Source: an uncultured Hyphomicrobiaceae bacterium | GTDB lineage: Bacteria > Pseudomonadota > Alphaproteobacteria > Rhizobiales > CAMYJA01 | DNA: 64,000 bases | NCBI GenBank assembly: GCA_947258705.1 | Contig: CAMYJA010000007.1 | Span: forward strand, 12,074 to 76,073 | Direction of reading: 5' to 3' | Part shown: positions 1 through 64,000 of the stretch, one piece after another | Layout: every line of letters starts with the position of its first letter | Position numbering within the stretch: position 1 is the first letter of the stretch | Made by a program: the position numbers and the translations under genes | Notes under the pieces: model-generated | The model's input: only the letters and a program-made list of their open reading frames with translations | Databases searched by the model: none | Told to the model about the DNA's origin: nothing

Positions 1-48
1 GTGTTGGATGAAATGACAGAAATTGACCGCATCGGACGGGACGTCGCA

Positions 49-669
49 CTAGATGTCCAGATGGGTGCCGCGCACGCGTCTGATGTAGTACCGGACCGTT
101 TCGATGGCGCGCTTGATGAAATATCTGCCGGTCTGAAGGCCCGAGCGCGGCCAGGTCTTGAAGCCCGCCCGAGTGCTGCGCGCCGTTGCAATGGGCTCGA
201 TATAGTCGAAATGCTTCGACAATCGCTCGTGCCACCAATCGCGGGGCTTCAAGGTGACATGGGCATTGCGTCCGTCCGAGAGAGTGGCTTCGGCCTCTTT
301 CATGTCAATGATGATGATCGCGTTTCTGCATGAGGCCCGCATGTCGCCCAGCACCTCGTCGAGATCTTCTTCTTCGATATGTTCGAGGACATCGACATTG
401 ATGAGAAGATCGACAACCCCATCGGGCTTGGCCGCGAATTCGGGGATGGCAGGATCGTAGCGGTAGCGTTCAACCTCATATCCCAGCTTCAACGCATCGA
501 GGAGATTTGACTGGCCGCAGCCATAGTCCAGGATGGAGCGCGGATGCAGCAGCTCGATTTCGGGTCTGATAAAACGCAGATTTCTTATAGCCGTCGTACC
601 GTAGGAACGTTCGGCATGAATCTGGCGGTATTGATCGATAAGTTCCTGATTGCCGGCCAATTCATTCAA
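49..669 (-). CDS. class I SAM-dependent methyltransferase-like protein
   Basis: ORF with SAM-binding-like motif ILDYGCGQSNLLDAL and later DLLINVDVLEHIEEEDL. Confidence 0.7.
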   Translation of the reverse strand: MNELAGNQELIDQYRQIHAERSYGTTAIRNLRFIRPEIELLHPRSILDYGCGQSNLLDALKLGYEVERYRYDPAIPEFAAKPDGVVDLLINVDVLEHIEEEDLDEVLGDMRASCRNAIIIIDMKEAEATLSDGRNAHVTLKPRDWWHERLSKHFDYIEPIATARSTRAGFKTWPRSGLQTGRYFIKRAIETVRYYIRRVRGTHLDI

Positions 670-714
670 CTCGCATTGGTACTTTTGTCGGGTGCATAGG
701 CTGGGTGTCCGCCA

Positions 715-1101
715 CTAAAGACCTTCTACCACGTCGCGCAACAGTTTTTGCACTTCCGTGGCGATGTCGGCCAGGGCCGGATTTTCTATGGCCTGCATCG
801 ACGCCATGGGATCCACCGCTGAAACCTCGACACCTCCACCCTCGACGGCCTGGACGATAACATTGCAGGGAAGCATGGTCCCGATCTTGTTTTCATGGGT
901 CAGCGCCTGATAAGCAAATTGTGGATTGCAGGCGCCCAGGATGATGTATGGGTGATAGTCGACGTCAATTTTCTTCTTCAGTGTTTCACTGACGTCGATC
1001 GTGGTGAGGACACCGAATCCCTTGTTTTTCAGGGCCTCGGTAACCGTGGAAACGGCCTGTTCCATGGTCAGATCGAGTTTTTTCGAGATATGATAGCTCA
1101 T
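715..1101 (-). CDS. DUF302 family protein
   Basis: Internal start MSYHISKKLDLTMEQAV; DUF302-like GFGVLTTIDVSETLKKKI...YIILGACNPQFAYQAL. Confidence 0.8.
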   Translation of the reverse strand: MSYHISKKLDLTMEQAVSTVTEALKNKGFGVLTTIDVSETLKKKIDVDYHPYIILGACNPQFAYQALTHENKIGTMLPCNVIVQAVEGGGVEVSAVDPMASMQAIENPALADIATEVQKLLRDVVEGL

Positions 1102-1374
1102 GGTCTTGAATTCTCCGATATTGCAGATTACTTCACTGATTAGCGCAATTTCTTGAAACCGCCACGCGCGAATCTGAGACAGGTTGATTGATTTCACCGC
1201 TCTCGCGCCCAGTGTGGCAATTTTTCCTATAGTATTTGCCCCCCAATAGCGGTAGCTTTCCGCCGTAGGGCAATATGGTTAATTGATTCGGTGCCTGTCA
1301 CCCGCCAAGAGGTGGTCCGCCCCGAATTAATTTCCGAAATGATGAGAACTGAGAGACATCGGGGGACCTTGTGA

Positions 1375-2352
1375 ATGGGATCTAAACCTTTTGCGGCCTA
1401 TGCCGAGAAAAACGATCGGCGGGCAATTCTTGAACTCGTCCTCAATTTTGCATCCTTCCTGGCTCTATGGGCCCTTGCCTATGTGCTCGTCAATAGCGGG
1501 CAGTATCTCTGGGCGCTCCCCGTCATCGTTTTAAACGGATTTCTGCTGGTGCGCCTGTTCGTATTGCAGCATGATTGCGGCCATAATGTCTTTTTCTCGA
1601 ACCATAAGTGGAACAACCGGGTCGGGAAATTCCTCAGCATCTTCACACTTGCTCCTTACGACTGGTGGCGCATCGACCATTCCAAACATCATGCGCAATC
1701 GGGTCATCTGGAAAAACGCGGGACCGGCGACATCTGGCTGCTGACAGTAGATGAATATAAAAATATCGGCGCATTGGAGAAGTTTTATTATCGGCTTTAT
1801 CGCTCGGCTTTCGTCCTTGTCGGCATTGGACCGCTCCTTCTCTTTCTCGTCCGCATGCGCATACCCGACGCGTTCACCCGTTCGCACCCGAAACTTTTGA
1901 AATCGGTGCTCTATACGAATGTCGCGATCGTCATTTTTTATGGCGCGCTTCTGACGATATTCGGACCGGTCAGTTTCCTGCTCACGCATCTTCCGATCGT
2001 GATGGTTGCCTCGTCGCTTGGCGTCTGGATGTTCACCGTCCAGCATACCTATGAAGATGCCTATTGGGCGCATGACGAAACCTGGGATTTCAACAAGGCC
2101 GCATGGGAAGGCTCCTCGGTGCTGCGTCTTGGCAACACCTTCGACTTTCTTACGGCCAATATCTGTTATCACAACATTCACCACGTCAACAGCCAGATCC
2201 CGTCCTACAATCTCAAGCGGTGCTATCATGAGAATCTCGACAGCATTTCCAGCCGGGAAATCTATCTCGCAGAGGCGCTTAGCGTGACAAAGTGGAAACT
2301 CTGGTGCGAGGAACGCGAATGCATGGTTCGCTTCTCCGATGTGCCAGCCTGA
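1375..2352 (+). CDS. fatty acid desaturase family protein
   Basis: Three His boxes: HDCGH, HSKHH, HNIHH; multiple hydrophobic segments. Confidence 0.88.
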   Translation: MGSKPFAAYAEKNDRRAILELVLNFASFLALWALAYVLVNSGQYLWALPVIVLNGFLLVRLFVLQHDCGHNVFFSNHKWNNRVGKFLSIFTLAPYDWWRIDHSKHHAQSGHLEKRGTGDIWLLTVDEYKNIGALEKFYYRLYRSAFVLVGIGPLLLFLVRMRIPDAFTRSHPKLLKSVLYTNVAIVIFYGALLTIFGPVSFLLTHLPIVMVASSLGVWMFTVQHTYEDAYWAHDETWDFNKAAWEGSSVLRLGNTFDFLTANICYHNIHHVNSQIPSYNLKRCYHENLDSISSREIYLAEALSVTKWKLWCEERECMVRFSDVPA

Positions 2353-2603
2353 GACTTTCAGGCCCTACCCGGACGCAATCGCAGCCAGGGTGATCCTGAT
2401 AGCACGAAGGCCGATTGACGGATTGACCTTGTTCCGTTTTCAGGGCAAATGTCGGGAGAACCCCTGATGAATCCCGTCCGAAATGGCCGGTAGTAGGGCT
2501 GCATTGCACCGGAAAATCCAGTTCTGCCATATTGAAATGAGACAAGACCTGTCCATATAGGATTTGTAAGGCGAGAGACGCGTTAGCAAAGGAGTGGCTG
2601 CCC

Positions 2604-2960
2604 ATGCAGCTCAATATGCTCAAATGCAAGATTCACCGGGCAACGGTGACGGAATGTGATCTCAACTATGAAGGATCGATTTCGATCGACATGGATCTCA
2701 TCGAGGCGGCGGGGCTGCACATCTTCGAGCGCGTCGAACTCTACAACGTCAACAATGGCGAACGTTTCGCGACCTATGTCATCGAAGGCGAAAAAGGCTC
2801 CGGCGAAATCGGCCTCAACGGGGCCGCGGCCCGCAAGGCGGTCAAGGGCGACGAGCTTATCATCTGCGCCTATTGCCAGATCCCAGCCGAGGAGGCGGGC
2901 AATTACAACGCCACGCTCGTCTTTGTCGACAAGGCCAACAAAATCTCTTCGATCAATTAA
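2604..2960 (+). CDS. panD: aspartate 1-decarboxylase
   Basis: MQLNMLKCKIHRATVTECDLNYEGSISID with the G-S self-cleavage site; full-length match to the family pattern. Confidence 0.93.
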   Translation: MQLNMLKCKIHRATVTECDLNYEGSISIDMDLIEAAGLHIFERVELYNVNNGERFATYVIEGEKGSGEIGLNGAAARKAVKGDELIICAYCQIPAEEAGNYNATLVFVDKANKISSIN

Positions 2961-3669
2961 GCTCCCAGGTCATATCGACGCGTACCGTCAGGGTTTGAGA
3001 CCCGGCCTCGATCGGGGCGGCTTCCATCTTCATTGCCGAGCGCGACATGACCGGACGCGGTGAATAATCGCGCCTTTGCTCGGTGATCTTCAACACATCG
3101 CCAATCCTTGCACCCGCCGCAGCGGCCATAAGTTTCGCCTTGCGGCGCGCGTTTGCGATCGCCTGTTTGCGCGCCGCGTCCTTCAAACTGTCGGCGTTCG
3201 ACACATCAAAGCGAATGCCGCCGATCTGGTTCGAACCCAGGCTGACGACCTTGTCCAGGATGGTTCCGAGCGCTTCAAGGTTACGGACGACGATGTGAAC
3301 GGAATTTGTCACCGTATAGCCGATGATAACCGGCGACCGGCCGTCCTTGAAACGGCGGTAGCGTGGCGAGACCGAAAAATTGGTGGTCTGAATATCGCGG
3401 GCTTCGATACCGCTCGATTTGAGCCCGTCGATCACCGCCTTCATGTCCCGGCTGTTGGCGGTGAGCGCGGCACGCGCGGTTTCTCCTTCCGAGGTCACGC
3501 CGGTGGAAATCATAGCCATATCGGGCTCTACCCTGACCTGTCCGGTGGCGGAAAGCGAGATCGTACGTCTCTCGGATATCTTATCAGCGAGCGCACCTGC
3601 CGTCATGACGCTCAGGGACATCAGCGTGAGCAATAGAGTGCTGGCGCGTGTAATGTGGGCCTTTTTCAT
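2953..3669 (-). CDS. SIMPL domain (DUF541) secreted protein
   Basis: Signal peptide MKKAHITRASTLLLTLMSLSVMTAGALA, then SATGQVRVEPDMAMISTGVTSEGETARAAL typical of SIMPL proteins. Confidence 0.85.
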   Translation of the reverse strand: MKKAHITRASTLLLTLMSLSVMTAGALADKISERRTISLSATGQVRVEPDMAMISTGVTSEGETARAALTANSRDMKAVIDGLKSSGIEARDIQTTNFSVSPRYRRFKDGRSPVIIGYTVTNSVHIVVRNLEALGTILDKVVSLGSNQIGGIRFDVSNADSLKDAARKQAIANARRKAKLMAAAAGARIGDVLKITEQRRDYSPRPVMSRSAMKMEAAPIEAGSQTLTVRVDMTWELN

Positions 3670-3859
3670 ATCATAATGTCCTTTTCGGGAACTGTTCGAT
3701 GGCTGGTTCTTCGCTCGCCCTTGAAAATCGATGCCTGTTTCATAAGCGCTCGTTATGTTTTCTGCAATATGAACCTGGCAGCTACAAGGCCTTTTCATTC
3801 GGGCGCAACATCTGCTATATGAGCCGCCTGTCTAACCAACATCCACTGAAATGTCTTGG

Positions 3860-3936
3860 GGGCCTGTAGCTCAATTGGTTAGAGCCGACGGCTCATAACC
3901 GTCTGGTTGCAGGTTCGAGTCCTGCCAGGCCCACCA
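3860..3936 (+). tRNA. tRNA with CAU anticodon (Met or Ile2)
   Basis: Acceptor GGGCCTG/CAGGCCC, anticodon arm GACGG-CTCATAA-CCGTC, T-loop TTCGAGT, encoded CCA. Confidence 0.92.
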
Positions 3937-3992
3937 CCGACCAGTCGGGCGCCCAGTGCCTCCGACCCACATGTGCGAAATTAAATTGCGCA

Positions 3993-5411
3993 TCACTCCG
4001 CGGCGCTGCGTCCATATTCGTCGGACAGGCGGATGATGTCGTCCTCTCCAAGATAGGATCCTGACTGGACCTCGATCAGCAATGCCGGATCCGCTGCCGG
4101 ATTCTCCAGCCTGTGCGGGGCGCCGATCGGTATGTAGGTCGACTGGTTTTCTCGTAAATGCTCTTCCCGTCCATCGACCGAAACCCTGACCGATCCCGAT
4201 ACCACAATCCAGTGTTCCGCGCGCTGGCGGTGGATTTGCAACGAGAGTTTTGCACCCGGTTTGACCATCAGACATTTGACCTGGTATTTTTCGCCGCGGC
4301 TGAGCCCTTCATACCAGCCCCAGGGGCGATAGACCCGGGCGTGGGAGACGGCTTCGCGGCGCTCACTCGCAGACAATTGCTCGACCATGGATTTGACGTC
4401 GTCCGCCCGGTCCCTGGCGGCGACCAGCACCACATCCCTGGTGGCGACGGCCAGGACGTCTTCGAGACCGAGAATCGCGAGCATGGCGCCGCCATCACTC
4501 AAGCCAAGACAGTTTTTCGCGTCCCGGAGAACAATATCGCCGCGCGTCGCATTGCCGCTCCCATCCTCGTCCATCGTCGCCCCGAGCGCCTGCCAGGAGC
4601 CGATGTCCCGCCAGCCCGCGTCGAGAGTCACGCACGTCATGTCGTGCGCCTTTTCCATGATGGCGTGGTCGATGGAAATATGCGCGCAGTTCTCATAGGC
4701 CTGGCTCTCCAATCTCAGGAAATCGAGATCGTGGACCGCGTTTTCCAGAGCTTTTCGGCAATCCGCGAGCATGCCGGGATGGTGTTCCTGGAAAAGTTCG
4801 ATCATGCGAAAGGGATCAAAGAGAAAAATACCCGCATTCCAGAAAAATCCGTCATCCGCCAGAAAAGACCGTGCCGTCTCCCGGTCGGGCTTTTCGACGA
4901 AGCGCCTGACCTGCATCAGTTCTGCGGCAGTATCCACGGTTTCGATATATCCATAGCCCGTATGCGGCTCCTTTGGCTTAATGCCGAATGTGACGATTTT
5001 ACCCGCCATCGCAGAGGCGCGCCCGCGCTCGATGGCGCTTGTAAACGCGGCCTGGTCAAATATCAGGTGATCCGAGGGCACTAACAGGACGAGTTGCCTG
5101 GGCTCCTCCCGCGCTGCCAGTAATGATCCTATGAGTGCCGCGGGGGCAGTGTTCCGCGCCACCGGTTCGAGAACGATCGCGTCCGGCTCGATACCCGTAT
5201 CCCGCATCTGTTCGGCCGTGATGAAGCGGTGATCCTCATTGCATATGACGATTGGCTTTCGATAAACCGCATCCGTCAGGCGCCGGCATGTTTGCTGGAA
5301 CGTTGACATTTCACCTGCCATGGGCAGGAACTGTTTTGGATATGCCGCCCGCGATAACGGCCATAGCCGGGTACCGGCCCCTCCGTTGAGCACGACCGGA
5401 ACTATTGCCAT
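3993..5411 (-). CDS. manC: mannose-1-phosphate guanylyltransferase / mannose-6-phosphate isomerase
   Basis: Nucleotidyltransferase motif LNGGAGTRLWPLSRAAYPKQFLP; C-terminal cupin RPWGWYEGLSRGEKYQVKCLMVKPGAKLSLQIHRQRAEHWIVV. Confidence 0.92.
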   Translation of the reverse strand: MAIVPVVLNGGAGTRLWPLSRAAYPKQFLPMAGEMSTFQQTCRRLTDAVYRKPIVICNEDHRFITAEQMRDTGIEPDAIVLEPVARNTAPAALIGSLLAAREEPRQLVLLVPSDHLIFDQAAFTSAIERGRASAMAGKIVTFGIKPKEPHTGYGYIETVDTAAELMQVRRFVEKPDRETARSFLADDGFFWNAGIFLFDPFRMIELFQEHHPGMLADCRKALENAVHDLDFLRLESQAYENCAHISIDHAIMEKAHDMTCVTLDAGWRDIGSWQALGATMDEDGSGNATRGDIVLRDAKNCLGLSDGGAMLAILGLEDVLAVATRDVVLVAARDRADDVKSMVEQLSASERREAVSHARVYRPWGWYEGLSRGEKYQVKCLMVKPGAKLSLQIHRQRAEHWIVVSGSVRVSVDGREEHLRENQSTYIPIGAPHRLENPAADPALLIEVQSGSYLGEDDIIRLSDEYGRSAAE

Positions 5412-5554
5412 GGCCTCCTCTTATTTTTTAATTCTTATAAAGTTTTTATAACTTTTTTTGCAACAGAATACTATGGCCTGTTCTTCAAAATATGCGTCAC
5501 GACGCATTTATTACTTGCAAAGGACGGACTTGGCAAATAATGAGTGTCGTCATG

Positions 5555-8500
5555 TCAGGGAGCGGCTACATCCGCTTCCCGTTGTTCCATCGGAGGCAGT
5601 GGGCGCCCGTCATCGCGGAGTACGATGTAAATGGCCGGAATGACGAGCACGGTCAGAAATGTCGATGACATCAGTCCGAAGAGCAGCGAAATTGCCAGCC
5701 CCTGAAAAATGGGATCGAACAGGATGACAGCCGCACCGATCATGGCGGCAAGTGCTGTCAACAAAATCGGCTTGAACCGGATCGCTCCAGCATCCAGAAG
5801 CACCTGGCGCAAGGCGATATCGGGAGACCGCCGATCTTCGATAAAATCAACGAGCAATATGGAATTTCGGACGATAATTCCGGCCAGTGCAATAAAGCCG
5901 ATCATCGATGTTGCGGAGAACGGAGCGCCAAAAAGCCAGTGCCCGATGAGAATGCCGATCAGGGTCAGTGGCACGGGCGTCAGAATAACGAGCGGTATTT
6001 TAAATGAACCGAACTGACCGACCACGAGAATATAGATGCCGAGAAGCGCCACGGCGAATGCCGCTCCCATATCCCGGAAGGTGACATAGGTCACTTCCCA
6101 TTCGCCGTCCCACAGCAATACCGGTTTTGTTTCATCGTCGGGCTGGCCATAATAGCTGATCACGGGCCGGGGGAGCTTGCCCCAGTCAATCCGTTCCATG
6201 CGTTTTTCCACTTCGAACATGCCGTAAATAGGCGCCTCGAAAGCGCCCGCCAGCTCGCCCAGAACCATTTCGGCGGGACGCCCGTTATGGCGGAAGATGG
6301 GAAATGACGCTTTTTCCTCGCGCAGCTTCACAACATCGCCAAGCTCGACAATGCTGCGCTCGCCGGGCAGTGCGTTTGCCGGTACGGGAGTCGACAAAAA
6401 CCGTGACGAGATCATCCGGCCGGATTTCGGAATTTGCACCGCTATTTCCACCGGATGCCGTCCGCCACCGCGATGAGAATATCCAACGGACACGCCGTCG
6501 AGATAAACTCTTATGGTATTGTAGACGTCGCTTTGAGCAACGTTGAAGAATTCGAGTTTATCCTGGTCGATTATCACGCGCAGGCGTGGCGCCCGCACGC
6601 CGAAACTATCATCGTCATCGACGATAAACGGAACTTCCTTGAAGACCTGGCGCACCCTGGTGGCGATCTGGCGGCGCGTTTCCGGATCAGGGCCATAAAT
6701 CTCTGCAAGGAGCGTCGAGATCACCGGAGGCCCGGGCGGCACCTCTATGACTTTGATCGAAGAATGGTCGGGGAGTTCGATATCCTTGAGCCGCTTGCGG
6801 ATTTCCAGAGCGATTTGGTGGCTGGTGCGGCTGCGCTCCCCTTTGGCCGTCAGGTTGATCTGCAGATCGCCATGCTCGGGGCGGTCCCTGAGATAATAGT
6901 GCCTTACAAGGCCGTTAAAATTAAACGGAGCCGCCGTTCCCGCATGCGCCTGAATGGATAAGAGTTCAGGCAAATCGCCGAGCTTTTTGGCGGCAATATC
7001 GAGGATCTGCTCGGTTCGTTCGAGCGAGCTTCCCTTTTTCAGGTCAAGGACCACCTGCAATTCGGACTTGTTGTCGAAGGGCAGCAGTTTCACCGTCACC
7101 CATTTTAACGGTATGAGCAAACAGAGAAGCAGTGTCGCTGCCGCAACGACGGCAAGGAATATAATTGATTTCCGGCGTGTGTGCAGAACCGGACGTGCCG
7201 AGGATATAAAAAGGCGTCCCAGGATTCCACCGTCCGGGCTGTCATGGGCATGCCCCTCACCATCCGCCAGTTTGCGGCCGAAGCGCAGCAAAAGCCAGGG
7301 CGTGATTATCACGGCGACAAAAAACGACATGATCATCGCTGCCGAGGCATTGGCCGGGATCGGACTCATATAGGGCCCCATCAGCCCAGACACAAACAGC
7401 ATCGGCAGCAATGCGGTCACAACCGTGAGGGTTGCGATAATGGTCGGGTTGCCAACTTCCGCAACGGCTTCGATGGCGGCCTGCGCTTTTTCGCGGCCAT
7501 CCCTCATGGCCCAGTGACGGGCGATATTCTCTATCACGACAATGGCATCGTCGACGAGAATGCCGATAGAGAATATGAGTGCGAAGAGGCTGACGCGGTT
7601 GATGGTGTAGCCCATAATATATGACGCAAAGAGCGTTAGAAGAATCGTCGTCGGGATCACAATCAGGATCACCATGCTTTCACGCCAGCCGATGGCGAAA
7701 CCCGCCAGCAGCACGATAGAAATCGTCGCCAGTCCCAGATGAAAGAGCAGTTCGTTGGCTTTTTCATTGGCGGTCTCGCCATAATCCCTCGTGACAATAA
7801 TCTCGACATCATCAGGTATCAGCCTGCCTTTGAGCTCGTCGACGCGATGGAGAATATGTTCTGCAATATCGACGGCATTGGCTCCGGCCCGTTTGGCCAG
7901 TGCGATCGTCACAGCGGGAATACGATCGAGTCCATCGTCCGGATTTTTCCGGTAATGCCAGGTCCGCCGTTCGAGGGGTTTGGCGCCCACGACAATGTTT
8001 GCGACATCGCGCACATAGACCGGCCGGCCATCGCGTGCGGTCAGCAGCAGGAGCCCGATATCGGGAACGCCCTGCAAAGTCTGCCCGGAAGCCACGGAAA
8101 TATTTTGGTCCCGGTCCCTTATCTGCCCTGCCAGAAAGGACCGGTTCGCCTCGCGGATTTTTTCAGTGAGTTGATGCAGGGTGATCCCCATAAGCGCCAG
8201 GCGTTCGGGGTCCGGCTCGACCCGGATCTGATCGGGGCGCCCGCCGGTGATATAGGAAAGACCGACATCTTCGAGTTTGGCGAGCTCTACAAGCAGGTCC
8301 TGCGCCATGTGATAAAGCGCATTGTCGCGATAGCGCGGTGCCGCCTCCTTGAGCGGGGCCAGCGTCAAAGTGACAATTGCAACGTCATCGATACCCCGGC
8401 CGACAATGACCGGATCGGGTATGCCGATCGGCAAGCGCGTAATATTGGCCCGCACTTTTTCATGCACACGCAATATGGCGTCATCCTGGTCGGTCCCCAC

Positions 8501-8815
8501 CAGAAAGCGTGCCGTGACGAGCGCCCGGTCGTCTTCAGTGCTCGAGTATACATGCTCGATGCCGTTTATCGCCTTGATGATCGTCTCGAGCGGCTCGGTA
8601 ACAAGCTTGACTGCATCATCGGCCTTCAAGCCATCCGCCCGGACGAATATATCCACCAGGGGAACCGAGATTTGCGGCTCCTCTTCACGCGGCAATGCGA
8701 ACAGGGCAACGAGACCGACCGCAAACGACGTCAGTATCATGAGCGGCGTGAGCGGTGAATTTATCGATGCGCGTGTTAAAAGACCCGATATTCCCAAATC
8801 TGATTTCGTCATCAC
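5555..8815 (-). CDS. RND family efflux transporter permease
   Basis: 1086 aa; TM proton-relay motif GILVDDAIVVIENIARH; AcrB/CusA-like layout. Confidence 0.92.
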   Translation of the reverse strand: MMTKSDLGISGLLTRASINSPLTPLMILTSFAVGLVALFALPREEEPQISVPLVDIFVRADGLKADDAVKLVTEPLETIIKAINGIEHVYSSTEDDRALVTARFLVGTDQDDAILRVHEKVRANITRLPIGIPDPVIVGRGIDDVAIVTLTLAPLKEAAPRYRDNALYHMAQDLLVELAKLEDVGLSYITGGRPDQIRVEPDPERLALMGITLHQLTEKIREANRSFLAGQIRDRDQNISVASGQTLQGVPDIGLLLLTARDGRPVYVRDVANIVVGAKPLERRTWHYRKNPDDGLDRIPAVTIALAKRAGANAVDIAEHILHRVDELKGRLIPDDVEIIVTRDYGETANEKANELLFHLGLATISIVLLAGFAIGWRESMVILIVIPTTILLTLFASYIMGYTINRVSLFALIFSIGILVDDAIVVIENIARHWAMRDGREKAQAAIEAVAEVGNPTIIATLTVVTALLPMLFVSGLMGPYMSPIPANASAAMIMSFFVAVIITPWLLLRFGRKLADGEGHAHDSPDGGILGRLFISSARPVLHTRRKSIIFLAVVAAATLLLCLLIPLKWVTVKLLPFDNKSELQVVLDLKKGSSLERTEQILDIAAKKLGDLPELLSIQAHAGTAAPFNFNGLVRHYYLRDRPEHGDLQINLTAKGERSRTSHQIALEIRKRLKDIELPDHSSIKVIEVPPGPPVISTLLAEIYGPDPETRRQIATRVRQVFKEVPFIVDDDDSFGVRAPRLRVIIDQDKLEFFNVAQSDVYNTIRVYLDGVSVGYSHRGGGRHPVEIAVQIPKSGRMISSRFLSTPVPANALPGERSIVELGDVVKLREEKASFPIFRHNGRPAEMVLGELAGAFEAPIYGMFEVEKRMERIDWGKLPRPVISYYGQPDDETKPVLLWDGEWEVTYVTFRDMGAAFAVALLGIYILVVGQFGSFKIPLVILTPVPLTLIGILIGHWLFGAPFSATSMIGFIALAGIIVRNSILLVDFIEDRRSPDIALRQVLLDAGAIRFKPILLTALAAMIGAAVILFDPIFQGLAISLLFGLMSSTFLTVLVIPAIYIVLRDDGRPLPPMEQREADVAAP

Positions 8816-9858
8816 GGCGCCACCAGATTATCGCCCGGACGAAGACCCGATAGAACTTCGACCATGACCGCATTCCCTTGACGCCGCTGCTCCTGCCCGA
8901 GCTGAACGACAACATCGATATGCGGCCCCTTGTCCGGGACCAGGCGGACATAATCGAGACTGTAGCGCTGGAAGACATAGGCGCGCGGCACCAGCATTGT
9001 CTTCCTTCGACCGGCGGAAATCCATACAAGGGCCCGCTCACCTATAAAATAACCGCCCAGGCCTTCGACTTCTGCATCGGCAATGACACGGCCGTCCTGG
9101 AGTTGCGGATAGACCTGTACGATCCTGCCCTTGGCGGCGGCATGGGCATTCTCTCCCGCATGGGCGTTCGCAGCCGCACCGCGCCTGCTGACACGGATTT
9201 CATCGGCCTCGTGCATGAACAAGGCATGTCTTTCAGGCAATTCAAGGCGGAGCAGATACGTATTGGCGGCAATAGACGCAATAGTTTCGCCCGGCAAAAC
9301 GACACTGCCAAGCGTTACGGGTACATTGAGGACGCGTCCTGCAGCCGGTGCCAAAACCTGGCCCTCTTTCTGCTCGGCAAGGGCAACCGACCGTTCCGCG
9401 CGCAGAGCCTTCAATGCACCCTCCGCGGCCTCATATACCGTCTTGGCCTGTTCAAGCCGTGTTTTTGGCGAAATTCCACGGCGTGTCAGCTCTTCGGTCC
9501 TTTTCAGTTCGCTGAGGGCGGTCTTAACGCGTGTCTCAAGCGCTATGATGCGGGCATCGATCCCTTTCAGGCGTATAGCAATCTTGTCATCGACAACCGT
9601 TGCAATCTTCTGGCCCGCCTCAACCTGGTCGCCCTCATCGACATCAAGCTGCACGATCGTTCCGGGTGTCCGCACACGCGCCGTAATCAGATCGCGGCTG
9701 CGCACCGTCGCCAGCACGCTCTTGAAATCAGAGATTTCCGTTTCCTCGACGGTAAACATCGCCTGCGACAATGCCTTGTCCGCTAAGACACCCCCGCCGG
9801 CGAATAAAAGAGTGGCGACCAGAAACACCGTCCGCCCTCTGTTCAGCACGAACCTCAT
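8812..9858 (-). CDS. RND efflux periplasmic adaptor (HlyD/MFP family)
   Basis: Signal/anchor at MRFVLNRGRTVFLVATLLFAGG; lipoyl-like GTIVQLDVDEGDQVEAGQKIATV; overlaps the permease start by 4 nt. Confidence 0.88.
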   Translation of the reverse strand: MRFVLNRGRTVFLVATLLFAGGGVLADKALSQAMFTVEETEISDFKSVLATVRSRDLITARVRTPGTIVQLDVDEGDQVEAGQKIATVVDDKIAIRLKGIDARIIALETRVKTALSELKRTEELTRRGISPKTRLEQAKTVYEAAEGALKALRAERSVALAEQKEGQVLAPAAGRVLNVPVTLGSVVLPGETIASIAANTYLLRLELPERHALFMHEADEIRVSRRGAAANAHAGENAHAAAKGRIVQVYPQLQDGRVIADAEVEGLGGYFIGERALVWISAGRRKTMLVPRAYVFQRYSLDYVRLVPDKGPHIDVVVQLGQEQRRQGNAVMVEVLSGLRPGDNLVAP

Positions 9859-10164
9859 ATGTCTTCCCTTACAAAGCTGGTTATTATTAAGAATGTCGTT
9901 CTCCAACATAGTCATGGGCATCGGCACTCATTCACTCATGCTTTTGTGTCGGGAGCAATGACTGTTCCCCTTTCACTCCCTGCATGCCACTCCCGGAATG
10001 TATTTCTTTCAAACCCGGTACGTATTTTCATGCCATCTTATCCGGCTGTCATTCAGGGAACTTTGATGAAAATCAATTCGTGCGGCCGGCACTTGCTCAA
10101 GACATTCGCCTTTTCGTATCTCCGAGCTGGATTTCGATCTGCTCTTTACCGATCGGTCGGCCGT

Positions 10165-10198
10165 AAAAAAAGGGTGCCTAGAAGGACACCCTTTTTCC
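10165..10198 (-). terminator. putative bidirectional rho-independent terminator
   Basis: AAAAAGGGTG-CCTAGAAGGA-CACCCTTTTT inverted repeat, downstream of the minus-strand CBS gene. Confidence 0.65.
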
Positions 10199-10293
10199 TG
10201 ACCAGACGATTTCGACCGGCCCGTTTTTTTGCAATGATCATCGCGAGGCCGTTTCATCGGACCCTAATGGGATCGGCGGCGGCTTCATGGCCG

Positions 10294-10731
10294 CTATCCC
10301 GCCCGGGCGATGGCAATGTCGCGAAGCACATCGGCTTCCATCTTCTTTGCCTCGAGCATGGTCGCCAATGTATCGCCGATCGAGATGACACCGACAAATT
10401 CCTCATTGTGAAAAACAGGAAGATGGCGGATGCGACTTGAACTCATGGTTTCCATGGCTTCCCTGATCGTTGTTTTGCTCGTGCATGTGATGACCTTCTT
10501 GGTCATCAGGTCGGCAACCAGAAGATCGACCAGCCTGGCGCTGTGGGTCGAGAAAGCCCTGACGATATCGCGCTCAGATATCATTCCCACAACCTGTCCT
10601 TCGGTGTCGCGAACCGGCATGGCGCCGATGCGGTTTGAACTCATCAGCGTTGCCGCCGCCTGGACCGTGTCTTCGGGCCGACAGGTGATTACGTTCTGAT
10701 TGCGTTTTTCCAGATAATCTCCAACAGTCAT
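10294..10731 (-). CDS. tandem CBS domain protein
   Basis: MTVGDYLEKRNQNVITCRPEDTVQAAATLMSSNRIGAMPVRDTEGQVVGMISERDIVRAF; two CBS motifs. Confidence 0.9.
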   Translation of the reverse strand: MTVGDYLEKRNQNVITCRPEDTVQAAATLMSSNRIGAMPVRDTEGQVVGMISERDIVRAFSTHSARLVDLLVADLMTKKVITCTSKTTIREAMETMSSSRIRHLPVFHNEEFVGVISIGDTLATMLEAKKMEADVLRDIAIARAG

Positions 10732-11026
10732 ATAACCTCCCGGGTCGTTCGTTCTCTTTTTAAACCGGTTTACGGCGCTTTTTCTTTGATTTTATTATGC
10801 AAGAAACCGAAACCATAGTCCAATATGCGACTATTCTGATATAAATCCGCAGAAATATCAATCCGTTGCACTCCCCAATCACGCCCATTTTATAGCTTGT
10901 TATTAACGGATCGGGTGTCGTGGACAGGATGATCTGATTCTGGTTTCACGATCAAACGGAAGGGAAAAGATGGGTTCTCCCAGCCGTCCGGATTAGAGAT
11001 TATGGCTTGGGATTTGCATTGATGTC

Positions 11027-12019
11027 TTGATGATGAATTTGCGTATTGTTGTAAAATATCTGATCGGCCTGGCAGTGATTGCCGGGAGCGCGGGCTTTAT
11101 CCTCGGGCATCTCGGTGCATGGATTCCGCAATTTGACGTGCTCGCTCATTTCCGGCCGCATTTCCTCAGCATGATGATCACCGGGCTGATCACTCTTCTG
11201 GCACCGCGGCATGGTCTCGCATTTTTAATGCTGGGCGCGGCCGTGACACTCGGATTGCACCCGCTCAAAGCATGGATTGATCATCTGCCTCAAGGCGACA
11301 GAAACTCACATGCAGTCCATGCAGGCAGTGTCGGCTCCAGCCAGATAAAAATCATTTCCCTGAATAGCTGGCACCGTCACTCCGATCACGACAAACTGAT
11401 TTCGTATCTGGTTGATCAGAATGCGGACATTGTCATTCTTTCCGAATTCGGCCCGAACAAGCGTTATCTCCTCGATACGCTTCGCAGCCGATATCCACAT
11501 CAAACCGATTGCACGCGTATCTGGTCCTGCTCGATGGCACTTTTGTCGAAATTTGAATTTTCGGAACAGGGTGCGGACAAGCCATTGCGGGGACGGCCGT
11601 CGCAGGTCCGGGCGACGTTTCGCGTCAGGGGCCAGAAACTGACGGTCATCGGCACCCATATTTACAGGCCGATCGATGATTTGCAGCGGCATCGGCGGGA
11701 AATGCGCGAACTTGGGGAACAGGTGCGGAACCTGACTGGCGCCGTCGTTGTGGCGGGCGATTTCAACACAACGCCCTGGTCGGACAGTTTCCGATTATTT
11801 CGGGATGAAAGCCAACTCGCGCATATGGACAGCTATCTGCCGAGCTGGCCGGCACTGGCGCCGCAATTGGCAATCGACCATTTGTTTCATTCGGAAAATG
11901 TGCACGTCCGCTCCATCAGCACCCACAGCGCCATGGGATCGGATCATTTGCCGCTTGTGGCCCATATAGAGCTGGCAACGCCGATTGCCGGAAGCATCAA
12001 GAAACTGGCTTTGCCGTAA
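11027..12019 (+). CDS. endonuclease/exonuclease/phosphatase family protein
   Basis: N-terminal TM segments, then SLNSWHRHSDHDKL, GTHIYRP, VVAGDFNTTPWS, GSDHLPLVAHI. Confidence 0.87.
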   Translation: MMMNLRIVVKYLIGLAVIAGSAGFILGHLGAWIPQFDVLAHFRPHFLSMMITGLITLLAPRHGLAFLMLGAAVTLGLHPLKAWIDHLPQGDRNSHAVHAGSVGSSQIKIISLNSWHRHSDHDKLISYLVDQNADIVILSEFGPNKRYLLDTLRSRYPHQTDCTRIWSCSMALLSKFEFSEQGADKPLRGRPSQVRATFRVRGQKLTVIGTHIYRPIDDLQRHRREMRELGEQVRNLTGAVVVAGDFNTTPWSDSFRLFRDESQLAHMDSYLPSWPALAPQLAIDHLFHSENVHVRSISTHSAMGSDHLPLVAHIELATPIAGSIKKLALP

Positions 12020-12031
12020 AGCGCAATCCGC

Positions 12032-12514
12032 CTATCCGGTACCGCGCGCGGCATGACCCGGCTTTGCCCGTTTCGGGCTCAAGCAGGCGTTCGAATATTC
12101 CTTCGACAATTCCCGGTTTACGGTGGCGCTTAACATCTTTGCGCGCGAAAGCTGTGCCGGATCGCCGCCTGACGGGTCATCGCGGGCAAGGACGCGCGGT
12201 GCGGCGGCCATTTCCTCCATGCCGTGATGCAATTGGGCGCAGCTCAGGCGATTTTTCGCGGAGCGATATGCGAATGCGCGCACGCCGGAGAGATAGGCGC
12301 TGCCCCGGGCCTGCCGATAGACCCATGCATGGCTGGCATCCCCGGTCATTTCATTGAGAGCGGCCTGCCGGCGGGACACGCATTCACTTGAATCGCCGAT
12401 GCATCCGGTGCCCGCATCAATGAGCGCTGAGCTGCCCATGCCGGAACATGCGGCAAGCGCGAAGCCTGCGATGATGACGATCAGGAGGGATATTCGGTTG
12501 CGCAAGAATGTCAT
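12032..12514 (-). CDS. hypothetical lipoprotein-like protein
   Basis: MTFLRNRISLLIVIIAGFALAACSG lipobox-like signal. Confidence 0.6.
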   Translation of the reverse strand: MTFLRNRISLLIVIIAGFALAACSGMGSSALIDAGTGCIGDSSECVSRRQAALNEMTGDASHAWVYRQARGSAYLSGVRAFAYRSAKNRLSCAQLHHGMEEMAAAPRVLARDDPSGGDPAQLSRAKMLSATVNRELSKEYSNACLSPKRAKPGHAARGTG

Positions 12515-12698
12515 AGCCTGGTTCGCCTGCTCATAATGTTCCGGCTCCCGGTGCTGTGCGATGGTCTTCGATGCATCGGCACGCACGGCGCGGTATTGGC
12601 GCGGCCCTTCCGGCTAGCGCGCAATTTCCGGCTGGCGCTGTCTCGGCCTGCGCTGCTAAAGTCCTGTCCATAACACGCCCCTCGAAACGGATAAACAA

Positions 12699-13673
12699 AT
12701 GATCAAAGCACAAAGAATATATGAATATGGCGGTCCTGAGATGTTCCAATGGGAGGATTTCGATCCGGGACCTCCCGGACCGGGCGAAGTCCGCCTTAAA
12801 CACGAGGCCATCGGCGTCAATTACATCGACATATATATGCGGAGCGGATTATATCCCGTCGATGAGCTGCCGTTTGTTCCGGGCAGAGAAGGTGCGGGAA
12901 TTGTTGTCGAGACCGGCGAGGGCGTTACGGAATTACAGCCGGACGACAGGGTCGCTTATGCCGGCCCGCCCGGCTCTTACGCGGAAGAGCGCAACATAGC
13001 AGCGGAGCGTCTCGTTAAGCTTCCCGGCGGTATCGATTTCGACATCGCCGCCAGCGTCATGCTCCAGGGCATGACCGCGCGCTACCTTCTGAAAGAAACA
13101 TACCCGGTCGGTCCGGACACGGTTTTGCTCATTCACGGGGCGGCAGGCGGCCTTGGGCTTTTACTGACGCAATGGGCGGTTCATCTGGGCGCCGAAGTGA
13201 TCGGCACGGCGGGATCCGACGAAAAGACGGCGCTTGCCCTCGCCAATGGCTGTGCGCATGCAATCAATTACCGGACGCAGGATTTTGTCGAGGCCGTGGC
13301 CGGGATTACGAACGGGAATGGCGTTGACGTCGTTTACGACCCTATCGGCAAGGACACTTTTCCGGGATCGCTCATCTGTCTCAGGCGGCGTGGGATGTGG
13401 GTCAGCTTCGGGCAGGCATCCGGGGCCATTCCGCCGTTCGACATGGGCGTATTGTCCCAGAAAAAGTCGCTCTTTGTGACGCGACCATCGCTTTTCGATT
13501 ATACGGATACGCGGGAAGAGCTGGTCGAGACGGCAAACGATCTATTCGCCATGCTCACGGCCGGACACCTCAAGGCATCGCCCAATCACCGATATGATCT
13601 TTCCCAGGCGGCGCAGGCCCATCGCGATCTGGAGGCACGTAAAACAACCGGTTCGATTATTCTCCTGCCCTGA
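12699..13673 (+). CDS. zinc-independent quinone oxidoreductase (MDR superfamily)
   Basis: GVNYIDIYMRSGLYP, VPGREGAGIV, LIHGAAGGLGLLLTQWA. Confidence 0.9.
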   Translation: MIKAQRIYEYGGPEMFQWEDFDPGPPGPGEVRLKHEAIGVNYIDIYMRSGLYPVDELPFVPGREGAGIVVETGEGVTELQPDDRVAYAGPPGSYAEERNIAAERLVKLPGGIDFDIAASVMLQGMTARYLLKETYPVGPDTVLLIHGAAGGLGLLLTQWAVHLGAEVIGTAGSDEKTALALANGCAHAINYRTQDFVEAVAGITNGNGVDVVYDPIGKDTFPGSLICLRRRGMWVSFGQASGAIPPFDMGVLSQKKSLFVTRPSLFDYTDTREELVETANDLFAMLTAGHLKASPNHRYDLSQAAQAHRDLEARKTTGSIILLP

Positions 13674-13720
13674 GCCGGTATCCATAAATCGTTTCATCAT
13701 TCACAGCAAGGCGCGCTCAA

Positions 13721-14422
13721 ATGTCGGACAAACCAATCGAGCTTTATTACTGGCCCACTCCCAATGGACATAAAATCACGATCATGCTCGAGGAATGCGG
13801 GCTCCCCTATGAAATCAAATACGTCAATATCGGGCGTGGCGATCAATTCAAACCAGACTTTTTGAAGATTTCACCGAACAACCGAATGCCGGCCATCATC
13901 GATCCAGACGGGCCGGACGGCCGCCCCATATCGATTTTCGAATCGGGCGCGATATTGCAATATCTCGGCCGCAAGACAGGCGTCTTCTACCCCAGCGACG
14001 AACGCGATCGGACCAATGTGGACCAGTGGCTGTTCTGGCAGATGGGCGGGCTCGGTCCGATGGCGGGGCAGGCCCATCATTTCCGGAATTATGCGCCGGA
14101 AAAAATCGAATACGGTATCGAGCGCTATACCAATGAAGTCAACCGACTCTATGGCGTCATGGACCGACAACTCGAGGGCGGGGATTATCTGGCGGGCGAT
14201 TATTCGATCGCCGATATAGCGAGCTATCCCTGGGTGCGGCCTTACAAAAACCAGGGCCAGCTGCTGTCGGATTTTCCCAATCTCGAAGCCTGGTATGGGC
14301 GCATTCATGACCGTCCCGCCGTCGCCCGCGCCATTGAAATCGGAAAAAGGGAACGAGACGAATTCGACCTGGCGGAAGATAAAGACGCTCAAGCCGTGTT
14401 GTTCGGCCAGCGTGCGCGCTGA
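13721..14422 (+). CDS. glutathione S-transferase, YghU/YfcG-like
   Basis: ELYYWPTPNGHKITIMLEECGLPYEIKYVNIGRGDQFKPDFLKISPNNRMPAI. Confidence 0.88.
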   Translation: MSDKPIELYYWPTPNGHKITIMLEECGLPYEIKYVNIGRGDQFKPDFLKISPNNRMPAIIDPDGPDGRPISIFESGAILQYLGRKTGVFYPSDERDRTNVDQWLFWQMGGLGPMAGQAHHFRNYAPEKIEYGIERYTNEVNRLYGVMDRQLEGGDYLAGDYSIADIASYPWVRPYKNQGQLLSDFPNLEAWYGRIHDRPAVARAIEIGKRERDEFDLAEDKDAQAVLFGQRAR

Positions 14423-14449
14423 AATATCGACCTTTGACGGTCCGGGATT

Positions 14450-14707
14450 TTAGAGCGCGCCGGTTGTCGTGGCACGCGCGACTCTCGAGCGTGATGCACC
14501 AGTGACGCGCTTGACGGCTATGTCAGCGAGTATGCGGGTTGCCATTTTATTGTGGGGTAGTTCCTGCACGCTGTTCATTGCGGAGCCTAATCCTGAATGT
14601 CCGCTGCAACCGGCTGTGCCGAGGATCACGAAGACCATGAAGACCATGAAAATTCTGGAAAACAGTTTGAAATGCTTTTCCAACATCATTACCGGCACGC
14701 ACTCCAT
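14450..14707 (-). CDS. small putative lipoprotein
   Basis: Hydrophobic leader with lipobox-like VILGTAGC; internal start MMLEK possible. Confidence 0.4.
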   Translation of the reverse strand: MECVPVMMLEKHFKLFSRIFMVFMVFVILGTAGCSGHSGLGSAMNSVQELPHNKMATRILADIAVKRVTGASRSRVARATTTGAL

Positions 14708-15144
14708 ACAATTTGCCGTTCAGGTCCGATCTTCGAATGAACGCACAATATTTGCAAATCCGTGAAAATTCAACCGAACAAAACGTTTCGCTTCATTATA
14801 TCGGCGCGCAGGATAAAAATGCACCACCATGACGATCGGGAAAGTGCTCGTCGGTTTTTTTTCGGATTTTTATTTTTAGCGTTAGCCGCGTCTGAACGAA
14901 CAGCATGAAGAAATGATTTCCGGCCGTTTCAAATCCCGCGTTTTGCATCAGATCTGCATACGGCCTCGGTAAAATTTAATCTCTCTTGCTGTTTTGTTTA
15001 CGCGGCCGCGCTTCGGCATTTACCCAATATTACTTTCTTCTATGACATTCTTCACCCGTGATTGAAACCGAACTGGCGGTACACCGAGCCGGTGCCGGCG
15101 GTTCGTTTTCGGTCAATTTTGTAGCCTAGGGAGGTTTGCTGATA

Positions 15145-15414
15145 ATGGCCCGTTTTGAAATGTCTCACATTGAGGATGCCGCTCAGATTGACGGCGGCGA
15201 TTCTGCTGACAGCTTTCACGAACTTGGACTGGTTTATGCGACAGGCCGTGACGGCGATGTCGATCTAATCAGTGCTCATAAATGGTTTAACCTGGCAGCG
15301 ATGCGCGGCAATGAAGATGCCAAGCGATACCGGATCGAAATTGCCAAGGAAATGTCACGGCAAGAGATCGCCAGTGCGCAAAAGCTTGCGCGGGAATGGC
15401 TCGCCAAGCATTAG
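15145..15414 (+). CDS. small Sel1-repeat-like protein
   Basis: ADSFHELGLVYATGRDGDVDLISAHKWFNLAAMRGNEDAKRYR. Confidence 0.75.
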   Translation: MARFEMSHIEDAAQIDGGDSADSFHELGLVYATGRDGDVDLISAHKWFNLAAMRGNEDAKRYRIEIAKEMSRQEIASAQKLAREWLAKH

Positions 15415-15419
15415 AGCGC

Positions 15420-16103
15420 TTAAAAGCAGTCGGTAAAGAGCGATGTGACGCAGTGATAGGTTGACTTAGCCGCGCCGCCGATCATTTCACCCGTTTTCTT
15501 GACAGCGCCGCCAACCGTACTGCCGGTTTTCTTCGCGGCATCCGAGATCTTCCTGCCTGTCGCCTTGGTCGCACCCGAAATGGTCTCGCCGGTCTTCTTG
15601 ATCTGTTCCTGAGAATTTTTCACCGTCTGGTCGGTGAGTTCCAACAGCGTTTTCGGTTCCTCATCATTGCCGTCGTTTCCTGCGGTATCGCCGCCTGCGG
15701 CGTCAGCCGGTACGCCGGTGTTATCGCCGGGGGAGATTGCCGGATCTCGGGGCACGGCGCCCGGAATCGTATCTGCCGGCGAATTTTCCCGGTAACTGAC
15801 GACTTTCTCTATGCCGTCGCAATCCTTGATGTTCTGCCGCCTGACGGCGCAGCTCCGGTGTCCCATTTCGCGGGCGATTTCGCTGATACAAAGAAATTGA
15901 TATCCTGAATTGCCCGGCGTGCCGTCCTCGCGCAGGGCGCTGCACCGGTAGGTCTGGTCGGGGTCCGTGCAGACCACGCATATCGTGGTATCCGCCGCAT
16001 TTGCCCGTGCATCGACCAATCCGGGCTGAGCACAGAGGAGCATCGTTGCCGCGCCAAGCAATATGGCAATTCCTGTTTGAGATATACCGGTCACGTGATC
16101 CAT
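15420..16103 (-). CDS. secreted hypothetical protein with C-terminal KTGxxIGGAxK repeats
   Basis: N-terminal hydrophobic segment, multiple Cys, repeated GETISGATKATGRKISDAAKKTGSTVGGAVKKTGEMIGGAAK. Confidence 0.6.
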   Translation of the reverse strand: MDHVTGISQTGIAILLGAATMLLCAQPGLVDARANAADTTICVVCTDPDQTYRCSALREDGTPGNSGYQFLCISEIAREMGHRSCAVRRQNIKDCDGIEKVVSYRENSPADTIPGAVPRDPAISPGDNTGVPADAAGGDTAGNDGNDEEPKTLLELTDQTVKNSQEQIKKTGETISGATKATGRKISDAAKKTGSTVGGAVKKTGEMIGGAAKSTYHCVTSLFTDCF

Positions 16104-16330
16104 TGCCTGTCTTTATAGAATATTGATAAAAAAGTGTTTGAATTGATCCTCAGCTCTGGGCCGCGCAGTCTAGCTATCTGGAGCCATGGCGCAAGTGATT
16201 GAGGGGAGTGTCATCGCCATCTGACATCTTGAGCCATGACGGCAGATACCCATAGGCGCGTATTTTCAAAACCGTCATTGTGCCTTAAAATGTCACACGA
16301 TCTTACTTTAAGATGTTACCCGGATCATCA

Positions 16331-16909
16331 ATGTCAAACTATGCGATGCCCATCAAGAAAACAATCAACTTTATAAGCCGGCCCGTTCGCTACAAGCTGA
16401 TTATTCCGCTCAAGCGAAGCAGACACTCGCCCGAGCACACGGCTCGCGGCGTCATGGTTGGCATATTCTGGGCGATGACACCGTTTTTCGGGATCCAGAT
16501 GGCGCTTGTCCTGGGAACCTGGCTCTTCACGAACAAGTTTTTCAGATGGGATTTTTCGCTCATCAACGGACTGGCCTGGACCTGGGTGACCAATGTTTTC
16601 ACTCTCCTGCCGGCTTTCTATCTGTTCTTTATCACCGGCAATCTGATGTTGGGCGCGGAGGAAAGTATATCCAGCTATCAGCAATTCGCCGAGGTCTGGA
16701 AGAATTCATTCAACAGTCCCGACGGCGGCTGGGAGGCCGTGACGCACTGGTTCGAAACAATGATAAACGGCTGGGGCCTGCCGATGCTGCTGGGATCTAT
16801 ACCCTTGTCGATATTTTCCGCCTGGATGGCCTATGTTTTGAGCCTGAAATTCGTAAGTAAATATCAGGAACGGCGTGCCCGGGCGATGTTTCGCAAGCCA
16901 GGGCATTGA
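16331..16909 (+). CDS. DUF2062 domain membrane protein
   Basis: HSPEHTARGVMVGIFWAMTPFFGIQM...FRWDFSLINGLAWTWVTNVFT. Confidence 0.82.
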   Translation: MSNYAMPIKKTINFISRPVRYKLIIPLKRSRHSPEHTARGVMVGIFWAMTPFFGIQMALVLGTWLFTNKFFRWDFSLINGLAWTWVTNVFTLLPAFYLFFITGNLMLGAEESISSYQQFAEVWKNSFNSPDGGWEAVTHWFETMINGWGLPMLLGSIPLSIFSAWMAYVLSLKFVSKYQERRARAMFRKPGH

Positions 16910-17070
16910 TAGGAGACGGAAGCGGAAATAGAAGACCGATGCGGACTTGCAATCAAAACGCAGGTCTGTTAGAGCCCTTTCAGTCTGGTGAGCAGGACTG
17001 TTTTACCGGGCTGTCTTACAAATCAGCGGATATTGTGTCTCTCGTTTTGCAGATGTTTATCCCGGAATAT

Positions 17071-17156
17071 GCGGTCGTGGCGGAACTGGTAGACGCGCAG
17101 CGTTGAGGGCGCTGTGAGCTTTGCTCGTGGAGGTTCGATTCCTCTCGACCGCACCA
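17071..17156 (+). tRNA. tRNA-Leu (GAG)
   Basis: GCGGTCG/CGACCGC acceptor, anticodon arm CAGCG-TTGAGGG-CGCTG, long variable arm, GGTTCGATTCC T-arm, CCA. Confidence 0.94.
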
Positions 17157-17311
17157 TTCTCCTTTCAATTTCCCAGTCGCTCTCATGGGCTCGAGCCGTC
17201 ATTGGCGACGGTGTCCATCACCGTTTGCGATACCGATCCTGACAAATGACTGTAGCTTTTCGGTCAGTCACTTTGCGGCCATCGGCACCATTCCCTCCGG
17301 TGCGTAGCCGG

Positions 17312-17956
17312 TCACTCTTCGGCGTCGTCACGCCAGCCAATATCGACATGGGCTCCGTCGCAAAAGGGTTTGTTTTTTGACGCCCCGCAGCGGCACAGGA
17401 CATATTTCTTCTGACATGCCTGGGTGGCCCATTCGGCCCCCTCCAGATCGACATTGCGGACATGATAGGGCCCATGCCGTTCTACGAATATGACGCATTC
17501 ATCGTCGTGAATATGGCATGGGTCGCCGCCCTTTTCGCTATATGAAAGCGCGCCGGAGGGACAGGCCTCGATGACAGATTTGATTTCTTCGGCGGGTGCC
17601 CGGTCGGCCTCGATCCAGGGATCACGGGCGGGATCGAAAACCCCCTCCAGGTTTGATACGCAGCGCGCGGCGTGCGAACAAAGCACGCGGTTATAGTGAA
17701 CCGTGATGCTCTCCCCCTCATAGGTCAGCACGCGATCGCGATGGGAGATGTCTTCATGATCCGATGAGAAACCGGTGCCCATGTGGGTGCCGTCGCAGAA
17801 GGGTTTGTTTTTCGAGGCGCCGCAGCGGCAGAGCGCCATGGCGGGGCGGGCGCCCAGATCCTCGCCGTCCGGCCCGATCATCTTGCCAACGTTCTTTACG
17901 ACGAGCGGTCCGTTTTCCCGCTCCACGATATGCGGTTTTTCGTTTTCATCCGCCAT
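17312..17956 (-). CDS. CDGSH iron-sulfur domain protein with Fer4-like (DUF/YjdI) domain
   Basis: Two CRCGASKNKPFCDGTH/CRCGASKNKPFCDGAH motifs flanking ...LCSHAARCVSN...ACPSGALSYSEKGG. Confidence 0.88.
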   Translation of the reverse strand: MADENEKPHIVERENGPLVVKNVGKMIGPDGEDLGARPAMALCRCGASKNKPFCDGTHMGTGFSSDHEDISHRDRVLTYEGESITVHYNRVLCSHAARCVSNLEGVFDPARDPWIEADRAPAEEIKSVIEACPSGALSYSEKGGDPCHIHDDECVIFVERHGPYHVRNVDLEGAEWATQACQKKYVLCRCGASKNKPFCDGAHVDIGWRDDAEE

Positions 17957-18055
17957 TCCCGTTCTCCTCGCAGTTTCATTCCGCGGCGTGTCAGCCGCTG
18001 CGTACTATACAGGTCCGTTTTGGGAATGGAAGATTTCAGAGGATCGTCTGAAGCA

Positions 18056-19309
18056 TTATTGAGAAAAGATGCCGAAGGGATTGAATTGGGCCTTAACGGG
18101 GTTTTTCTTAACCGGCAGCGGCATCTTTTTGAGCTCGCGGCGATAGGATTTGACTTTCGGTTTGGCCGTCGCAGCGTCCGTGGCGCCATCGACCGTGGCG
18201 CCCTTGCCGTCTTCGCCCTTGCCGGGACCGTCTATTTTGAGCTCCGCCGTGTCCCGGGTTTCAACATTTTCGCCTTCGCCGCTTACATCTGGCTTCGCAT
18301 CTTCGGGCGCCATCGCACCCTCTTCCGTCGTGTCGGCGCGTCCTTTGTCTTCCGTCTTGTCACCGGCGCGGTCCGCGGTGTCACCGGCGGAACCGTCATT
18401 GGACGCAGCATCCTCCTCCGCCAATTCCTGCCTGACGCGTCTTATGGGCAGGGGGACCGGGTTCTGGGTCAACATTTTGTAGCTGATCCATTTTTTCTGC
18501 TGAACCCTGGCGATGGCGCCGGGCAGCTTTCTGTGGTCGTTGGCAAGGGGCTTGAATTCCTGCCGGGCTTTCATGTGAACGATCTTGTAGCCCTTTTTCT
18601 GGAGCTCGGCCAGAATTGCCGGCAAGGCCCGCGCGGTCGAGGCTTTTATGTCGTGGAACAGCAGGATGCCACGACCCAGCTTGTCGAGTTTTCTCATGGT
18701 CTGGCGCGCCAGGCGCTTCGGATTGCGGGTATAGGAATCATTCGAGACGACATCCACCGAAAACATGCCGACACCGCGCTCGCGAAGATAGGCCATCAGC
18801 GGTTTTGAATCCGAGAGGCCCGGAAAGCGGAAGAACGGCGCTATTTTCTGTCCGAGCGTTTGTTCCAGCGTTAAAAATCCGCGCTCGATCTCATATTTGG
18901 CGCTGGCCAGAGGTCTCCGAGCAAGATTGAGGGGATGAGAATATGTATGGCCGGCTATGGTGTGCCCATCCGCGTAAACCTTTTTCAGCATGTCCGGATA
19001 GGCTTTTGCCATGCGCCCGACATAAAAGAAGGTGGCCAGGGTGCAATGCGCCCTCAAGGCCGCCAATATGGGTTTGGTGTAGCGCGGCAGCGGGCCATCA
19101 TCAAAGGTCAGGACAACTTCACGATCGGCGAGAAAATCATCCTCGCGATATTGCATTCTGCCAAATCGCTGGCCCAACGCGGTATCGAGCGCGATTACCC
19201 GGCTAACGCCGAGCACGTCCGGCTTACCCGCGCATGAGCGTGCCTCGGCACTGCTGACGACGGCCAAAAGACTTACACAAATGAATATGCATAGAAATAC
19301 GGCCCGCAT
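18056..19309 (-). CDS. polysaccharide deacetylase family protein
   Basis: VVLTFDDGPLPRYTKPILAAL, HTIAGHTYSHPLNL, FFRFPGLSDSKPL, ILLFHDIKA; long low-complexity C-terminus. Confidence 0.9.
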   Translation of the reverse strand: MRAVFLCIFICVSLLAVVSSAEARSCAGKPDVLGVSRVIALDTALGQRFGRMQYREDDFLADREVVLTFDDGPLPRYTKPILAALRAHCTLATFFYVGRMAKAYPDMLKKVYADGHTIAGHTYSHPLNLARRPLASAKYEIERGFLTLEQTLGQKIAPFFRFPGLSDSKPLMAYLRERGVGMFSVDVVSNDSYTRNPKRLARQTMRKLDKLGRGILLFHDIKASTARALPAILAELQKKGYKIVHMKARQEFKPLANDHRKLPGAIARVQQKKWISYKMLTQNPVPLPIRRVRQELAEEDAASNDGSAGDTADRAGDKTEDKGRADTTEEGAMAPEDAKPDVSGEGENVETRDTAELKIDGPGKGEDGKGATVDGATDAATAKPKVKSYRRELKKMPLPVKKNPVKAQFNPFGIFSQ

Positions 19310-19543
19310 TGAGTGCCCTTGAAATGATTTACGCAATTTACTAAACCCAACATTATTCGGCGCGAAATGTAACACAAGCATTTAACGCCCAAAACTCTAA
19401 GATTTTCTCAAACCGTGTTTTTCGGGCCGCAATGCGGCACCTGTTTCGTTGATGCAATGGCGTTTATTCAGCCGCCATGATAAGGACGTAGCGATGACGC
19501 GTGCCTGTGGCCGGATGCTGGCGGAATTCGGGGATTCAAGCCG

Positions 19544-20911
19544 ATGGAAAAGGAATTTATTCGCGATGAAGAAGGCGCCCTGAAAAGGGATCTCCTTCAC
19601 GATGTCCGCGAACGCCTTGTCGCCGACAAGGCGACCGAACTCTCCGGGATTATCGAGGATCTGCACGAAGCGGACCTGGCCGACCTGATTGAAAACCTGA
19701 GCGTCGATGAACGCGCGCGCTTTATCGAAATCATAGGATCCGACCTCAAGCCCGCCCTTCTGAGCGAACTTGACGAGGCGGTGCGGGACGAAGTGGTGGA
19801 GGTCATCCCCAATGAACAATTGGCGGATGCGGTCCAGGAGCTTGAGTCGGATGATGCGGTCTACGTTCTCGAAAATCTCAAGGAACACGATAAGAGCGAT
19901 ATTCTTGGGCAGTTGCCTGAGGGCGATCGCGCAACGCTTGAGCGAAGCCTTGATTATCCGGAGGATTCCGCCGGCCGTCTGATGCAGGCGGACGTGATCG
20001 CGGTGCCGCCTTTCTGGTCGGTCGGACAGACCATCGACTATATGCGCGAAACCGAGGATCTTCCCGAGACTTTTTCCGAGCTTTACGTGGTGGCGCCGAA
20101 TTTCCACCTTCTCGGCATGGTGCCGCTATCAAAACTCTTGCGCAGCCCGAGGACGGTCCTGATCGAGGATATTCTGACGCGCGATCCGAAACTGTTTTCA
20201 GCACTTGAGGATCAGGAAGAGGTCGCCCGCCAATTCGAGCGATACCATCTGATTTCGGCGCCCGTGGTCGACGAGAATGAACGCCTGGTCGGCATCGTGA
20301 CCGTCGATGATATCGTCGATGTGATCCAGGAGGAAGTCGAGGAGGACATCCATGCACTGGGCGGCGTTCGCGACGAAGCGCTGAGCGACACCGTTATGCG
20401 CATAACCGGAAGCCGCTTCTCGTGGCTTCTCATAAATCTCGTAACCGCAGTGCTGGCTTCCATGGTCATCGCGCTCTTCGATGCGACGATCCAGGAAATG
20501 GTGGCCCTCGCCGTCTTGATGCCGATTGTGGCGTCGATGGGGGGCAATGCGGCTACCCAGACCATGACCGTTGCGGTGCGGGCGCTCGCGACGCGCGAAC
20601 TGGGTAAAATCAACGCAGCCCGGGTGATCACGCGTGAAACCCTTGTCGGGCTGCTGAACGGAATCCTGTTCGCGTTCGTTATGGGCGTCGTCGCCTATGT
20701 CTGGTTTGCCAATGCGCAACTCGGCCTCGTGATTGGGGCGGCGATGCTGTTCAACATGCTGGTGGCCGGCCTCACCGGCATTCTCATACCGATTTCTCTG
20801 GACCGCTATCATATCGACCCTGCGGTGGCATCGGGGGTCTTCGTAACGGCGGTTACCGATGTCGTCGGGTTTTTCGTATTTTTGGGACTGGCAGCGATTT
20901 GGCTCGTGTAA
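19544..20911 (+). CDS. mgtE: magnesium transporter MgtE
   Basis: MgtE_N, CBS pair and TM domain; MPIVASMGGNAATQTMTVAVRALATRELG. Confidence 0.94.
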   Translation: MEKEFIRDEEGALKRDLLHDVRERLVADKATELSGIIEDLHEADLADLIENLSVDERARFIEIIGSDLKPALLSELDEAVRDEVVEVIPNEQLADAVQELESDDAVYVLENLKEHDKSDILGQLPEGDRATLERSLDYPEDSAGRLMQADVIAVPPFWSVGQTIDYMRETEDLPETFSELYVVAPNFHLLGMVPLSKLLRSPRTVLIEDILTRDPKLFSALEDQEEVARQFERYHLISAPVVDENERLVGIVTVDDIVDVIQEEVEEDIHALGGVRDEALSDTVMRITGSRFSWLLINLVTAVLASMVIALFDATIQEMVALAVLMPIVASMGGNAATQTMTVAVRALATRELGKINAARVITRETLVGLLNGILFAFVMGVVAYVWFANAQLGLVIGAAMLFNMLVAGLTGILIPISLDRYHIDPAVASGVFVTAVTDVVGFFVFLGLAAIWLV

Positions 20912-21177
20912 CCGGTTGAGCCGAAATAATTTTCCCGATTCGGGATGATTTGTTTTTGGCATTCTTCGTACTCAAATCCATAAAAAAATTGAAAATTATG
21001 CTTGCACATTGCGAGCAATCAGGTCAGATATCAGACTCGACGTTGCAATTTATTCCTGAGTATCTCCTCGTCGCCTGCGCGCTTGGTCGATCTACCCCGA
21101 AAATTTGCGACACGACCCGTTCCCGTGACATGGCGCAAAGCCAGGTACGACTGAAGAAGAACTGAAAGGACAAGACG

Positions 21178-21387
21178 ATGAGCACTGGTTCAGTGAAATG
21201 GTTCAACCCAACAAAAGGCTATGGATTTATTGAGCCCGAAGACGGCACGAAAGATGTGTTCGTCCATATTTCGGCCGTTCAGAATGCCGGCCTCACAGGC
21301 CTTCGTGAAGGTCAGAAAGTTGAGTATGAACTCGTTCAAGGCCAAAACGGCAAGTCATCCGCCGAAAATCTGGTAGCGCTCGACTAG
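21178..21387 (+). CDS. cold-shock protein (CspA family)
   Basis: [38 protein letters not shown]. Confidence 0.95.
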
Positions 21388-21445
21388 TCGAGCGGGAAAG
21401 CCGGTTCGGGAGCCATAGGTTCCTGACGGCCTCCAGCAAAATTTG

Positions 21446-21503
21446 ATCCTCTTCCCTCTCAATATACCGGTTTCGGTTGTTTTGAGGGGAGAGGATTTTT
21501 TTA
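21446..21503 (+). terminator. putative terminator after the cold-shock gene
   Basis: ATCCTCTTCCCTCTCAA ... TTGAGGGGAGAGGATTTTTTT imperfect inverted repeat with T-run. Confidence 0.55.
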
Positions 21504-21530
21504 TGGGCCTGTCTAAAACCGAGAACCGTT

Positions 21531-21602
21531 ACTTGTGACCCGTCACTTGTGACCCGTCACTAGTGACCCGTCACTTCTGACTTAGTCACTTGCGCCCCGG
21601 TC
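21531..21602. repeat. tandem repeat, about 14-15 bp x 5 (two exact, three divergent units)
   Basis: ACTTGTGACCCGTC ACTTGTGACCCGTC ACTAGTGACCCGTC ACTTCTGACTTAGTC ACTTGCGCCCCGGTC. Confidence 0.85.
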
Positions 21603-21615
21603 GCTGGACCTGGTG

Positions 21616-23094
21616 TCACTCGCCCAGGTCGAGCTTTTCGCGCAGCAGCGCATTCACCATGCCGGGATTGGCCTTGCCCTTGGTTTTCTGCATGACCTGG
21701 CCGACAAACCAGCCGATGGCCTTCGGCTTGTCCCGGACTTCTTCGACCTGTTTCGGATTGGCCTTGATGATCTCGTCGATAATGGCCTCGATCTCGCCCG
21801 AGTCCGAGACCTGCATCAAGCCGCGGGCCTTGACGATTTCCGCCGGGTCGCCCCCCTCCTCCATGATGATTTCAAGCACGTCCTTGGCGATTTTTCCCGA
21901 AATCGTACCGTTGGAAATGAGGTCGATTATGCCGCCGAGCTGATCTGCCGTCACCCCGGCCTCCGCTATGGCGACGCCTTTCGCATTGGCATGGGCGGAA
22001 AGGTCGCCCATCACCCAGTTGACCGCCAGCTTGGCATCGCGTCCATTGGCGACTTTTTCGAAAAAATCGGCATTGGCGCGGCTGGCCACAAGAATATTGG
22101 CGTCATAGGCCGACAGGCCGTATTCGCTCATGAGGCGGTCTTTCTTCTGGTCGGGAAGCTCTGGCAGGTGTTTGGCGAGCTCCTCGATATATTCATCGTC
22201 GATTTCGAGCGGCAGAAGATCGGGGCATGGAAAATAGCGGTAGTCATGGGCTTCTTCCTTTGAGCGCATGGCGCGCGTCTTGCCGGTTTTGGGATCGAAC
22301 AGCCGCGTTTCCTGATGAATTTCGCCGCCATCCTCGAGAATGTCGACCTGGCGCACGGCCTCATGTTCGATCGTCTGGCCGATAAAGCGGATGGAGTTGA
22401 CGTTCTTCGTCTCTGTGCGGATGCCCAGCGCCTCGCCCGGCCGTCTTACCGATACGTTGACGTCGGCCCGCATGGATCCCTCTTCCATATTGCCGTCGCA
22501 GGTACCCAGATAGCGCAGGATGGTGCGCAGCTTGGTGACATAGGCGCGGGCCTGCTCGGCGGAGCGCATGTCGGGTTTGGAGACGATTTCCATGAGCGCC
22601 ACGCCGGAGCGGTTCAGGTCGACGAAGGAAAAATCGGGGTGCTGATCGTGCAGGCTTTTTCCCGCATCCTGCTCGAGATGCAGCCGTTCGATGCCGATGG
22701 TTATGGTCGATCCGTCCTTCATGTCGAGCAGAACCTCGCCCTCGCCGACGATGGGCTTGTCGAACTGGGAGATCTGGTAGCCCTGGGGCAGATCGGGATA
22801 GAAGTAGTTTTTGCGGGCGAAGACGGAAACATGGTTGATTTCGGCCTTGAGGCCGAGCCCGGTGCGGACGGCCTGTGCGACGCATTCCTCGTTGATCACC
22901 GGCAGCATACCCGGCATGGCCGCATCCACCAGAGAGACGTGAGCGTTCGGCTCGCCGCCGAATTCGGTCGACGCGCCCGAGAAAAGTTTCGACTTCGATG
23001 TGACCTGGGCATGAACCTCGAGGCCGATGACCACTTCCCAGTCGCCGGTGGCGCCCTCAATGAGATTCTTGTTGTCAACCACTGCCGTTCCCAT
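21616..23094 (-). CDS. gatB: Asp/Glu-tRNA amidotransferase subunit B
   Basis: [48 protein letters not shown]; full length with C-terminal GatB/YqeY domain. Confidence 0.95.
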
Positions 23095-23258
23095 GGTTCA
23101 AGCTCCGGTGTGAATTTTGTTGGAAATTTGATACTGGTTAACCCACCAGGGCCGCGCCCGCAAGTTTCAAAATAGTGAATCAATTATCGAATAAAATCAC
23201 AGCCGAAGTGTTAGCAAAATGTCTGTCGCTCCGTTCACTAATCGATTTGGGAACTTTT

Positions 23259-24416
23259 ATGCACGCAAGCCTTTTTCCACTCCTTCTCATTGCCATTTTC
23301 ATGTCGAATGCCGCGCCCGGGACAGCCCTGGCCGACGATCAGAGCGACTGCGCAAGCGCCGAACCGAAGATGAGCATCAAGAGCTGCACCCGCATCATCG
23401 AGCGTGATCAAGTGTCGGGACATTTGTCAGGCCCGGAGCTATCGAAGGCTCACAATAAACGAGGTCGAGCCTATGAAAAACTGGGCGCCAGGAGAAAGGC
23501 CTTGGCCGATTATAAGAGGGCGGTTTCCCTCGATCAAAAGAATGTCCAGGCCTTGAGCGATCTGGGTAATCACTGGCGCAGCCGCGGAAAGCTCGAAAAG
23601 GCGCTGATGAATATCAACAGGGCGCTTGCACTCGAACCGAATTTCGCGGAGGCCTATTTGAACCGCGGCAAGCTACACTCGAGAAAAGGCGCGTATGACA
23701 AAGCCTTCGCAGATTTTGATAAGGCCCTCACGCTCGATCCGAAAATGTCTGAGGCGTTTTCTCATCGCGGGATGGCCTTTTACAATAAACGTCAATTTGA
23801 CAATGCTCTGGCCGACTTTAGCGCTGCGCTTGCGATAAATCCGAACGCAGCCGCCGTCTATAAGCACCGAGCTCTCATCTATCTGAAATTGGGAAAAAAC
23901 CGCAAAGCCATCAGGGATTTTGATAAATCCATCGCATTGGATCCGTTGAAATATTTAGTTCATCTCTTTCGCGGCGAGACATATTTGAAAATTGGCGAGT
24001 TTGACAAGGCCATCATCGATTTCACCTCCACGTTGGCGCTCAGTATCAATTCCGCTGCGGATGGTGCGGCCTATGGCCTTCGCGGCAGAGCCTACCGCAA
24101 AAAGGGCTTGTTGCTGCAGGCTGCCATCGATCTGGAAAGGGCGCTTGGTAAGGCAAGGACATATACCGACGAAGACTACATCCTTGCCGCCCAGGCGTGG
24201 AAGGACGCAGGAAAACCCCAACGCGGATTGCGTCACGCTAAAACCGCCACCAGTCTTTATCCCAAATCCGCCAAGGCCTGGGAAACTCTGGGGTCCCTTC
24301 AGGAAGCCCTGGGGAAGACGGACGAAGCCATCAAAGCCTACCGAAAGGCCTTGGCGCTCGACCCCAAACATGAGGCAGGCCGGGATCACCTGAAACGCCT
24401 CGATGCGCTGCCGTGA
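23259..24416 (+). CDS. secreted TPR repeat protein
   Basis: Signal peptide MHASLFPLLLIAIFMSNAAPGTALA; many TPR units (e.g. AEAYLNRGKLHSRKGAYDKAFADFDKALTLDP). Confidence 0.82.
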   Translation: MHASLFPLLLIAIFMSNAAPGTALADDQSDCASAEPKMSIKSCTRIIERDQVSGHLSGPELSKAHNKRGRAYEKLGARRKALADYKRAVSLDQKNVQALSDLGNHWRSRGKLEKALMNINRALALEPNFAEAYLNRGKLHSRKGAYDKAFADFDKALTLDPKMSEAFSHRGMAFYNKRQFDNALADFSAALAINPNAAAVYKHRALIYLKLGKNRKAIRDFDKSIALDPLKYLVHLFRGETYLKIGEFDKAIIDFTSTLALSINSAADGAAYGLRGRAYRKKGLLLQAAIDLERALGKARTYTDEDYILAAQAWKDAGKPQRGLRHAKTATSLYPKSAKAWETLGSLQEALGKTDEAIKAYRKALALDPKHEAGRDHLKRLDALP

Positions 24417-24510
24417 GCGGCTGAACGTCAGATGAATGTCCGGTTCAGCTTGCGCTCAAATCCGATCTTTATGATGCAGTTACCATTCATTGGATTTGAG
24501 GAGAAATGTC

Positions 24511-24855
24511 ATGAACAAATTATTGCTCGGCGCCACGGCGGCTTTGTTCCTTTTTCTCAATGCAGGTGCGGCCCAGGCCCATAGAGGTCCGGGCTTCGAT
24601 TGCTCGACCGCCCGGAACGCCACCGAAATTTCCATTTGCGAAAGCAGACGGCTCAGCCGTCTCGACCGCCGGCTCACCTATTGGTATGGCCGCGCCAAGG
24701 AGCGGGCACGTTATTTCGATCAGACGAGATGGCTGCGCCAGGAGCAACGCGCCTGGCTGCGCGCACGCAACGCCTGCGGCTGGCGACGTTTCTGCATCGC
24801 GCGAAAGTACCGTCAGCGCATTCGCGTTCTGCGTAATTATTATGAGCATGTCTAG
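24511..24855 (+). CDS. LprI-like (DUF1311-type) secreted protein
   Basis: Signal peptide, FDCSTARNATEISICESRRLSRLDRRLTYWY...WLRQEQRAWLRARNAC. Confidence 0.75.
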   Translation: MNKLLLGATAALFLFLNAGAAQAHRGPGFDCSTARNATEISICESRRLSRLDRRLTYWYGRAKERARYFDQTRWLRQEQRAWLRARNACGWRRFCIARKYRQRIRVLRNYYEHV

Positions 24856-24907
24856 CGTCCAATAGCACCCAGGTTACCCGCAACCTGTCTCCATCAGTCG
24901 CGGGCTG

Positions 24908-25037
24908 CAGCCGGCCGGTTGGGATATAATATTTAAATATATATTTCAGCCGGCCGGATCTTTGTCGCGCAACGACTGTTTCGTTGCGAGACCGAAGCCG
25001 GGCGATCAATCGCTTGTGACAAGTGACTTGTCACAAG
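24908..25037. repeat. cluster of inverted/direct repeats in a convergent intergenic region
   Basis: CAGCCGGCCGG direct repeat (24908-24918, 24947-24957); CGCAACGA-ctgtt-TCGTTGCG (24968-24988); CTTGTGACAAGT-g-ACTTGTCACAAG (25013-25037). Confidence 0.8.
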
Positions 25038-25047
25038 TCACTCGAGA

Positions 25048-26019
25048 CTAGTCGTCGCTCTTGAGACTGAGAAGCTTGACCGCACCCGAGGAGACGGCTC
25101 CGGTGATGACGCAGGGCACGGCGATTTCGGGGTGACCGAGGACGCCCGCGGCCACACACCCCACCGAAAGAAGCGTGGAACCAACGGTATTTGCGAAGGC
25201 CCATTTCGACCGTTGAAACGGTGTTTTCGCCTTTGCGGTCGAGATGACCTTGACGGCCTCCTTGCGCAGTTTATCGGCTTCGAAATTTTCGGCCGCAGCC
25301 ACGACCTCCTTTAAGGGCTTGCGCAGTTTTTTCGGGTGATGATCGACTTCAGCACGGTAGATGCGGAGCAGTCCGCGGTCGCGTTCGGCATTTGCCGCCA
25401 GCGTCCATTTGGCCATGTGCCCCGCGGTTATTTTTTCGAGGTCGGTTTCATCGCGCGTCCATGGCAGCGCCTGCATGATGCGCAGGACCGGCTCGGAATA
25501 GCCGGTGGCGACATAATATCCCCACAGGGTGTCGATGATGGTTGGGTCGCTGTCGAGGGCGACTTCGAGCAGCGTCTTTTTCTCGTCTTTCAGATATTGG
25601 CCGATCAGCGCCTTGCGGGCGGGCATGCGCTCGCTCATCTCTGTCAGGAGCGCATGCCATTCGGGCAGTCCGGAATAGGCGATGGCCTTGATGATAACCG
25701 CCTGTTCCTTGGGCGGCATGGGGAACATTTCTTTGATCAGCTTTTTCGATTGCACCTGATTGAAACCGATGACACCGGCGATGAAACCGACATAGGTGCC
25801 GGCTTTCTCCTGATTTTCAAGGAGGCCGAAATCTCGCATGGCATGAACCGCACCGGGCATCAGCTCCGGTTCGGGATTATCGCGGTAATCGTTAATCCAT
25901 CTCTGCAAATGGCGCTGGCTTTTAAAGCCGTGATCCCGCGCGTCCCCTGTGGACGCGATTGCCGATAGCGAGTAACCGGCAAAAATGAGTGCAAGCGTTG
26001 CGCAAATTGTCTTGATCAT
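25048..26019 (-). CDS. secreted/membrane hypothetical protein
   Basis: Signal MIKTICATLALIFAGYSLSAIA; no recognised domain; C-terminal hydrophobic segments. Confidence 0.6.
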   Translation of the reverse strand: MIKTICATLALIFAGYSLSAIASTGDARDHGFKSQRHLQRWINDYRDNPEPELMPGAVHAMRDFGLLENQEKAGTYVGFIAGVIGFNQVQSKKLIKEMFPMPPKEQAVIIKAIAYSGLPEWHALLTEMSERMPARKALIGQYLKDEKKTLLEVALDSDPTIIDTLWGYYVATGYSEPVLRIMQALPWTRDETDLEKITAGHMAKWTLAANAERDRGLLRIYRAEVDHHPKKLRKPLKEVVAAAENFEADKLRKEAVKVISTAKAKTPFQRSKWAFANTVGSTLLSVGCVAAGVLGHPEIAVPCVITGAVSSGAVKLLSLKSDD

Positions 26020-26186
26020 TTTGTCCTCGGCGTTTCCCCAGCTGGCATATCCCAATAGACAAAAACCGCCGCTCCCGATGATCCGATCGAAAGCGCGCCT
26101 TTTTGTCTTCGCCCATTTCGACATGGGCTTGCGTCAATTTCATGGCGAAGTGCAGGGTCGGTGGGGCTGGGTGTTCTAAAGCGGCG

Positions 26187-26947
26187 CTAAAGCCTCTGCT
26201 CGATCCAGGTTAGAATTTTGCCGATCACTTGGCGTTCGATACCTAAAAAGCCGTGGGGCGAACTGCCGCCACAATGCCTGCCCGATTTTTTCCTGCTGGA
26301 GAAAACAACAAGTCCGGCTTTCAGCCGCTTGGCGATGGGTTTGACGCGGCCGAGCGGTGTGGTCACGCATTTATCACCGTCATTGTGAACGAAAAGCATC
26401 GGCTTGCCGATCTTGCTCAATGGGAGGTCTGTGATGATTTTGCCCTTTTTATTGGGCTTCGTAATCGAGGCTGTTAGCACCACAGCCTTTATCGAGCCGC
26501 TATTACGATCACGGGCTTGCCGTTAAGGGCGTTGAGTTTGCGCGCGACTTTGGCTAGATCTTTGGCATGCTCGGTGGATGCCCTGAAGCCTCCCAGAAGG
26601 CCGTTGCCACCTCGCCGGTCCAGCGGGGCGTCGACGAGGGCCGTGAGAAATCCGGCACTGACAAACAGATCGCGCGTGCGAACCAGAAAATTGTCTGTCT
26701 TCTTTTTTAACTGTCCCTTTCCGGAGATTTTGAGAATGCCCTTGCCGCCAACCAGGAGCATGATGTTCGCTCTTGCACTCCCCGGATCGCCGGTGAGCAA
26801 TGTCCTCAGTTTTGCACCGCTCTGGGACCTTACCTGCAATACGTTGTCGGCCAGGGCATAGGCGGGCAAATGCGCTGTGATGGCCAACAGCAGAAAAGTG
26901 ACTGGAAAAAGAGGTGAGTTTCGTGACGGAGCCGGCATGACAAACAC
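26187..26947 (-). pseudogene. alpha/beta hydrolase remnant, interrupted
   Basis: Two adjacent minus-strand ORFs (26489..26947, 26187..26483) read as N- and C-halves of one alpha/beta hydrolase; GxSxG missing at the break; downstream HNDGDKC and SPHGFLGIE retained. Confidence 0.65.
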
Positions 26948-27117
26948 CTTGCTGTCAGAGCTTTAAGAAGAAGGTGTTTTGACCCTATCTCCGACCGCAG
27001 GTCCGATCAAGACGGAGAAATTCTCGATCACCTGAATGGACCGCGTATACCGGGATGCATTTCGGGCGCGCCAGAACCCTGACGCGCCCGATATTTCCAT
27101 TATGCTGCGGGATTACC

Positions 27118-27558
27118 TTATGATGCAGGACTGCCTTCGTCCGGGCGCGGCTCCCTGCCGTTTTCCTCGCGCTTTTTGCGCATGCGTTCGGACATGAACG
27201 TGTCGAACTCCTGCTGGTCCTTGGCCCGGCGCAGCTGATCGAGAAATTTGCTGAATTCAAGCTGGTCTTCTTCGAGCTGTTTCAAGGTTGCGTCGCGATA
27301 TTCGTCAAACGCCCGGTTGCCCGACGATCGCCTGCGTCCGCTGCCATGCCCTGCCCAGCTTCTGTAGTGCGAACGGCCACGTTTCATACTGCAATTCATT
27401 TGTCCACTCCATAAAAGATAAGCCAGAATCGCCAGCCCGATCGGCCAGAAAATGATAAAACCGCCCAACATCAGTGCAATGCGGACGCCTTTCGGCAATT
27501 CGTCAAAACGATCAATCAGATCGGAGAACCAATCCATCGATGACGTTCGGGATGTCAT
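27118..27558 (-). CDS. DUF2852 domain protein
   Basis: LPKGVRIALMLGGFIIFWPIGLAILAYLLWSGQM and C-terminal charged helix. Confidence 0.75.
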   Translation of the reverse strand: MTSRTSSMDWFSDLIDRFDELPKGVRIALMLGGFIIFWPIGLAILAYLLWSGQMNCSMKRGRSHYRSWAGHGSGRRRSSGNRAFDEYRDATLKQLEEDQLEFSKFLDQLRRAKDQQEFDTFMSERMRKKREENGREPRPDEGSPAS

Positions 27559-27619
27559 GTTGTTTTTCCTTTCCTCTCATAAGGGAACATCTTTTCCGAT
27601 CAGGCGTCCCCAAGCGTTA

Positions 27620-27638
27620 ATGTAAATGACATTTACAT
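27620..27638. promoter_or_regulatory. palindrome, candidate TetR operator
   Basis: ATGTAAAT-GAC-ATTTACAT, 8-bp perfect arms, upstream of the DUF2852 gene. Confidence 0.6.
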
Positions 27639-27692
27639 AGTTGGGTATTCGGATATTTCATTTCAAGAGGCTTCGCGCCCGATATCACGCAC

Positions 27693-27720
27693 AGGCTAGG
27701 CTAGCCTAGGCTAGCCTAGG
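27693..27720. repeat. CTAG-rich self-complementary repeat
   Basis: AGGCTAGGCTAGCCTAGGCTAGCCTAGG; five CTAG tetranucleotides in 28 bp; overlaps the TetR stop codon. Confidence 0.85.
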
Positions 27721-28366
27721 GCTTGTCCGCCGGGGGAACCTCGATACCGAGACCTTTCAGATAGATCTCTATGCCCGTATCAAAAAGGCTTTTCATGTCT
27801 CCCTTTATCCGTTTATCGGGTCCATGTTCCGAAGTGGCGAACAATGTCGCCATGCCATGGGAGAGCGCCCAGACATGGGCTCCGAGCACTTGAGGAGAAA
27901 TCGGCCTGCCGTCGGGAAGCGTTCCACCCAGCGCGGTGGCGGCGGTGATGAGAATGGAAAAGGCTTTGTCGGCAGCCGTTTTCAAATCCTTTGCTTCATC
28001 GCCCGCGAGACCAGCCTCGAACATGGCGATATAGCTGGCACGCTCATAGCGTGCAAAATCGAGATATATATCCCCCATGCGTCTGAATGCGGTAACGGGA
28101 TCCGGGGTGCCCTCGTTCCACGCCTGCTCCAGCCTTGAGCCGAAACGCTCATAGCCGGTGCGCGCCACTTCCGCCAAAAGCGCCTCTCTGTTGGCAAAAT
28201 GCCTGTAGGGCGCGGCCGGACTGACACCGGCCAGGCTGGCAGCCTCGACAAGCGTGAAGCCATGCGGGCCTCTCTCGATAATCAGCCGGTGGGCAACATC
28301 GATCAATGCCGCCTTGAGATTGCCGTGATGGTAGGACCGTCTCGGCTTGTGTTTTTCCTCTGCCAT
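27716..28366 (-). CDS. TetR/AcrR family regulator
   Basis: RRSYHHGNLKAALIDVAHRLIIERGPHGFTLVEAASLAGVSPAAPYRHFANREALLAEV. Confidence 0.9.
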   Translation of the reverse strand: MAEEKHKPRRSYHHGNLKAALIDVAHRLIIERGPHGFTLVEAASLAGVSPAAPYRHFANREALLAEVARTGYERFGSRLEQAWNEGTPDPVTAFRRMGDIYLDFARYERASYIAMFEAGLAGDEAKDLKTAADKAFSILITAATALGGTLPDGRPISPQVLGAHVWALSHGMATLFATSEHGPDKRIKGDMKSLFDTGIEIYLKGLGIEVPPADKP

Positions 28367-28383
28367 GTAAATGCTATTAACAT
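28365..28383. promoter_or_regulatory. imperfect palindrome, candidate TetR auto-operator
   Basis: ATGTAAAT-GCT-ATTAACAT; matches the 27620..27638 palindrome at 16 of 19 positions and covers the TetR start codon. Confidence 0.55.
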
Positions 28384-28406
28384 AAGGGCGGCGCCATTTA
28401 AAACAT

Positions 28407-28436
28407 CATCTCGTGAAAACTCCATCTCGTGAAAAC
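28407..28436. repeat. 14-bp direct repeat, 16-bp period
   Basis: CATCTCGTGAAAAC at 28407-28420 and 28423-28436. Confidence 0.7.
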
Positions 28437-28585
28437 ATCATCGCGACAGGAGTGAAGGCAGGTGTTTCGTCGGGAGTATAATCCGGGCGAGAAATGATGT
28501 GCCATTTGCCATGGTCTTGCACGCCTTCCGTCCCTGGGCCGGATTCGCCAAGGCCATGTGTCCGACCCGTGGCCCGTCCCTGGAA

Positions 28586-28903
28586 TTAATCGTCCTTGGA
28601 ACGGCCGTTCTCTCCGAGCTTGGTTTCCTCATATTGGATGAACCATCCGATCATTTGGCGCCAAAGCGCTTCGACAAGTTCGGGCGGCAGCCCGGTGTTT
28701 TCGGCACGGGCGCGAACCTTGTCGACAACCTGCTGTATGCGCCAGGGGACGGTTGCGTCGGCAGGGGTTTTCTTGAACTGCCAGGCGCGGTCGACATAGG
28801 TCAGCCGCTCCGCAATCAGGGCTACGAGTTCTTCGTCGATCCGGTCGATCTCTATGCGGACCTGATCCATGTTTTTACATTCTTCGGGGCGGACCTTGCT
28901 CAT
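28586..28903 (-). CDS. chorismate mutase (AroQ-type)
   Basis: [34 protein letters not shown]...[22 protein letters not shown] overlap with gatA stop. Confidence 0.85.
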
Positions 28904-30477
28904 GACTTTTTGCCCTTCTTCTTTTTGCTCGCAGACTTGGCGGCGGGCCTGGCAACCTTCCCAGCAGCGGGTGCATCGCTCCACCAGTTTTCTGGCGTCG
29001 GCGATCCCCCGCCGGCCTCTTCGATGACGCGCCCGGCGCGTAATATGGTTGCCTCGTCAAACGGCCTGCCAATGAGCTGGAGCCCGAGAGGCGTGCCTTC
29101 GCCGGACAGCCCCGCCGGCACGGACAGCCCCGGCAGGCCGGCCATATTGACCGTCACCGTGAATATGTCATTGAGATACATCTCGACCGGATCGGCCCCC
29201 TTTTCACCGATACCGAATGCCGGGCTCGGCGTGGTCGGCGCCAGCAGCACGTCAACCTTGTCGAAGGCCTGGTCGAAATCGCGCTTGATCAAGGTGCGGA
29301 TTTTCTGGGCTTTGAGGTAATAGGCGTCGTAATAGCCGGCAGACAGCACATATGTACCGATGAGAACGCGGCGCTTGACCTCGGCGCCAAATCCGGCGGC
29401 GCGGGTGTTTTCATACATGGAGACGATGTCGTCGCCTTCGACACGCAGGCCGTAGCGCACCCCGTCATAGCGGGCGAGATTGGAAGAGGCTTCGGCCGGA
29501 GCGATGATGTAATAGGCGGGCAGCGCATATTTGGTGTGCTTCAGGCTGACTTCCTGGATTTCAGCGCCCGCCGCCTTGAGCCAGTCGATGCCTTGCTGCC
29601 ACAAATCTTCGATTTCCCCGGACATGCCGTCGACGCGGTATTCCTTCGGGATGCCGACCTTGAGCCCCTTGACGCCCTTGGTGAGCGCCTTTTCGTAATC
29701 GGGCACTTTCAGATCGACACTGGTCGAGTCCTTGGGATCGTGTCCGGCCATGGCGCCAAGCATGATGGCGGCGTCCTCGACTGTTCGCGTGATCGGGCCT
29801 GCCTGATCGAGGGAAGACGCGAAGGCGACAATGCCCCAGCGCGAGCATCTGCCATAGGTCGGCTTGAGGCCGACCGTGCCGGTAAAGGCTGCGGGCTGAC
29901 GGATCGAACCGCCGGTGTCGGTCGCGGTTGCGCCGAGGCACAGATTGGCGGCAACCGCCGATGCGGAGCCCCCGGACGAGCCGCCCGGGACCAGCGGCGT
30001 CTCGTCGCCCTGGCGCCGCCACGGATTGATGCAGGGGCCAAAATCGCTGTTCTCATTAGACGAGCCCATGGCGAATTCGTCATTGTTCAGCTTGCCGAGC
30101 ATGACCGCGCCCGCGTCCCAGAGATTTTGCGTCACGGTCGATTCATAGGGCGGTACAAATCCGTCCAAAATATGCGAACACGCGGTGGTGCGAACATTAT
30201 TGGTGGCGAACAGATCCTTGATGCCGAGGGGAATGCCTTCGAGCTCGCCCGCGTCATTCTTGCTCTTGCCCTTGCCGCCCAGGCGCTTGTCGCTTTCCTT
30301 CGCCATTTCAAGTGCGCGGTCGGCAGTGGTCAGCACATAGGCATTGAGCGCCCCGTTGGCCGCTTCGATATTGGCGAGATGGGCCTCGGTCAGCTCATGG
30401 GCCGTGAAATCGCCCGCGCGCAGTCCGTTGCGCGCGTCCGCTATGGTCAGATTGGTGAGTTCCGATTGCTTGCTCAT
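28900..30477 (-). CDS. gatA: Asp/Glu-tRNA amidotransferase subunit A
   Basis: [48 protein letters not shown] amidase signature. Confidence 0.95.
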
Positions 30478-30502
30478 ATTCGCCTCTGCTTGACCTCGTG
30501 CC

Positions 30503-30790
30503 CTATTCGACCACTGTGGGGACCATGAAGAAATTGTCTTCCGACATGGGCGCGTTCTTGACGATTTTTTCCGGGTAGCCGCCATCCGTCACTTCATCGG
30601 CGCGTTTTTTCAGAGGTACCTCCTCGGCCGAGGACATGGGGTCGACGCCGTCGGTGTCGACCTCCTCCAACTGCTCGACCCATTTCAGAATGCCGGTGAG
30701 CTCGTCCTTGAGCGCCGTGGCCTCCTTGTCGGTTATCTTGATTCTCGCGAGATGTGCGATCTTGCGCACGAGTGCCTCATCGACCTGCAT
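30503..30790 (-). CDS. gatC: Asp/Glu-tRNA amidotransferase subunit C
   Basis: [48 protein letters not shown]. Confidence 0.93.
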
Positions 30791-31047
30791 GGAAATAGCC
30801 TCATTGGGATTTGCAAATGTTTGCGATTGAGATGAACGGTCGTCCTGATTTGCTCATCTCATAGCGCCGGAGGGACGCAGGCGCAAGCGTGGGGGCAGGC
30901 TTGCTGTCACTTTAAATTGGGGCCGTCCCTACATCCACACTCAACGTCTTTCCCGCGAAGGGCATCCAGATGCAAGGAATCCAGTCGACCATCGCCTTGG
31001 TGAGCGGTATCAATTCAAACGATATGTCGCCCTTTTGTTAAAGTGAC

Positions 31048-31080
31048 ATGGGTCCCGGCCTCCGCCGGGATGACGGAGTG
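31048..31080. repeat. hairpin-bearing repeat-like intergenic sequence
   Basis: GTCCCGGCCTCCGCCGGGATGACGGAGTG; CCCGGC-CTCC-GCCGGG stem. Confidence 0.4.
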
Positions 31081-31094
31081 TGGTTGGTATTTAG

Positions 31095-32600
31095 CTACTG
31101 ATTTGCTGCTGACTTCGCGCTCGCATCAGGTTTTTTCCGCTGAGCTTCGCGGAAGACCTCTTCGAACTCGATGGCGCCGCAGTTCTTGCGCCGCTTGACG
31201 ATGATCCTGCCGATCTTTTTCAAGAGCCCCTCGGCGGTGAGGTTTTTCGAGACGGGATTGCGGTTATATCCCCTGCGGCTGAAAAAATTCGAAGTGGGCA
31301 CGCCGCGCGCCACGCGCGTCATCATCTCGAGCCCCCGGCCATAGCCGACGAGGTTCATCAATTCGAGTTCGGCGGCCGAGACGCGGGCGAAGCCCTTCCT
31401 GTTCGCAACCTTGACGATTTTCTTGAGCTTCTGGACCTGCATCATGGGGCCGATATCCGGGTCGAGATTGAGGGCGTGGGCGGCAAAACCCTTGGATGTC
31501 TTGCCGAAGGCGATGAATTCGCGCCAGTTGTTACGATTGCTGTAGCGCGTGATCCCGCTTGCGATATCGCTGCGCACCCGGCGCAGAAGTTTGGCTTTCG
31601 TTCGCAGCTCCCGGGCGCGCGGGCCATCGGCCATCAAGGCCTTGAACTCAAGGCGCTTGGCAAAGGCCACGCCATGGGACTTGAGCACGGCGTTTGAATT
31701 AGCCGCCAGCAATTGCGCGTAGCCAAGGGCGGTCGAGGCGGCGCGTCCGCGCGGCTTGATCTTGCGGCATTTGTAATCGACGGGGAAAATGCCGGACAGA
31801 CGGGAATAAGGGCCGATGCCGCCCGTCTCGAGGGCGTAGACGCCGATCACCTGATCCGCTGTCAGCCCCAGGGTCAGGGATTCGCGCGCGTAAATTTCCT
31901 TGAACCTGCGCTCGCTGACGATGGGGGGCGTGAAGCCATATTCGCGTTTCAGCGCGCTCAGATAATCGGCAACGACGGGCAGATCCCTGCGCTTCTTCCT
32001 GGGCTTCTTTTTTTCAAGCGCGATCAGGCATTGCGGTTTTTGCGGTCCCTTATATTCCGGCGGGTGCGTCAGGACATAGTCCTTGCGCGTGATCGCAAGC
32101 CCTTTTTTCTTTTTCGCCCGGCGGCCGGATCGCTTTTTCGACACGCCGCTCCAATAGGTATTGGCGCGGCTTCTGAATTTGGCATAAGCGGCTTTATAGG
32201 GCGCCGCGATGCGGTCGCATCTCGACTTGGGGATGGTTGGCGTTTCCTTTGCCACTTCTTTCGGCGGCAGGGCGTCCCATGGTTTTTTCGCCGGTGCGGC
32301 TGGCGGCTCCTTTTTTGCGATAGGCGCGGGCCGGGCCGTCGAGGCCGGGGCGGGTTTGTTGTCTGCGCGCGTTGCACGATCTCCATTCGGCTTAAATGCC
32401 GGGCGCGGTACGGGAACGGCAACGGAGGGAACGACTTCGATGCGCGGTTCTGCATGCAGTTCGGGCGCGAACATAAACGACGCCGTCACGAGCGTCAGCA
32501 GCGCTGCCATGCGGGCGCTTGTTCGTGATGCCCGGCGCGATGTCAGGCGCCATGTCAGGCGCTTGTGTTTTGATGGCGTCATAGGATTGAATTCTTTCAA
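31095..32600 (-). CDS. secreted protein with possible lytic-transglycosylase-like fold
   Basis: Basic N-terminus plus TM, Pro-rich linker, then GVYALETGGIGPYSRLSGIFPV ... ASTALGYAQLLAANSNAVL. Confidence 0.6.
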   Translation of the reverse strand: MKEFNPMTPSKHKRLTWRLTSRRASRTSARMAALLTLVTASFMFAPELHAEPRIEVVPSVAVPVPRPAFKPNGDRATRADNKPAPASTARPAPIAKKEPPAAPAKKPWDALPPKEVAKETPTIPKSRCDRIAAPYKAAYAKFRSRANTYWSGVSKKRSGRRAKKKKGLAITRKDYVLTHPPEYKGPQKPQCLIALEKKKPRKKRRDLPVVADYLSALKREYGFTPPIVSERRFKEIYARESLTLGLTADQVIGVYALETGGIGPYSRLSGIFPVDYKCRKIKPRGRAASTALGYAQLLAANSNAVLKSHGVAFAKRLEFKALMADGPRARELRTKAKLLRRVRSDIASGITRYSNRNNWREFIAFGKTSKGFAAHALNLDPDIGPMMQVQKLKKIVKVANRKGFARVSAAELELMNLVGYGRGLEMMTRVARGVPTSNFFSRRGYNRNPVSKNLTAEGLLKKIGRIIVKRRKNCGAIEFEEVFREAQRKKPDASAKSAANQ

Positions 32601-32838
32601 AAGTCAGAAAGCTGATTGACGGCTCGTCTAAGCAATATAAGCGCAATAACAGCCAGTCCAGGCATATTCATGGCAGTTTGGTGTCAATATCGGCATTATT
32701 ACCAGTTGTTTTGGTTGTATCTACGCACCTGCCGGCAGGTCTGCACATGCGAAAAAGGGTGCCGGCAATTAATTTCCGCATCTACCGGGACCGCGTATAT
32801 ATTGCCCGGAATTCACAATAACGGATCGTACAGCCCCA

Positions 32839-33339
32839 ATGGCAGAACAAAAACCATCGTCCGCTTCAACACCGGACCTGACGCTTGAAGAACTCGCCGC
32901 GCACCTCGCGCCCGGCGACCGGCTGCTTGGCCTCGACCTCGGGACCCGGACGATCGGCGTGGCGCTCTCCGACAGCCAGCGGATTGTGGCAACGCCGCTT
33001 GAGGGGCTGTCGAAGGGCAAGTTCAAAACCGATATGGCGCGTCTTGCCGAGCTGATCGCCGAGCATCAGGTGGGCGGCGTCATTGTCGGGCTGCCTCTCA
33101 ACCTCGATGGCTCGGAAGGACCACGGGCCCAGTCCGCGCGGGCCTTTGTGCGGAATTTCTCAGGCGCTTCCGATTGCCCGGTCGTTTTTTGGGACGAGCG
33201 CCTGTCGACCGTGGCGGTCGAGCGAACCCTGCTCGAGGCGGATACCTCACGAAAGCGGCGCGGGGAAGTGGTCGACAAGATGGCTGCGGCCTATATTCTC
33301 CAGGGCGCGCTTGATCGCTTGAAGAATATCGGCACGTAG
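32839..33339 (+). CDS. ruvX: Holliday junction resolvase-like RuvX/YqgF
   Basis: RLLGLDLGTRTIGVALSDSQRIVATPLEGL; GLPLNLDGSEGPRAQ; WDERLSTVAVERTL; KMAAAYILQGALD. Confidence 0.93.
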   Translation: MAEQKPSSASTPDLTLEELAAHLAPGDRLLGLDLGTRTIGVALSDSQRIVATPLEGLSKGKFKTDMARLAELIAEHQVGGVIVGLPLNLDGSEGPRAQSARAFVRNFSGASDCPVVFWDERLSTVAVERTLLEADTSRKRRGEVVDKMAAAYILQGALDRLKNIGT

Positions 33340-35127
33340 TCAGGAAAAGGCACGGTCGATGATGGAGCCGGCATTGCCCGGGCATCCTGCTGCGCCATAA
33401 GTCTGGACGGCGGATCCATCAAATCTCAAGGCCATGAACGCATCGGCCACCTCGGCGGGGGCGTGAGCGTTGAGAAGACCGCCTGCCGCAAGGCGCGCCA
33501 GTCCCTCGACAAGCATGCGCGCGTTTTGATCGAGCTCCTTGGGCCGGTGGAGAAGATCGGCGAGACGGTCATAATGCCTTTGCAAGACCGGACTGGTCGA
33601 GGTCATCTCAGCCAGGTCGTCCATGATCAGGCCGACGGCGTCCGGTTCCTTTTGCAGGGCGCGCAATAGATCGAGACACATGACATTGCCCGATCCCTCC
33701 CAGATGGCATTGACGGGGGCCTCGCGATAGGCGCGCGCAAGGGGGCCGTCTTCGACATAGCCATTGCCGCCCAGGCATTCCATCGATTCGTAAATATGAC
33801 CGGGCGCGATCTTGCAGATCCAGTATTTTACAATCGGCGTCATGACGCGCTGCCAGGCCGCGCCCAGCGGATCGCCGGTCTCGTCGAATGCCCGGCCGAG
33901 GCGGAACGACAGCGCCACCGCGGCTTCAACGTCAAGCGCGAGATCGGCGAGCACGGAGGTCATGATAGGTTGGTCGACCAAATGCCTGCCGAACACTTTT
34001 CTGTGGCGGCTGTGATGGATGGCGTTGGCCAGCCCCTGACGCATCAGGGCGGCTGAGGATACGGCACAATCAAGTCTCGTATATTGCACCATTTCGATTA
34101 TTGAGGCGACGCCGCGGCCCTCTTCACCGATCAGCCAGCCATGGCAACCGCGCAACTCGACCTCCGAGGAGGCATTCGACCGGTTGCCGAGCTTGTCCTT
34201 GAGGCGCTGAAAGCGAAGCTTGTTGATGCCGCCATCGGGCAGAATGCGCGGCACGAAAAAACACGACAGCCCCCGGGCGGCCTGGGCCAGGACGAGAAAT
34301 GCATCGCACATGGGCGCCGACATGAACCATTTGTGGCCCGTGAGAATATATTCCTGACCGGGGCCGGACGTGCGGACAGGCTCGGCACGGGTGGTGTTGG
34401 CGCGGACATCCGTACCGCCCTGATTTTCGGTCATGCCCATGCCGATCGTGATCGATTTCTTGTCGGGGATAGCCTTGAAGGACGGGTCGTATGTCCGGTT
34501 GAATATTTTCGGCAAGAGGGTATCGGCAATGCCGGGCTGGATTTTCAGCGTGGCAATGGCGGCGTTTGTCATGGTGATGGGACAGCAATGGCCGGCCTCC
34601 ATCTGGGCCGTCATGTAAAGTCCGGCGATGCGGGACAGGTTTGCTGCGGGTCTGATCCGGCCGTCCTCGATCCCCTCCCAGGCACTGCAATGCAGCCCCT
34701 CGCCCATGCTCATGCGCATCAGTTCATGATAGGCGGGATGAAACTCGACCCGGTCGTAAGGACGCCCCTTATTGTCATAGCGTTTCAGTCTGGGCGGATT
34801 TTCATTTGCCAGCCGGCCAAGCTCCAGGGCATCGGCGCTACCGGTTTGCGCGCCCAACTGGGTAAGCCAGCCCAACTCGTCAGCGCCGTTTTCGCGTTTG
34901 ACGGCCTCCATGAAGGGAATGTCGCTGGTGGCGAAATTGAGATCTTCAAAGGCCGGGCTTTGATTGAATATTTCATGGGTATCAAAAAGCGCGCCCGGCG
35001 AGGCGGCGGGGGATTGCGCAGGCTCCGCGGCTCCGGTCAGGGCAGTTTCGGACGGCGCCGGCCCGTTCTCAACCGATCCAGTCGTCGGAGTTTCGTTTGC
35101 TTCGTGTTCTGATTGCTCAGACATCAC
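33340..35127 (-). CDS. acyl-CoA dehydrogenase, AidB-like
   Basis: [57 protein letters not shown]. Confidence 0.9.
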
Positions 35128-35290
35128 GCTCTCCCTGATATTGATGGGCCCGATGCCCGATTATGGTCTCGTAACAGCGCTACTCGCGCCTGTTTACACC
35201 GGTTATTTTCAGGATAGCATCATTTTATGGCGCCATCATCGAAATCAGGGCTTGTCGGCAGTCCAATTCCCCACTATAGCTCGGCTTTTA

Positions 35291-36247
35291 ATGATACCTG
35301 CTCAAGCCAGCACTGACTTCGTCTACCCGCACCGCCATCTTCTTTCTATCGAAGATCTGACCCCTGCGGATATCAATGGTCTGTTGGATCTTGCGGACAA
35401 GTCGGCGGAAATCAATCGCGACGTCCGTAAAAAGCGCGATACATTGCGCGGGCGCACGGTTATCAATCTCTTTTTCGAAGCCTCAACGCGAACGCAAAGC
35501 TCGTTTGAGCTGGCGGGCAAACGCCTGAGCGCGGATGTCATGAACATGGCGGTCAAATCCTCGTCGATCAACAAGGGCGAGACGCTGATCGACACCGCCA
35601 TGACGCTGAACGCCATGCGGCCCGACATACTCATAGTGCGTCATCATGCAGCGGGCGCGGTGGAGCTTTTATCGCAGAAAGTGGACTGTTCGGTTGTCAA
35701 TGCCGGGGACGGCAGCCACCAGCATCCGACACAGGCGCTTCTCGATGCCTTGACGATACGGCGCAACAAGGGCCGCATCGAGGGGCTTACTGTCGCCATT
35801 TGCGGCGACATCCTGCATTCGCGTGTCGCCCGGTCGAATATCATGCTGCTCAATGCGCTCGGCGCCCGGGTGCGAATCGTCGCGCCGACGACGCTGCTGC
35901 CACCAAGCCCGGAACGGCTTGGCGCCGAGGTGTTCACATTCATGGAGCAGGGCATCGAGGGGGCCGACGTGGTCATGATGCTGCGGTTGCAGCGGGAGCG
36001 CATGACCGGTTCATACGTGCCATCGACGCGGGAATATTTTCACTTTTTCGGCCTCGATCAGGAAAAGCTGGCTTACGCCAAGCCGGATGCGCTGGTGATG
36101 CATCCGGGGCCGATGAACCGGGGGGTCGAAATCGCCTCTTCCATGGCGGAGCTGCCAAGAAGCGTTATTCAGGAACAGGTTGAAATGGGTGTCGCCGTTC
36201 GCATGGCAGTGCTCGAAGCCCTCTCCTATCAATTACCCAAAGAGTGA
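35291..36247 (+). CDS. pyrB: aspartate carbamoyltransferase catalytic subunit
   Basis: [36 protein letters not shown]; internal start [10 protein letters not shown]. Confidence 0.95.
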
Positions 36248-37590
36248 GCGACCGATTTATGAACAGCGGCGGGACATCTCGAACAGGCGGCGAGCAAGCG
36301 ACGATCGCTCTTATCAATGCCAGGCTTGTCGATGCGGAAAGCGGCCGCGACGAAGAAGGCGGACTGCTTGTCGAAAACGGGCTAATTAAAGATCTCGGTA
36401 CTGAATTCAGACGCAATGCGCCCGATGGCGCCGAGGTGATCGATTGCGGCGGTCATGTTCTATGCCCGGGCCTGATCGATATGAATGTCACCACCGGCGA
36501 GCCGGGACACGAACATCGCGAAACGCTGACGACGGCCAGCCGTGCCGCGGCCGCGGGCGGTGTCACGACGATGATCGTGACACCGAATACGGACCCGGTC
36601 ATCGACGATGTGGCGCTGGTCGATTTCATTCAAAGACGCGCACGCGATACCGCACTTGTTCATGTGCACACCATGGCGGCGATGACGAAGGGCCTCGAGG
36701 GCCTGGAAATGGCAGAAATCGGACTCCTCAAGGAAGCAGGTGCGATCGCTTTTTCAAACGGCAGGACAAGTATTGCCAGCGCCCAGGTCATGCGCCAGTC
36801 GCTCGACTATGCGGGGGATTTTAAAGCGCTCATCGTCCATCATCTCGAAGATGCCGATCTCGCCGACGGCGGGGTCATGAACGAGGGCGAGGTTTCGAGC
36901 AGGCTGGGGCTGCCGGGCATTCCAGCGGTTGCCGAAACCATTATGCTCGAGCGCGATATTCAGCTTCTGGAGCTCGCCCATGGCCGCTATCATGCCGCGC
37001 AGATTTCCTGCGCGGGGTCGCTCGAGATGATCGGTACGGCAAAAACACGCGGACGTCCGGTGACATGCGGCGTTTCGATAAATCATCTGACCCTCAATGA
37101 AAACGACATCGGTTCCTACCGCACATTTTTGAAAATGCGTCCGCCACTGCGGCCCGAGGATGACAGGCTTGCCATGATCGAGGGCATCAGGAACGGCACA
37201 ATCGACGTGATTGTTTCGGCGCATGATCCGAAGGACGTGGACGTTAAAAGACGGCCGTTTTCAGAAGCTGCTTACGGCGCGATCGGATTGGAAACGCTGC
37301 TTCCGGCGGCGCTGAGACTGTATCACGGCGGCGAACTTGAGCTCATGGACCTCTTGCGCGCCATGACGATCAACCCGGCAAAACTGCTCGGGCTGCCATC
37401 GGGACGGCTCACGAAGGGCGCGCCCGCCGACCTCATCGTGGTCGATCTGGATACACCTTGGGTGGTTGACCGGGACGAGTTGCAATCGCGTTCGAAGAAC
37501 ACGCCGTTCGACGAGGCGCGGGTGCAGGGGCGGGTTCTCAAGACAATCGTTTCCGGCCGCCTGATTTTTTCAGACGGGCGCTTTACATGA
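36244..37590 (+). CDS. pyrC: dihydroorotase homologue (PyrC'-like, HxH motif absent)
   Basis: Amidohydrolase architecture; [14 protein letters not shown] replaces PGLxDxHVHxREPG; GTGA overlap with pyrB stop. Confidence 0.85.
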
Positions 37591-37663
37591 CAATTGGCGG
37601 TTAATCCGCCTATATTGTCCGCATAAAAATGATGTTTGGGGATTTTATACCGGAAACCACCTC

Positions 37664-38305
37664 ATGATTGTTGGTGACGATACGATTTTGACAGCGACAA
37701 CACTCTATCTCGCCGCCTTGGCCGGCGGCTACCTCCTGGGGTCCATTCCCTTCGGGCTGCTGCTTACGAAATTCGCAGGGCTCGGCGACATTCGCCAAAG
37801 CGGATCAGGCAATATCGGCGCAACGAACGTTCTGCGCACCGGCAAAAAATCGCTCGCTGCCGCTACATTGTTGCTCGATATGCTGAAGGGATTCATTCCC
37901 GTATTCCTTGTTCAGCAAGTCTCGTTCTTACCCACCGCCCCGTTTCTGGCAGGAGCGGCTGCCCTTATCGGTCACGTTTTTCCGGTCTGGCTCTTGTTCA
38001 GGGGCGGCAAGGGGGTTGCGACCTATATCGGCGTTCTTTGGGCACTGGCCTGGCCGTTGGGTCTGGCGTTCTGTCTGATCTGGCTCGCGACGGCGCTCAT
38101 TACGCGCATATCGTCTCTTTCGGCCCTGGTGGCCTCCGCGCTCATACCCATCGTGCCGCTGCTTCCAGGCTCATTCATACCGTCATTATTAATAGAATTC
38201 GACCTGGTCCGCTTTCTCGCCTTCATGTCACTCGTCATCTTCTTTACGCACCGGAAAAATATCGCCCGGCTGCTGCGCGGAGAAGAATCGAGGATCGGTG
38301 AATAG
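37664..38305 (+). CDS. plsY: glycerol-3-phosphate acyltransferase PlsY
   Basis: GGYLLGSIPFGLLLTKFAGLGDIRQSGSGNIGATNVLRTG; GHVFPVWLLFRGGKGVAT. Confidence 0.95.
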   Translation: MIVGDDTILTATTLYLAALAGGYLLGSIPFGLLLTKFAGLGDIRQSGSGNIGATNVLRTGKKSLAAATLLLDMLKGFIPVFLVQQVSFLPTAPFLAGAAALIGHVFPVWLLFRGGKGVATYIGVLWALAWPLGLAFCLIWLATALITRISSLSALVASALIPIVPLLPGSFIPSLLIEFDLVRFLAFMSLVIFFTHRKNIARLLRGEESRIGE

Positions 38306-39497
38306 CGGGAACCGCCATAAGTCGGGGCCGGTTGCGCGCCCGGCGCCACGCACGCTCGATGACGACACGCGTCTCGCATGGCTCAGGCTGATCCGCAGCG
38401 AGAATGTCGGACCTGTTACATTCCGCGATCTAATCAATCGTTTTGGCGGTGCGGTTCAGGCCCTTGAGGCACTTCCCGATCTTGCGAAGCGTGGCGGTCT
38501 CAAGCGCAAAATCGTCATTTGCGCCCATGACAGGGCTGAGCAAGAACTCGAGCGTGCGCGCAAGCTCGGCCTGGGACTATACGCTATCGGCGAAGCCGGC
38601 TATCCGCCATGGCTCGCTCATGTGGACGCGCCGCCGCCCCTCCTTTACACCAAAGGCGACATCGGCCATCTCGATCAGCCTATCGTGTCGATCGTCGGCG
38701 CGCGCAACGGTTCCGCGGTCGGCCAGAAATTTACCCGGCTTGTCGCAAGGGAGCTCGGGGAAGCTGGATTTGTTATCGGTTCCGGACTTGCGCGCGGGAT
38801 CGATACGGCGGCGCATAAGGCCGCTCTTGAACATGGTACGGTCGCAGTTCTCGCCGGCGGCATCGACATGATTTACCCCAGTGAAAATGAAGCGCTCTAC
38901 CACGCCATTGCGGAGCGCGGTCTCCTTGTCAGCGAGCGTGAACCGGGCCTGCAGCCACGAGGGCAGGATTTTCCGCGCCGCAACCGGATCATATCGGGCA
39001 TGGCTGCGGGTGTCGTGGTTGTCGAGGCGGCGACGCGTTCGGGCTCATTGATCACGGCGCGCTTTGCTGCTGAACAGGGGCGCGAGGTATTCGCGGTCCC
39101 GGGCAATCCGCTCGATCCGCGCGCTACCGGCACCAACGGCCTGATACGCGACGGGGCGACACTGGTCACGAACAGCAAAGACATCATCGAAGCACTGGCG
39201 CCATTATTGCGGGCCGAGGACGGCTCGCAGCCCGAAGGGCAATCGCAATTGGATTTCGAAGAATCGCGTGAAGATGAGGAGCCGCTGACCGATCAGCATC
39301 TTGACGGAGAAAACGGCCTTACGGCGCGTCAGCGCGTGCTCGATGCTCTAGGGGCCAGTCCGGTGGATATTGACGAACTCGGCCGTGTTACGGAACTTGG
39401 CGCCGGCGAGCTTCAGGTCATTCTTTTGGAGTTCGACCTCGCCGGCCGGCTGACCCGCTATCCAGGACAATTGGTGGCGCTGAATGCCGATCAATGA
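38298..39497 (+). CDS. dprA: DNA processing protein DprA
   Basis: VSIVGARNGSAVGQKFTRLVARELGEAGFVIGSGLARGIDTAAHKAAL; start overlaps plsY. Confidence 0.94.
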   Translation: MNSGNRHKSGPVARPAPRTLDDDTRLAWLRLIRSENVGPVTFRDLINRFGGAVQALEALPDLAKRGGLKRKIVICAHDRAEQELERARKLGLGLYAIGEAGYPPWLAHVDAPPPLLYTKGDIGHLDQPIVSIVGARNGSAVGQKFTRLVARELGEAGFVIGSGLARGIDTAAHKAALEHGTVAVLAGGIDMIYPSENEALYHAIAERGLLVSEREPGLQPRGQDFPRRNRIISGMAAGVVVVEAATRSGSLITARFAAEQGREVFAVPGNPLDPRATGTNGLIRDGATLVTNSKDIIEALAPLLRAEDGSQPEGQSQLDFEESREDEEPLTDQHLDGENGLTARQRVLDALGASPVDIDELGRVTELGAGELQVILLEFDLAGRLTRYPGQLVALNADQ

Positions 39498-39549
39498 TGC
39501 CGGAGCGCGCTCGCAGCGGCTGCCGGCCAAAGCCGGGCTCCTCCTGTTT

Positions 39550-39849
39550 TCAGGCGGTATTGTCACCGTCGCCGTTTACATTATTGCCCAACCGGCTGCG
39601 CCAGACGGCTTCGCGATGGGCATATTCAAGCAACTCGCCCAGAGAGATGTGCCCCGACCTTGTTGCCATTATCTGCAATTCCTGCAGCATTTCGGCCATA
39701 TAGGCGGCAGTCTGCCGCGGACTTGAACTTTTGATGGTATCGGCGATTTTATAGTGCTCCGGATCTGTTGTTTCTTCCTTGCTGGAAAGTTCTGCACGAT
39801 TTAAATCTTGTAGATCACCTGGTTTGGTTTTGTTGTCGCGATCTGGCAT
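39550..39849 (-). CDS. small conserved hypothetical protein
   Basis: SPRQTAAYMAEMLQELQIMATRSGHISLGELLEYAHREA. Confidence 0.65.
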   Translation of the reverse strand: MPDRDNKTKPGDLQDLNRAELSSKEETTDPEHYKIADTIKSSSPRQTAAYMAEMLQELQIMATRSGHISLGELLEYAHREAVWRSRLGNNVNGDGDNTA

Positions 39850-40102
39850 GGGATCTCCATCTAGTTGATCAGGTAAAAGCTACTATAGGTTGTATTAGAT
39901 TAACCATTGGTTGTAATTTAGGCAAGATTAATTCTTCTTTTCACCCTGATTTCATGATTGAAACCGATCAAACAGGGCGCGGTTCGAGCTCTTTTTCCCT
40001 GCCGACAGTAAAAAATGGCTTGTTACATCGGGCGCTCTGTGTCATTTGCCTCGGCCTTAGGGGTCGTTGCGACCCTGCCAATAAATGAGGCGCGCATACG
40101 CG

Positions 40103-42670
40103 ATGAATGTTGTCATTGTCGAATCGGCCGCCAAGGCCAAAGCGATCAATAAATATCTCGGTCCGGACTACCGCGTGCTGGCATCCTACGGGCATGTCCG
40201 CGACCTGCCGTCGAAGGACGGCTCGGTTGAACCGGATCAGGATTTCGAAATGCATTGGGCGGTCGACGCCAAATCGAAAAAAATCCTGAAGGAAATCAGA
40301 GACGCTCTGAAAGGCGCCGATAAACTCATACTGGCGACCGACCCGGATCGCGAGGGAGAGGCCATATCGTGGCATATCCTGAAAATCCTCGACGAGAAAA
40401 AGGCCCTGAAAGGCATCGATATCGAGAGGGTCGCTTTTAACGCGGTGACAAAAAAGGCCGTGCTCGAAGCAATCAGTCACCCGCGCGCCATCGACCAGCC
40501 GCTGGTGTCGGCCTATCTTGCGCGGCGGGCTCTCGATTATCTCGTTGGCTTTACTCTGTCGCCGGTTCTCTGGAGAAAACTTCCCAGCTCGAGATCGGCG
40601 GGGCGGGTTCAATCGGTCGCACTCAGACTTATCTGCGACCGTGAAGACGAAATCGAACTTTTCAAACCGCAGGAATACTGGACCATCGAAGCGGCGCTTA
40701 AGACCTCCGAGAGCAAGGACGTCACCGCGAAGCTGCATTCCATCGCGGGCGAGACCGTCAAGAAATTCGATATCGCGGATGAGGCAAACGCCCATGGCAT
40801 TCGCGATGCGGTGAAGGACGGCGCTTTTGCGGTGAGCGGCCTGAAGGCCAAATCGGTCAAGCGCAATCCAATGGCGCCTTTTACGACATCGACGCTGCAA
40901 CAGGATGCGGCCCGGAAACTCGGTTTTACCGCGCGCCAGACCATGCAGGTCGCGCAAAAACTCTATGAAGGCATTTCGCTGGATGGCGAAATGGTCGGGC
41001 TCATCACATATATGCGGACGGACGCGGTGCAAATCATCAAGACCAAGGCGAAAAACGCACAGGAAGCCCATGAGGCGGTTCGTCCGACGGAGCTCTCACG
41101 CCAGCCCGAGCATGTTTCGCAGCATCTCGGCAAGGATGAGGCCAGGCTCTACAAGCTGATCTGGCGGCGAACGATAGCAAGCCAGATGGCGGTCGCGGTT
41201 TTCGACCGGACGACCGCCGATATCACCACCCAGGGGAGCGACGGCCGGGATTACGGATTCCGAGCCACCGGTTCGGTGTTGACCTTTGACGGTTTTCTCA
41301 AGCTCTATGAAGAGGGGCGCGACGACCGCGGTGACGACGAGGACAGCCGCAGGCTTCCGAAGCTCAGCGAAGGCGAGGCACTGGGGCGCGAGAAAGTGAC
41401 GGCCGATCAGCATTTCACACAACCGCCGCCGCGCTTTTCAGAAGCGACGCTCGTCAAGAAAATGGAAGAACTCGGTATCGGCCGGCCATCGACTTACGCA
41501 TCGACGCTGAGCGTGCTTCGCGACCGGGAATATGTCCGCATGGAGGACAAGCGTTTCATTCCTGAAGACAAGGGACGGCTGGTGACGGCCTTCCTGAAAA
41601 GCTTTTTTACGCGCTATGTGGAATATGATTTTACGGCCAATCTGGAAGAGCAGCTCGATTTGATATCCGACGCCAAGCTCGAATGGAAAGACGTGCTCAA
41701 GGATTTCTGGAAGGACTTCACCGGGGCGGTGGACGAGATCAAGGACCTGCGCGTATCCGAGGTGCTTGACGCGCTGAATGAAATTCTGGGCCCGCATATT
41801 TTTCATGCCCGCGAAGACGGCAAGGATCCGCGCCAGTGTCCGAGTTGCGAAGATGGCCGGATGAGCATCAAGGTCGGACGCTATGGCGCATTTATCGGCT
41901 GCTCGAACTATCCGGAATGCAATTTTACCAGGCAGTTTTCCGAGGATGGCGAAGGTGCCGCCAATGCGATCCCGCGCGACGGGCTCATATTGGGCAATGA
42001 TCCAGACAGCGGCCTCGAGGTGAGTGTACGGACCGGACGGTTCGGCCCGTATCTTCAGCTTGGCACCGGCGAGGACGAGGAAAAGCCGAAACGCGCGTCG
42101 ATCCCGAAGACCTATGATCCGATGACCATGGACCTTAAACAGGCGATGGCCTTTCTCAATCTTCCGCGCGAAGTGGGTCCGCATCCTGAGACGGGAAAGC
42201 CCATCAAGGCCGGCATTGGCAGGTTCGGGCCGTTTGTCGAGCATGAACGGCTTTATGCCAATCTCGAAAGCGTCGAGGACGTCTTCACGGTCGGTCTCAA
42301 CCGGGCGGTCAGCCTGCTTGCGGAAAAAGCCAAGAAACGAGGCAAGACATCGACGGCACTCAGGGAACTGGGCGAGCATCCGGAGCTTGGCGGCAAGGTC
42401 GATGTGATGGATGGGCGGTACGGGCCTTACGTGAAGCACGGCCGGATCAATGCGACGCTGCCCAAGGGCATCGATCCCGAAAAGGTCACGCTTGAGGAAG
42501 CGCTCGAGCTGATCGCGGCCAAGGAGGCCAAAGGCGGGGGCAGGAAAAAGGCGGCAGCCAAAAAGAAGCCTGCTGCGAAAAAAACCGCAGCGAAAAAAAC
42601 CACCGCGAAAAAATCCGCAGCAAAAAAGCCAGCAACAAAGAAGGCCGCGGCAAAGAAGAGCACCAGTTGA
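40103..42670 (+). CDS. topA: DNA topoisomerase I
   Basis: MNVVIVESAAKAKAINKYLG; ATDPDREGEAISWH; GLITYMRTDA; zinc-finger CPSCEDG...CSNYPEC; K/A-rich tail. Confidence 0.95.
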   Translation: MNVVIVESAAKAKAINKYLGPDYRVLASYGHVRDLPSKDGSVEPDQDFEMHWAVDAKSKKILKEIRDALKGADKLILATDPDREGEAISWHILKILDEKKALKGIDIERVAFNAVTKKAVLEAISHPRAIDQPLVSAYLARRALDYLVGFTLSPVLWRKLPSSRSAGRVQSVALRLICDREDEIELFKPQEYWTIEAALKTSESKDVTAKLHSIAGETVKKFDIADEANAHGIRDAVKDGAFAVSGLKAKSVKRNPMAPFTTSTLQQDAARKLGFTARQTMQVAQKLYEGISLDGEMVGLITYMRTDAVQIIKTKAKNAQEAHEAVRPTELSRQPEHVSQHLGKDEARLYKLIWRRTIASQMAVAVFDRTTADITTQGSDGRDYGFRATGSVLTFDGFLKLYEEGRDDRGDDEDSRRLPKLSEGEALGREKVTADQHFTQPPPRFSEATLVKKMEELGIGRPSTYASTLSVLRDREYVRMEDKRFIPEDKGRLVTAFLKSFFTRYVEYDFTANLEEQLDLISDAKLEWKDVLKDFWKDFTGAVDEIKDLRVSEVLDALNEILGPHIFHAREDGKDPRQCPSCEDGRMSIKVGRYGAFIGCSNYPECNFTRQFSEDGEGAANAIPRDGLILGNDPDSGLEVSVRTGRFGPYLQLGTGEDEEKPKRASIPKTYDPMTMDLKQAMAFLNLPREVGPHPETGKPIKAGIGRFGPFVEHERLYANLESVEDVFTVGLNRAVSLLAEKAKKRGKTSTALRELGEHPELGGKVDVMDGRYGPYVKHGRINATLPKGIDPEKVTLEEALELIAAKEAKGGGRKKAAAKKKPAAKKTAAKKTTAKKSAAKKPATKKAAAKKSTS

Positions 42671-44965
42671 GTGACCAAAAAACCAAAATCGAAAAAGAAG
42701 CGGCGCAGTTTTCCCAGCAAGACGGACATTTTGGAATTCATCAAGAGCTCTGAGCGAAAAGTCGGGAAACGCGAAATCGCCCGAGCATTCAACATCAAGG
42801 GCAAGGATCGCACGGATCTTAAAAAACTTCTCCGGGAGATGCGGGACGAGGACCTTATATCGGGCAGCCGCAAGAAGCTGAGGCGGCCCGGCGAATTGCC
42901 GCCCGTCGCGGTGATCGAGATCACCCGCATGGATGACGAAGGCGAATTTATCGCCCATCCCGCTGTCTGGGACGAGGATGAAGACGGGCCAAAACCTTCA
43001 ATTCTCGTCATGCAGTCGAACAAAACACCTCTTCAGGGCGGCACTGCGGGCATTGGCGACCGCCTGCTTGCCCGGCTTGAGAAATTCGATCCGGCCAGTG
43101 CGCATGATTATCCATATCTGGCGCGCCCGATGCGGCGCCTGGAACGGCCGCAGGTGAGTCTCCTCGGCATATTCCGGTCCATCGCAGGCGAAGGCGGCGT
43201 CATCGATCCCATCGACCGGAAGCAACTGCGCGAATGGCACGTCTCGAAAGAAGATGCAGGCAAGGCCGGTGACGGCGATCTGGTACGGTATGAAATCATG
43301 TCGAAGCGACGCAGCGGCGTGTCGACGGCCCGCATTCTCGATGTGCTCGGCAATCCGGACGATCAAAAACAGATCAGCCTGATAGCCATTCATGCCCACG
43401 GCATACCGAATGTGTTTCCGGCTTCCGTCATGAGCGCTGTCGAGGAACTCGAGGAACCGGACTATGGCGAGCGCGAGGATCTGCGCGACACACCGCTGAT
43501 TACGATTGATCCGTCCGACGCGCGCGACCATGATGACGCGGTCTGGGCCGAGGCGGATTTGAGCGCGGAAAACAAGGGCGGCTGGAACGTGATCGTCGCC
43601 ATTGCAGATGTCGCGCATTACGTCCGGCCGGGCTCGGCCATCGACAATCATGCGCAACTGCGCGGCAACTCAACCTATTTCCCGGACCGGGTTGTTCCGA
43701 TGCTACCGGAGCGCATATCCAACGACCTTTGTTCGCTCAGGGAAAACGAGGTGCGTCCCTGTCTTGCCGTGCGCATGGTTTTCGACAGGAGTGGCCGTAA
43801 AAAAAGTGCGCGCTTCATTCGCGGGGTCATGCGCAGCCATGCGCGGCTTTCGTACCAGGGTGCCCAGGCGGCGATCGACGGCAAGACCGATGCGCGTACG
43901 AAACCGCTTCTTGAGACCGTGCTCAAGCCGCTCTGGTCGGCCTATCAAAGCCTGCACGAAGCCCGGGCCAAACGCGAGCCGCTCGATCTGGATCTGCCGG
44001 AACGGAAAATCATTATCGGCGAGGACGGCAAGGTGGCCGAGATCCAGGTGCCGGAACGGCTCGATGCACACAGGCTCGTCGAAGAATTCATGATCCAGGC
44101 GAATGTCGCCGCAGCGGAGGTGCTCGAAGGGAAGACGGCTCAGTTTATCTACCGCGTCCATGATGCGCCGTCACAGGAAAAGCTCATGTCGCTCAGGAAT
44201 TTCCTCAGAACCCTGGATGTGAAATTCCCGAGTTCGGGATTGCTGAAGCCTTCTCATTTTAATCGCATTATGGCGCAGACGGCCGGAACGGAGACCGCGG
44301 ATCTGGTCAGCGAAGTTGTTTTGCGTTCACAATCCCAGGCCGAATACAGCGCCGAAAAGGCCGGGCATTTCGGCCTCAATCTCGCCCGTTACGCCCATTT
44401 CACATCGCCTATCAGGCGGTATGCAGATCTCGTCGTGCACCGGGCGCTGATCGGCGCTCTCGGATTTGGTCGAGACGGCATCGAGCCCGACAGAGGCGAC
44501 GGTCTTGGAGAAATCGCGTCGGCAATATCGAAAACCGAACGTCGATCCATGGCGGCGGAGCGCGAAACCAACGACCGTCTGATCGCCGCGCATCTTTCGG
44601 AACATCTGGGCGCCAAATTCCCGGCCCGGATTTCGGGCGTCACGCGAAGTGGGCTGTTCGTCAGGCTGACCGATAGCGGCGCCGACGGTTTCGTACCGAT
44701 TTCGAAAATCGGCGACGAGTTCTATCACTTCCATGAAGACCGCATGATGATCATCGGCGAGCAAAGCCGTACAGGCTATCGGCTCGGCGACGATGTCGAG
44801 GTGAAGCTTGTCGAAGCCGTGGCAAGTGCCGGTGCGCTCAGGTTCGACATGCTCAGTCCCGGCCAAAAGGTAAGCGGCCCGGTAAAAAAACCCACAAGAG
44901 ACAAAAGAGACCGCGGCGGGATGCGCAAGAAACCGTCGCACCGGGGTCGACGCCGGCGGCGGTAA
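42671..44965 (+). CDS. rnr: ribonuclease R (RNB family)
   Basis: PLITIDPSDARDHDDAVWAE; NLARYAHFTSPIRRYADLVVHRAL; S1 domain. Confidence 0.93.
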   Translation: MTKKPKSKKKRRSFPSKTDILEFIKSSERKVGKREIARAFNIKGKDRTDLKKLLREMRDEDLISGSRKKLRRPGELPPVAVIEITRMDDEGEFIAHPAVWDEDEDGPKPSILVMQSNKTPLQGGTAGIGDRLLARLEKFDPASAHDYPYLARPMRRLERPQVSLLGIFRSIAGEGGVIDPIDRKQLREWHVSKEDAGKAGDGDLVRYEIMSKRRSGVSTARILDVLGNPDDQKQISLIAIHAHGIPNVFPASVMSAVEELEEPDYGEREDLRDTPLITIDPSDARDHDDAVWAEADLSAENKGGWNVIVAIADVAHYVRPGSAIDNHAQLRGNSTYFPDRVVPMLPERISNDLCSLRENEVRPCLAVRMVFDRSGRKKSARFIRGVMRSHARLSYQGAQAAIDGKTDARTKPLLETVLKPLWSAYQSLHEARAKREPLDLDLPERKIIIGEDGKVAEIQVPERLDAHRLVEEFMIQANVAAAEVLEGKTAQFIYRVHDAPSQEKLMSLRNFLRTLDVKFPSSGLLKPSHFNRIMAQTAGTETADLVSEVVLRSQSQAEYSAEKAGHFGLNLARYAHFTSPIRRYADLVVHRALIGALGFGRDGIEPDRGDGLGEIASAISKTERRSMAAERETNDRLIAAHLSEHLGAKFPARISGVTRSGLFVRLTDSGADGFVPISKIGDEFYHFHEDRMMIIGEQSRTGYRLGDDVEVKLVEAVASAGALRFDMLSPGQKVSGPVKKPTRDKRDRGGMRKKPSHRGRRRRR

Positions 44966-45091
44966 CAATGCCATTCATGCACTGCCACAAAAGGCATTCC
45001 GCCACTATGACGCATTGACCGCATGACCGGATTTTGCTTTTTACCCTCGAGCAGTTTCGACATTTCATTGTGAAACGAAAGACAGGCGATC

Positions 45092-45586
45092 ATGGCCGAG
45101 CGAACAAGCCGGGCTACGTATGAATCTCAACGAAATGTATGGCAGGCCATGTGGGCGGGCCTGCGCGGGCGCTGCCCGGGATGTCATGAAAAGACACTTT
45201 ATGCGCGCTATCTGAAACCGTCAGCGGTGTGCAACTCATGTGGAGAGGAACTCCACCATCACAGGGCCGATGATGCGCCCGCCTATTTCGCGATCTTTAT
45301 CATCGGTCACTTGATCATACCGGCCGTTCTTTTCATCGAAGTGAATTTTGGCTGGCCACTCTGGGTTCATGCCACGCTTTGGCTGCCCATGGCGCTGATC
45401 CTCACGCTGGTTCTCCTGCCTGTCATCAAGGGTGCGCTAATCGGATTGCAATGGGCTTATAGAATGCATGGATTTGGCACGGCCGATGGCCTAGACTTGG
45501 CCGGTCATCCAGATCAACCCGATCAACCGGATCATGAATTGCTCGCCATCCATAATGCCAAACGATCATCTCAGCCGGCTCAATAG
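45092..45586 (+). CDS. DUF983 family membrane protein
   Basis: GLRGRCPGCHEKTLYARYLKPSAVCNSCGEELHHHRADDAPAYFAIFIIGH. Confidence 0.88.
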   Translation: MAERTSRATYESQRNVWQAMWAGLRGRCPGCHEKTLYARYLKPSAVCNSCGEELHHHRADDAPAYFAIFIIGHLIIPAVLFIEVNFGWPLWVHATLWLPMALILTLVLLPVIKGALIGLQWAYRMHGFGTADGLDLAGHPDQPDQPDHELLAIHNAKRSSQPAQ

Positions 45587-46298
45587 TCTGAAACGCAATC
45601 AATCGCATCCAAATCAGAGGCCCAGGGATGCCGCCAGCCTGGTGATCGTCGATCTCGAGACGCCGGCACACCCACGCGTGCTCATGGGCATGCGGCATCC
45701 GAAGCAGGAATTCATGCCGGGCAAGCTTGTTTTCCCAGGAGGCGGGGTTTTGGCATCGGACAGCCGGCTTCATGTCGCTGACGACCTCAGCCCGGAAGAT
45801 CGCAGGCGGCTGCTTTTCGACATGAAGGGGCGGGCGAGTGCTGCGCGGGCACGCGGTCTGGCACTTGCTGCTATTCGCGAGACTTTTGAGGAAACCGGCG
45901 TTCTGATCGGCCGGACTTGTACCGCTCCTCAAAAAACCCGGTCGCCCGACTGGTGTGGCTATCTCGAGGCCGGCGTTCGGCCCGACCTGAGTTGTATCAA
46001 CTTCGTCGCCCGCGCGATAACGCCGCCGCGCCGGAACAAACGGTTTGACACGCGGTTCTTTCTCGCATCAAGGCGCACGATCGCGCGGACGATCGGAAAA
46101 GGCGACGGTGAATTTGTCGAAACCCGATGGGTAACGCAGGATGAGGCGGCGGCGTATGATCTGCATCCCATGACGCAGACGATCCTGGACGAGGTCATGG
46201 GTCGTATCGACACCGGCAACGGCGCCATTCGCCGCGGCCCCATACCCTATTATTATATGAGAAACGGGCGTTTCAGGCGTGAGGTCATCGCGGCCTGA
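45534..46298 (+). CDS. NUDIX hydrolase
   Basis: GKLVFPGGGV...ALAAIRETFEETGVLIG NUDIX box. Confidence 0.87.
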   Translation: MNCSPSIMPNDHLSRLNSLKRNQSHPNQRPRDAASLVIVDLETPAHPRVLMGMRHPKQEFMPGKLVFPGGGVLASDSRLHVADDLSPEDRRRLLFDMKGRASAARARGLALAAIRETFEETGVLIGRTCTAPQKTRSPDWCGYLEAGVRPDLSCINFVARAITPPRRNKRFDTRFFLASRRTIARTIGKGDGEFVETRWVTQDEAAAYDLHPMTQTILDEVMGRIDTGNGAIRRGPIPYYYMRNGRFRREVIAA

Positions 46299-46420
46299 AG
46301 GGACCGCGCACGCCTATTCCTGTGGATGGGGGCTTGACACTCTGCTGCATTGCAAGAGATTATGTTGCAACGCAATAGAAAAGTCGATTTCCAGTTCTGG
46401 AGATCGTGAAAGGATATACA

Positions 46421-46750
46421 ATGTTTGGTTCATTCAACGATTTCAACGAATATGGCCAGGAAAGTGTGGACGCCGCACTTCAGAGCCTCAATAGTTTTGA
46501 GCGCGGCTTCATGGCCTTTGCATCGGAGTGGAACAAGTATGCGGAGAATTCGCTGGCGCAGGGCCAGGAAACGGTTGAACGTCTTATGCGGGCGGACTCA
46601 GTCGAATCAGCACTTTCCGCCCAATCCGATTTCGCGCAATCGTCTTATGACGCCTATCTCGGGCACATGAGCCGATTTTCCGGTCTTTATGCGCGGATGG
46701 CCGAGGACACATACAAGCCCGTCAACGAGATCGCGCAGCGTCTGCAGTAA
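46421..46750 (+). CDS. phasin family protein
   Basis: Small helical protein: AFASEWNKYAENSLAQGQETVERLMRADSVESALSAQSDFAQSSYDAYLGHM. Confidence 0.8.
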   Translation: MFGSFNDFNEYGQESVDAALQSLNSFERGFMAFASEWNKYAENSLAQGQETVERLMRADSVESALSAQSDFAQSSYDAYLGHMSRFSGLYARMAEDTYKPVNEIAQRLQ

Positions 46751-46786
46751 TCGTTCAACGTCTCTTCTTAACAAAATCCTGAAAAG

Positions 46787-46812
46787 GCCCGGCTGCCAAG
46801 CCGGGCTTTTTT
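46787..46812 (+). terminator. rho-independent terminator after the phasin gene
   Basis: GCCCGGCT-gcca-AGCCGGGC-TTTTTT. Confidence 0.85.
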
Positions 46813-47183
46813 ATGCCCGTTTATTCGCGGTTCCCCTTAAAAACCCGCGCTGATTTCTATTGAGGCGTTGAATTAAGCGTGTTGATCGCTCATATGTGAC
46901 GAGTATCAATGCTTTGAGTATTGTCCCACTTGTTCCGGTCCCGCTGAGGGACCATACGGTGTCGGGTGAATTTGATTGTAACTTGTTGCGGCTATTGTCG
47001 CCGTGAAGCCAAATTCATCTCAACCGTGTCTGGGACAAAACACATTTATTTGCGCCCCGTGCGCGATCCATTTACAATGATGGATGAAAATAAAATTATT
47101 CGGGGAAGAGCGCTTTCTCAGTTTCTCCCCATTTTAAGGTTAGACGATGGGGGCATGCGCCCCGAGCTAAGGTGCTCGATGTC

Positions 47184-47528
47184 ATGACAGATTGGCGATT
47201 GATGGCGGGCGGTGATCGCAAAGGCGATGAGAAATCAGATACCGGTCTGATCACCAAGACCAGACCGAAAACGAAAAAGCCGAGCCTGTATAAGGTGCTG
47301 CTTCTGAACGACGATTACACGCCCATGGAGTTCGTGATTTTCGTTCTGGAGCAGTTTTTTGGAAAAGGTCACGAAGAAGCAACACGAATTATGCTACATG
47401 TACATCAAAAGGGTGTCGGCATTTGCGGTGTGTTTACATATGAGGTTGCGGAAACCAAAGTCACTCAGGTGATGGACTTTGCCAGGCAACATCAGCACCC
47501 GTTACAATGCACAATGGAAAAGGAGTAA
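47184..47528 (+). CDS. clpS: ATP-dependent Clp protease adaptor ClpS
   Basis: [58 protein letters not shown]. Confidence 0.95.
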
Positions 47529-47537
47529 TCTGGGTCC

Positions 47538-50012
47538 GTGCCGTCATTTTCATCCGGTCTTGAAGAATCAATCCGTCGTGCGCTCGATTACGCCAATGAG
47601 CGCAAACATGATTACGCCACGCTTGAGCATTTGCTTTTGTCGCTTATCGACGAGCGGGATGCCGCGGCGGTTCTGCGCGCGTGCGACGTGGACATGGACG
47701 AACTCCGGGCGCGGCTGATCACGCATGTGGATCATGAACTCGAACAGCTGATCGGTGCGGACGATCAGGAGGCGCAACCGACCGCCGCGTTCCAGAGGGT
47801 CGTTCATCGCGCGGTTATTCATGTGCAGTCTTCCGGCCGTGAAGAAGTAACCGGAGCAAATGTACTCGTGGCGATTTTCGCCGAGCGCGAAAGCCACGCG
47901 CTTTATTTTCTGCAAGAACAGGATATGACCCGTTTCGATGCGGTCCAGTATATTTCTCATGGCATATCCAAGCAGTCGAGCCTTTCGGAAACCCGGCCGG
48001 TGCGCGGTATCGAAGACGATGCGGCCACGGTGGAGGGCAATGAGGACGGGCGCGCCGAAGTCGAGGCGCTCAATGCCTATTGCATCAACCTAAATCAAAA
48101 GGCGCGCGACGGCAGGATCGACCCGCTGATCGGCCGCGAAGACGAAATTTCCCGGACCATTCAGATTTTGTGCAGGCGGCAGAAAAACAATCCGCTGTTC
48201 GTCGGCGATCCCGGTGTCGGTAAAACGGCGATTGCGGAAGGGCTCGCGCGCAAGATAACACAGCATGAAGTTCCGGAAGTGCTCGAGGATTGCACGATTT
48301 TCTCTCTCGATATGGGAACGCTGCTTGCCGGCACGCGCTATCGCGGTGATTTCGAGGAGCGGCTGAAGGCCGTTATCAAGGGGATCGAAAAATACGAAGG
48401 CGGCATCCTGTTTATCGATGAAATCCATACGGTGATTGGCGCTGGCGCCACGTCAGGCGGCGCCATGGATGCATCCAACCTGCTCAAGCCCGCTCTGCAG
48501 TCGGGCACATTAAAATGCATCGGCTCGACGACCTATAAGGAATATCGACAGCATTTCGAGAAAGACCGCGCGCTCGTGCGCCGTTTTCAGAAAATCGATG
48601 TCAAGGAGCCGAGCATTGAGGACACCATCAAGATTCTCAATGGCCTCAAGCCCTATTTCGAAAAGTTTCACAAGGTCAAATTCACGGCCAAGGCCTTGAC
48701 GACCGCCGTCGAGCTTTCGGCAAAATACCTGCATGACCGGAAATTACCGGACAAGGCGATTGACGTAATCGATGAAACCGGCGCGTCGCAAATGCTTGTG
48801 CCCGCTTCAAAGCGCAAGAAAACGATCGGTGTGCGCGAGATCGAGGCAACGATCGCGACCATGGCGCGTATTCCGCCCAAGACCATCACCAAGACGGACG
48901 CAGAATTTCTCTCAAGCATCGAGCGCGATCTGGAGCGTGTTGTGTTCGGCCAGGATCAGGCCATCGAGGCCCTGTCATCTGCCATCAAGCTGGCGCGGGC
49001 CGGCCTGCGCGAACCGGAAAAACCCATTGGCTGCTATCTCTTTTCAGGGCCAACCGGCGTCGGCAAAACCGAGGTTGCCAAGCAGCTTGCCTCACTGATG
49101 GGCGTAGAGCTCCTGCGATTCGACATGTCGGAATATATGGAGAAACATACGGTCTCGCGCCTTATCGGCGCGCCCCCGGGATATGTTGGCTTCGACCAGG
49201 GCGGATTGCTGACCGATGGCGTCGATCAGCACCCCCATTGCGTCCTGCTTCTCGACGAAATCGAGAAGGCTCATCCGGATCTGTTCAATATCCTTTTGCA
49301 GGTCATGGATCACGGCAAGCTCACCGACCATAACGGAAAGAGCATCGATTTCCGCAATGTCGTGCTGATCATGACCACGAATGCGGGCGCGGCGGATCTT
49401 GCGCGCGAACCCATCGGATTTAATCGCGGCAAGCGCGAGGGCGACGACACGGAGGCTATTGAAAAACTCTTTACGCCTGAGTTCCGCAACCGGCTCGACT
49501 CGGTCATTCCGTTTGCCAGCCTGTCGCCCGACGTGATTGCCAAGGTGGTCGAGAAGTTCGCCTTCCAGCTCGAAGCGCAGCTTTCCGATCGCGGCGTCGC
49601 GATCGAACTCAGCGAGGAGGCCAATGACTGGCTCGCGAAAAAAGGCTTCGATGAGAAGTTCGGCGCCAGGCCGCTGGCGCGTGTCATTCAGGAATATATC
49701 AAGAAACCTCTGGCGGACGAACTTCTCTTCGGCAAGCTTGACAATGGCGGCACGGTGCGCGTGACCGTCAAGAAAAGCGGTGGTGCGAAGAAGGGCGAAG
49801 GCGAGGAAGTGCTTGATTTCGAATTCATCCCGCCCGCGAAGAAGAAACCTCAGCGAAAGAGGATCGCCAAAACCACCCGCAAGGCCATTGGATCGACCAA
49901 GCGCAAGGCCCTGCCAAAACCCAAGGCCGGGAAAAAGAAACCGGGTCCGAAAGGTCCGAAACGGAGCGGTCCGAACCAGGTTCCCACCGTTCCCCTGTCC
50001 GAGGACGACTAG
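47538..50012 (+). CDS. clpA: ATP-dependent Clp protease ATP-binding subunit ClpA
   Basis: GDPGVGKTAIAEGLA and GPTGVGKTEVAKQLA Walker A motifs; adjacent to clpS; basic C-terminal tail. Confidence 0.95.
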   Translation: MPSFSSGLEESIRRALDYANERKHDYATLEHLLLSLIDERDAAAVLRACDVDMDELRARLITHVDHELEQLIGADDQEAQPTAAFQRVVHRAVIHVQSSGREEVTGANVLVAIFAERESHALYFLQEQDMTRFDAVQYISHGISKQSSLSETRPVRGIEDDAATVEGNEDGRAEVEALNAYCINLNQKARDGRIDPLIGREDEISRTIQILCRRQKNNPLFVGDPGVGKTAIAEGLARKITQHEVPEVLEDCTIFSLDMGTLLAGTRYRGDFEERLKAVIKGIEKYEGGILFIDEIHTVIGAGATSGGAMDASNLLKPALQSGTLKCIGSTTYKEYRQHFEKDRALVRRFQKIDVKEPSIEDTIKILNGLKPYFEKFHKVKFTAKALTTAVELSAKYLHDRKLPDKAIDVIDETGASQMLVPASKRKKTIGVREIEATIATMARIPPKTITKTDAEFLSSIERDLERVVFGQDQAIEALSSAIKLARAGLREPEKPIGCYLFSGPTGVGKTEVAKQLASLMGVELLRFDMSEYMEKHTVSRLIGAPPGYVGFDQGGLLTDGVDQHPHCVLLLDEIEKAHPDLFNILLQVMDHGKLTDHNGKSIDFRNVVLIMTTNAGAADLAREPIGFNRGKREGDDTEAIEKLFTPEFRNRLDSVIPFASLSPDVIAKVVEKFAFQLEAQLSDRGVAIELSEEANDWLAKKGFDEKFGARPLARVIQEYIKKPLADELLFGKLDNGGTVRVTVKKSGGAKKGEGEEVLDFEFIPPAKKKPQRKRIAKTTRKAIGSTKRKALPKPKAGKKKPGPKGPKRSGPNQVPTVPLSEDD

Positions 50013-50166
50013 AACCTTGTCGCTCGAGGTTTAAGCTTTGGCGCTTCTGTCAAAAAGATGAATTTGTCTCTCCAGCGAATTCCCGGACCGCGCCGATAAC
50101 CCCCGTAAATCGCCCGGTTTGTTCGGCGTGTTCCACATGGTTCGATCATGCCACCGGTTGTCGCCG

Positions 50167-50595
50167 TCACGCGTCGATTTCCGCTCTGATCCGGGCCGCG
50201 ACGGCTTCAAGGTCCTTTTCATCCGCCATGTTGTCTTCCGAGCCGTGATGTTTCAGCCGCCCGCCTTCTTTACGAGGCAGGATATGGACATGGAGGTGAA
50301 AAACGGTCTGACCTGCGGCGGCTCCGTTGAACTGTTGCAGGATGAAGCCGTCGGCATCCATTGCCTTGACGATTTTCGGCGCCAGTTTGCGCACCGTCGC
50401 CATGAGATGGGCAAGGCTTTCGGCATCGATGTCGAGGATATTTTCAGCCGCCGTCCTGGGCAGGACGAGAGTGTGCCCCGCCGTTCGCGGCATGATGTCG
50501 AGAAAAGCGAAGCTATGATCGTCCTCATAGACCTTGTGGCAGGGCAATTCGCCGGCAATGATTTTCGCAAAAATATTCTGATCGTCATAAGCCAT
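50167..50595 (-). CDS. HIT family protein
   Basis: NIFAKIIAGELPCHKVYEDDHSFAFLDIMPRTAGHTLVLPR...GQTVFHLHVHILPR. Confidence 0.93.
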   Translation of the reverse strand: MAYDDQNIFAKIIAGELPCHKVYEDDHSFAFLDIMPRTAGHTLVLPRTAAENILDIDAESLAHLMATVRKLAPKIVKAMDADGFILQQFNGAAAGQTVFHLHVHILPRKEGGRLKHHGSEDNMADEKDLEAVAARIRAEIDA

Positions 50596-50659
50596 TGTGA
50601 TTTTCCATATCGTTTTTAAATACAGTGCAGTTGATGCGAATGGGACGGGCGTTTTTAAA

Positions 50660-51826
50660 TCAAGCCTTTTTGAAAGGCGAGTGAAGATTGAGCTCGGATT
50701 GCTCCATTTCCACATGGCTGCGTTCATGCTCCAGGTAATGGGCGACGGCCCGGCGGAAATCAGGATCTTTAATATAATGCGCGCTCATGGTGGTTTTCGG
50801 CAGATAGCCACGCGCAAGCTTGTGTCCGCCCTGGGCGCCCGCTTCAACATATTTCAGGCCGTGACGGATGGCGTAGTCAATTGCCTGGTAATAGCAGACC
50901 TCGAAATGCAGGCATTTATGGTCTTCCCTGCAGCCCCAATAGCGACCAAAAAGCGTATCCCCGCCGATAAAATTCAAGGCGCCGGCAATATGTTTCCCCT
51001 CTCTTCGGGCCAGGATCAGGAGTACATGTGCGGGCATTGTTTGCGAGATGCTGGAAAAGAAGCTGCGATTGAGATAGGGATCGCCCCATTTGCGCGCGCC
51101 CGTGTCCATGTAAAACGCGAAAAATGCGTCCCAATGCGCTTCGCTTATCTCACCTCCGCTGACGCATTCGATCTCGATATCGTTCGACAGCGCTGTTTTT
51201 CGTTCCTTTTTGACCGCCTTACGTTTCCTCGATGAAAGCTGGTCCAGATAATCGTCGAAAGTGGCATAGCCCTCGTTCCGCCAATGGAATTGCTGATCGG
51301 TACGCAGCAGAAACCCCTGTGCGCCCAACTCGCGCCATTCACCCTCGCTGAGGAAATTTATATGAAAGGACGACGCGCCCGCGCGCTCCGTCAGCTCGAT
51401 TGCGGCACTGACCAGGAGGCGCTGCGCCTTTTCGGCGCCGACTCCAGCGCCGACAAGAAACCGCCGGCCGGTGACCGGCGTGAAGGGTACGGCGCTCAGA
51501 AGTTTCGGATAATAACGGCCGCCGGCGCGGAGATAGGCATCGGCCCAGCCATGATCGAACACGAACTCCCCCTGGCTGTGGGATTTCATATAAACCGGCA
51601 TGCATCCGCGTATGACACCTGTCTCATCCTCGAGGACCAGATGTTGCGGGGCCCAACCGGTCCCCTCACCGACGCAGCCTGTATCTTCGAGCGCTTTCAG
51701 GAATTCGTGCGCGATAAACGGATTGGCCGGCTCGCCCTCGGGATTTGCCAGCGCATTCCAGGCCTCAGGCTTGATTGCGGAAATCTCCTGCTCCAGCCGA
51801 ACAATATATTTGTCGCTATCACCCAT
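50660..51826 (-). CDS. GNAT-like/COG3146 family protein
   Basis: WNALANPEGEPANPFIAHEFLKALEDTGCVGEGTGWAPQHL; SHYI-type C-terminus FEVCYYQAIDYAIRHGLKYVEAGAQGGHKLARGYLP. Confidence 0.85.
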   Translation of the reverse strand: MGDSDKYIVRLEQEISAIKPEAWNALANPEGEPANPFIAHEFLKALEDTGCVGEGTGWAPQHLVLEDETGVIRGCMPVYMKSHSQGEFVFDHGWADAYLRAGGRYYPKLLSAVPFTPVTGRRFLVGAGVGAEKAQRLLVSAAIELTERAGASSFHINFLSEGEWRELGAQGFLLRTDQQFHWRNEGYATFDDYLDQLSSRKRKAVKKERKTALSNDIEIECVSGGEISEAHWDAFFAFYMDTGARKWGDPYLNRSFFSSISQTMPAHVLLILARREGKHIAGALNFIGGDTLFGRYWGCREDHKCLHFEVCYYQAIDYAIRHGLKYVEAGAQGGHKLARGYLPKTTMSAHYIKDPDFRRAVAHYLEHERSHVEMEQSELNLHSPFKKA

Positions 51827-51876
51827 TTATCACGCAAACAGCCTGCTTTTTCGAAACGCGTTACCGTTGGAGTTTT

Positions 51877-52662
51877 TCATGCGTGATCATAAACCATGGG
51901 GTCCGCTTGTGGACGCAATTTTTCAAATATCATCGCATCGGCCCACTTTGTCGCCAACGCCTCCTGCGCCTTCGTTCTAACCGTCCATGTGAAGAGCGGG
52001 CGGTCGAAGAATTTACGCGCTATGATTGGCGCCAATCTCGGCAGAGCGCGGATATCATAGGCGATGAAATCGGGCCGCGCGATGACACTGCTCAGGAGGT
52101 GGCGCAAGGCCAGACGCTTGAGCCGGCCCGGTATGGGAACGCCGCGGCGTCCGCCAAGACCGCCCGCGACCAGACCTTTTGGTATCCCGGGCGCCATGTG
52201 GCCGATGGCGCGGACGCTGTTGGGATTAAAGGACATGATCCCGATCGGCCCCTTATAATGCCGCACGGCACGGGCAATGGCGTCCTCGAACGGACCGGCT
52301 CCGCGCCAATCGCTTTTCACCTCGACGAGAAGGGGTGTTTTTCCGTCGACGATTTCAAGCAGTTCGCCAAGCCCCAGAATGCGATCTCCAGTCTCCTGCA
52401 TGGGGATGTTCTTGAGCTCGCTCAACGAATAATCGGCCACATGTCCCTCGCCTTGCGTGAGGCGGTGTAGGCGACGGTCATGAAAGACGACAGGGGCGCC
52501 ATTCCTTGCCGACTGGATATCGACCTCGATGCCGTAGCCGCTCTCGATCGCGGCGCACACGGCCGTTTCGGTGTTTTCGACTATTCCTTTCGACCTGTCA
52601 TGCAGGCCGCGATGGGCGATGGGCCTGATCAAATCGGCTGTGCACGACATGACCGGAGTCAT
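51877..52662 (-). CDS. glycerophosphodiester phosphodiesterase family protein
   Basis: PIAHRGLHDRSKGIVENTETAVCAAIESGYGIEVDIQ...VVFHDRRLHRLTQGEG. Confidence 0.9.
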   Translation of the reverse strand: MTPVMSCTADLIRPIAHRGLHDRSKGIVENTETAVCAAIESGYGIEVDIQSARNGAPVVFHDRRLHRLTQGEGHVADYSLSELKNIPMQETGDRILGLGELLEIVDGKTPLLVEVKSDWRGAGPFEDAIARAVRHYKGPIGIMSFNPNSVRAIGHMAPGIPKGLVAGGLGGRRGVPIPGRLKRLALRHLLSSVIARPDFIAYDIRALPRLAPIIARKFFDRPLFTWTVRTKAQEALATKWADAMIFEKLRPQADPMVYDHA

Positions 52663-53162
52663 TCATCATCGATATAGAACTGGAACAGCGCCTCAATCTC
52701 AACAGCCGCGCCAAACGGCAGGCTTGAAGCGCCCACCGCAATGCGCGTATGCCGTCCGTGTTTGCCCAGCACCTCCGCAATAAGATCAGAGGCACCGTTG
52801 ATGATTTTCGGGTGGTCGGTAAAACTGTTTGTCGAATTGACAAATCCACCAAGGCGAACGCACCGGGTAACCCTGTCGAAATCGCCCAGGGCGCTTTTCA
52901 CCTGGGCGAGAATATTGATGGCGCAGAGGCGTGCCGCGGCAATACCGTCCTCCACATCAATCCCCTGCCCCGGAGCACCCGTTCCCGCAGGCTCCGCCCC
53001 GAGCGTTCCGACATAGACGATTTTGCCGTCTTTCATCGGCAGTTGTCCGGAAATATAGAGATATTCTCCGCACAATTGAAATGGAACATAATTAGCAGCG
53101 GCTGCGGGAGCATCGGGCAAGGTGATGCCCATAGCTTGCAGTTGTGTCTCAATGGCGTCCAT
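52659..53162 (-). CDS. RidA family protein
   Basis: FQLCGEYLYISGQLPMKDGK...AARLCAINILAQVKSALGDFDRVTRCVRLGGFVNS. Confidence 0.9.
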   Translation of the reverse strand: MDAIETQLQAMGITLPDAPAAAANYVPFQLCGEYLYISGQLPMKDGKIVYVGTLGAEPAGTGAPGQGIDVEDGIAAARLCAINILAQVKSALGDFDRVTRCVRLGGFVNSTNSFTDHPKIINGASDLIAEVLGKHGRHTRIAVGASSLPFGAAVEIEALFQFYIDDE

Positions 53163-53366
53163 GACCCCACCTCCCCCTCGTTGAAGTTGTTTGATGCCAT
53201 TATTCTACGGTAAAGCAATGCCTTGCTCAAACCCAAATCATCCCTTAGGGTCTTTGCCACAGAACCCGTCCCAGTGGTCTCTTCAGACCACCAGCCATTG
53301 GTGGTTTTACTCCCCCCGAGATGGGCAAAACCTACATCTGGCTTTCAGGACCTGTTGGAGAACACG

Positions 53367-54245
53367 ATGAGATCAGCCCTGAAACTCACGACACGGACCG
53401 CGTCCGCATTTACCGTATCGGTCCTGTTCTGTACCAATTACACATTGCCGGCAGATGCGCTTACGCCAAGTAAGTCTCCCGAACTTGCTCCACACCGGGC
53501 CGTCTATGAAATGAGTCTGGGTAATGCCGACCGCACCTCGGGCGTTGCCGGTGTCAAGGGGCGGCTGGTGTTCGAATTCAACGGCAATGCATGTGACGGA
53601 TACACGCAGAACATGCGGTTCGTCACCGTGGTGATCGACCAGAAGGGCACATCGACGCTGACAGACCTTAGAAGTTCGAGCTGGGAAGACGGTGCGGGCA
53701 AGCGGTTTCGCTTTAATTCCCATCATTACCGGGACCGCAAGCTCAAGGAGTCGGTCAAGGGCGATGCCGTCCGCTCCGAGCGGGGAACCGAGGTTGAGGT
53801 GGCGCTTTCAAAACCCAAGGCACAAAAATTCAAGTTTTCCGACAATGTGCTCTTTCCCAATCAGCATTCCATTTCTGTCCTGAAACATGCCCTTTCAGGC
53901 GACCGGGTTTTGCAGGCCCGCATTTATGACGGTTCGGACAAGGGTGAGAAAGTTTTCGACACAACGACGATCATCGGAAAATTACAGCTGTCCGGATCGA
54001 AGCAATTACCGAACAGCATCGCAAATCTGGCGCGCCTCAAATCCATGCCGTCATGGCCTATTGCCATCAGCTATTTTGAGATTGGCCAGAGTGCCAGCCG
54101 GGGCGAGGAATTGCCGGTGTATGAACTGGCGTTCCGCATTTATGCCAATGGGGTGAGCAGGAATCTTCTGATTAATTATGGGGATTTCTCAATCCGCGGC
54201 GTATTGAAGGAAATCGAATTCTTCAAAGCGGATGTGTGCGAATAA
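53367..54245 (+). CDS. EipB/DUF1849 family periplasmic protein
   Basis: Signal peptide; LAPHRAVYEMSLGNADRTSGVAGVKGRLVFEFNGNACDGYTQNMRFVT. Confidence 0.82.
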   Translation: MRSALKLTTRTASAFTVSVLFCTNYTLPADALTPSKSPELAPHRAVYEMSLGNADRTSGVAGVKGRLVFEFNGNACDGYTQNMRFVTVVIDQKGTSTLTDLRSSSWEDGAGKRFRFNSHHYRDRKLKESVKGDAVRSERGTEVEVALSKPKAQKFKFSDNVLFPNQHSISVLKHALSGDRVLQARIYDGSDKGEKVFDTTTIIGKLQLSGSKQLPNSIANLARLKSMPSWPIAISYFEIGQSASRGEELPVYELAFRIYANGVSRNLLINYGDFSIRGVLKEIEFFKADVCE

Positions 54246-54256
54246 TTCAAAAAATT

Positions 54257-54289
54257 GAGGAGCAGGCCGTCGAGCCTGCTCCTCTGTCT
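54257..54289 (+). terminator. putative stem-loop terminator after the DUF1849 gene
   Basis: GAGGAGCAGGC-cgtcga-GCCTGCTCCTC; weak T-run. Confidence 0.6.
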
Positions 54290-54309
54290 CATCTTGTTTG
54301 CTATTCAGC

Positions 54310-54846
54310 TTAACGGCGCGCGTATCCGCGGCGAACGATCACACATGAAGCGTGCGGATTACGACCATGGGCCTGGCGGTCATAAAGCCTGTTCTCGCAC
54401 CGGTTCATGGCTTTACGGCAGGCGCGACGTCCATATGCCTTTGCACGGGTCACGGGGATCCGGCGGCCATATCCATGGCGGCGTTTGGCGACGGCGACAC
54501 ATAGTTTGCCAACACCGCGATGGCGGAAGTGGTCACGTCTGCCCGACCAGCGGTTCCTGCGAGAATCGCGCGGCGCAACATAATGGTCGCGATAGCGATA
54601 ATGATTGCGCTGGCTTGCCGCAGCGGCGACCGCAACCGCGCCCAGAGCCCTGACAATTTTCTTGATATTCTTTTTCTTCTTCTTGCGCAGCTTGGGGGCG
54701 CGATGGTTTGCAACCGGTCCGTGATGCTCGACAGCGTTGCGTGCATGCCGCTTGCCTTTATCGAGGCGTTTCGCCGAGGCAATGTCGGCGGTCGCAAACG
54801 AGCCGACCGCTAAAATGGCTGCTGCAAGTCCTAATTTCGAAAACAT
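54310..54846 (-). CDS. secreted highly basic hypothetical protein
   Basis: Signal peptide MFSKLGLAAAILAVGSFATADIASA; Arg/Lys/His-rich mature region. Confidence 0.55.
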   Translation of the reverse strand: MFSKLGLAAAILAVGSFATADIASAKRLDKGKRHARNAVEHHGPVANHRAPKLRKKKKKNIKKIVRALGAVAVAAAASQRNHYRYRDHYVAPRDSRRNRWSGRRDHFRHRGVGKLCVAVAKRRHGYGRRIPVTRAKAYGRRACRKAMNRCENRLYDRQAHGRNPHASCVIVRRGYARR

Positions 54847-55079
54847 GGCAGTGCTCCTTGTTGTGGTTATCCAAATTCACTTCACGAAACGGATAATCGA
54901 GCATTGCCATTGAATGGTCCTTGAACGTGGCCTTCACACTGCGTTCATGTTTAAATAGTTGTTTAATTACAATAAGATATGGGGTTATTTTTCTTTGTTC
55001 TTTATGACCGGACATATGCATAAAACGTCCGGTGGAGCGGCTTTTGTTGCTCAAAAGGCCACTCAACTCCATGCATTCG

Positions 55080-56504
55080 TCAGGCTGAGACATTGAACCA
55101 GGTAAACATGCCGGACGCCGCATGCGACAGGATGTGGCAGTGCAATGCCCATTTGCCGGGATTGTCGGCGACAAAGGCGATGGATACTTTTTCGTTCCGT
55201 CTGACAAGTTCCGTATCACGCCAGGGCGCGTCGTTCACCGGTTTGTCGTTTCTGCGCACGACCTTGAAATGATGGCCATGCATATGCATGGGGTGGGGCC
55301 AGGCGGTGCGGTTGATCAGGTCGACGATAACCGTCTGTCCCTTTTTCACGTCAAAGAGCGGTTTCTCGGTCATTCCCACCTGGCCGTTGAAGGCCCAGAC
55401 CTGACCGGCGCCTACAAGCTGCCGGATATCCATATTCTCGCCCTTATAGGTCGCGTTCCGCATGCCGCCCATGGCGCCACCTTCCATCACCATTTCATAC
55501 CTTTCCACATTGTCGAGCGGCAACGCGTCAGGCAGCGGGTTGGGCGGCAGGTTGATGGGCTCGCGCCTGTGCGGCAGCTTCGCCTCACCCTCCGCAATAT
55601 TGAGAGAAGTCAGGGGCACCGGAAAATCCTGTGACACTTCGTCAAGAAACACCGTTTCCCCCGGGGAGCCTTCAACATTGATATCGAGATCGACCCGCTG
55701 CGCCGACGCCAGGGTTATCAATTTTCTGGTAGCGCCAATATGCGTTGCCGGTTGTCCGTCGATTGCGATCACCGAGGCTTTCCAATTGCCCAATATCAAG
55801 TTGAGAGTGCGGGCATTGCAGCAATTGACGAGCCGTAAACGCAGGCGCTCATTTTTTCCGACTGTATAGGCCGGCCTGTATTGGCCGTTAACCGTGGGCC
55901 AGTTGCCCAGGCGCCCTCCGTGGGACATCTCACCCATGTGTCCCAGGCTTTCTTCATGGATCTGGCCATCATTATCAAGTCTCCAGTCATCGATGACCAT
56001 GAGCAAATCGCGGTCGAATCCGGGGGATGTTTTTTCCTCGACAATGAGCGCACCATAGAGACCGCGCGCCACCTGTTCCCATGTCCGCTCGTGAGAGTGG
56101 TACCAGAATGTTCCGGCATCGGGCGCACGGAATACATAATCGAAGCTTGCACCGGGCGGTACCGGTTTTTGGGTCAGGCCGGGAACGCCATCCATGGCGT
56201 TGTCGCTGCGCAAGCCGTGCCAGTGGATGGTTGTCGGTTGCGGCAGTTTATTGACCAGACGGACCTTGACCAGCTCGTCTTGTTTGACGCGAATTTCGGG
56301 CCCCGGCGACATGCCCTGATAGGACCAGATTTTGGTGGGCAGCTTGTCCACTCCCCTCAGCTTGGCCTCGCCGGGTCTGGCTTCGAGTACAAGAAAGCCA
56401 TCCTCCCTCCCCTTGGCGCCGGCGGGCGTCATGGAACCTGGAGCCGTCAAAAATGCGCTGCCTGCAATGGCGGCAGTACCTTGCAAAAATTTACGTCGTT
56501 CCAT
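55080..56504 (-). CDS. multicopper oxidase (laccase-like, Tat signal)
   Basis: MERRKFLQGTAAIAGSAFL; TIHWHGL, FWYHSHERT, HPMHMHGHHF, ALHCHILSHAASGM. Confidence 0.93.
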   Translation of the reverse strand: MERRKFLQGTAAIAGSAFLTAPGSMTPAGAKGREDGFLVLEARPGEAKLRGVDKLPTKIWSYQGMSPGPEIRVKQDELVKVRLVNKLPQPTTIHWHGLRSDNAMDGVPGLTQKPVPPGASFDYVFRAPDAGTFWYHSHERTWEQVARGLYGALIVEEKTSPGFDRDLLMVIDDWRLDNDGQIHEESLGHMGEMSHGGRLGNWPTVNGQYRPAYTVGKNERLRLRLVNCCNARTLNLILGNWKASVIAIDGQPATHIGATRKLITLASAQRVDLDINVEGSPGETVFLDEVSQDFPVPLTSLNIAEGEAKLPHRREPINLPPNPLPDALPLDNVERYEMVMEGGAMGGMRNATYKGENMDIRQLVGAGQVWAFNGQVGMTEKPLFDVKKGQTVIVDLINRTAWPHPMHMHGHHFKVVRRNDKPVNDAPWRDTELVRRNEKVSIAFVADNPGKWALHCHILSHAASGMFTWFNVSA

Positions 56505-56614
56505 TACTCTTCAAATTGCCTTTCCATAGAAATGCTGCAATCGCGTATGGTATAATGGCGTTAAGTTGCATGACAAAAAAACACGTCCCTGCCTGCACAT
56601 GAACACAAGCGTTC

Positions 56615-56649
56615 AGTATTGACCTTCCTCCAACAGGAAGGTCAATACT
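56615..56649. promoter_or_regulatory. perfect palindromic MerR/CueR-type promoter-operator
   Basis: AGTATTGACCTTCCT-CCAAC-AGGAAGGTCAATACT; TTGACC -35 and AATACT -10 separated by 19 bp on both strands. Confidence 0.75.
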
Positions 56650-56697
56650 GCCGTCCGATCGACCAGACAGACTTTATCAGCCGCGAAGGAAAAAAGC

Positions 56698-57189
56698 ATG
56701 ATCGTCAACCGGTATTATCATTGGAAACGCGCCGCCGTGAATGGGCTCGGATTGCTAGCAGTCCTGGTTATCTCTTTTGGCACGGCCTGGACCATCCTTC
56801 CCTCAAGCAGTAAGGCCGAGGACATCAAGGTTTTCAAGAACAGCGGTTGCCAGTGTTGCGCGCGGTGGGCCGCGCAATTGCGCGCCAAAGGACATCATGT
56901 CACTGAAAAAGGCGTCCTTAACATGGATGCGATCAAGAAAATGTACAATGTGCCGGAGAAATTCGAGGGATGCCACACCGCACTCGTCGGCGGTTATGTC
57001 ATCGAAGGGCATGTCCCGTTAAGGGAGATCGAGCGGCTATTGAGAGAGCGCCCCGATGCCAAAGGCCTGGCCGTGGCCGGCATGCCCATGGGCTCGCCCG
57101 GAATGGAAGTCCCGGGCGAAAAACCAGATTCCTATGACGTCCTTCTATTAAAAAAGGACGGCACTTCGGAAGTGTATGCCAAATATTGA
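56698..57189 (+). CDS. DUF411 domain protein
   Basis: IKVFKNSGCQCCARWAAQLRAKGHHV...VPEKFEGCHTALVGGYVIEGHVPLREIERLL. Confidence 0.88.
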   Translation: MIVNRYYHWKRAAVNGLGLLAVLVISFGTAWTILPSSSKAEDIKVFKNSGCQCCARWAAQLRAKGHHVTEKGVLNMDAIKKMYNVPEKFEGCHTALVGGYVIEGHVPLREIERLLRERPDAKGLAVAGMPMGSPGMEVPGEKPDSYDVLLLKKDGTSEVYAKY

Positions 57190-57215
57190 AGCATGAGCGG
57201 CTGCCGGTATGGGGA

Positions 57216-57845
57216 TCAGGCCGCTGCCGAACGTTCCTCCGGCCAGGGCTCACGCCAGGCGTCGATTGCGCTGATCGTCCCGTACCAGCGCTGTAATTCA
57301 GAGCAGCCGTCGAGGGGAATATTTGCTTCCTCGGCATGGGGGAGGAATGACGCAATAGCAAAATCGGCAATGGTCAGGCTATCGCCCAGTATATAGCTTT
57401 TCCCATGCAAATGGTCGTCGAGCACGGTCGCGAATTGCTTGAAATATCCGGTCGCGTCGTCAATTTCGGATTGCACCGGATCGCCAAGACCGAATTTGGG
57501 TTTGATGACATTCTCGAAAAAAATCCGGCTGGCGTGACGTGAAAAATGTGCGGTATCCCAATTGAGCCACTTCATCACCTGTATCTGCTTGACCGGATCA
57601 GACGGCCACATGTCGGAACCGGCCTTGTAGGCCAGATAGGCCATGATTGCGTGGCTCTCCCATAATTTGACATCGCCGTCCTCAAGCGCCGGCACCCTGC
57701 CATTGGGATTGACGGCCAAAAAGTCCGGATTCTTTTGCTGACCCTCGGCAATATTGACATGGACATATTCAACGGGCGAATTCAGGTGTTTCGCGACGGC
57801 GCAGGGCTTATGGGAGTTCGGCGTTTCGAAGAAAAAAAGTTTCAT
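57216..57845 (-). CDS. glutathione S-transferase family protein
   Basis: MKLFFFETPNSHKPCAVAKHLNSPVEYVHVNIAEGQQKNPDFLAVNPNGRVPALEDGDVKLWESHAIMAYLA. Confidence 0.9.
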   Translation of the reverse strand: MKLFFFETPNSHKPCAVAKHLNSPVEYVHVNIAEGQQKNPDFLAVNPNGRVPALEDGDVKLWESHAIMAYLAYKAGSDMWPSDPVKQIQVMKWLNWDTAHFSRHASRIFFENVIKPKFGLGDPVQSEIDDATGYFKQFATVLDDHLHGKSYILGDSLTIADFAIASFLPHAEEANIPLDGCSELQRWYGTISAIDAWREPWPEERSAAA

Positions 57846-57892
57846 GACGGTCTCCTCAAAATTGGAATGAGAGAGAAGACTAGGTCCAATAT

Positions 57893-57916
57893 AAAATATG
57901 TTAAAGAACATATTTT
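57893..57916. promoter_or_regulatory. candidate TetR operator in the divergent GST/TetR intergenic region
   Basis: AAAATATGTT-AAAG-AACATATTTT, 10-bp perfect arms. Confidence 0.65.
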
Positions 57917-57957
57917 TCAGCTGGTATAGGATGACGAAAACCGCTGGAGGATAACAA

Positions 57958-58548
57958 ATGCCCTATGTTCCCGAACACAAGAAACGCACCCGCGCACGCA
58001 TACTGGAATGCGCCCGTCATCTTTTTAACCGACGCGGATTCACCGACGTGTCTATCGATGAAATAATGGCTTCGGCAGGTCTCACGCGCGGCGGCTTTTA
58101 CAATCACTTCAATACAAAGGAGGACCTTTACGCCGAATCCCTCCTGGCCTATGCGGAAAGCAATATGGTCAAAAGCATGAACGACGTGGCAGACGAAAAC
58201 GATCTGGCGTGGCATATCATCGATCAGTATATCTCGCGCCAGCATCTCGAAAATCTAGACGATCACTGCCCGCTCATGGCCCTACCATCAGACGTCGCCC
58301 GTGCCGGCCCTCAGGCCAGAGCAGCCTATCAGAAACTTCTCGAAGCCCTCGTCGGTGTTTTTGAAATAAACCTCGCGCAGACAAATGGCGCCTCTCCACG
58401 CCAGCAAGCGTTGGCAATCGCGACGACCTGCGTCGGCGCAATGGTGCTGACACGAACAATCGACGATCAGGAACTGGAAGAAGAAATCTGCAAAGCCGCA
58501 CGCGTCTCTGCGGGCGCGGCGATGGGCAAGGTTCCGCAGGATGCCTAG
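57958..58548 (+). CDS. TetR family regulator
   Basis: KKRTRARILECARHLFNRRGFTDVSIDEIMASAGLTRGGFYNHFNTKEDLYAESL. Confidence 0.92.
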   Translation: MPYVPEHKKRTRARILECARHLFNRRGFTDVSIDEIMASAGLTRGGFYNHFNTKEDLYAESLLAYAESNMVKSMNDVADENDLAWHIIDQYISRQHLENLDDHCPLMALPSDVARAGPQARAAYQKLLEALVGVFEINLAQTNGASPRQQALAIATTCVGAMVLTRTIDDQELEEEICKAARVSAGAAMGKVPQDA

Positions 58549-58585
58549 CCTGCCGCGCTTTTCGTTCGAGGCTGTTTAAGCCGCC

Positions 58586-59497
58586 TCAAACAACCTCATC
58601 CAACCGCCACAACCTTGCCGCGCCACGAGTTCCGCTCATGTCTCCATGACGGGGTGGCCGGATGTCGATGGCGGGCGCGTCCGCGAAAATATGAGGCGCC
58701 ATCAGATCCGGCAAACGGTCGTAAAGATGAGTGAGGTTTGAAAGTCCCCCACCCAGGACTATCCGCTCCGGATCGAAAACATTCACCACAGCGGCTATGC
58801 CGCGCGCCAGGCGGCCGGAGTGGCGGCCGATCGTCGCCTGCGCCTCCTTGTCGCCTAGTTGCGCCCGTTCGGCGATCGTTTCCACGCTCGCCTGTTCACC
58901 CGTATGGCGTTCATGATCGCCAGCTAGTCCAGGCCCAGAAACCCATGTTTCCATGCAGCCCCGCCGGCCACACCAACATTCCGGCCCCGGAAACTCAAAC
59001 GCCTCCGCCCATGGCAGCGGATTATGCCCCCATTCCCCGCCAATGCGGTGCCGGCCGTCAACAACGCGCCCGTCATAAATGAGACCGCCACCGCAGCCGG
59101 TTCCGATGATGATGCCGAAAATCGATCCTGTCCCCGCCCCGGCGCCGTCGACAGCTTCCGACAGCGCGAAACAATTGGCATCATTGGCAAGCCGAAGCGG
59201 GCGCTCCAAATCGCGGGCCAGGTCGTTTTCGAAGGCCCGGCCGTTGAGCCATGTGGAATTGGCGTTCTGAACCAGCCCCGTATCGGGCGAGATCGAACCC
59301 GGCATCCCGATGCCGATATGAGCCGCCCCGCCCAGTTCATCCTCGATCTCTCCAGCGATGTTTTTCATGGCTTCGATTGTCGCGTGATAGTCGCCGCGCG
59401 GGGTGGGGCTGCGTTTTATGGACGTGAAGCGATCCTCTCCTTCAAGACCGATGGCCGCGATTTTGGTTCCGCCCAGATCAATTCCAATGCGTCGCAT
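58586..59497 (-). CDS. ROK family sugar kinase
   Basis: MRRIGIDLGGTKIAAIGLEG...GIIIGTGCGGGLIYDGRVVDGRHRIGGEWGHNPLPW...CWCGRRGCMETWVSG. Confidence 0.93.
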   Translation of the reverse strand: MRRIGIDLGGTKIAAIGLEGEDRFTSIKRSPTPRGDYHATIEAMKNIAGEIEDELGGAAHIGIGMPGSISPDTGLVQNANSTWLNGRAFENDLARDLERPLRLANDANCFALSEAVDGAGAGTGSIFGIIIGTGCGGGLIYDGRVVDGRHRIGGEWGHNPLPWAEAFEFPGPECWCGRRGCMETWVSGPGLAGDHERHTGEQASVETIAERAQLGDKEAQATIGRHSGRLARGIAAVVNVFDPERIVLGGGLSNLTHLYDRLPDLMAPHIFADAPAIDIRPPRHGDMSGTRGAARLWRLDEVV

Positions 59498-59501
59498 GGC
59501 C

Positions 59502-59792
59502 TTAATTCTTCCCGGCAGCCCGCAAAGCATACATCGCCGGCTTGATCAATTCGGGAGCTATTGCGCGTTCGGACGCAAACACGAGGAGCAATGATTCATC
59601 CTGCAGAAGATATTCGAGAATGGAGGCTAGAAAACCGGGTTCGCCCGCTGCTTCGCGCACGTCCGACGGTCCCAGGCCAGTCGCGGCGAGAAACTGTCCA
59701 ATCCGTTCAGGCTCCAGCACAAGAAAACTCAATCCCTCTATGGCCATCGCTTCGGCCTCTTCCACATTCAGCTTTTTCCTGCTTCGTCTCAT
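59502..59792 (-). CDS. DUF3572 family protein
   Basis: EEAEAMAIEGLSFLVLEPERIGQFLAATGLGPSDVREAAGEPGFLASILEYLLQDE. Confidence 0.8.
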   Translation of the reverse strand: MRRSRKKLNVEEAEAMAIEGLSFLVLEPERIGQFLAATGLGPSDVREAAGEPGFLASILEYLLQDESLLLVFASERAIAPELIKPAMYALRAAGKN

Positions 59793-60029
59793 AATTTGCC
59801 AACCATTTGAAGTAACTACTTTTTCCTGAGATCGCATTTTAACGACATTCTTAAAATGTTGGTTACCTGTTTCGCGTATGGTGACGGCTGTAAAATCATC
59901 ACTCGAATCAGTGCATGTATGTACGTTCAGTTACATTGACGTTACATCATTCCGGCGACACCTTTCAAAGGGTTCATGAGAGTCGAAGTATTTGGTGATA
60001 ATAAAAATCAGGCTGGAGACCAAATTCAA

Positions 60030-60401
60030 ATGACGAAAACCGTCATGATCGTCGAGGATAACGAACTGAACATGAAACTCTTTCATGATCTGCTCGATGC
60101 CCAAGGCTATCAGACCATCCTGATTCGAGATGGTATGGAAGCGCTCGCTACAGCCCGAAATCATAATCCCGATCTCATTCTTATGGATATTCAGCTGCCT
60201 GAAGTATCGGGTCTCGAAGTCACGAAATGGCTTAAGGAAGATGACGAGCTGCGCAATATCCCCGTTGTGGCAGTAACCGCTTTTGCCATGAAGGGGGATG
60301 AAGAACGGATCAGAGATGGTGGGTGCGAAGCCTATATCGCCAAACCGATCTCGGTTGCCGGATTTCTCGATACAGTGCGCCATTATCTGGGCGAAGCGTA
60401 A
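60030..60401 (+). CDS. divK: single-domain response regulator DivK
   Basis: [28 protein letters not shown]...[21 protein letters not shown]; followed by pleD. Confidence 0.88.
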
Positions 60402-60460
60402 AATTAATGATCGGCTAGGCGTTTGATGTGTAAGCGGGTAGTAGTGCAGGGGGGCAGTCA

Positions 60461-61834
60461 ATGAGTGCGCGGATATTGGTCGTAGATGACGTAGCTGCCA
60501 ATGTGAAGCTTCTCGAGGCAAGATTGTCGGCTGAGTATTTCGAGGTGCTGACGGCCAATGGTGGGCCGGAAGCGCTTAATATTGTCAGCCGTGAAAAAAT
60601 AGATGTCATTCTACTCGACGTCATGATGCCGGGAATGGATGGATTTGAAGTCTGCCGCCGGCTGAAAGCCGACCCTAATACCCAGCATATCCCAGTGGTC
60701 ATGGTGACGGCGCTTGACCTACCATCCGACAAGGTCGAAGGCCTTGAGGCGGGTGCTGACGATTTTCTAACAAAACCTGTCGATGAAGTCGCCTTGATGA
60801 CCCGGGTGAAAAATCTGGCCCGGCTCAAGGTTCTGACCGACGAGATGATCGTTCGATATTCGTCGGGCGAACAGGTCGGCCTGCAGGAAAGCTTGAGTGA
60901 ATTGGCCGGAAAAGTCGGCAACAGTGGACGGATCCTACTGGTGGATGACAATGAACGCGCGGCCAAACGCATCAAGGACAGCCTGCAGCGGCATTTTTCC
61001 ACCTTTATAGAACCCAGTTCCGAACAGGCATTTCACAAACTGAACGATGCCGAATTCGACCTTGTCATCATCAGCCTGCACCTTCAGGAATCTGATGGCT
61101 TGCGGCTTTGTTCGCAAATCCGGTCTACCGACCAAACGCGCCATCTGCCCATAATCATGATGGTCGGTGAAGGCGACAATGCGCGTTTACTGAAGGGGCT
61201 GGACCTCGGCGTCAATGACTATTGCATCAAGCCGATAGACAGAAACGAACTGGTCGCACGTGTTCGGACTCAGATTTCGAGAAAGCGATTTACCGATCAG
61301 TTGCGCACGCGGCTCGAGCAAAGCGTGGAGATGGCCATTACGGATCCGCTGACAGGGCTCTATAACCGGCGCTATATGGAAAAACACATGAGTATGTTTG
61401 TCGATGAGTCGCTTGCGACAGGATCAAACCTGTCGTTGCTGATTATCGATATCGACAATTTCAAATCCGTAAACGACCAGCACGGACATGATACCGGTGA
61501 CATGGTTCTTGAGCAGTTTGCCACCCGGCTGCGTCGAAATGTACGTGGTATCGACCTGGTGTGCCGGCTTGGCGGCGAGGAATTCGTCGTCCTCATGCCT
61601 GAAACGGCCAAGAATGATGCCTGTATCGTTGCTGAGCGGCTGCGTAATGCGATCGCGGCAAACCCTTTCAGCATGGGTCGGACTCAAGGTTCTCTCGATG
61701 TGACTGCCAGCATCGGTGTGACTACGCTTGAGCGTGAAGACGATCGCCCGCAGACGCTTCTTAAACGGGCCGACCAGGCGCTCTACACCGCCAAACGAGA
61801 TGGACGGAACCGCGTCGTTACGGAAGCCGCCTGA
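60461..61834 (+). CDS. pleD: diguanylate cyclase response regulator PleD
   Basis: Two receiver domains plus GGEEF; RGID I-site five residues before GGEEF. Confidence 0.92.
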   Translation: MSARILVVDDVAANVKLLEARLSAEYFEVLTANGGPEALNIVSREKIDVILLDVMMPGMDGFEVCRRLKADPNTQHIPVVMVTALDLPSDKVEGLEAGADDFLTKPVDEVALMTRVKNLARLKVLTDEMIVRYSSGEQVGLQESLSELAGKVGNSGRILLVDDNERAAKRIKDSLQRHFSTFIEPSSEQAFHKLNDAEFDLVIISLHLQESDGLRLCSQIRSTDQTRHLPIIMMVGEGDNARLLKGLDLGVNDYCIKPIDRNELVARVRTQISRKRFTDQLRTRLEQSVEMAITDPLTGLYNRRYMEKHMSMFVDESLATGSNLSLLIIDIDNFKSVNDQHGHDTGDMVLEQFATRLRRNVRGIDLVCRLGGEEFVVLMPETAKNDACIVAERLRNAIAANPFSMGRTQGSLDVTASIGVTTLEREDDRPQTLLKRADQALYTAKRDGRNRVVTEAA

Positions 61835-62628
61835 TTTTAGGGCCGCTCTGCAAAATCCATCCCCATTTCAAAAAAACTGAACATATCCGGACCGTTAAAC
61901 GGCATGGCGCCAGGGTGGCAAAGGGCCCTCATGACCAATTTTCGCTTGCCCGTGACATAATTGTTGCTGTAGGATTTTTAGCCAAGCCTGTATGAATGCA
62001 TGAGGGTGCCTTAATGACGTCATCAAAATGTCAACAATTTCATTAATGATGATGAAGTTTACAGGTGGCTGTAAGGAGAAAAATCGATATTCTGAAAGTC
62101 TCATTTGTTTGGGCAGACAAGAAAAAACAATGAGATGTATTTGTAGCGCGTAGCGGAATTTGGGTTGTAAAAGGGACGCGGCTAGCAGGAAACCTGAACT
62201 GGTACTGTTTCCATCCTTCACACAAATTAACTCAGAAAATTTGCTTCGTGCGATGCGAGATTTGCCTGAAGAAGTGCAAGGTCCGCCGCATTTCCTTCGC
62301 TTCGACGGGTAAGTGGTTGGTCGCAAAACGGCTTAGAGTGGCCTCCTCGTTGATGCCGTGAAATGACCAACCTGTTCGAGCCAGGTGACCAGTGCCCTCT
62401 TTGGTTCATCAGGCTCAATCGACCGGTCCAGCAATTTCTTCGGAACACAACCCCGCTGCCGAAGTGTTGCGGGGCCGGTCACATTCTCCCCCAACCTCCC
62501 GCAGCTTCGCTCCCCTCACCCGCACAATAAAAACCCGGCCACCAATATTTGGGCCAGGCTGAATTCAATTTCCTGCTGTAGAAATTCCGTGAAAAAAAGC
62601 AAAACTTATGACCGGGCCATGCGCCTCG

Positions 62629-62796
62629 TCACTTGATCTTTGATTCCTTGAAGTCGACGTGAGCGCGCTTCACGGGATCATATTTTTTCAGGACCAGTTT
62701 TTCGGTCTGCGTCCGGGGGTTTTTCTTGGTCACATAATAATAACCCGTGTCGGCTGTGCTCACGAGCTTGATTTTCTGCGTATTTGACTTGGCCAT
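62629..62796 (-). CDS. rpmG: 50S ribosomal protein L33
   Basis: Hand-translated: [55 protein letters not shown] (55 aa, below ORF-track cutoff). Confidence 0.94.
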
Positions 62797-63165
62797 TGAT
62801 ATCTCCAAAAGAGTCGGGTCGGGGGGGCTTGAGAGCCCCGAGCGAAACCCATCCTCAAAACAACATTCGTCAGGAGTTTGACTGATTGGGAGCGCACTCT
62901 ATAGGAGCGCCCCTTCATGTCAAGCATCTGGAACCCGCACCGTCAGAGATTTGTCGCAGGCATGACGCAGTAAACAATGAACATGCTTAACGGGATACTA
63001 ACCCGGATCTGCAAAACTTCAGATCCGTAACGTTGCAGATTGCCGCTCGCGTCAAATTGATGCCCCATTGGAATGATCATTTGGCCTTGTCGGTCTCTGC
63101 CGGTCGCGTTCCAGGTTTTGTCTTCCGTTCTGTCGGTTGTAATTATCGGGTTGTCTTTATTTGTC

Positions 63166-64000
63166 ATGAAAATCAGTGGGTTCAGTTTCACAGGGCCGAA
63201 AATGAGATGCTTACGGCTCGTCGACAGCGCGTGTATTGCGCTGATTGCTCTGGCTATGGTGGCCGCCGGGCCGGTGACCGCTTCGGCCAAACCTAAATAT
63301 TCAGCAATCGTGATAGACCGGAATACAGGCAAGACCCTTTATTCAAGGAATGCGGACGCACAGCGATACCCAGCTTCTCTTACCAAAATGATGACGCTCT
63401 ATATCGTTTTCGATCTCATCGAGAGCGGGCGGTTGAGTTATAAGTCGCAATTGCGCGTGACGGCTAATGCCGCTCGACAGCAGCCGTCGAAACTCGGCCT
63501 GAAAACGAACTCGAAGATTTCTCTGCACAATGCCATCAGGGCGCTTGTGACGAAGTCCGCCAATGATGTGGCGGTGACGATTGCGGAAAACCTGGCGGGC
63601 ACGGAGGCAAAATTCGCGCGGATCATGACCTGGAAAGCGCGCCAGATCGGCATGAAAAAAACTGTCTTTAAAAATGCCTCGGGACTGCCCAATTCGCGGC
63701 AGGTAACGACGGCCCGGGACATGGCCATGCTCGGCGACCGGCTCATTGCTGATTTTCCCAAGCATTACAGCTTTTTCAAACAACGGTATTTTGCCTATAA
63801 GGGCCGGTCCTACCGCAATCACAATTCGCTTCTGCATAATTTCAAGGGTACGGACGGCATCAAAACCGGTTATACGCGGGCCTCCGGTTTTAACCTCGTG
63901 GCTTCGGTGAAACGTGGCGGCAAGCATCTCATCGGTGTGGTGATGGGCGGCAAAACCTCACGCCATCGCAACGCCAATATGCGAACCATGCTGGCCGGCG
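63166..64000 (+). CDS. D-alanyl-D-alanine carboxypeptidase family protein (3' truncated by window)
   Basis: Hand-translated: signal segment, YPASLTKMMTLYIVFD (SxxK), KSANDVAVTIAENLAG (SxN), DGIKTGYTRASGFNL (KTG). Confidence 0.9.
   Translation, partial: MKISGFSFTGPKMRCLRLVDSACIALIALAMVAAGPVTASAKPKYSAIVIDRNTGKTLYSRNADAQRYPASLTKMMTLYIVFDLIESGRLSYKSQLRVTANAARQQPSKLGLKTNSKISLHNAIRALVTKSANDVAVTIAENLAGTEAKFARIMTWKARQIGMKKTVFKNASGLPNSRQVTTARDMAMLGDRLIADFPKHYSFFKQRYFAYKGRSYRNHNSLLHNFKGTDGIKTGYTRASGFNLVASVKRGGKHLIGVVMGGKTSRHRNANMRTMLAG

What the first reader, a model, noticed from the sequence alone, without database searches (positions are those of the whole stretch)
56504..56698. Perfect 35-bp palindromic MerR/CueR-type promoter between a multicopper oxidase and a DUF411 gene
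AGTATTGACCTTCCTCCAACAGGAAGGTCAATACT is a perfect inverted repeat. It has TTGACC (-35) and AATACT (-10) with a 19-bp spacer, as in MerR-family promoters, and a CueR-like ACCTTCC...GGAAGGT core. Because it is symmetric, the same -35/19/-10 arrangement reads in both directions, so one operator could drive both the Tat-type multicopper oxidase (start 56504, minus) and the DUF411 gene (start 56698, plus). No MerR regulator is visible in the window, so the activator would act from elsewhere. This would be a compact two-way metal (probably copper) response unit.
Basis: partly seen in the sequence, partly recalled or inferred. Interest (0 to 1): 0.72.

Follow-up and report, generated by a model that had tools for sequence, protein, structure and literature searches.

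The report
Two-way CueR-type copper promoter
A single mirror-symmetric copper-switch site sits between two copper-handling genes that point away from each other, and its sequence could let one CueR-like sensor turn on both, whereas the known switches of this family work in one direction only.

Summary
The element is real. Window 56614-56650, CAGTATTGACCTTCC-TCCAACA-GGAAGGTCAATACTG, is a 16-bp inverted repeat around an asymmetric 5-nt centre, so it is not a perfect 35-bp palindrome. It carries the CueR/HmrR signal (ACCTTCC-N7-GGAAGGT) and the same TTGACC-19-AATACT promoter on both strands, between a Tat-type multicopper oxidase (minus) and a DUF411 protein (plus) related to CopG (PDB 6wis). The regulator missing from the window exists elsewhere in the genome: one CueR over NCBIfam's cut-off, another just below it. 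Other convincing CueR-type sites in this genome read one way; one divergent pair there uses two separate one-way sites. Only one other complete two-way copy was found in an 85,462-species collection, in a Rhizobiaceae MAG. Its arms are identical, and it too sits between a multicopper oxidase and a divergent cytochrome c' gene, in a gap of about 110 bp. Most likely this is a symmetric CueR promoter serving both genes by turns; the evidence is sequence only, with no expression data. A 2026 paper (PMC12825309) concluded that MerR-family regulators block one direction at bidirectional promoters, so this site is a natural counter-test. New variant of a known kind.

The parts
56614..56650 (.). Inverted repeat, 16-bp arms around CCAAC: symmetric CueR/HmrR-type operator-promoter
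56622..56642 (.). Core operator ACCTTCC-N7-GGAAGGT, identical to the CueR/HmrR signal
   Evidence: PMC1526738
56619..56624 (+). Plus-strand -35 TTGACC (towards DUF411)
56644..56649 (+). Plus-strand -10 AATACT, 19-bp spacer; start expected near 56656 (inferred)
56640..56645 (-). Minus-strand -35 TTGACC (towards the oxidase)
56615..56620 (-). Minus-strand -10 AATACT, 19-bp spacer; start expected near 56608 (inferred)
55080..56504 (-). Multicopper oxidase, 474 aa, RRKFLQ Tat-like start, copper motifs HWHG / HMHGHHF / HCHILSH
56698..57189 (+). DUF411 / CopG-like protein, 163 aa, CQCC motif, N-terminal hydrophobic segment
   Evidence: PMC7558416
56547..56576 (-). Possible separate oxidase promoter TTGTCA-18-TACCAT in the leader (consensus match only)
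56527..56556 (+). Promoter-like TAGAAA-18-TATAAT with extended -10 (TGGTATAAT), pointing through the operator to DUF411 (consensus match only)

Best explanation
The element is a CueR/HmrR-type Cu(I)-responsive operator-promoter made symmetric over its whole length, so that it holds two superimposed promoters, one on each strand. One CueR dimer on the dyad would keep both 19-bp-spacer promoters silent and, with Cu(I), distort the DNA so that RNA polymerase can engage in either orientation. Each -35 overlaps the opposite -10 by 2 bp, so one polymerase binds at a time: the multicopper oxidase and the CopG-like protein would be induced together on average, from alternating firings of one switch. 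Shown: the sequence layout, gene identities, CueR candidates in the genome, and a second instance elsewhere. Inferred: CueR binding, copper response, and transcription in both directions.
For: The core is identical to the published CueR/HmrR signal with a 19-bp spacer (PMC1526738). CueR proteins are in the genome: L016:10151-10558 scores 155.8 against a cut-off of 147.4, L019:4559-4963 scores 145.6; both match E. coli CueR structures best. Symmetry runs 8 pairs past the core, into both -10 boxes; clear one-way sites run 0-1. In this genome a divergent pair (VTT-domain gene / Rieske gene) is served by two opposed one-way sites at C13 9821 and 9873. The only other complete two-way site in the 85,462-species collection has the same 16-bp arms, including 6 bases the search did not fix, and fills a ~110-bp gap between a multicopper oxidase and a divergent cytochrome c' gene; that genome also encodes a CueR over the cut-off. 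Both window genes are periplasmic copper-handling types (PMC8456105).
Against: No expression, binding or start-site data. The -10 AATACT matches TATAAT at 4 of 6. The site is not conserved upstream of orthologous oxidases. At soxS/soxR the MerR-family SoxR activates one direction and blocks the other (PMC12825309), though there the reverse promoter does not have the 19-bp layout. Alternative promoter-like sequences lie in the gap. The MCO leader would be about 104 nt, longer than usual.
Confidence: 0.7

Rival explanations
1. One-way CueR promoter. Only one gene, most likely DUF411/CopG with its short leader, is activated by CueR; the extra symmetry reflects a tight operator or drift, and the oxidase uses another promoter, or is only repressed by CueR, as soxR is by SoxR.
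For: A TTGTCA-18-TACCAT match for the oxidase lies in the leader. One-way operation is the rule for known CueR sites, including E. coli copA and cueO. SoxR blocks the reverse promoter at soxR/soxS (PMC12825309).
Against: The symmetry reaches past the operator core into both -10 boxes, which a tighter operator does not need (inference). It recurs with the same outer bases at a second divergent oxidase locus. [quoted passage not shown]
Confidence: 0.2
2. A symmetric MerR-family promoter that is answered by a different regulator, such as the third metal-type MerR of this genome (L016:12943-13404, closest to mercury MerR), or mainly by another metal such as Ag or Hg.
For: That MerR lies in the same C13 copper cluster and scores best against mercury MerR, below its cut-off.
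Against: The operator core is the CueR/HmrR signal, and both neighbouring genes are copper types.
Confidence: 0.06
3. The repeat acts as an RNA hairpin, or is chance. A plus-strand promoter upstream would transcribe through it into DUF411 and the hairpin would act in the leader.
For: A promoter-like sequence with an extended -10 (TGGTATAAT) lies upstream on the plus strand, and the transcript would fold strongly, z -3.2.
Against: No terminator-like T tract, no Rfam match, single copy. Any long inverted repeat folds as RNA, so the z-score adds little. Chance expectation about 0.0015. It does not explain the exact CueR core and spacing.
Confidence: 0.04

Closest known systems
CueR/HmrR-activated promoters (E. 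coli copA and cueO; actP-hmrR)
   Same: Operator core, 19-bp spacer, TTGACC -35, copper genes downstream (PMC1526738)
   Different: Those are one-way: TTGACC at one end and a TA-starting -10 at the other. Here both ends carry TTGACC and AATACT.
Bidirectional promoters of Warman and colleagues (PMC12825309)
   Same: One promoter region engages polymerase in two opposed, mutually exclusive orientations
   Different: Theirs share one symmetric -10, with divergent starts usually 10-23 bp apart; here the two -10 boxes are at opposite ends and the starts would be about 48 bp apart, with the activator's dimer site in the middle.
SoxR at soxS/soxR (E. coli)
   Same: MerR-family regulator inside a bidirectional promoter
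   Different: SoxR activates soxS and blocks soxR; only the soxS side has a 19-bp spacer. Here both sides have it.
cutFOG operon of Rhodobacter capsulatus
   Same: Pairs a multicopper oxidase with a CopG/CutG (DUF411) protein under copper control (PMC8456105)
   Different: One operon and another control mechanism; here the genes diverge from a CueR-type site.

Membership tests
CueR/HmrR-regulated promoter | Dyad ACCTTCC-N7-GGAAGGT | tested here: met
   Exact match, 56622-56642
CueR/HmrR-regulated promoter | Operator inside a 19-bp spacer between -35 and -10 | tested here: met
   TTGACC-19-AATACT on both strands; the -10 is 4 of 6
CueR/HmrR-regulated promoter | A CueR-type regulator in the genome | tested here: met
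   One over the TIGR02044 cut-off, one 1.8 bits below
CueR/HmrR-regulated promoter | Cu(I)/Ag(I)-dependent activation by CueR | not testable with these tools
   Needs expression or in vitro transcription
Bidirectional promoter | Overlapping promoter elements on both strands so that polymerases exclude each other | tested here: met
   Each -35 overlaps the opposite -10 by 2 bp; sequence geometry only
Bidirectional promoter | A shared, self-symmetric -10 element | tested here: not met
   The -10 boxes are separate, 23 bp apart, so it works like, but is not, the published type
Bidirectional promoter | Transcripts observed in both directions | not testable with these tools
   No RNA data
CopG (DUF411) | DUF411 domain over the Pfam cut-off and CxCC motif | tested here: met
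   91.1 bits against 27; CQCC; 6wis at 1.8e-26
CueO / CopA equivalogs | Score over the NCBIfam cut-off | tested here: not met
   CueO 159.3 of 525, copper_res_A 175.4 of 478.95: same superfamily, not CueO itself

The most novel reading that the evidence does not exclude
A MerR-family activator works in both directions from a single dimer site: a fully symmetric CueR promoter gives copper-induced, mutually exclusive divergent transcription, an exception to the stated rule that MerR regulators block one direction, and it has arisen at multicopper oxidase genes in at least two lineages.
Probability: 0.55. Interest if true: 0.68.

Novelty: new variant of a known kind. Interest (0 to 1): 0.52.

Why it matters
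CueR acts as a symmetric dimer that reshapes DNA, so nothing in principle ties it to one direction, yet known targets are one-way and a 2026 study generalised that one direction is always blocked. This natural site separates the two ideas and gives a ready experiment. It also shows the price of symmetry: the second T of TTGACC and the first T of the -10 are mirror positions, so a perfect mirror must give one up; here it is the -10 base, giving AATACT. If it works, it is a compact metal-sensing unit with two outputs from one site.

Tried and rejected
Conservation at orthologous oxidase genes: not found in the 28 relatives whose oxidase frame I could place, of 29 fetched; a CueR-like site nearby was one-way or imperfect (L037, L044). 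Near-symmetric copies with up to 3 mismatches in 396 other genomes of the order: none. Class and phylum samples (386 and 399 genomes): 9 and 11 genomes with the long core; apart from the window only G255 has TTGACC at both ends, with weak -10s beside one copA-type gene. Viral contigs: none. Rfam: none. Terminator: no T tract, and the genes diverge. Literature: no two-way MerR-family activated promoter found, but the library holds open-access papers only. The 37-site pool includes weak matches that may not be real sites.

Full report
What is there. Window 56614-56650 reads CAGTATTGACCTTCCTCCAACAGGAAGGTCAATACTG: 16-bp arms around CCAAC. The centre is not symmetric, so 'perfect 35-bp palindrome' is wrong in detail (30 of 35 positions), but it is the strongest inverted repeat in the window and is expected about 0.0015 times by chance. 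It occurs once in the genome, even allowing 3 mismatches.

Promoter anatomy. Each strand reads TTGACC, 19 bp, AATACT. The published CueR signal is ACCTTCCC-(5)-TGGAAGGT with a 19-bp spacer, and HmrR is its alphaproteobacterial counterpart (PMC1526738). The plus promoter points to DUF411 (start 56698), the minus promoter to the multicopper oxidase (start 56504). Each -35 overlaps the opposite -10 by two bases, so two polymerases should not fit at once (inference from geometry).

The genes. The minus gene is a multicopper oxidase with all three Pfam domains, copper-ligand motifs and an RRKFLQ start; it falls well below the CueO and CopA-type NCBIfam cut-offs, and its best solved relatives are laccases and copper oxidases. 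The plus gene is DUF411 and matches PDB 6wis at 1.8e-26, which two papers name as Pseudomonas CopG, a periplasmic protein with a tetranuclear copper cluster bound through CxCC (PMC7558416, PMC8456105). The window protein has CQCC. The same papers report that CopG-type genes are often linked to oxidase genes.

The regulator. The genome has four MerR_1 proteins, none in the window. One (L016:10151-10558), directly after a heavy-metal P-type ATPase gene, passes the CueR cut-off; a solitary one (L019:4559-4963) scores 145.6 against 147.4. Both match E. coli CueR structures best. Which of them acts here is unknown.

One-way against two-way. The other convincing CueR-type sites of this genome carry TTGACC or TTGAGC at one end and a TA-starting -10 at the other, and point at copper-cluster or metal-type genes. 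At C13 9821 and 9873 a divergent pair, a VTT-domain gene and a Rieske gene, has two separate sites facing opposite ways. Among 37 sites pooled from this genome, relatives and E. coli, the run of mirror pairs beyond the core is 0-3 except in three: G540 (5), the window (8) and G150 (10 or more). The reason for the usual asymmetry is simple: the second base of the -35 and the first base of the -10 are mirror positions and both prefer T. The window pays with an A in the -10.

Second instance. TATTGACCTTCC-N7-GGAAGGTCAATA was found once in the 85,462-species collection (the tool may leave out the window's own genome or one very near it): a Rhizobiaceae MAG, JASJDO010000046.1. Its arms match the window through the outer CAG/CTG, six bases that the search did not fix. 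It lies in a gap of about 110 bp between a cytochrome c' gene (L030:1909-2364, minus) and a multicopper oxidase (L030:2475-3905, plus) that is 46% identical to the window's. In several relatives a cytochrome c' gene precedes this oxidase on the same strand (identified there by reading the sequence, not by a family search). The centres differ (TCCAACA and ATTTACT) and so does the partner gene. Shared descent or transfer of the element cannot be excluded. That MAG also encodes a CueR over the cut-off.

Rarity. None of 396 other genomes of the order has a copy within 3 mismatches. In class and phylum samples the long core occurs in 9 and 11 genomes; apart from the window only G255 has TTGACC at both ends, and its -10s are weak.

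What it means. PMC12825309 reports that at E. coli soxS/soxR the MerR-family SoxR activates one direction and blocks the other, and generalises this. Where both directions have the activatable 19-bp layout, the same distortion should serve both, in turn. No experiment here tests that. Alternative promoter-like sequences exist in the gap for both directions, so a one-way CueR promoter plus a separate oxidase promoter is the main rival.

Verdict. CueR-type operator-promoter: very likely (about 0.93, my estimate). Two-way activation: likely (about 0.7). New variant of a known kind; the novelty claim rests on a limited open-access literature search.

Noticed in passing
L064:1490-1540 (G540, same class): A second style of symmetric site, TAGACC..GGTCTA with TAGCGT/TAGCCT at the outer ends, between an MMPL-family gene (plus) and a divergent small membrane-protein frame; it keeps both -10 Ts and gives up the -35 T instead.
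   Followed up: partly
L016:6822-6894 (own genome C13:9821-9893): Two opposed one-way CueR-type sites 52 bp apart serve a divergent VTT-domain / Rieske pair: the ordinary two-site solution in the same genome.
   Followed up: yes
L016 (own genome C13:3000-22000): Copper-type cluster with a heavy-metal P-type ATPase, a CueR, a second multicopper oxidase, a MerR of mercury type and Met-rich small proteins.
   Followed up: partly
L080:1490-1540 (G255, same order): TTGACC at both ends of a CueR core beside a copA-type ATPase gene, but with weak -10s (AAGACT, AAGATG) and no clear gene on the other side.
   Followed up: partly
L044:2990-3040 (G360, same order): A multicopper oxidase and a divergent DsbA-like frame share one imperfect CueR-like site (TTGACCCTCC..GGAGGGTCCA).
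   Followed up: no
window 56547-56556: A plus-strand extended -10 (TGGTATAAT) inside the oxidase leader, antisense to it and pointing at DUF411 through the operator.
   Followed up: partly
window 25013-25037 and 27696-27719: Two other clean inverted repeats, CTTGTGACAAGTGACTTGTCACAAG and CTAGGCTAGCCTAGGCTAGCCTAG.
   Followed up: no
window 57216-58548: Next to the unit, a glutathione S-transferase (minus) diverges from a TetR-type regulator (plus).
   Followed up: no
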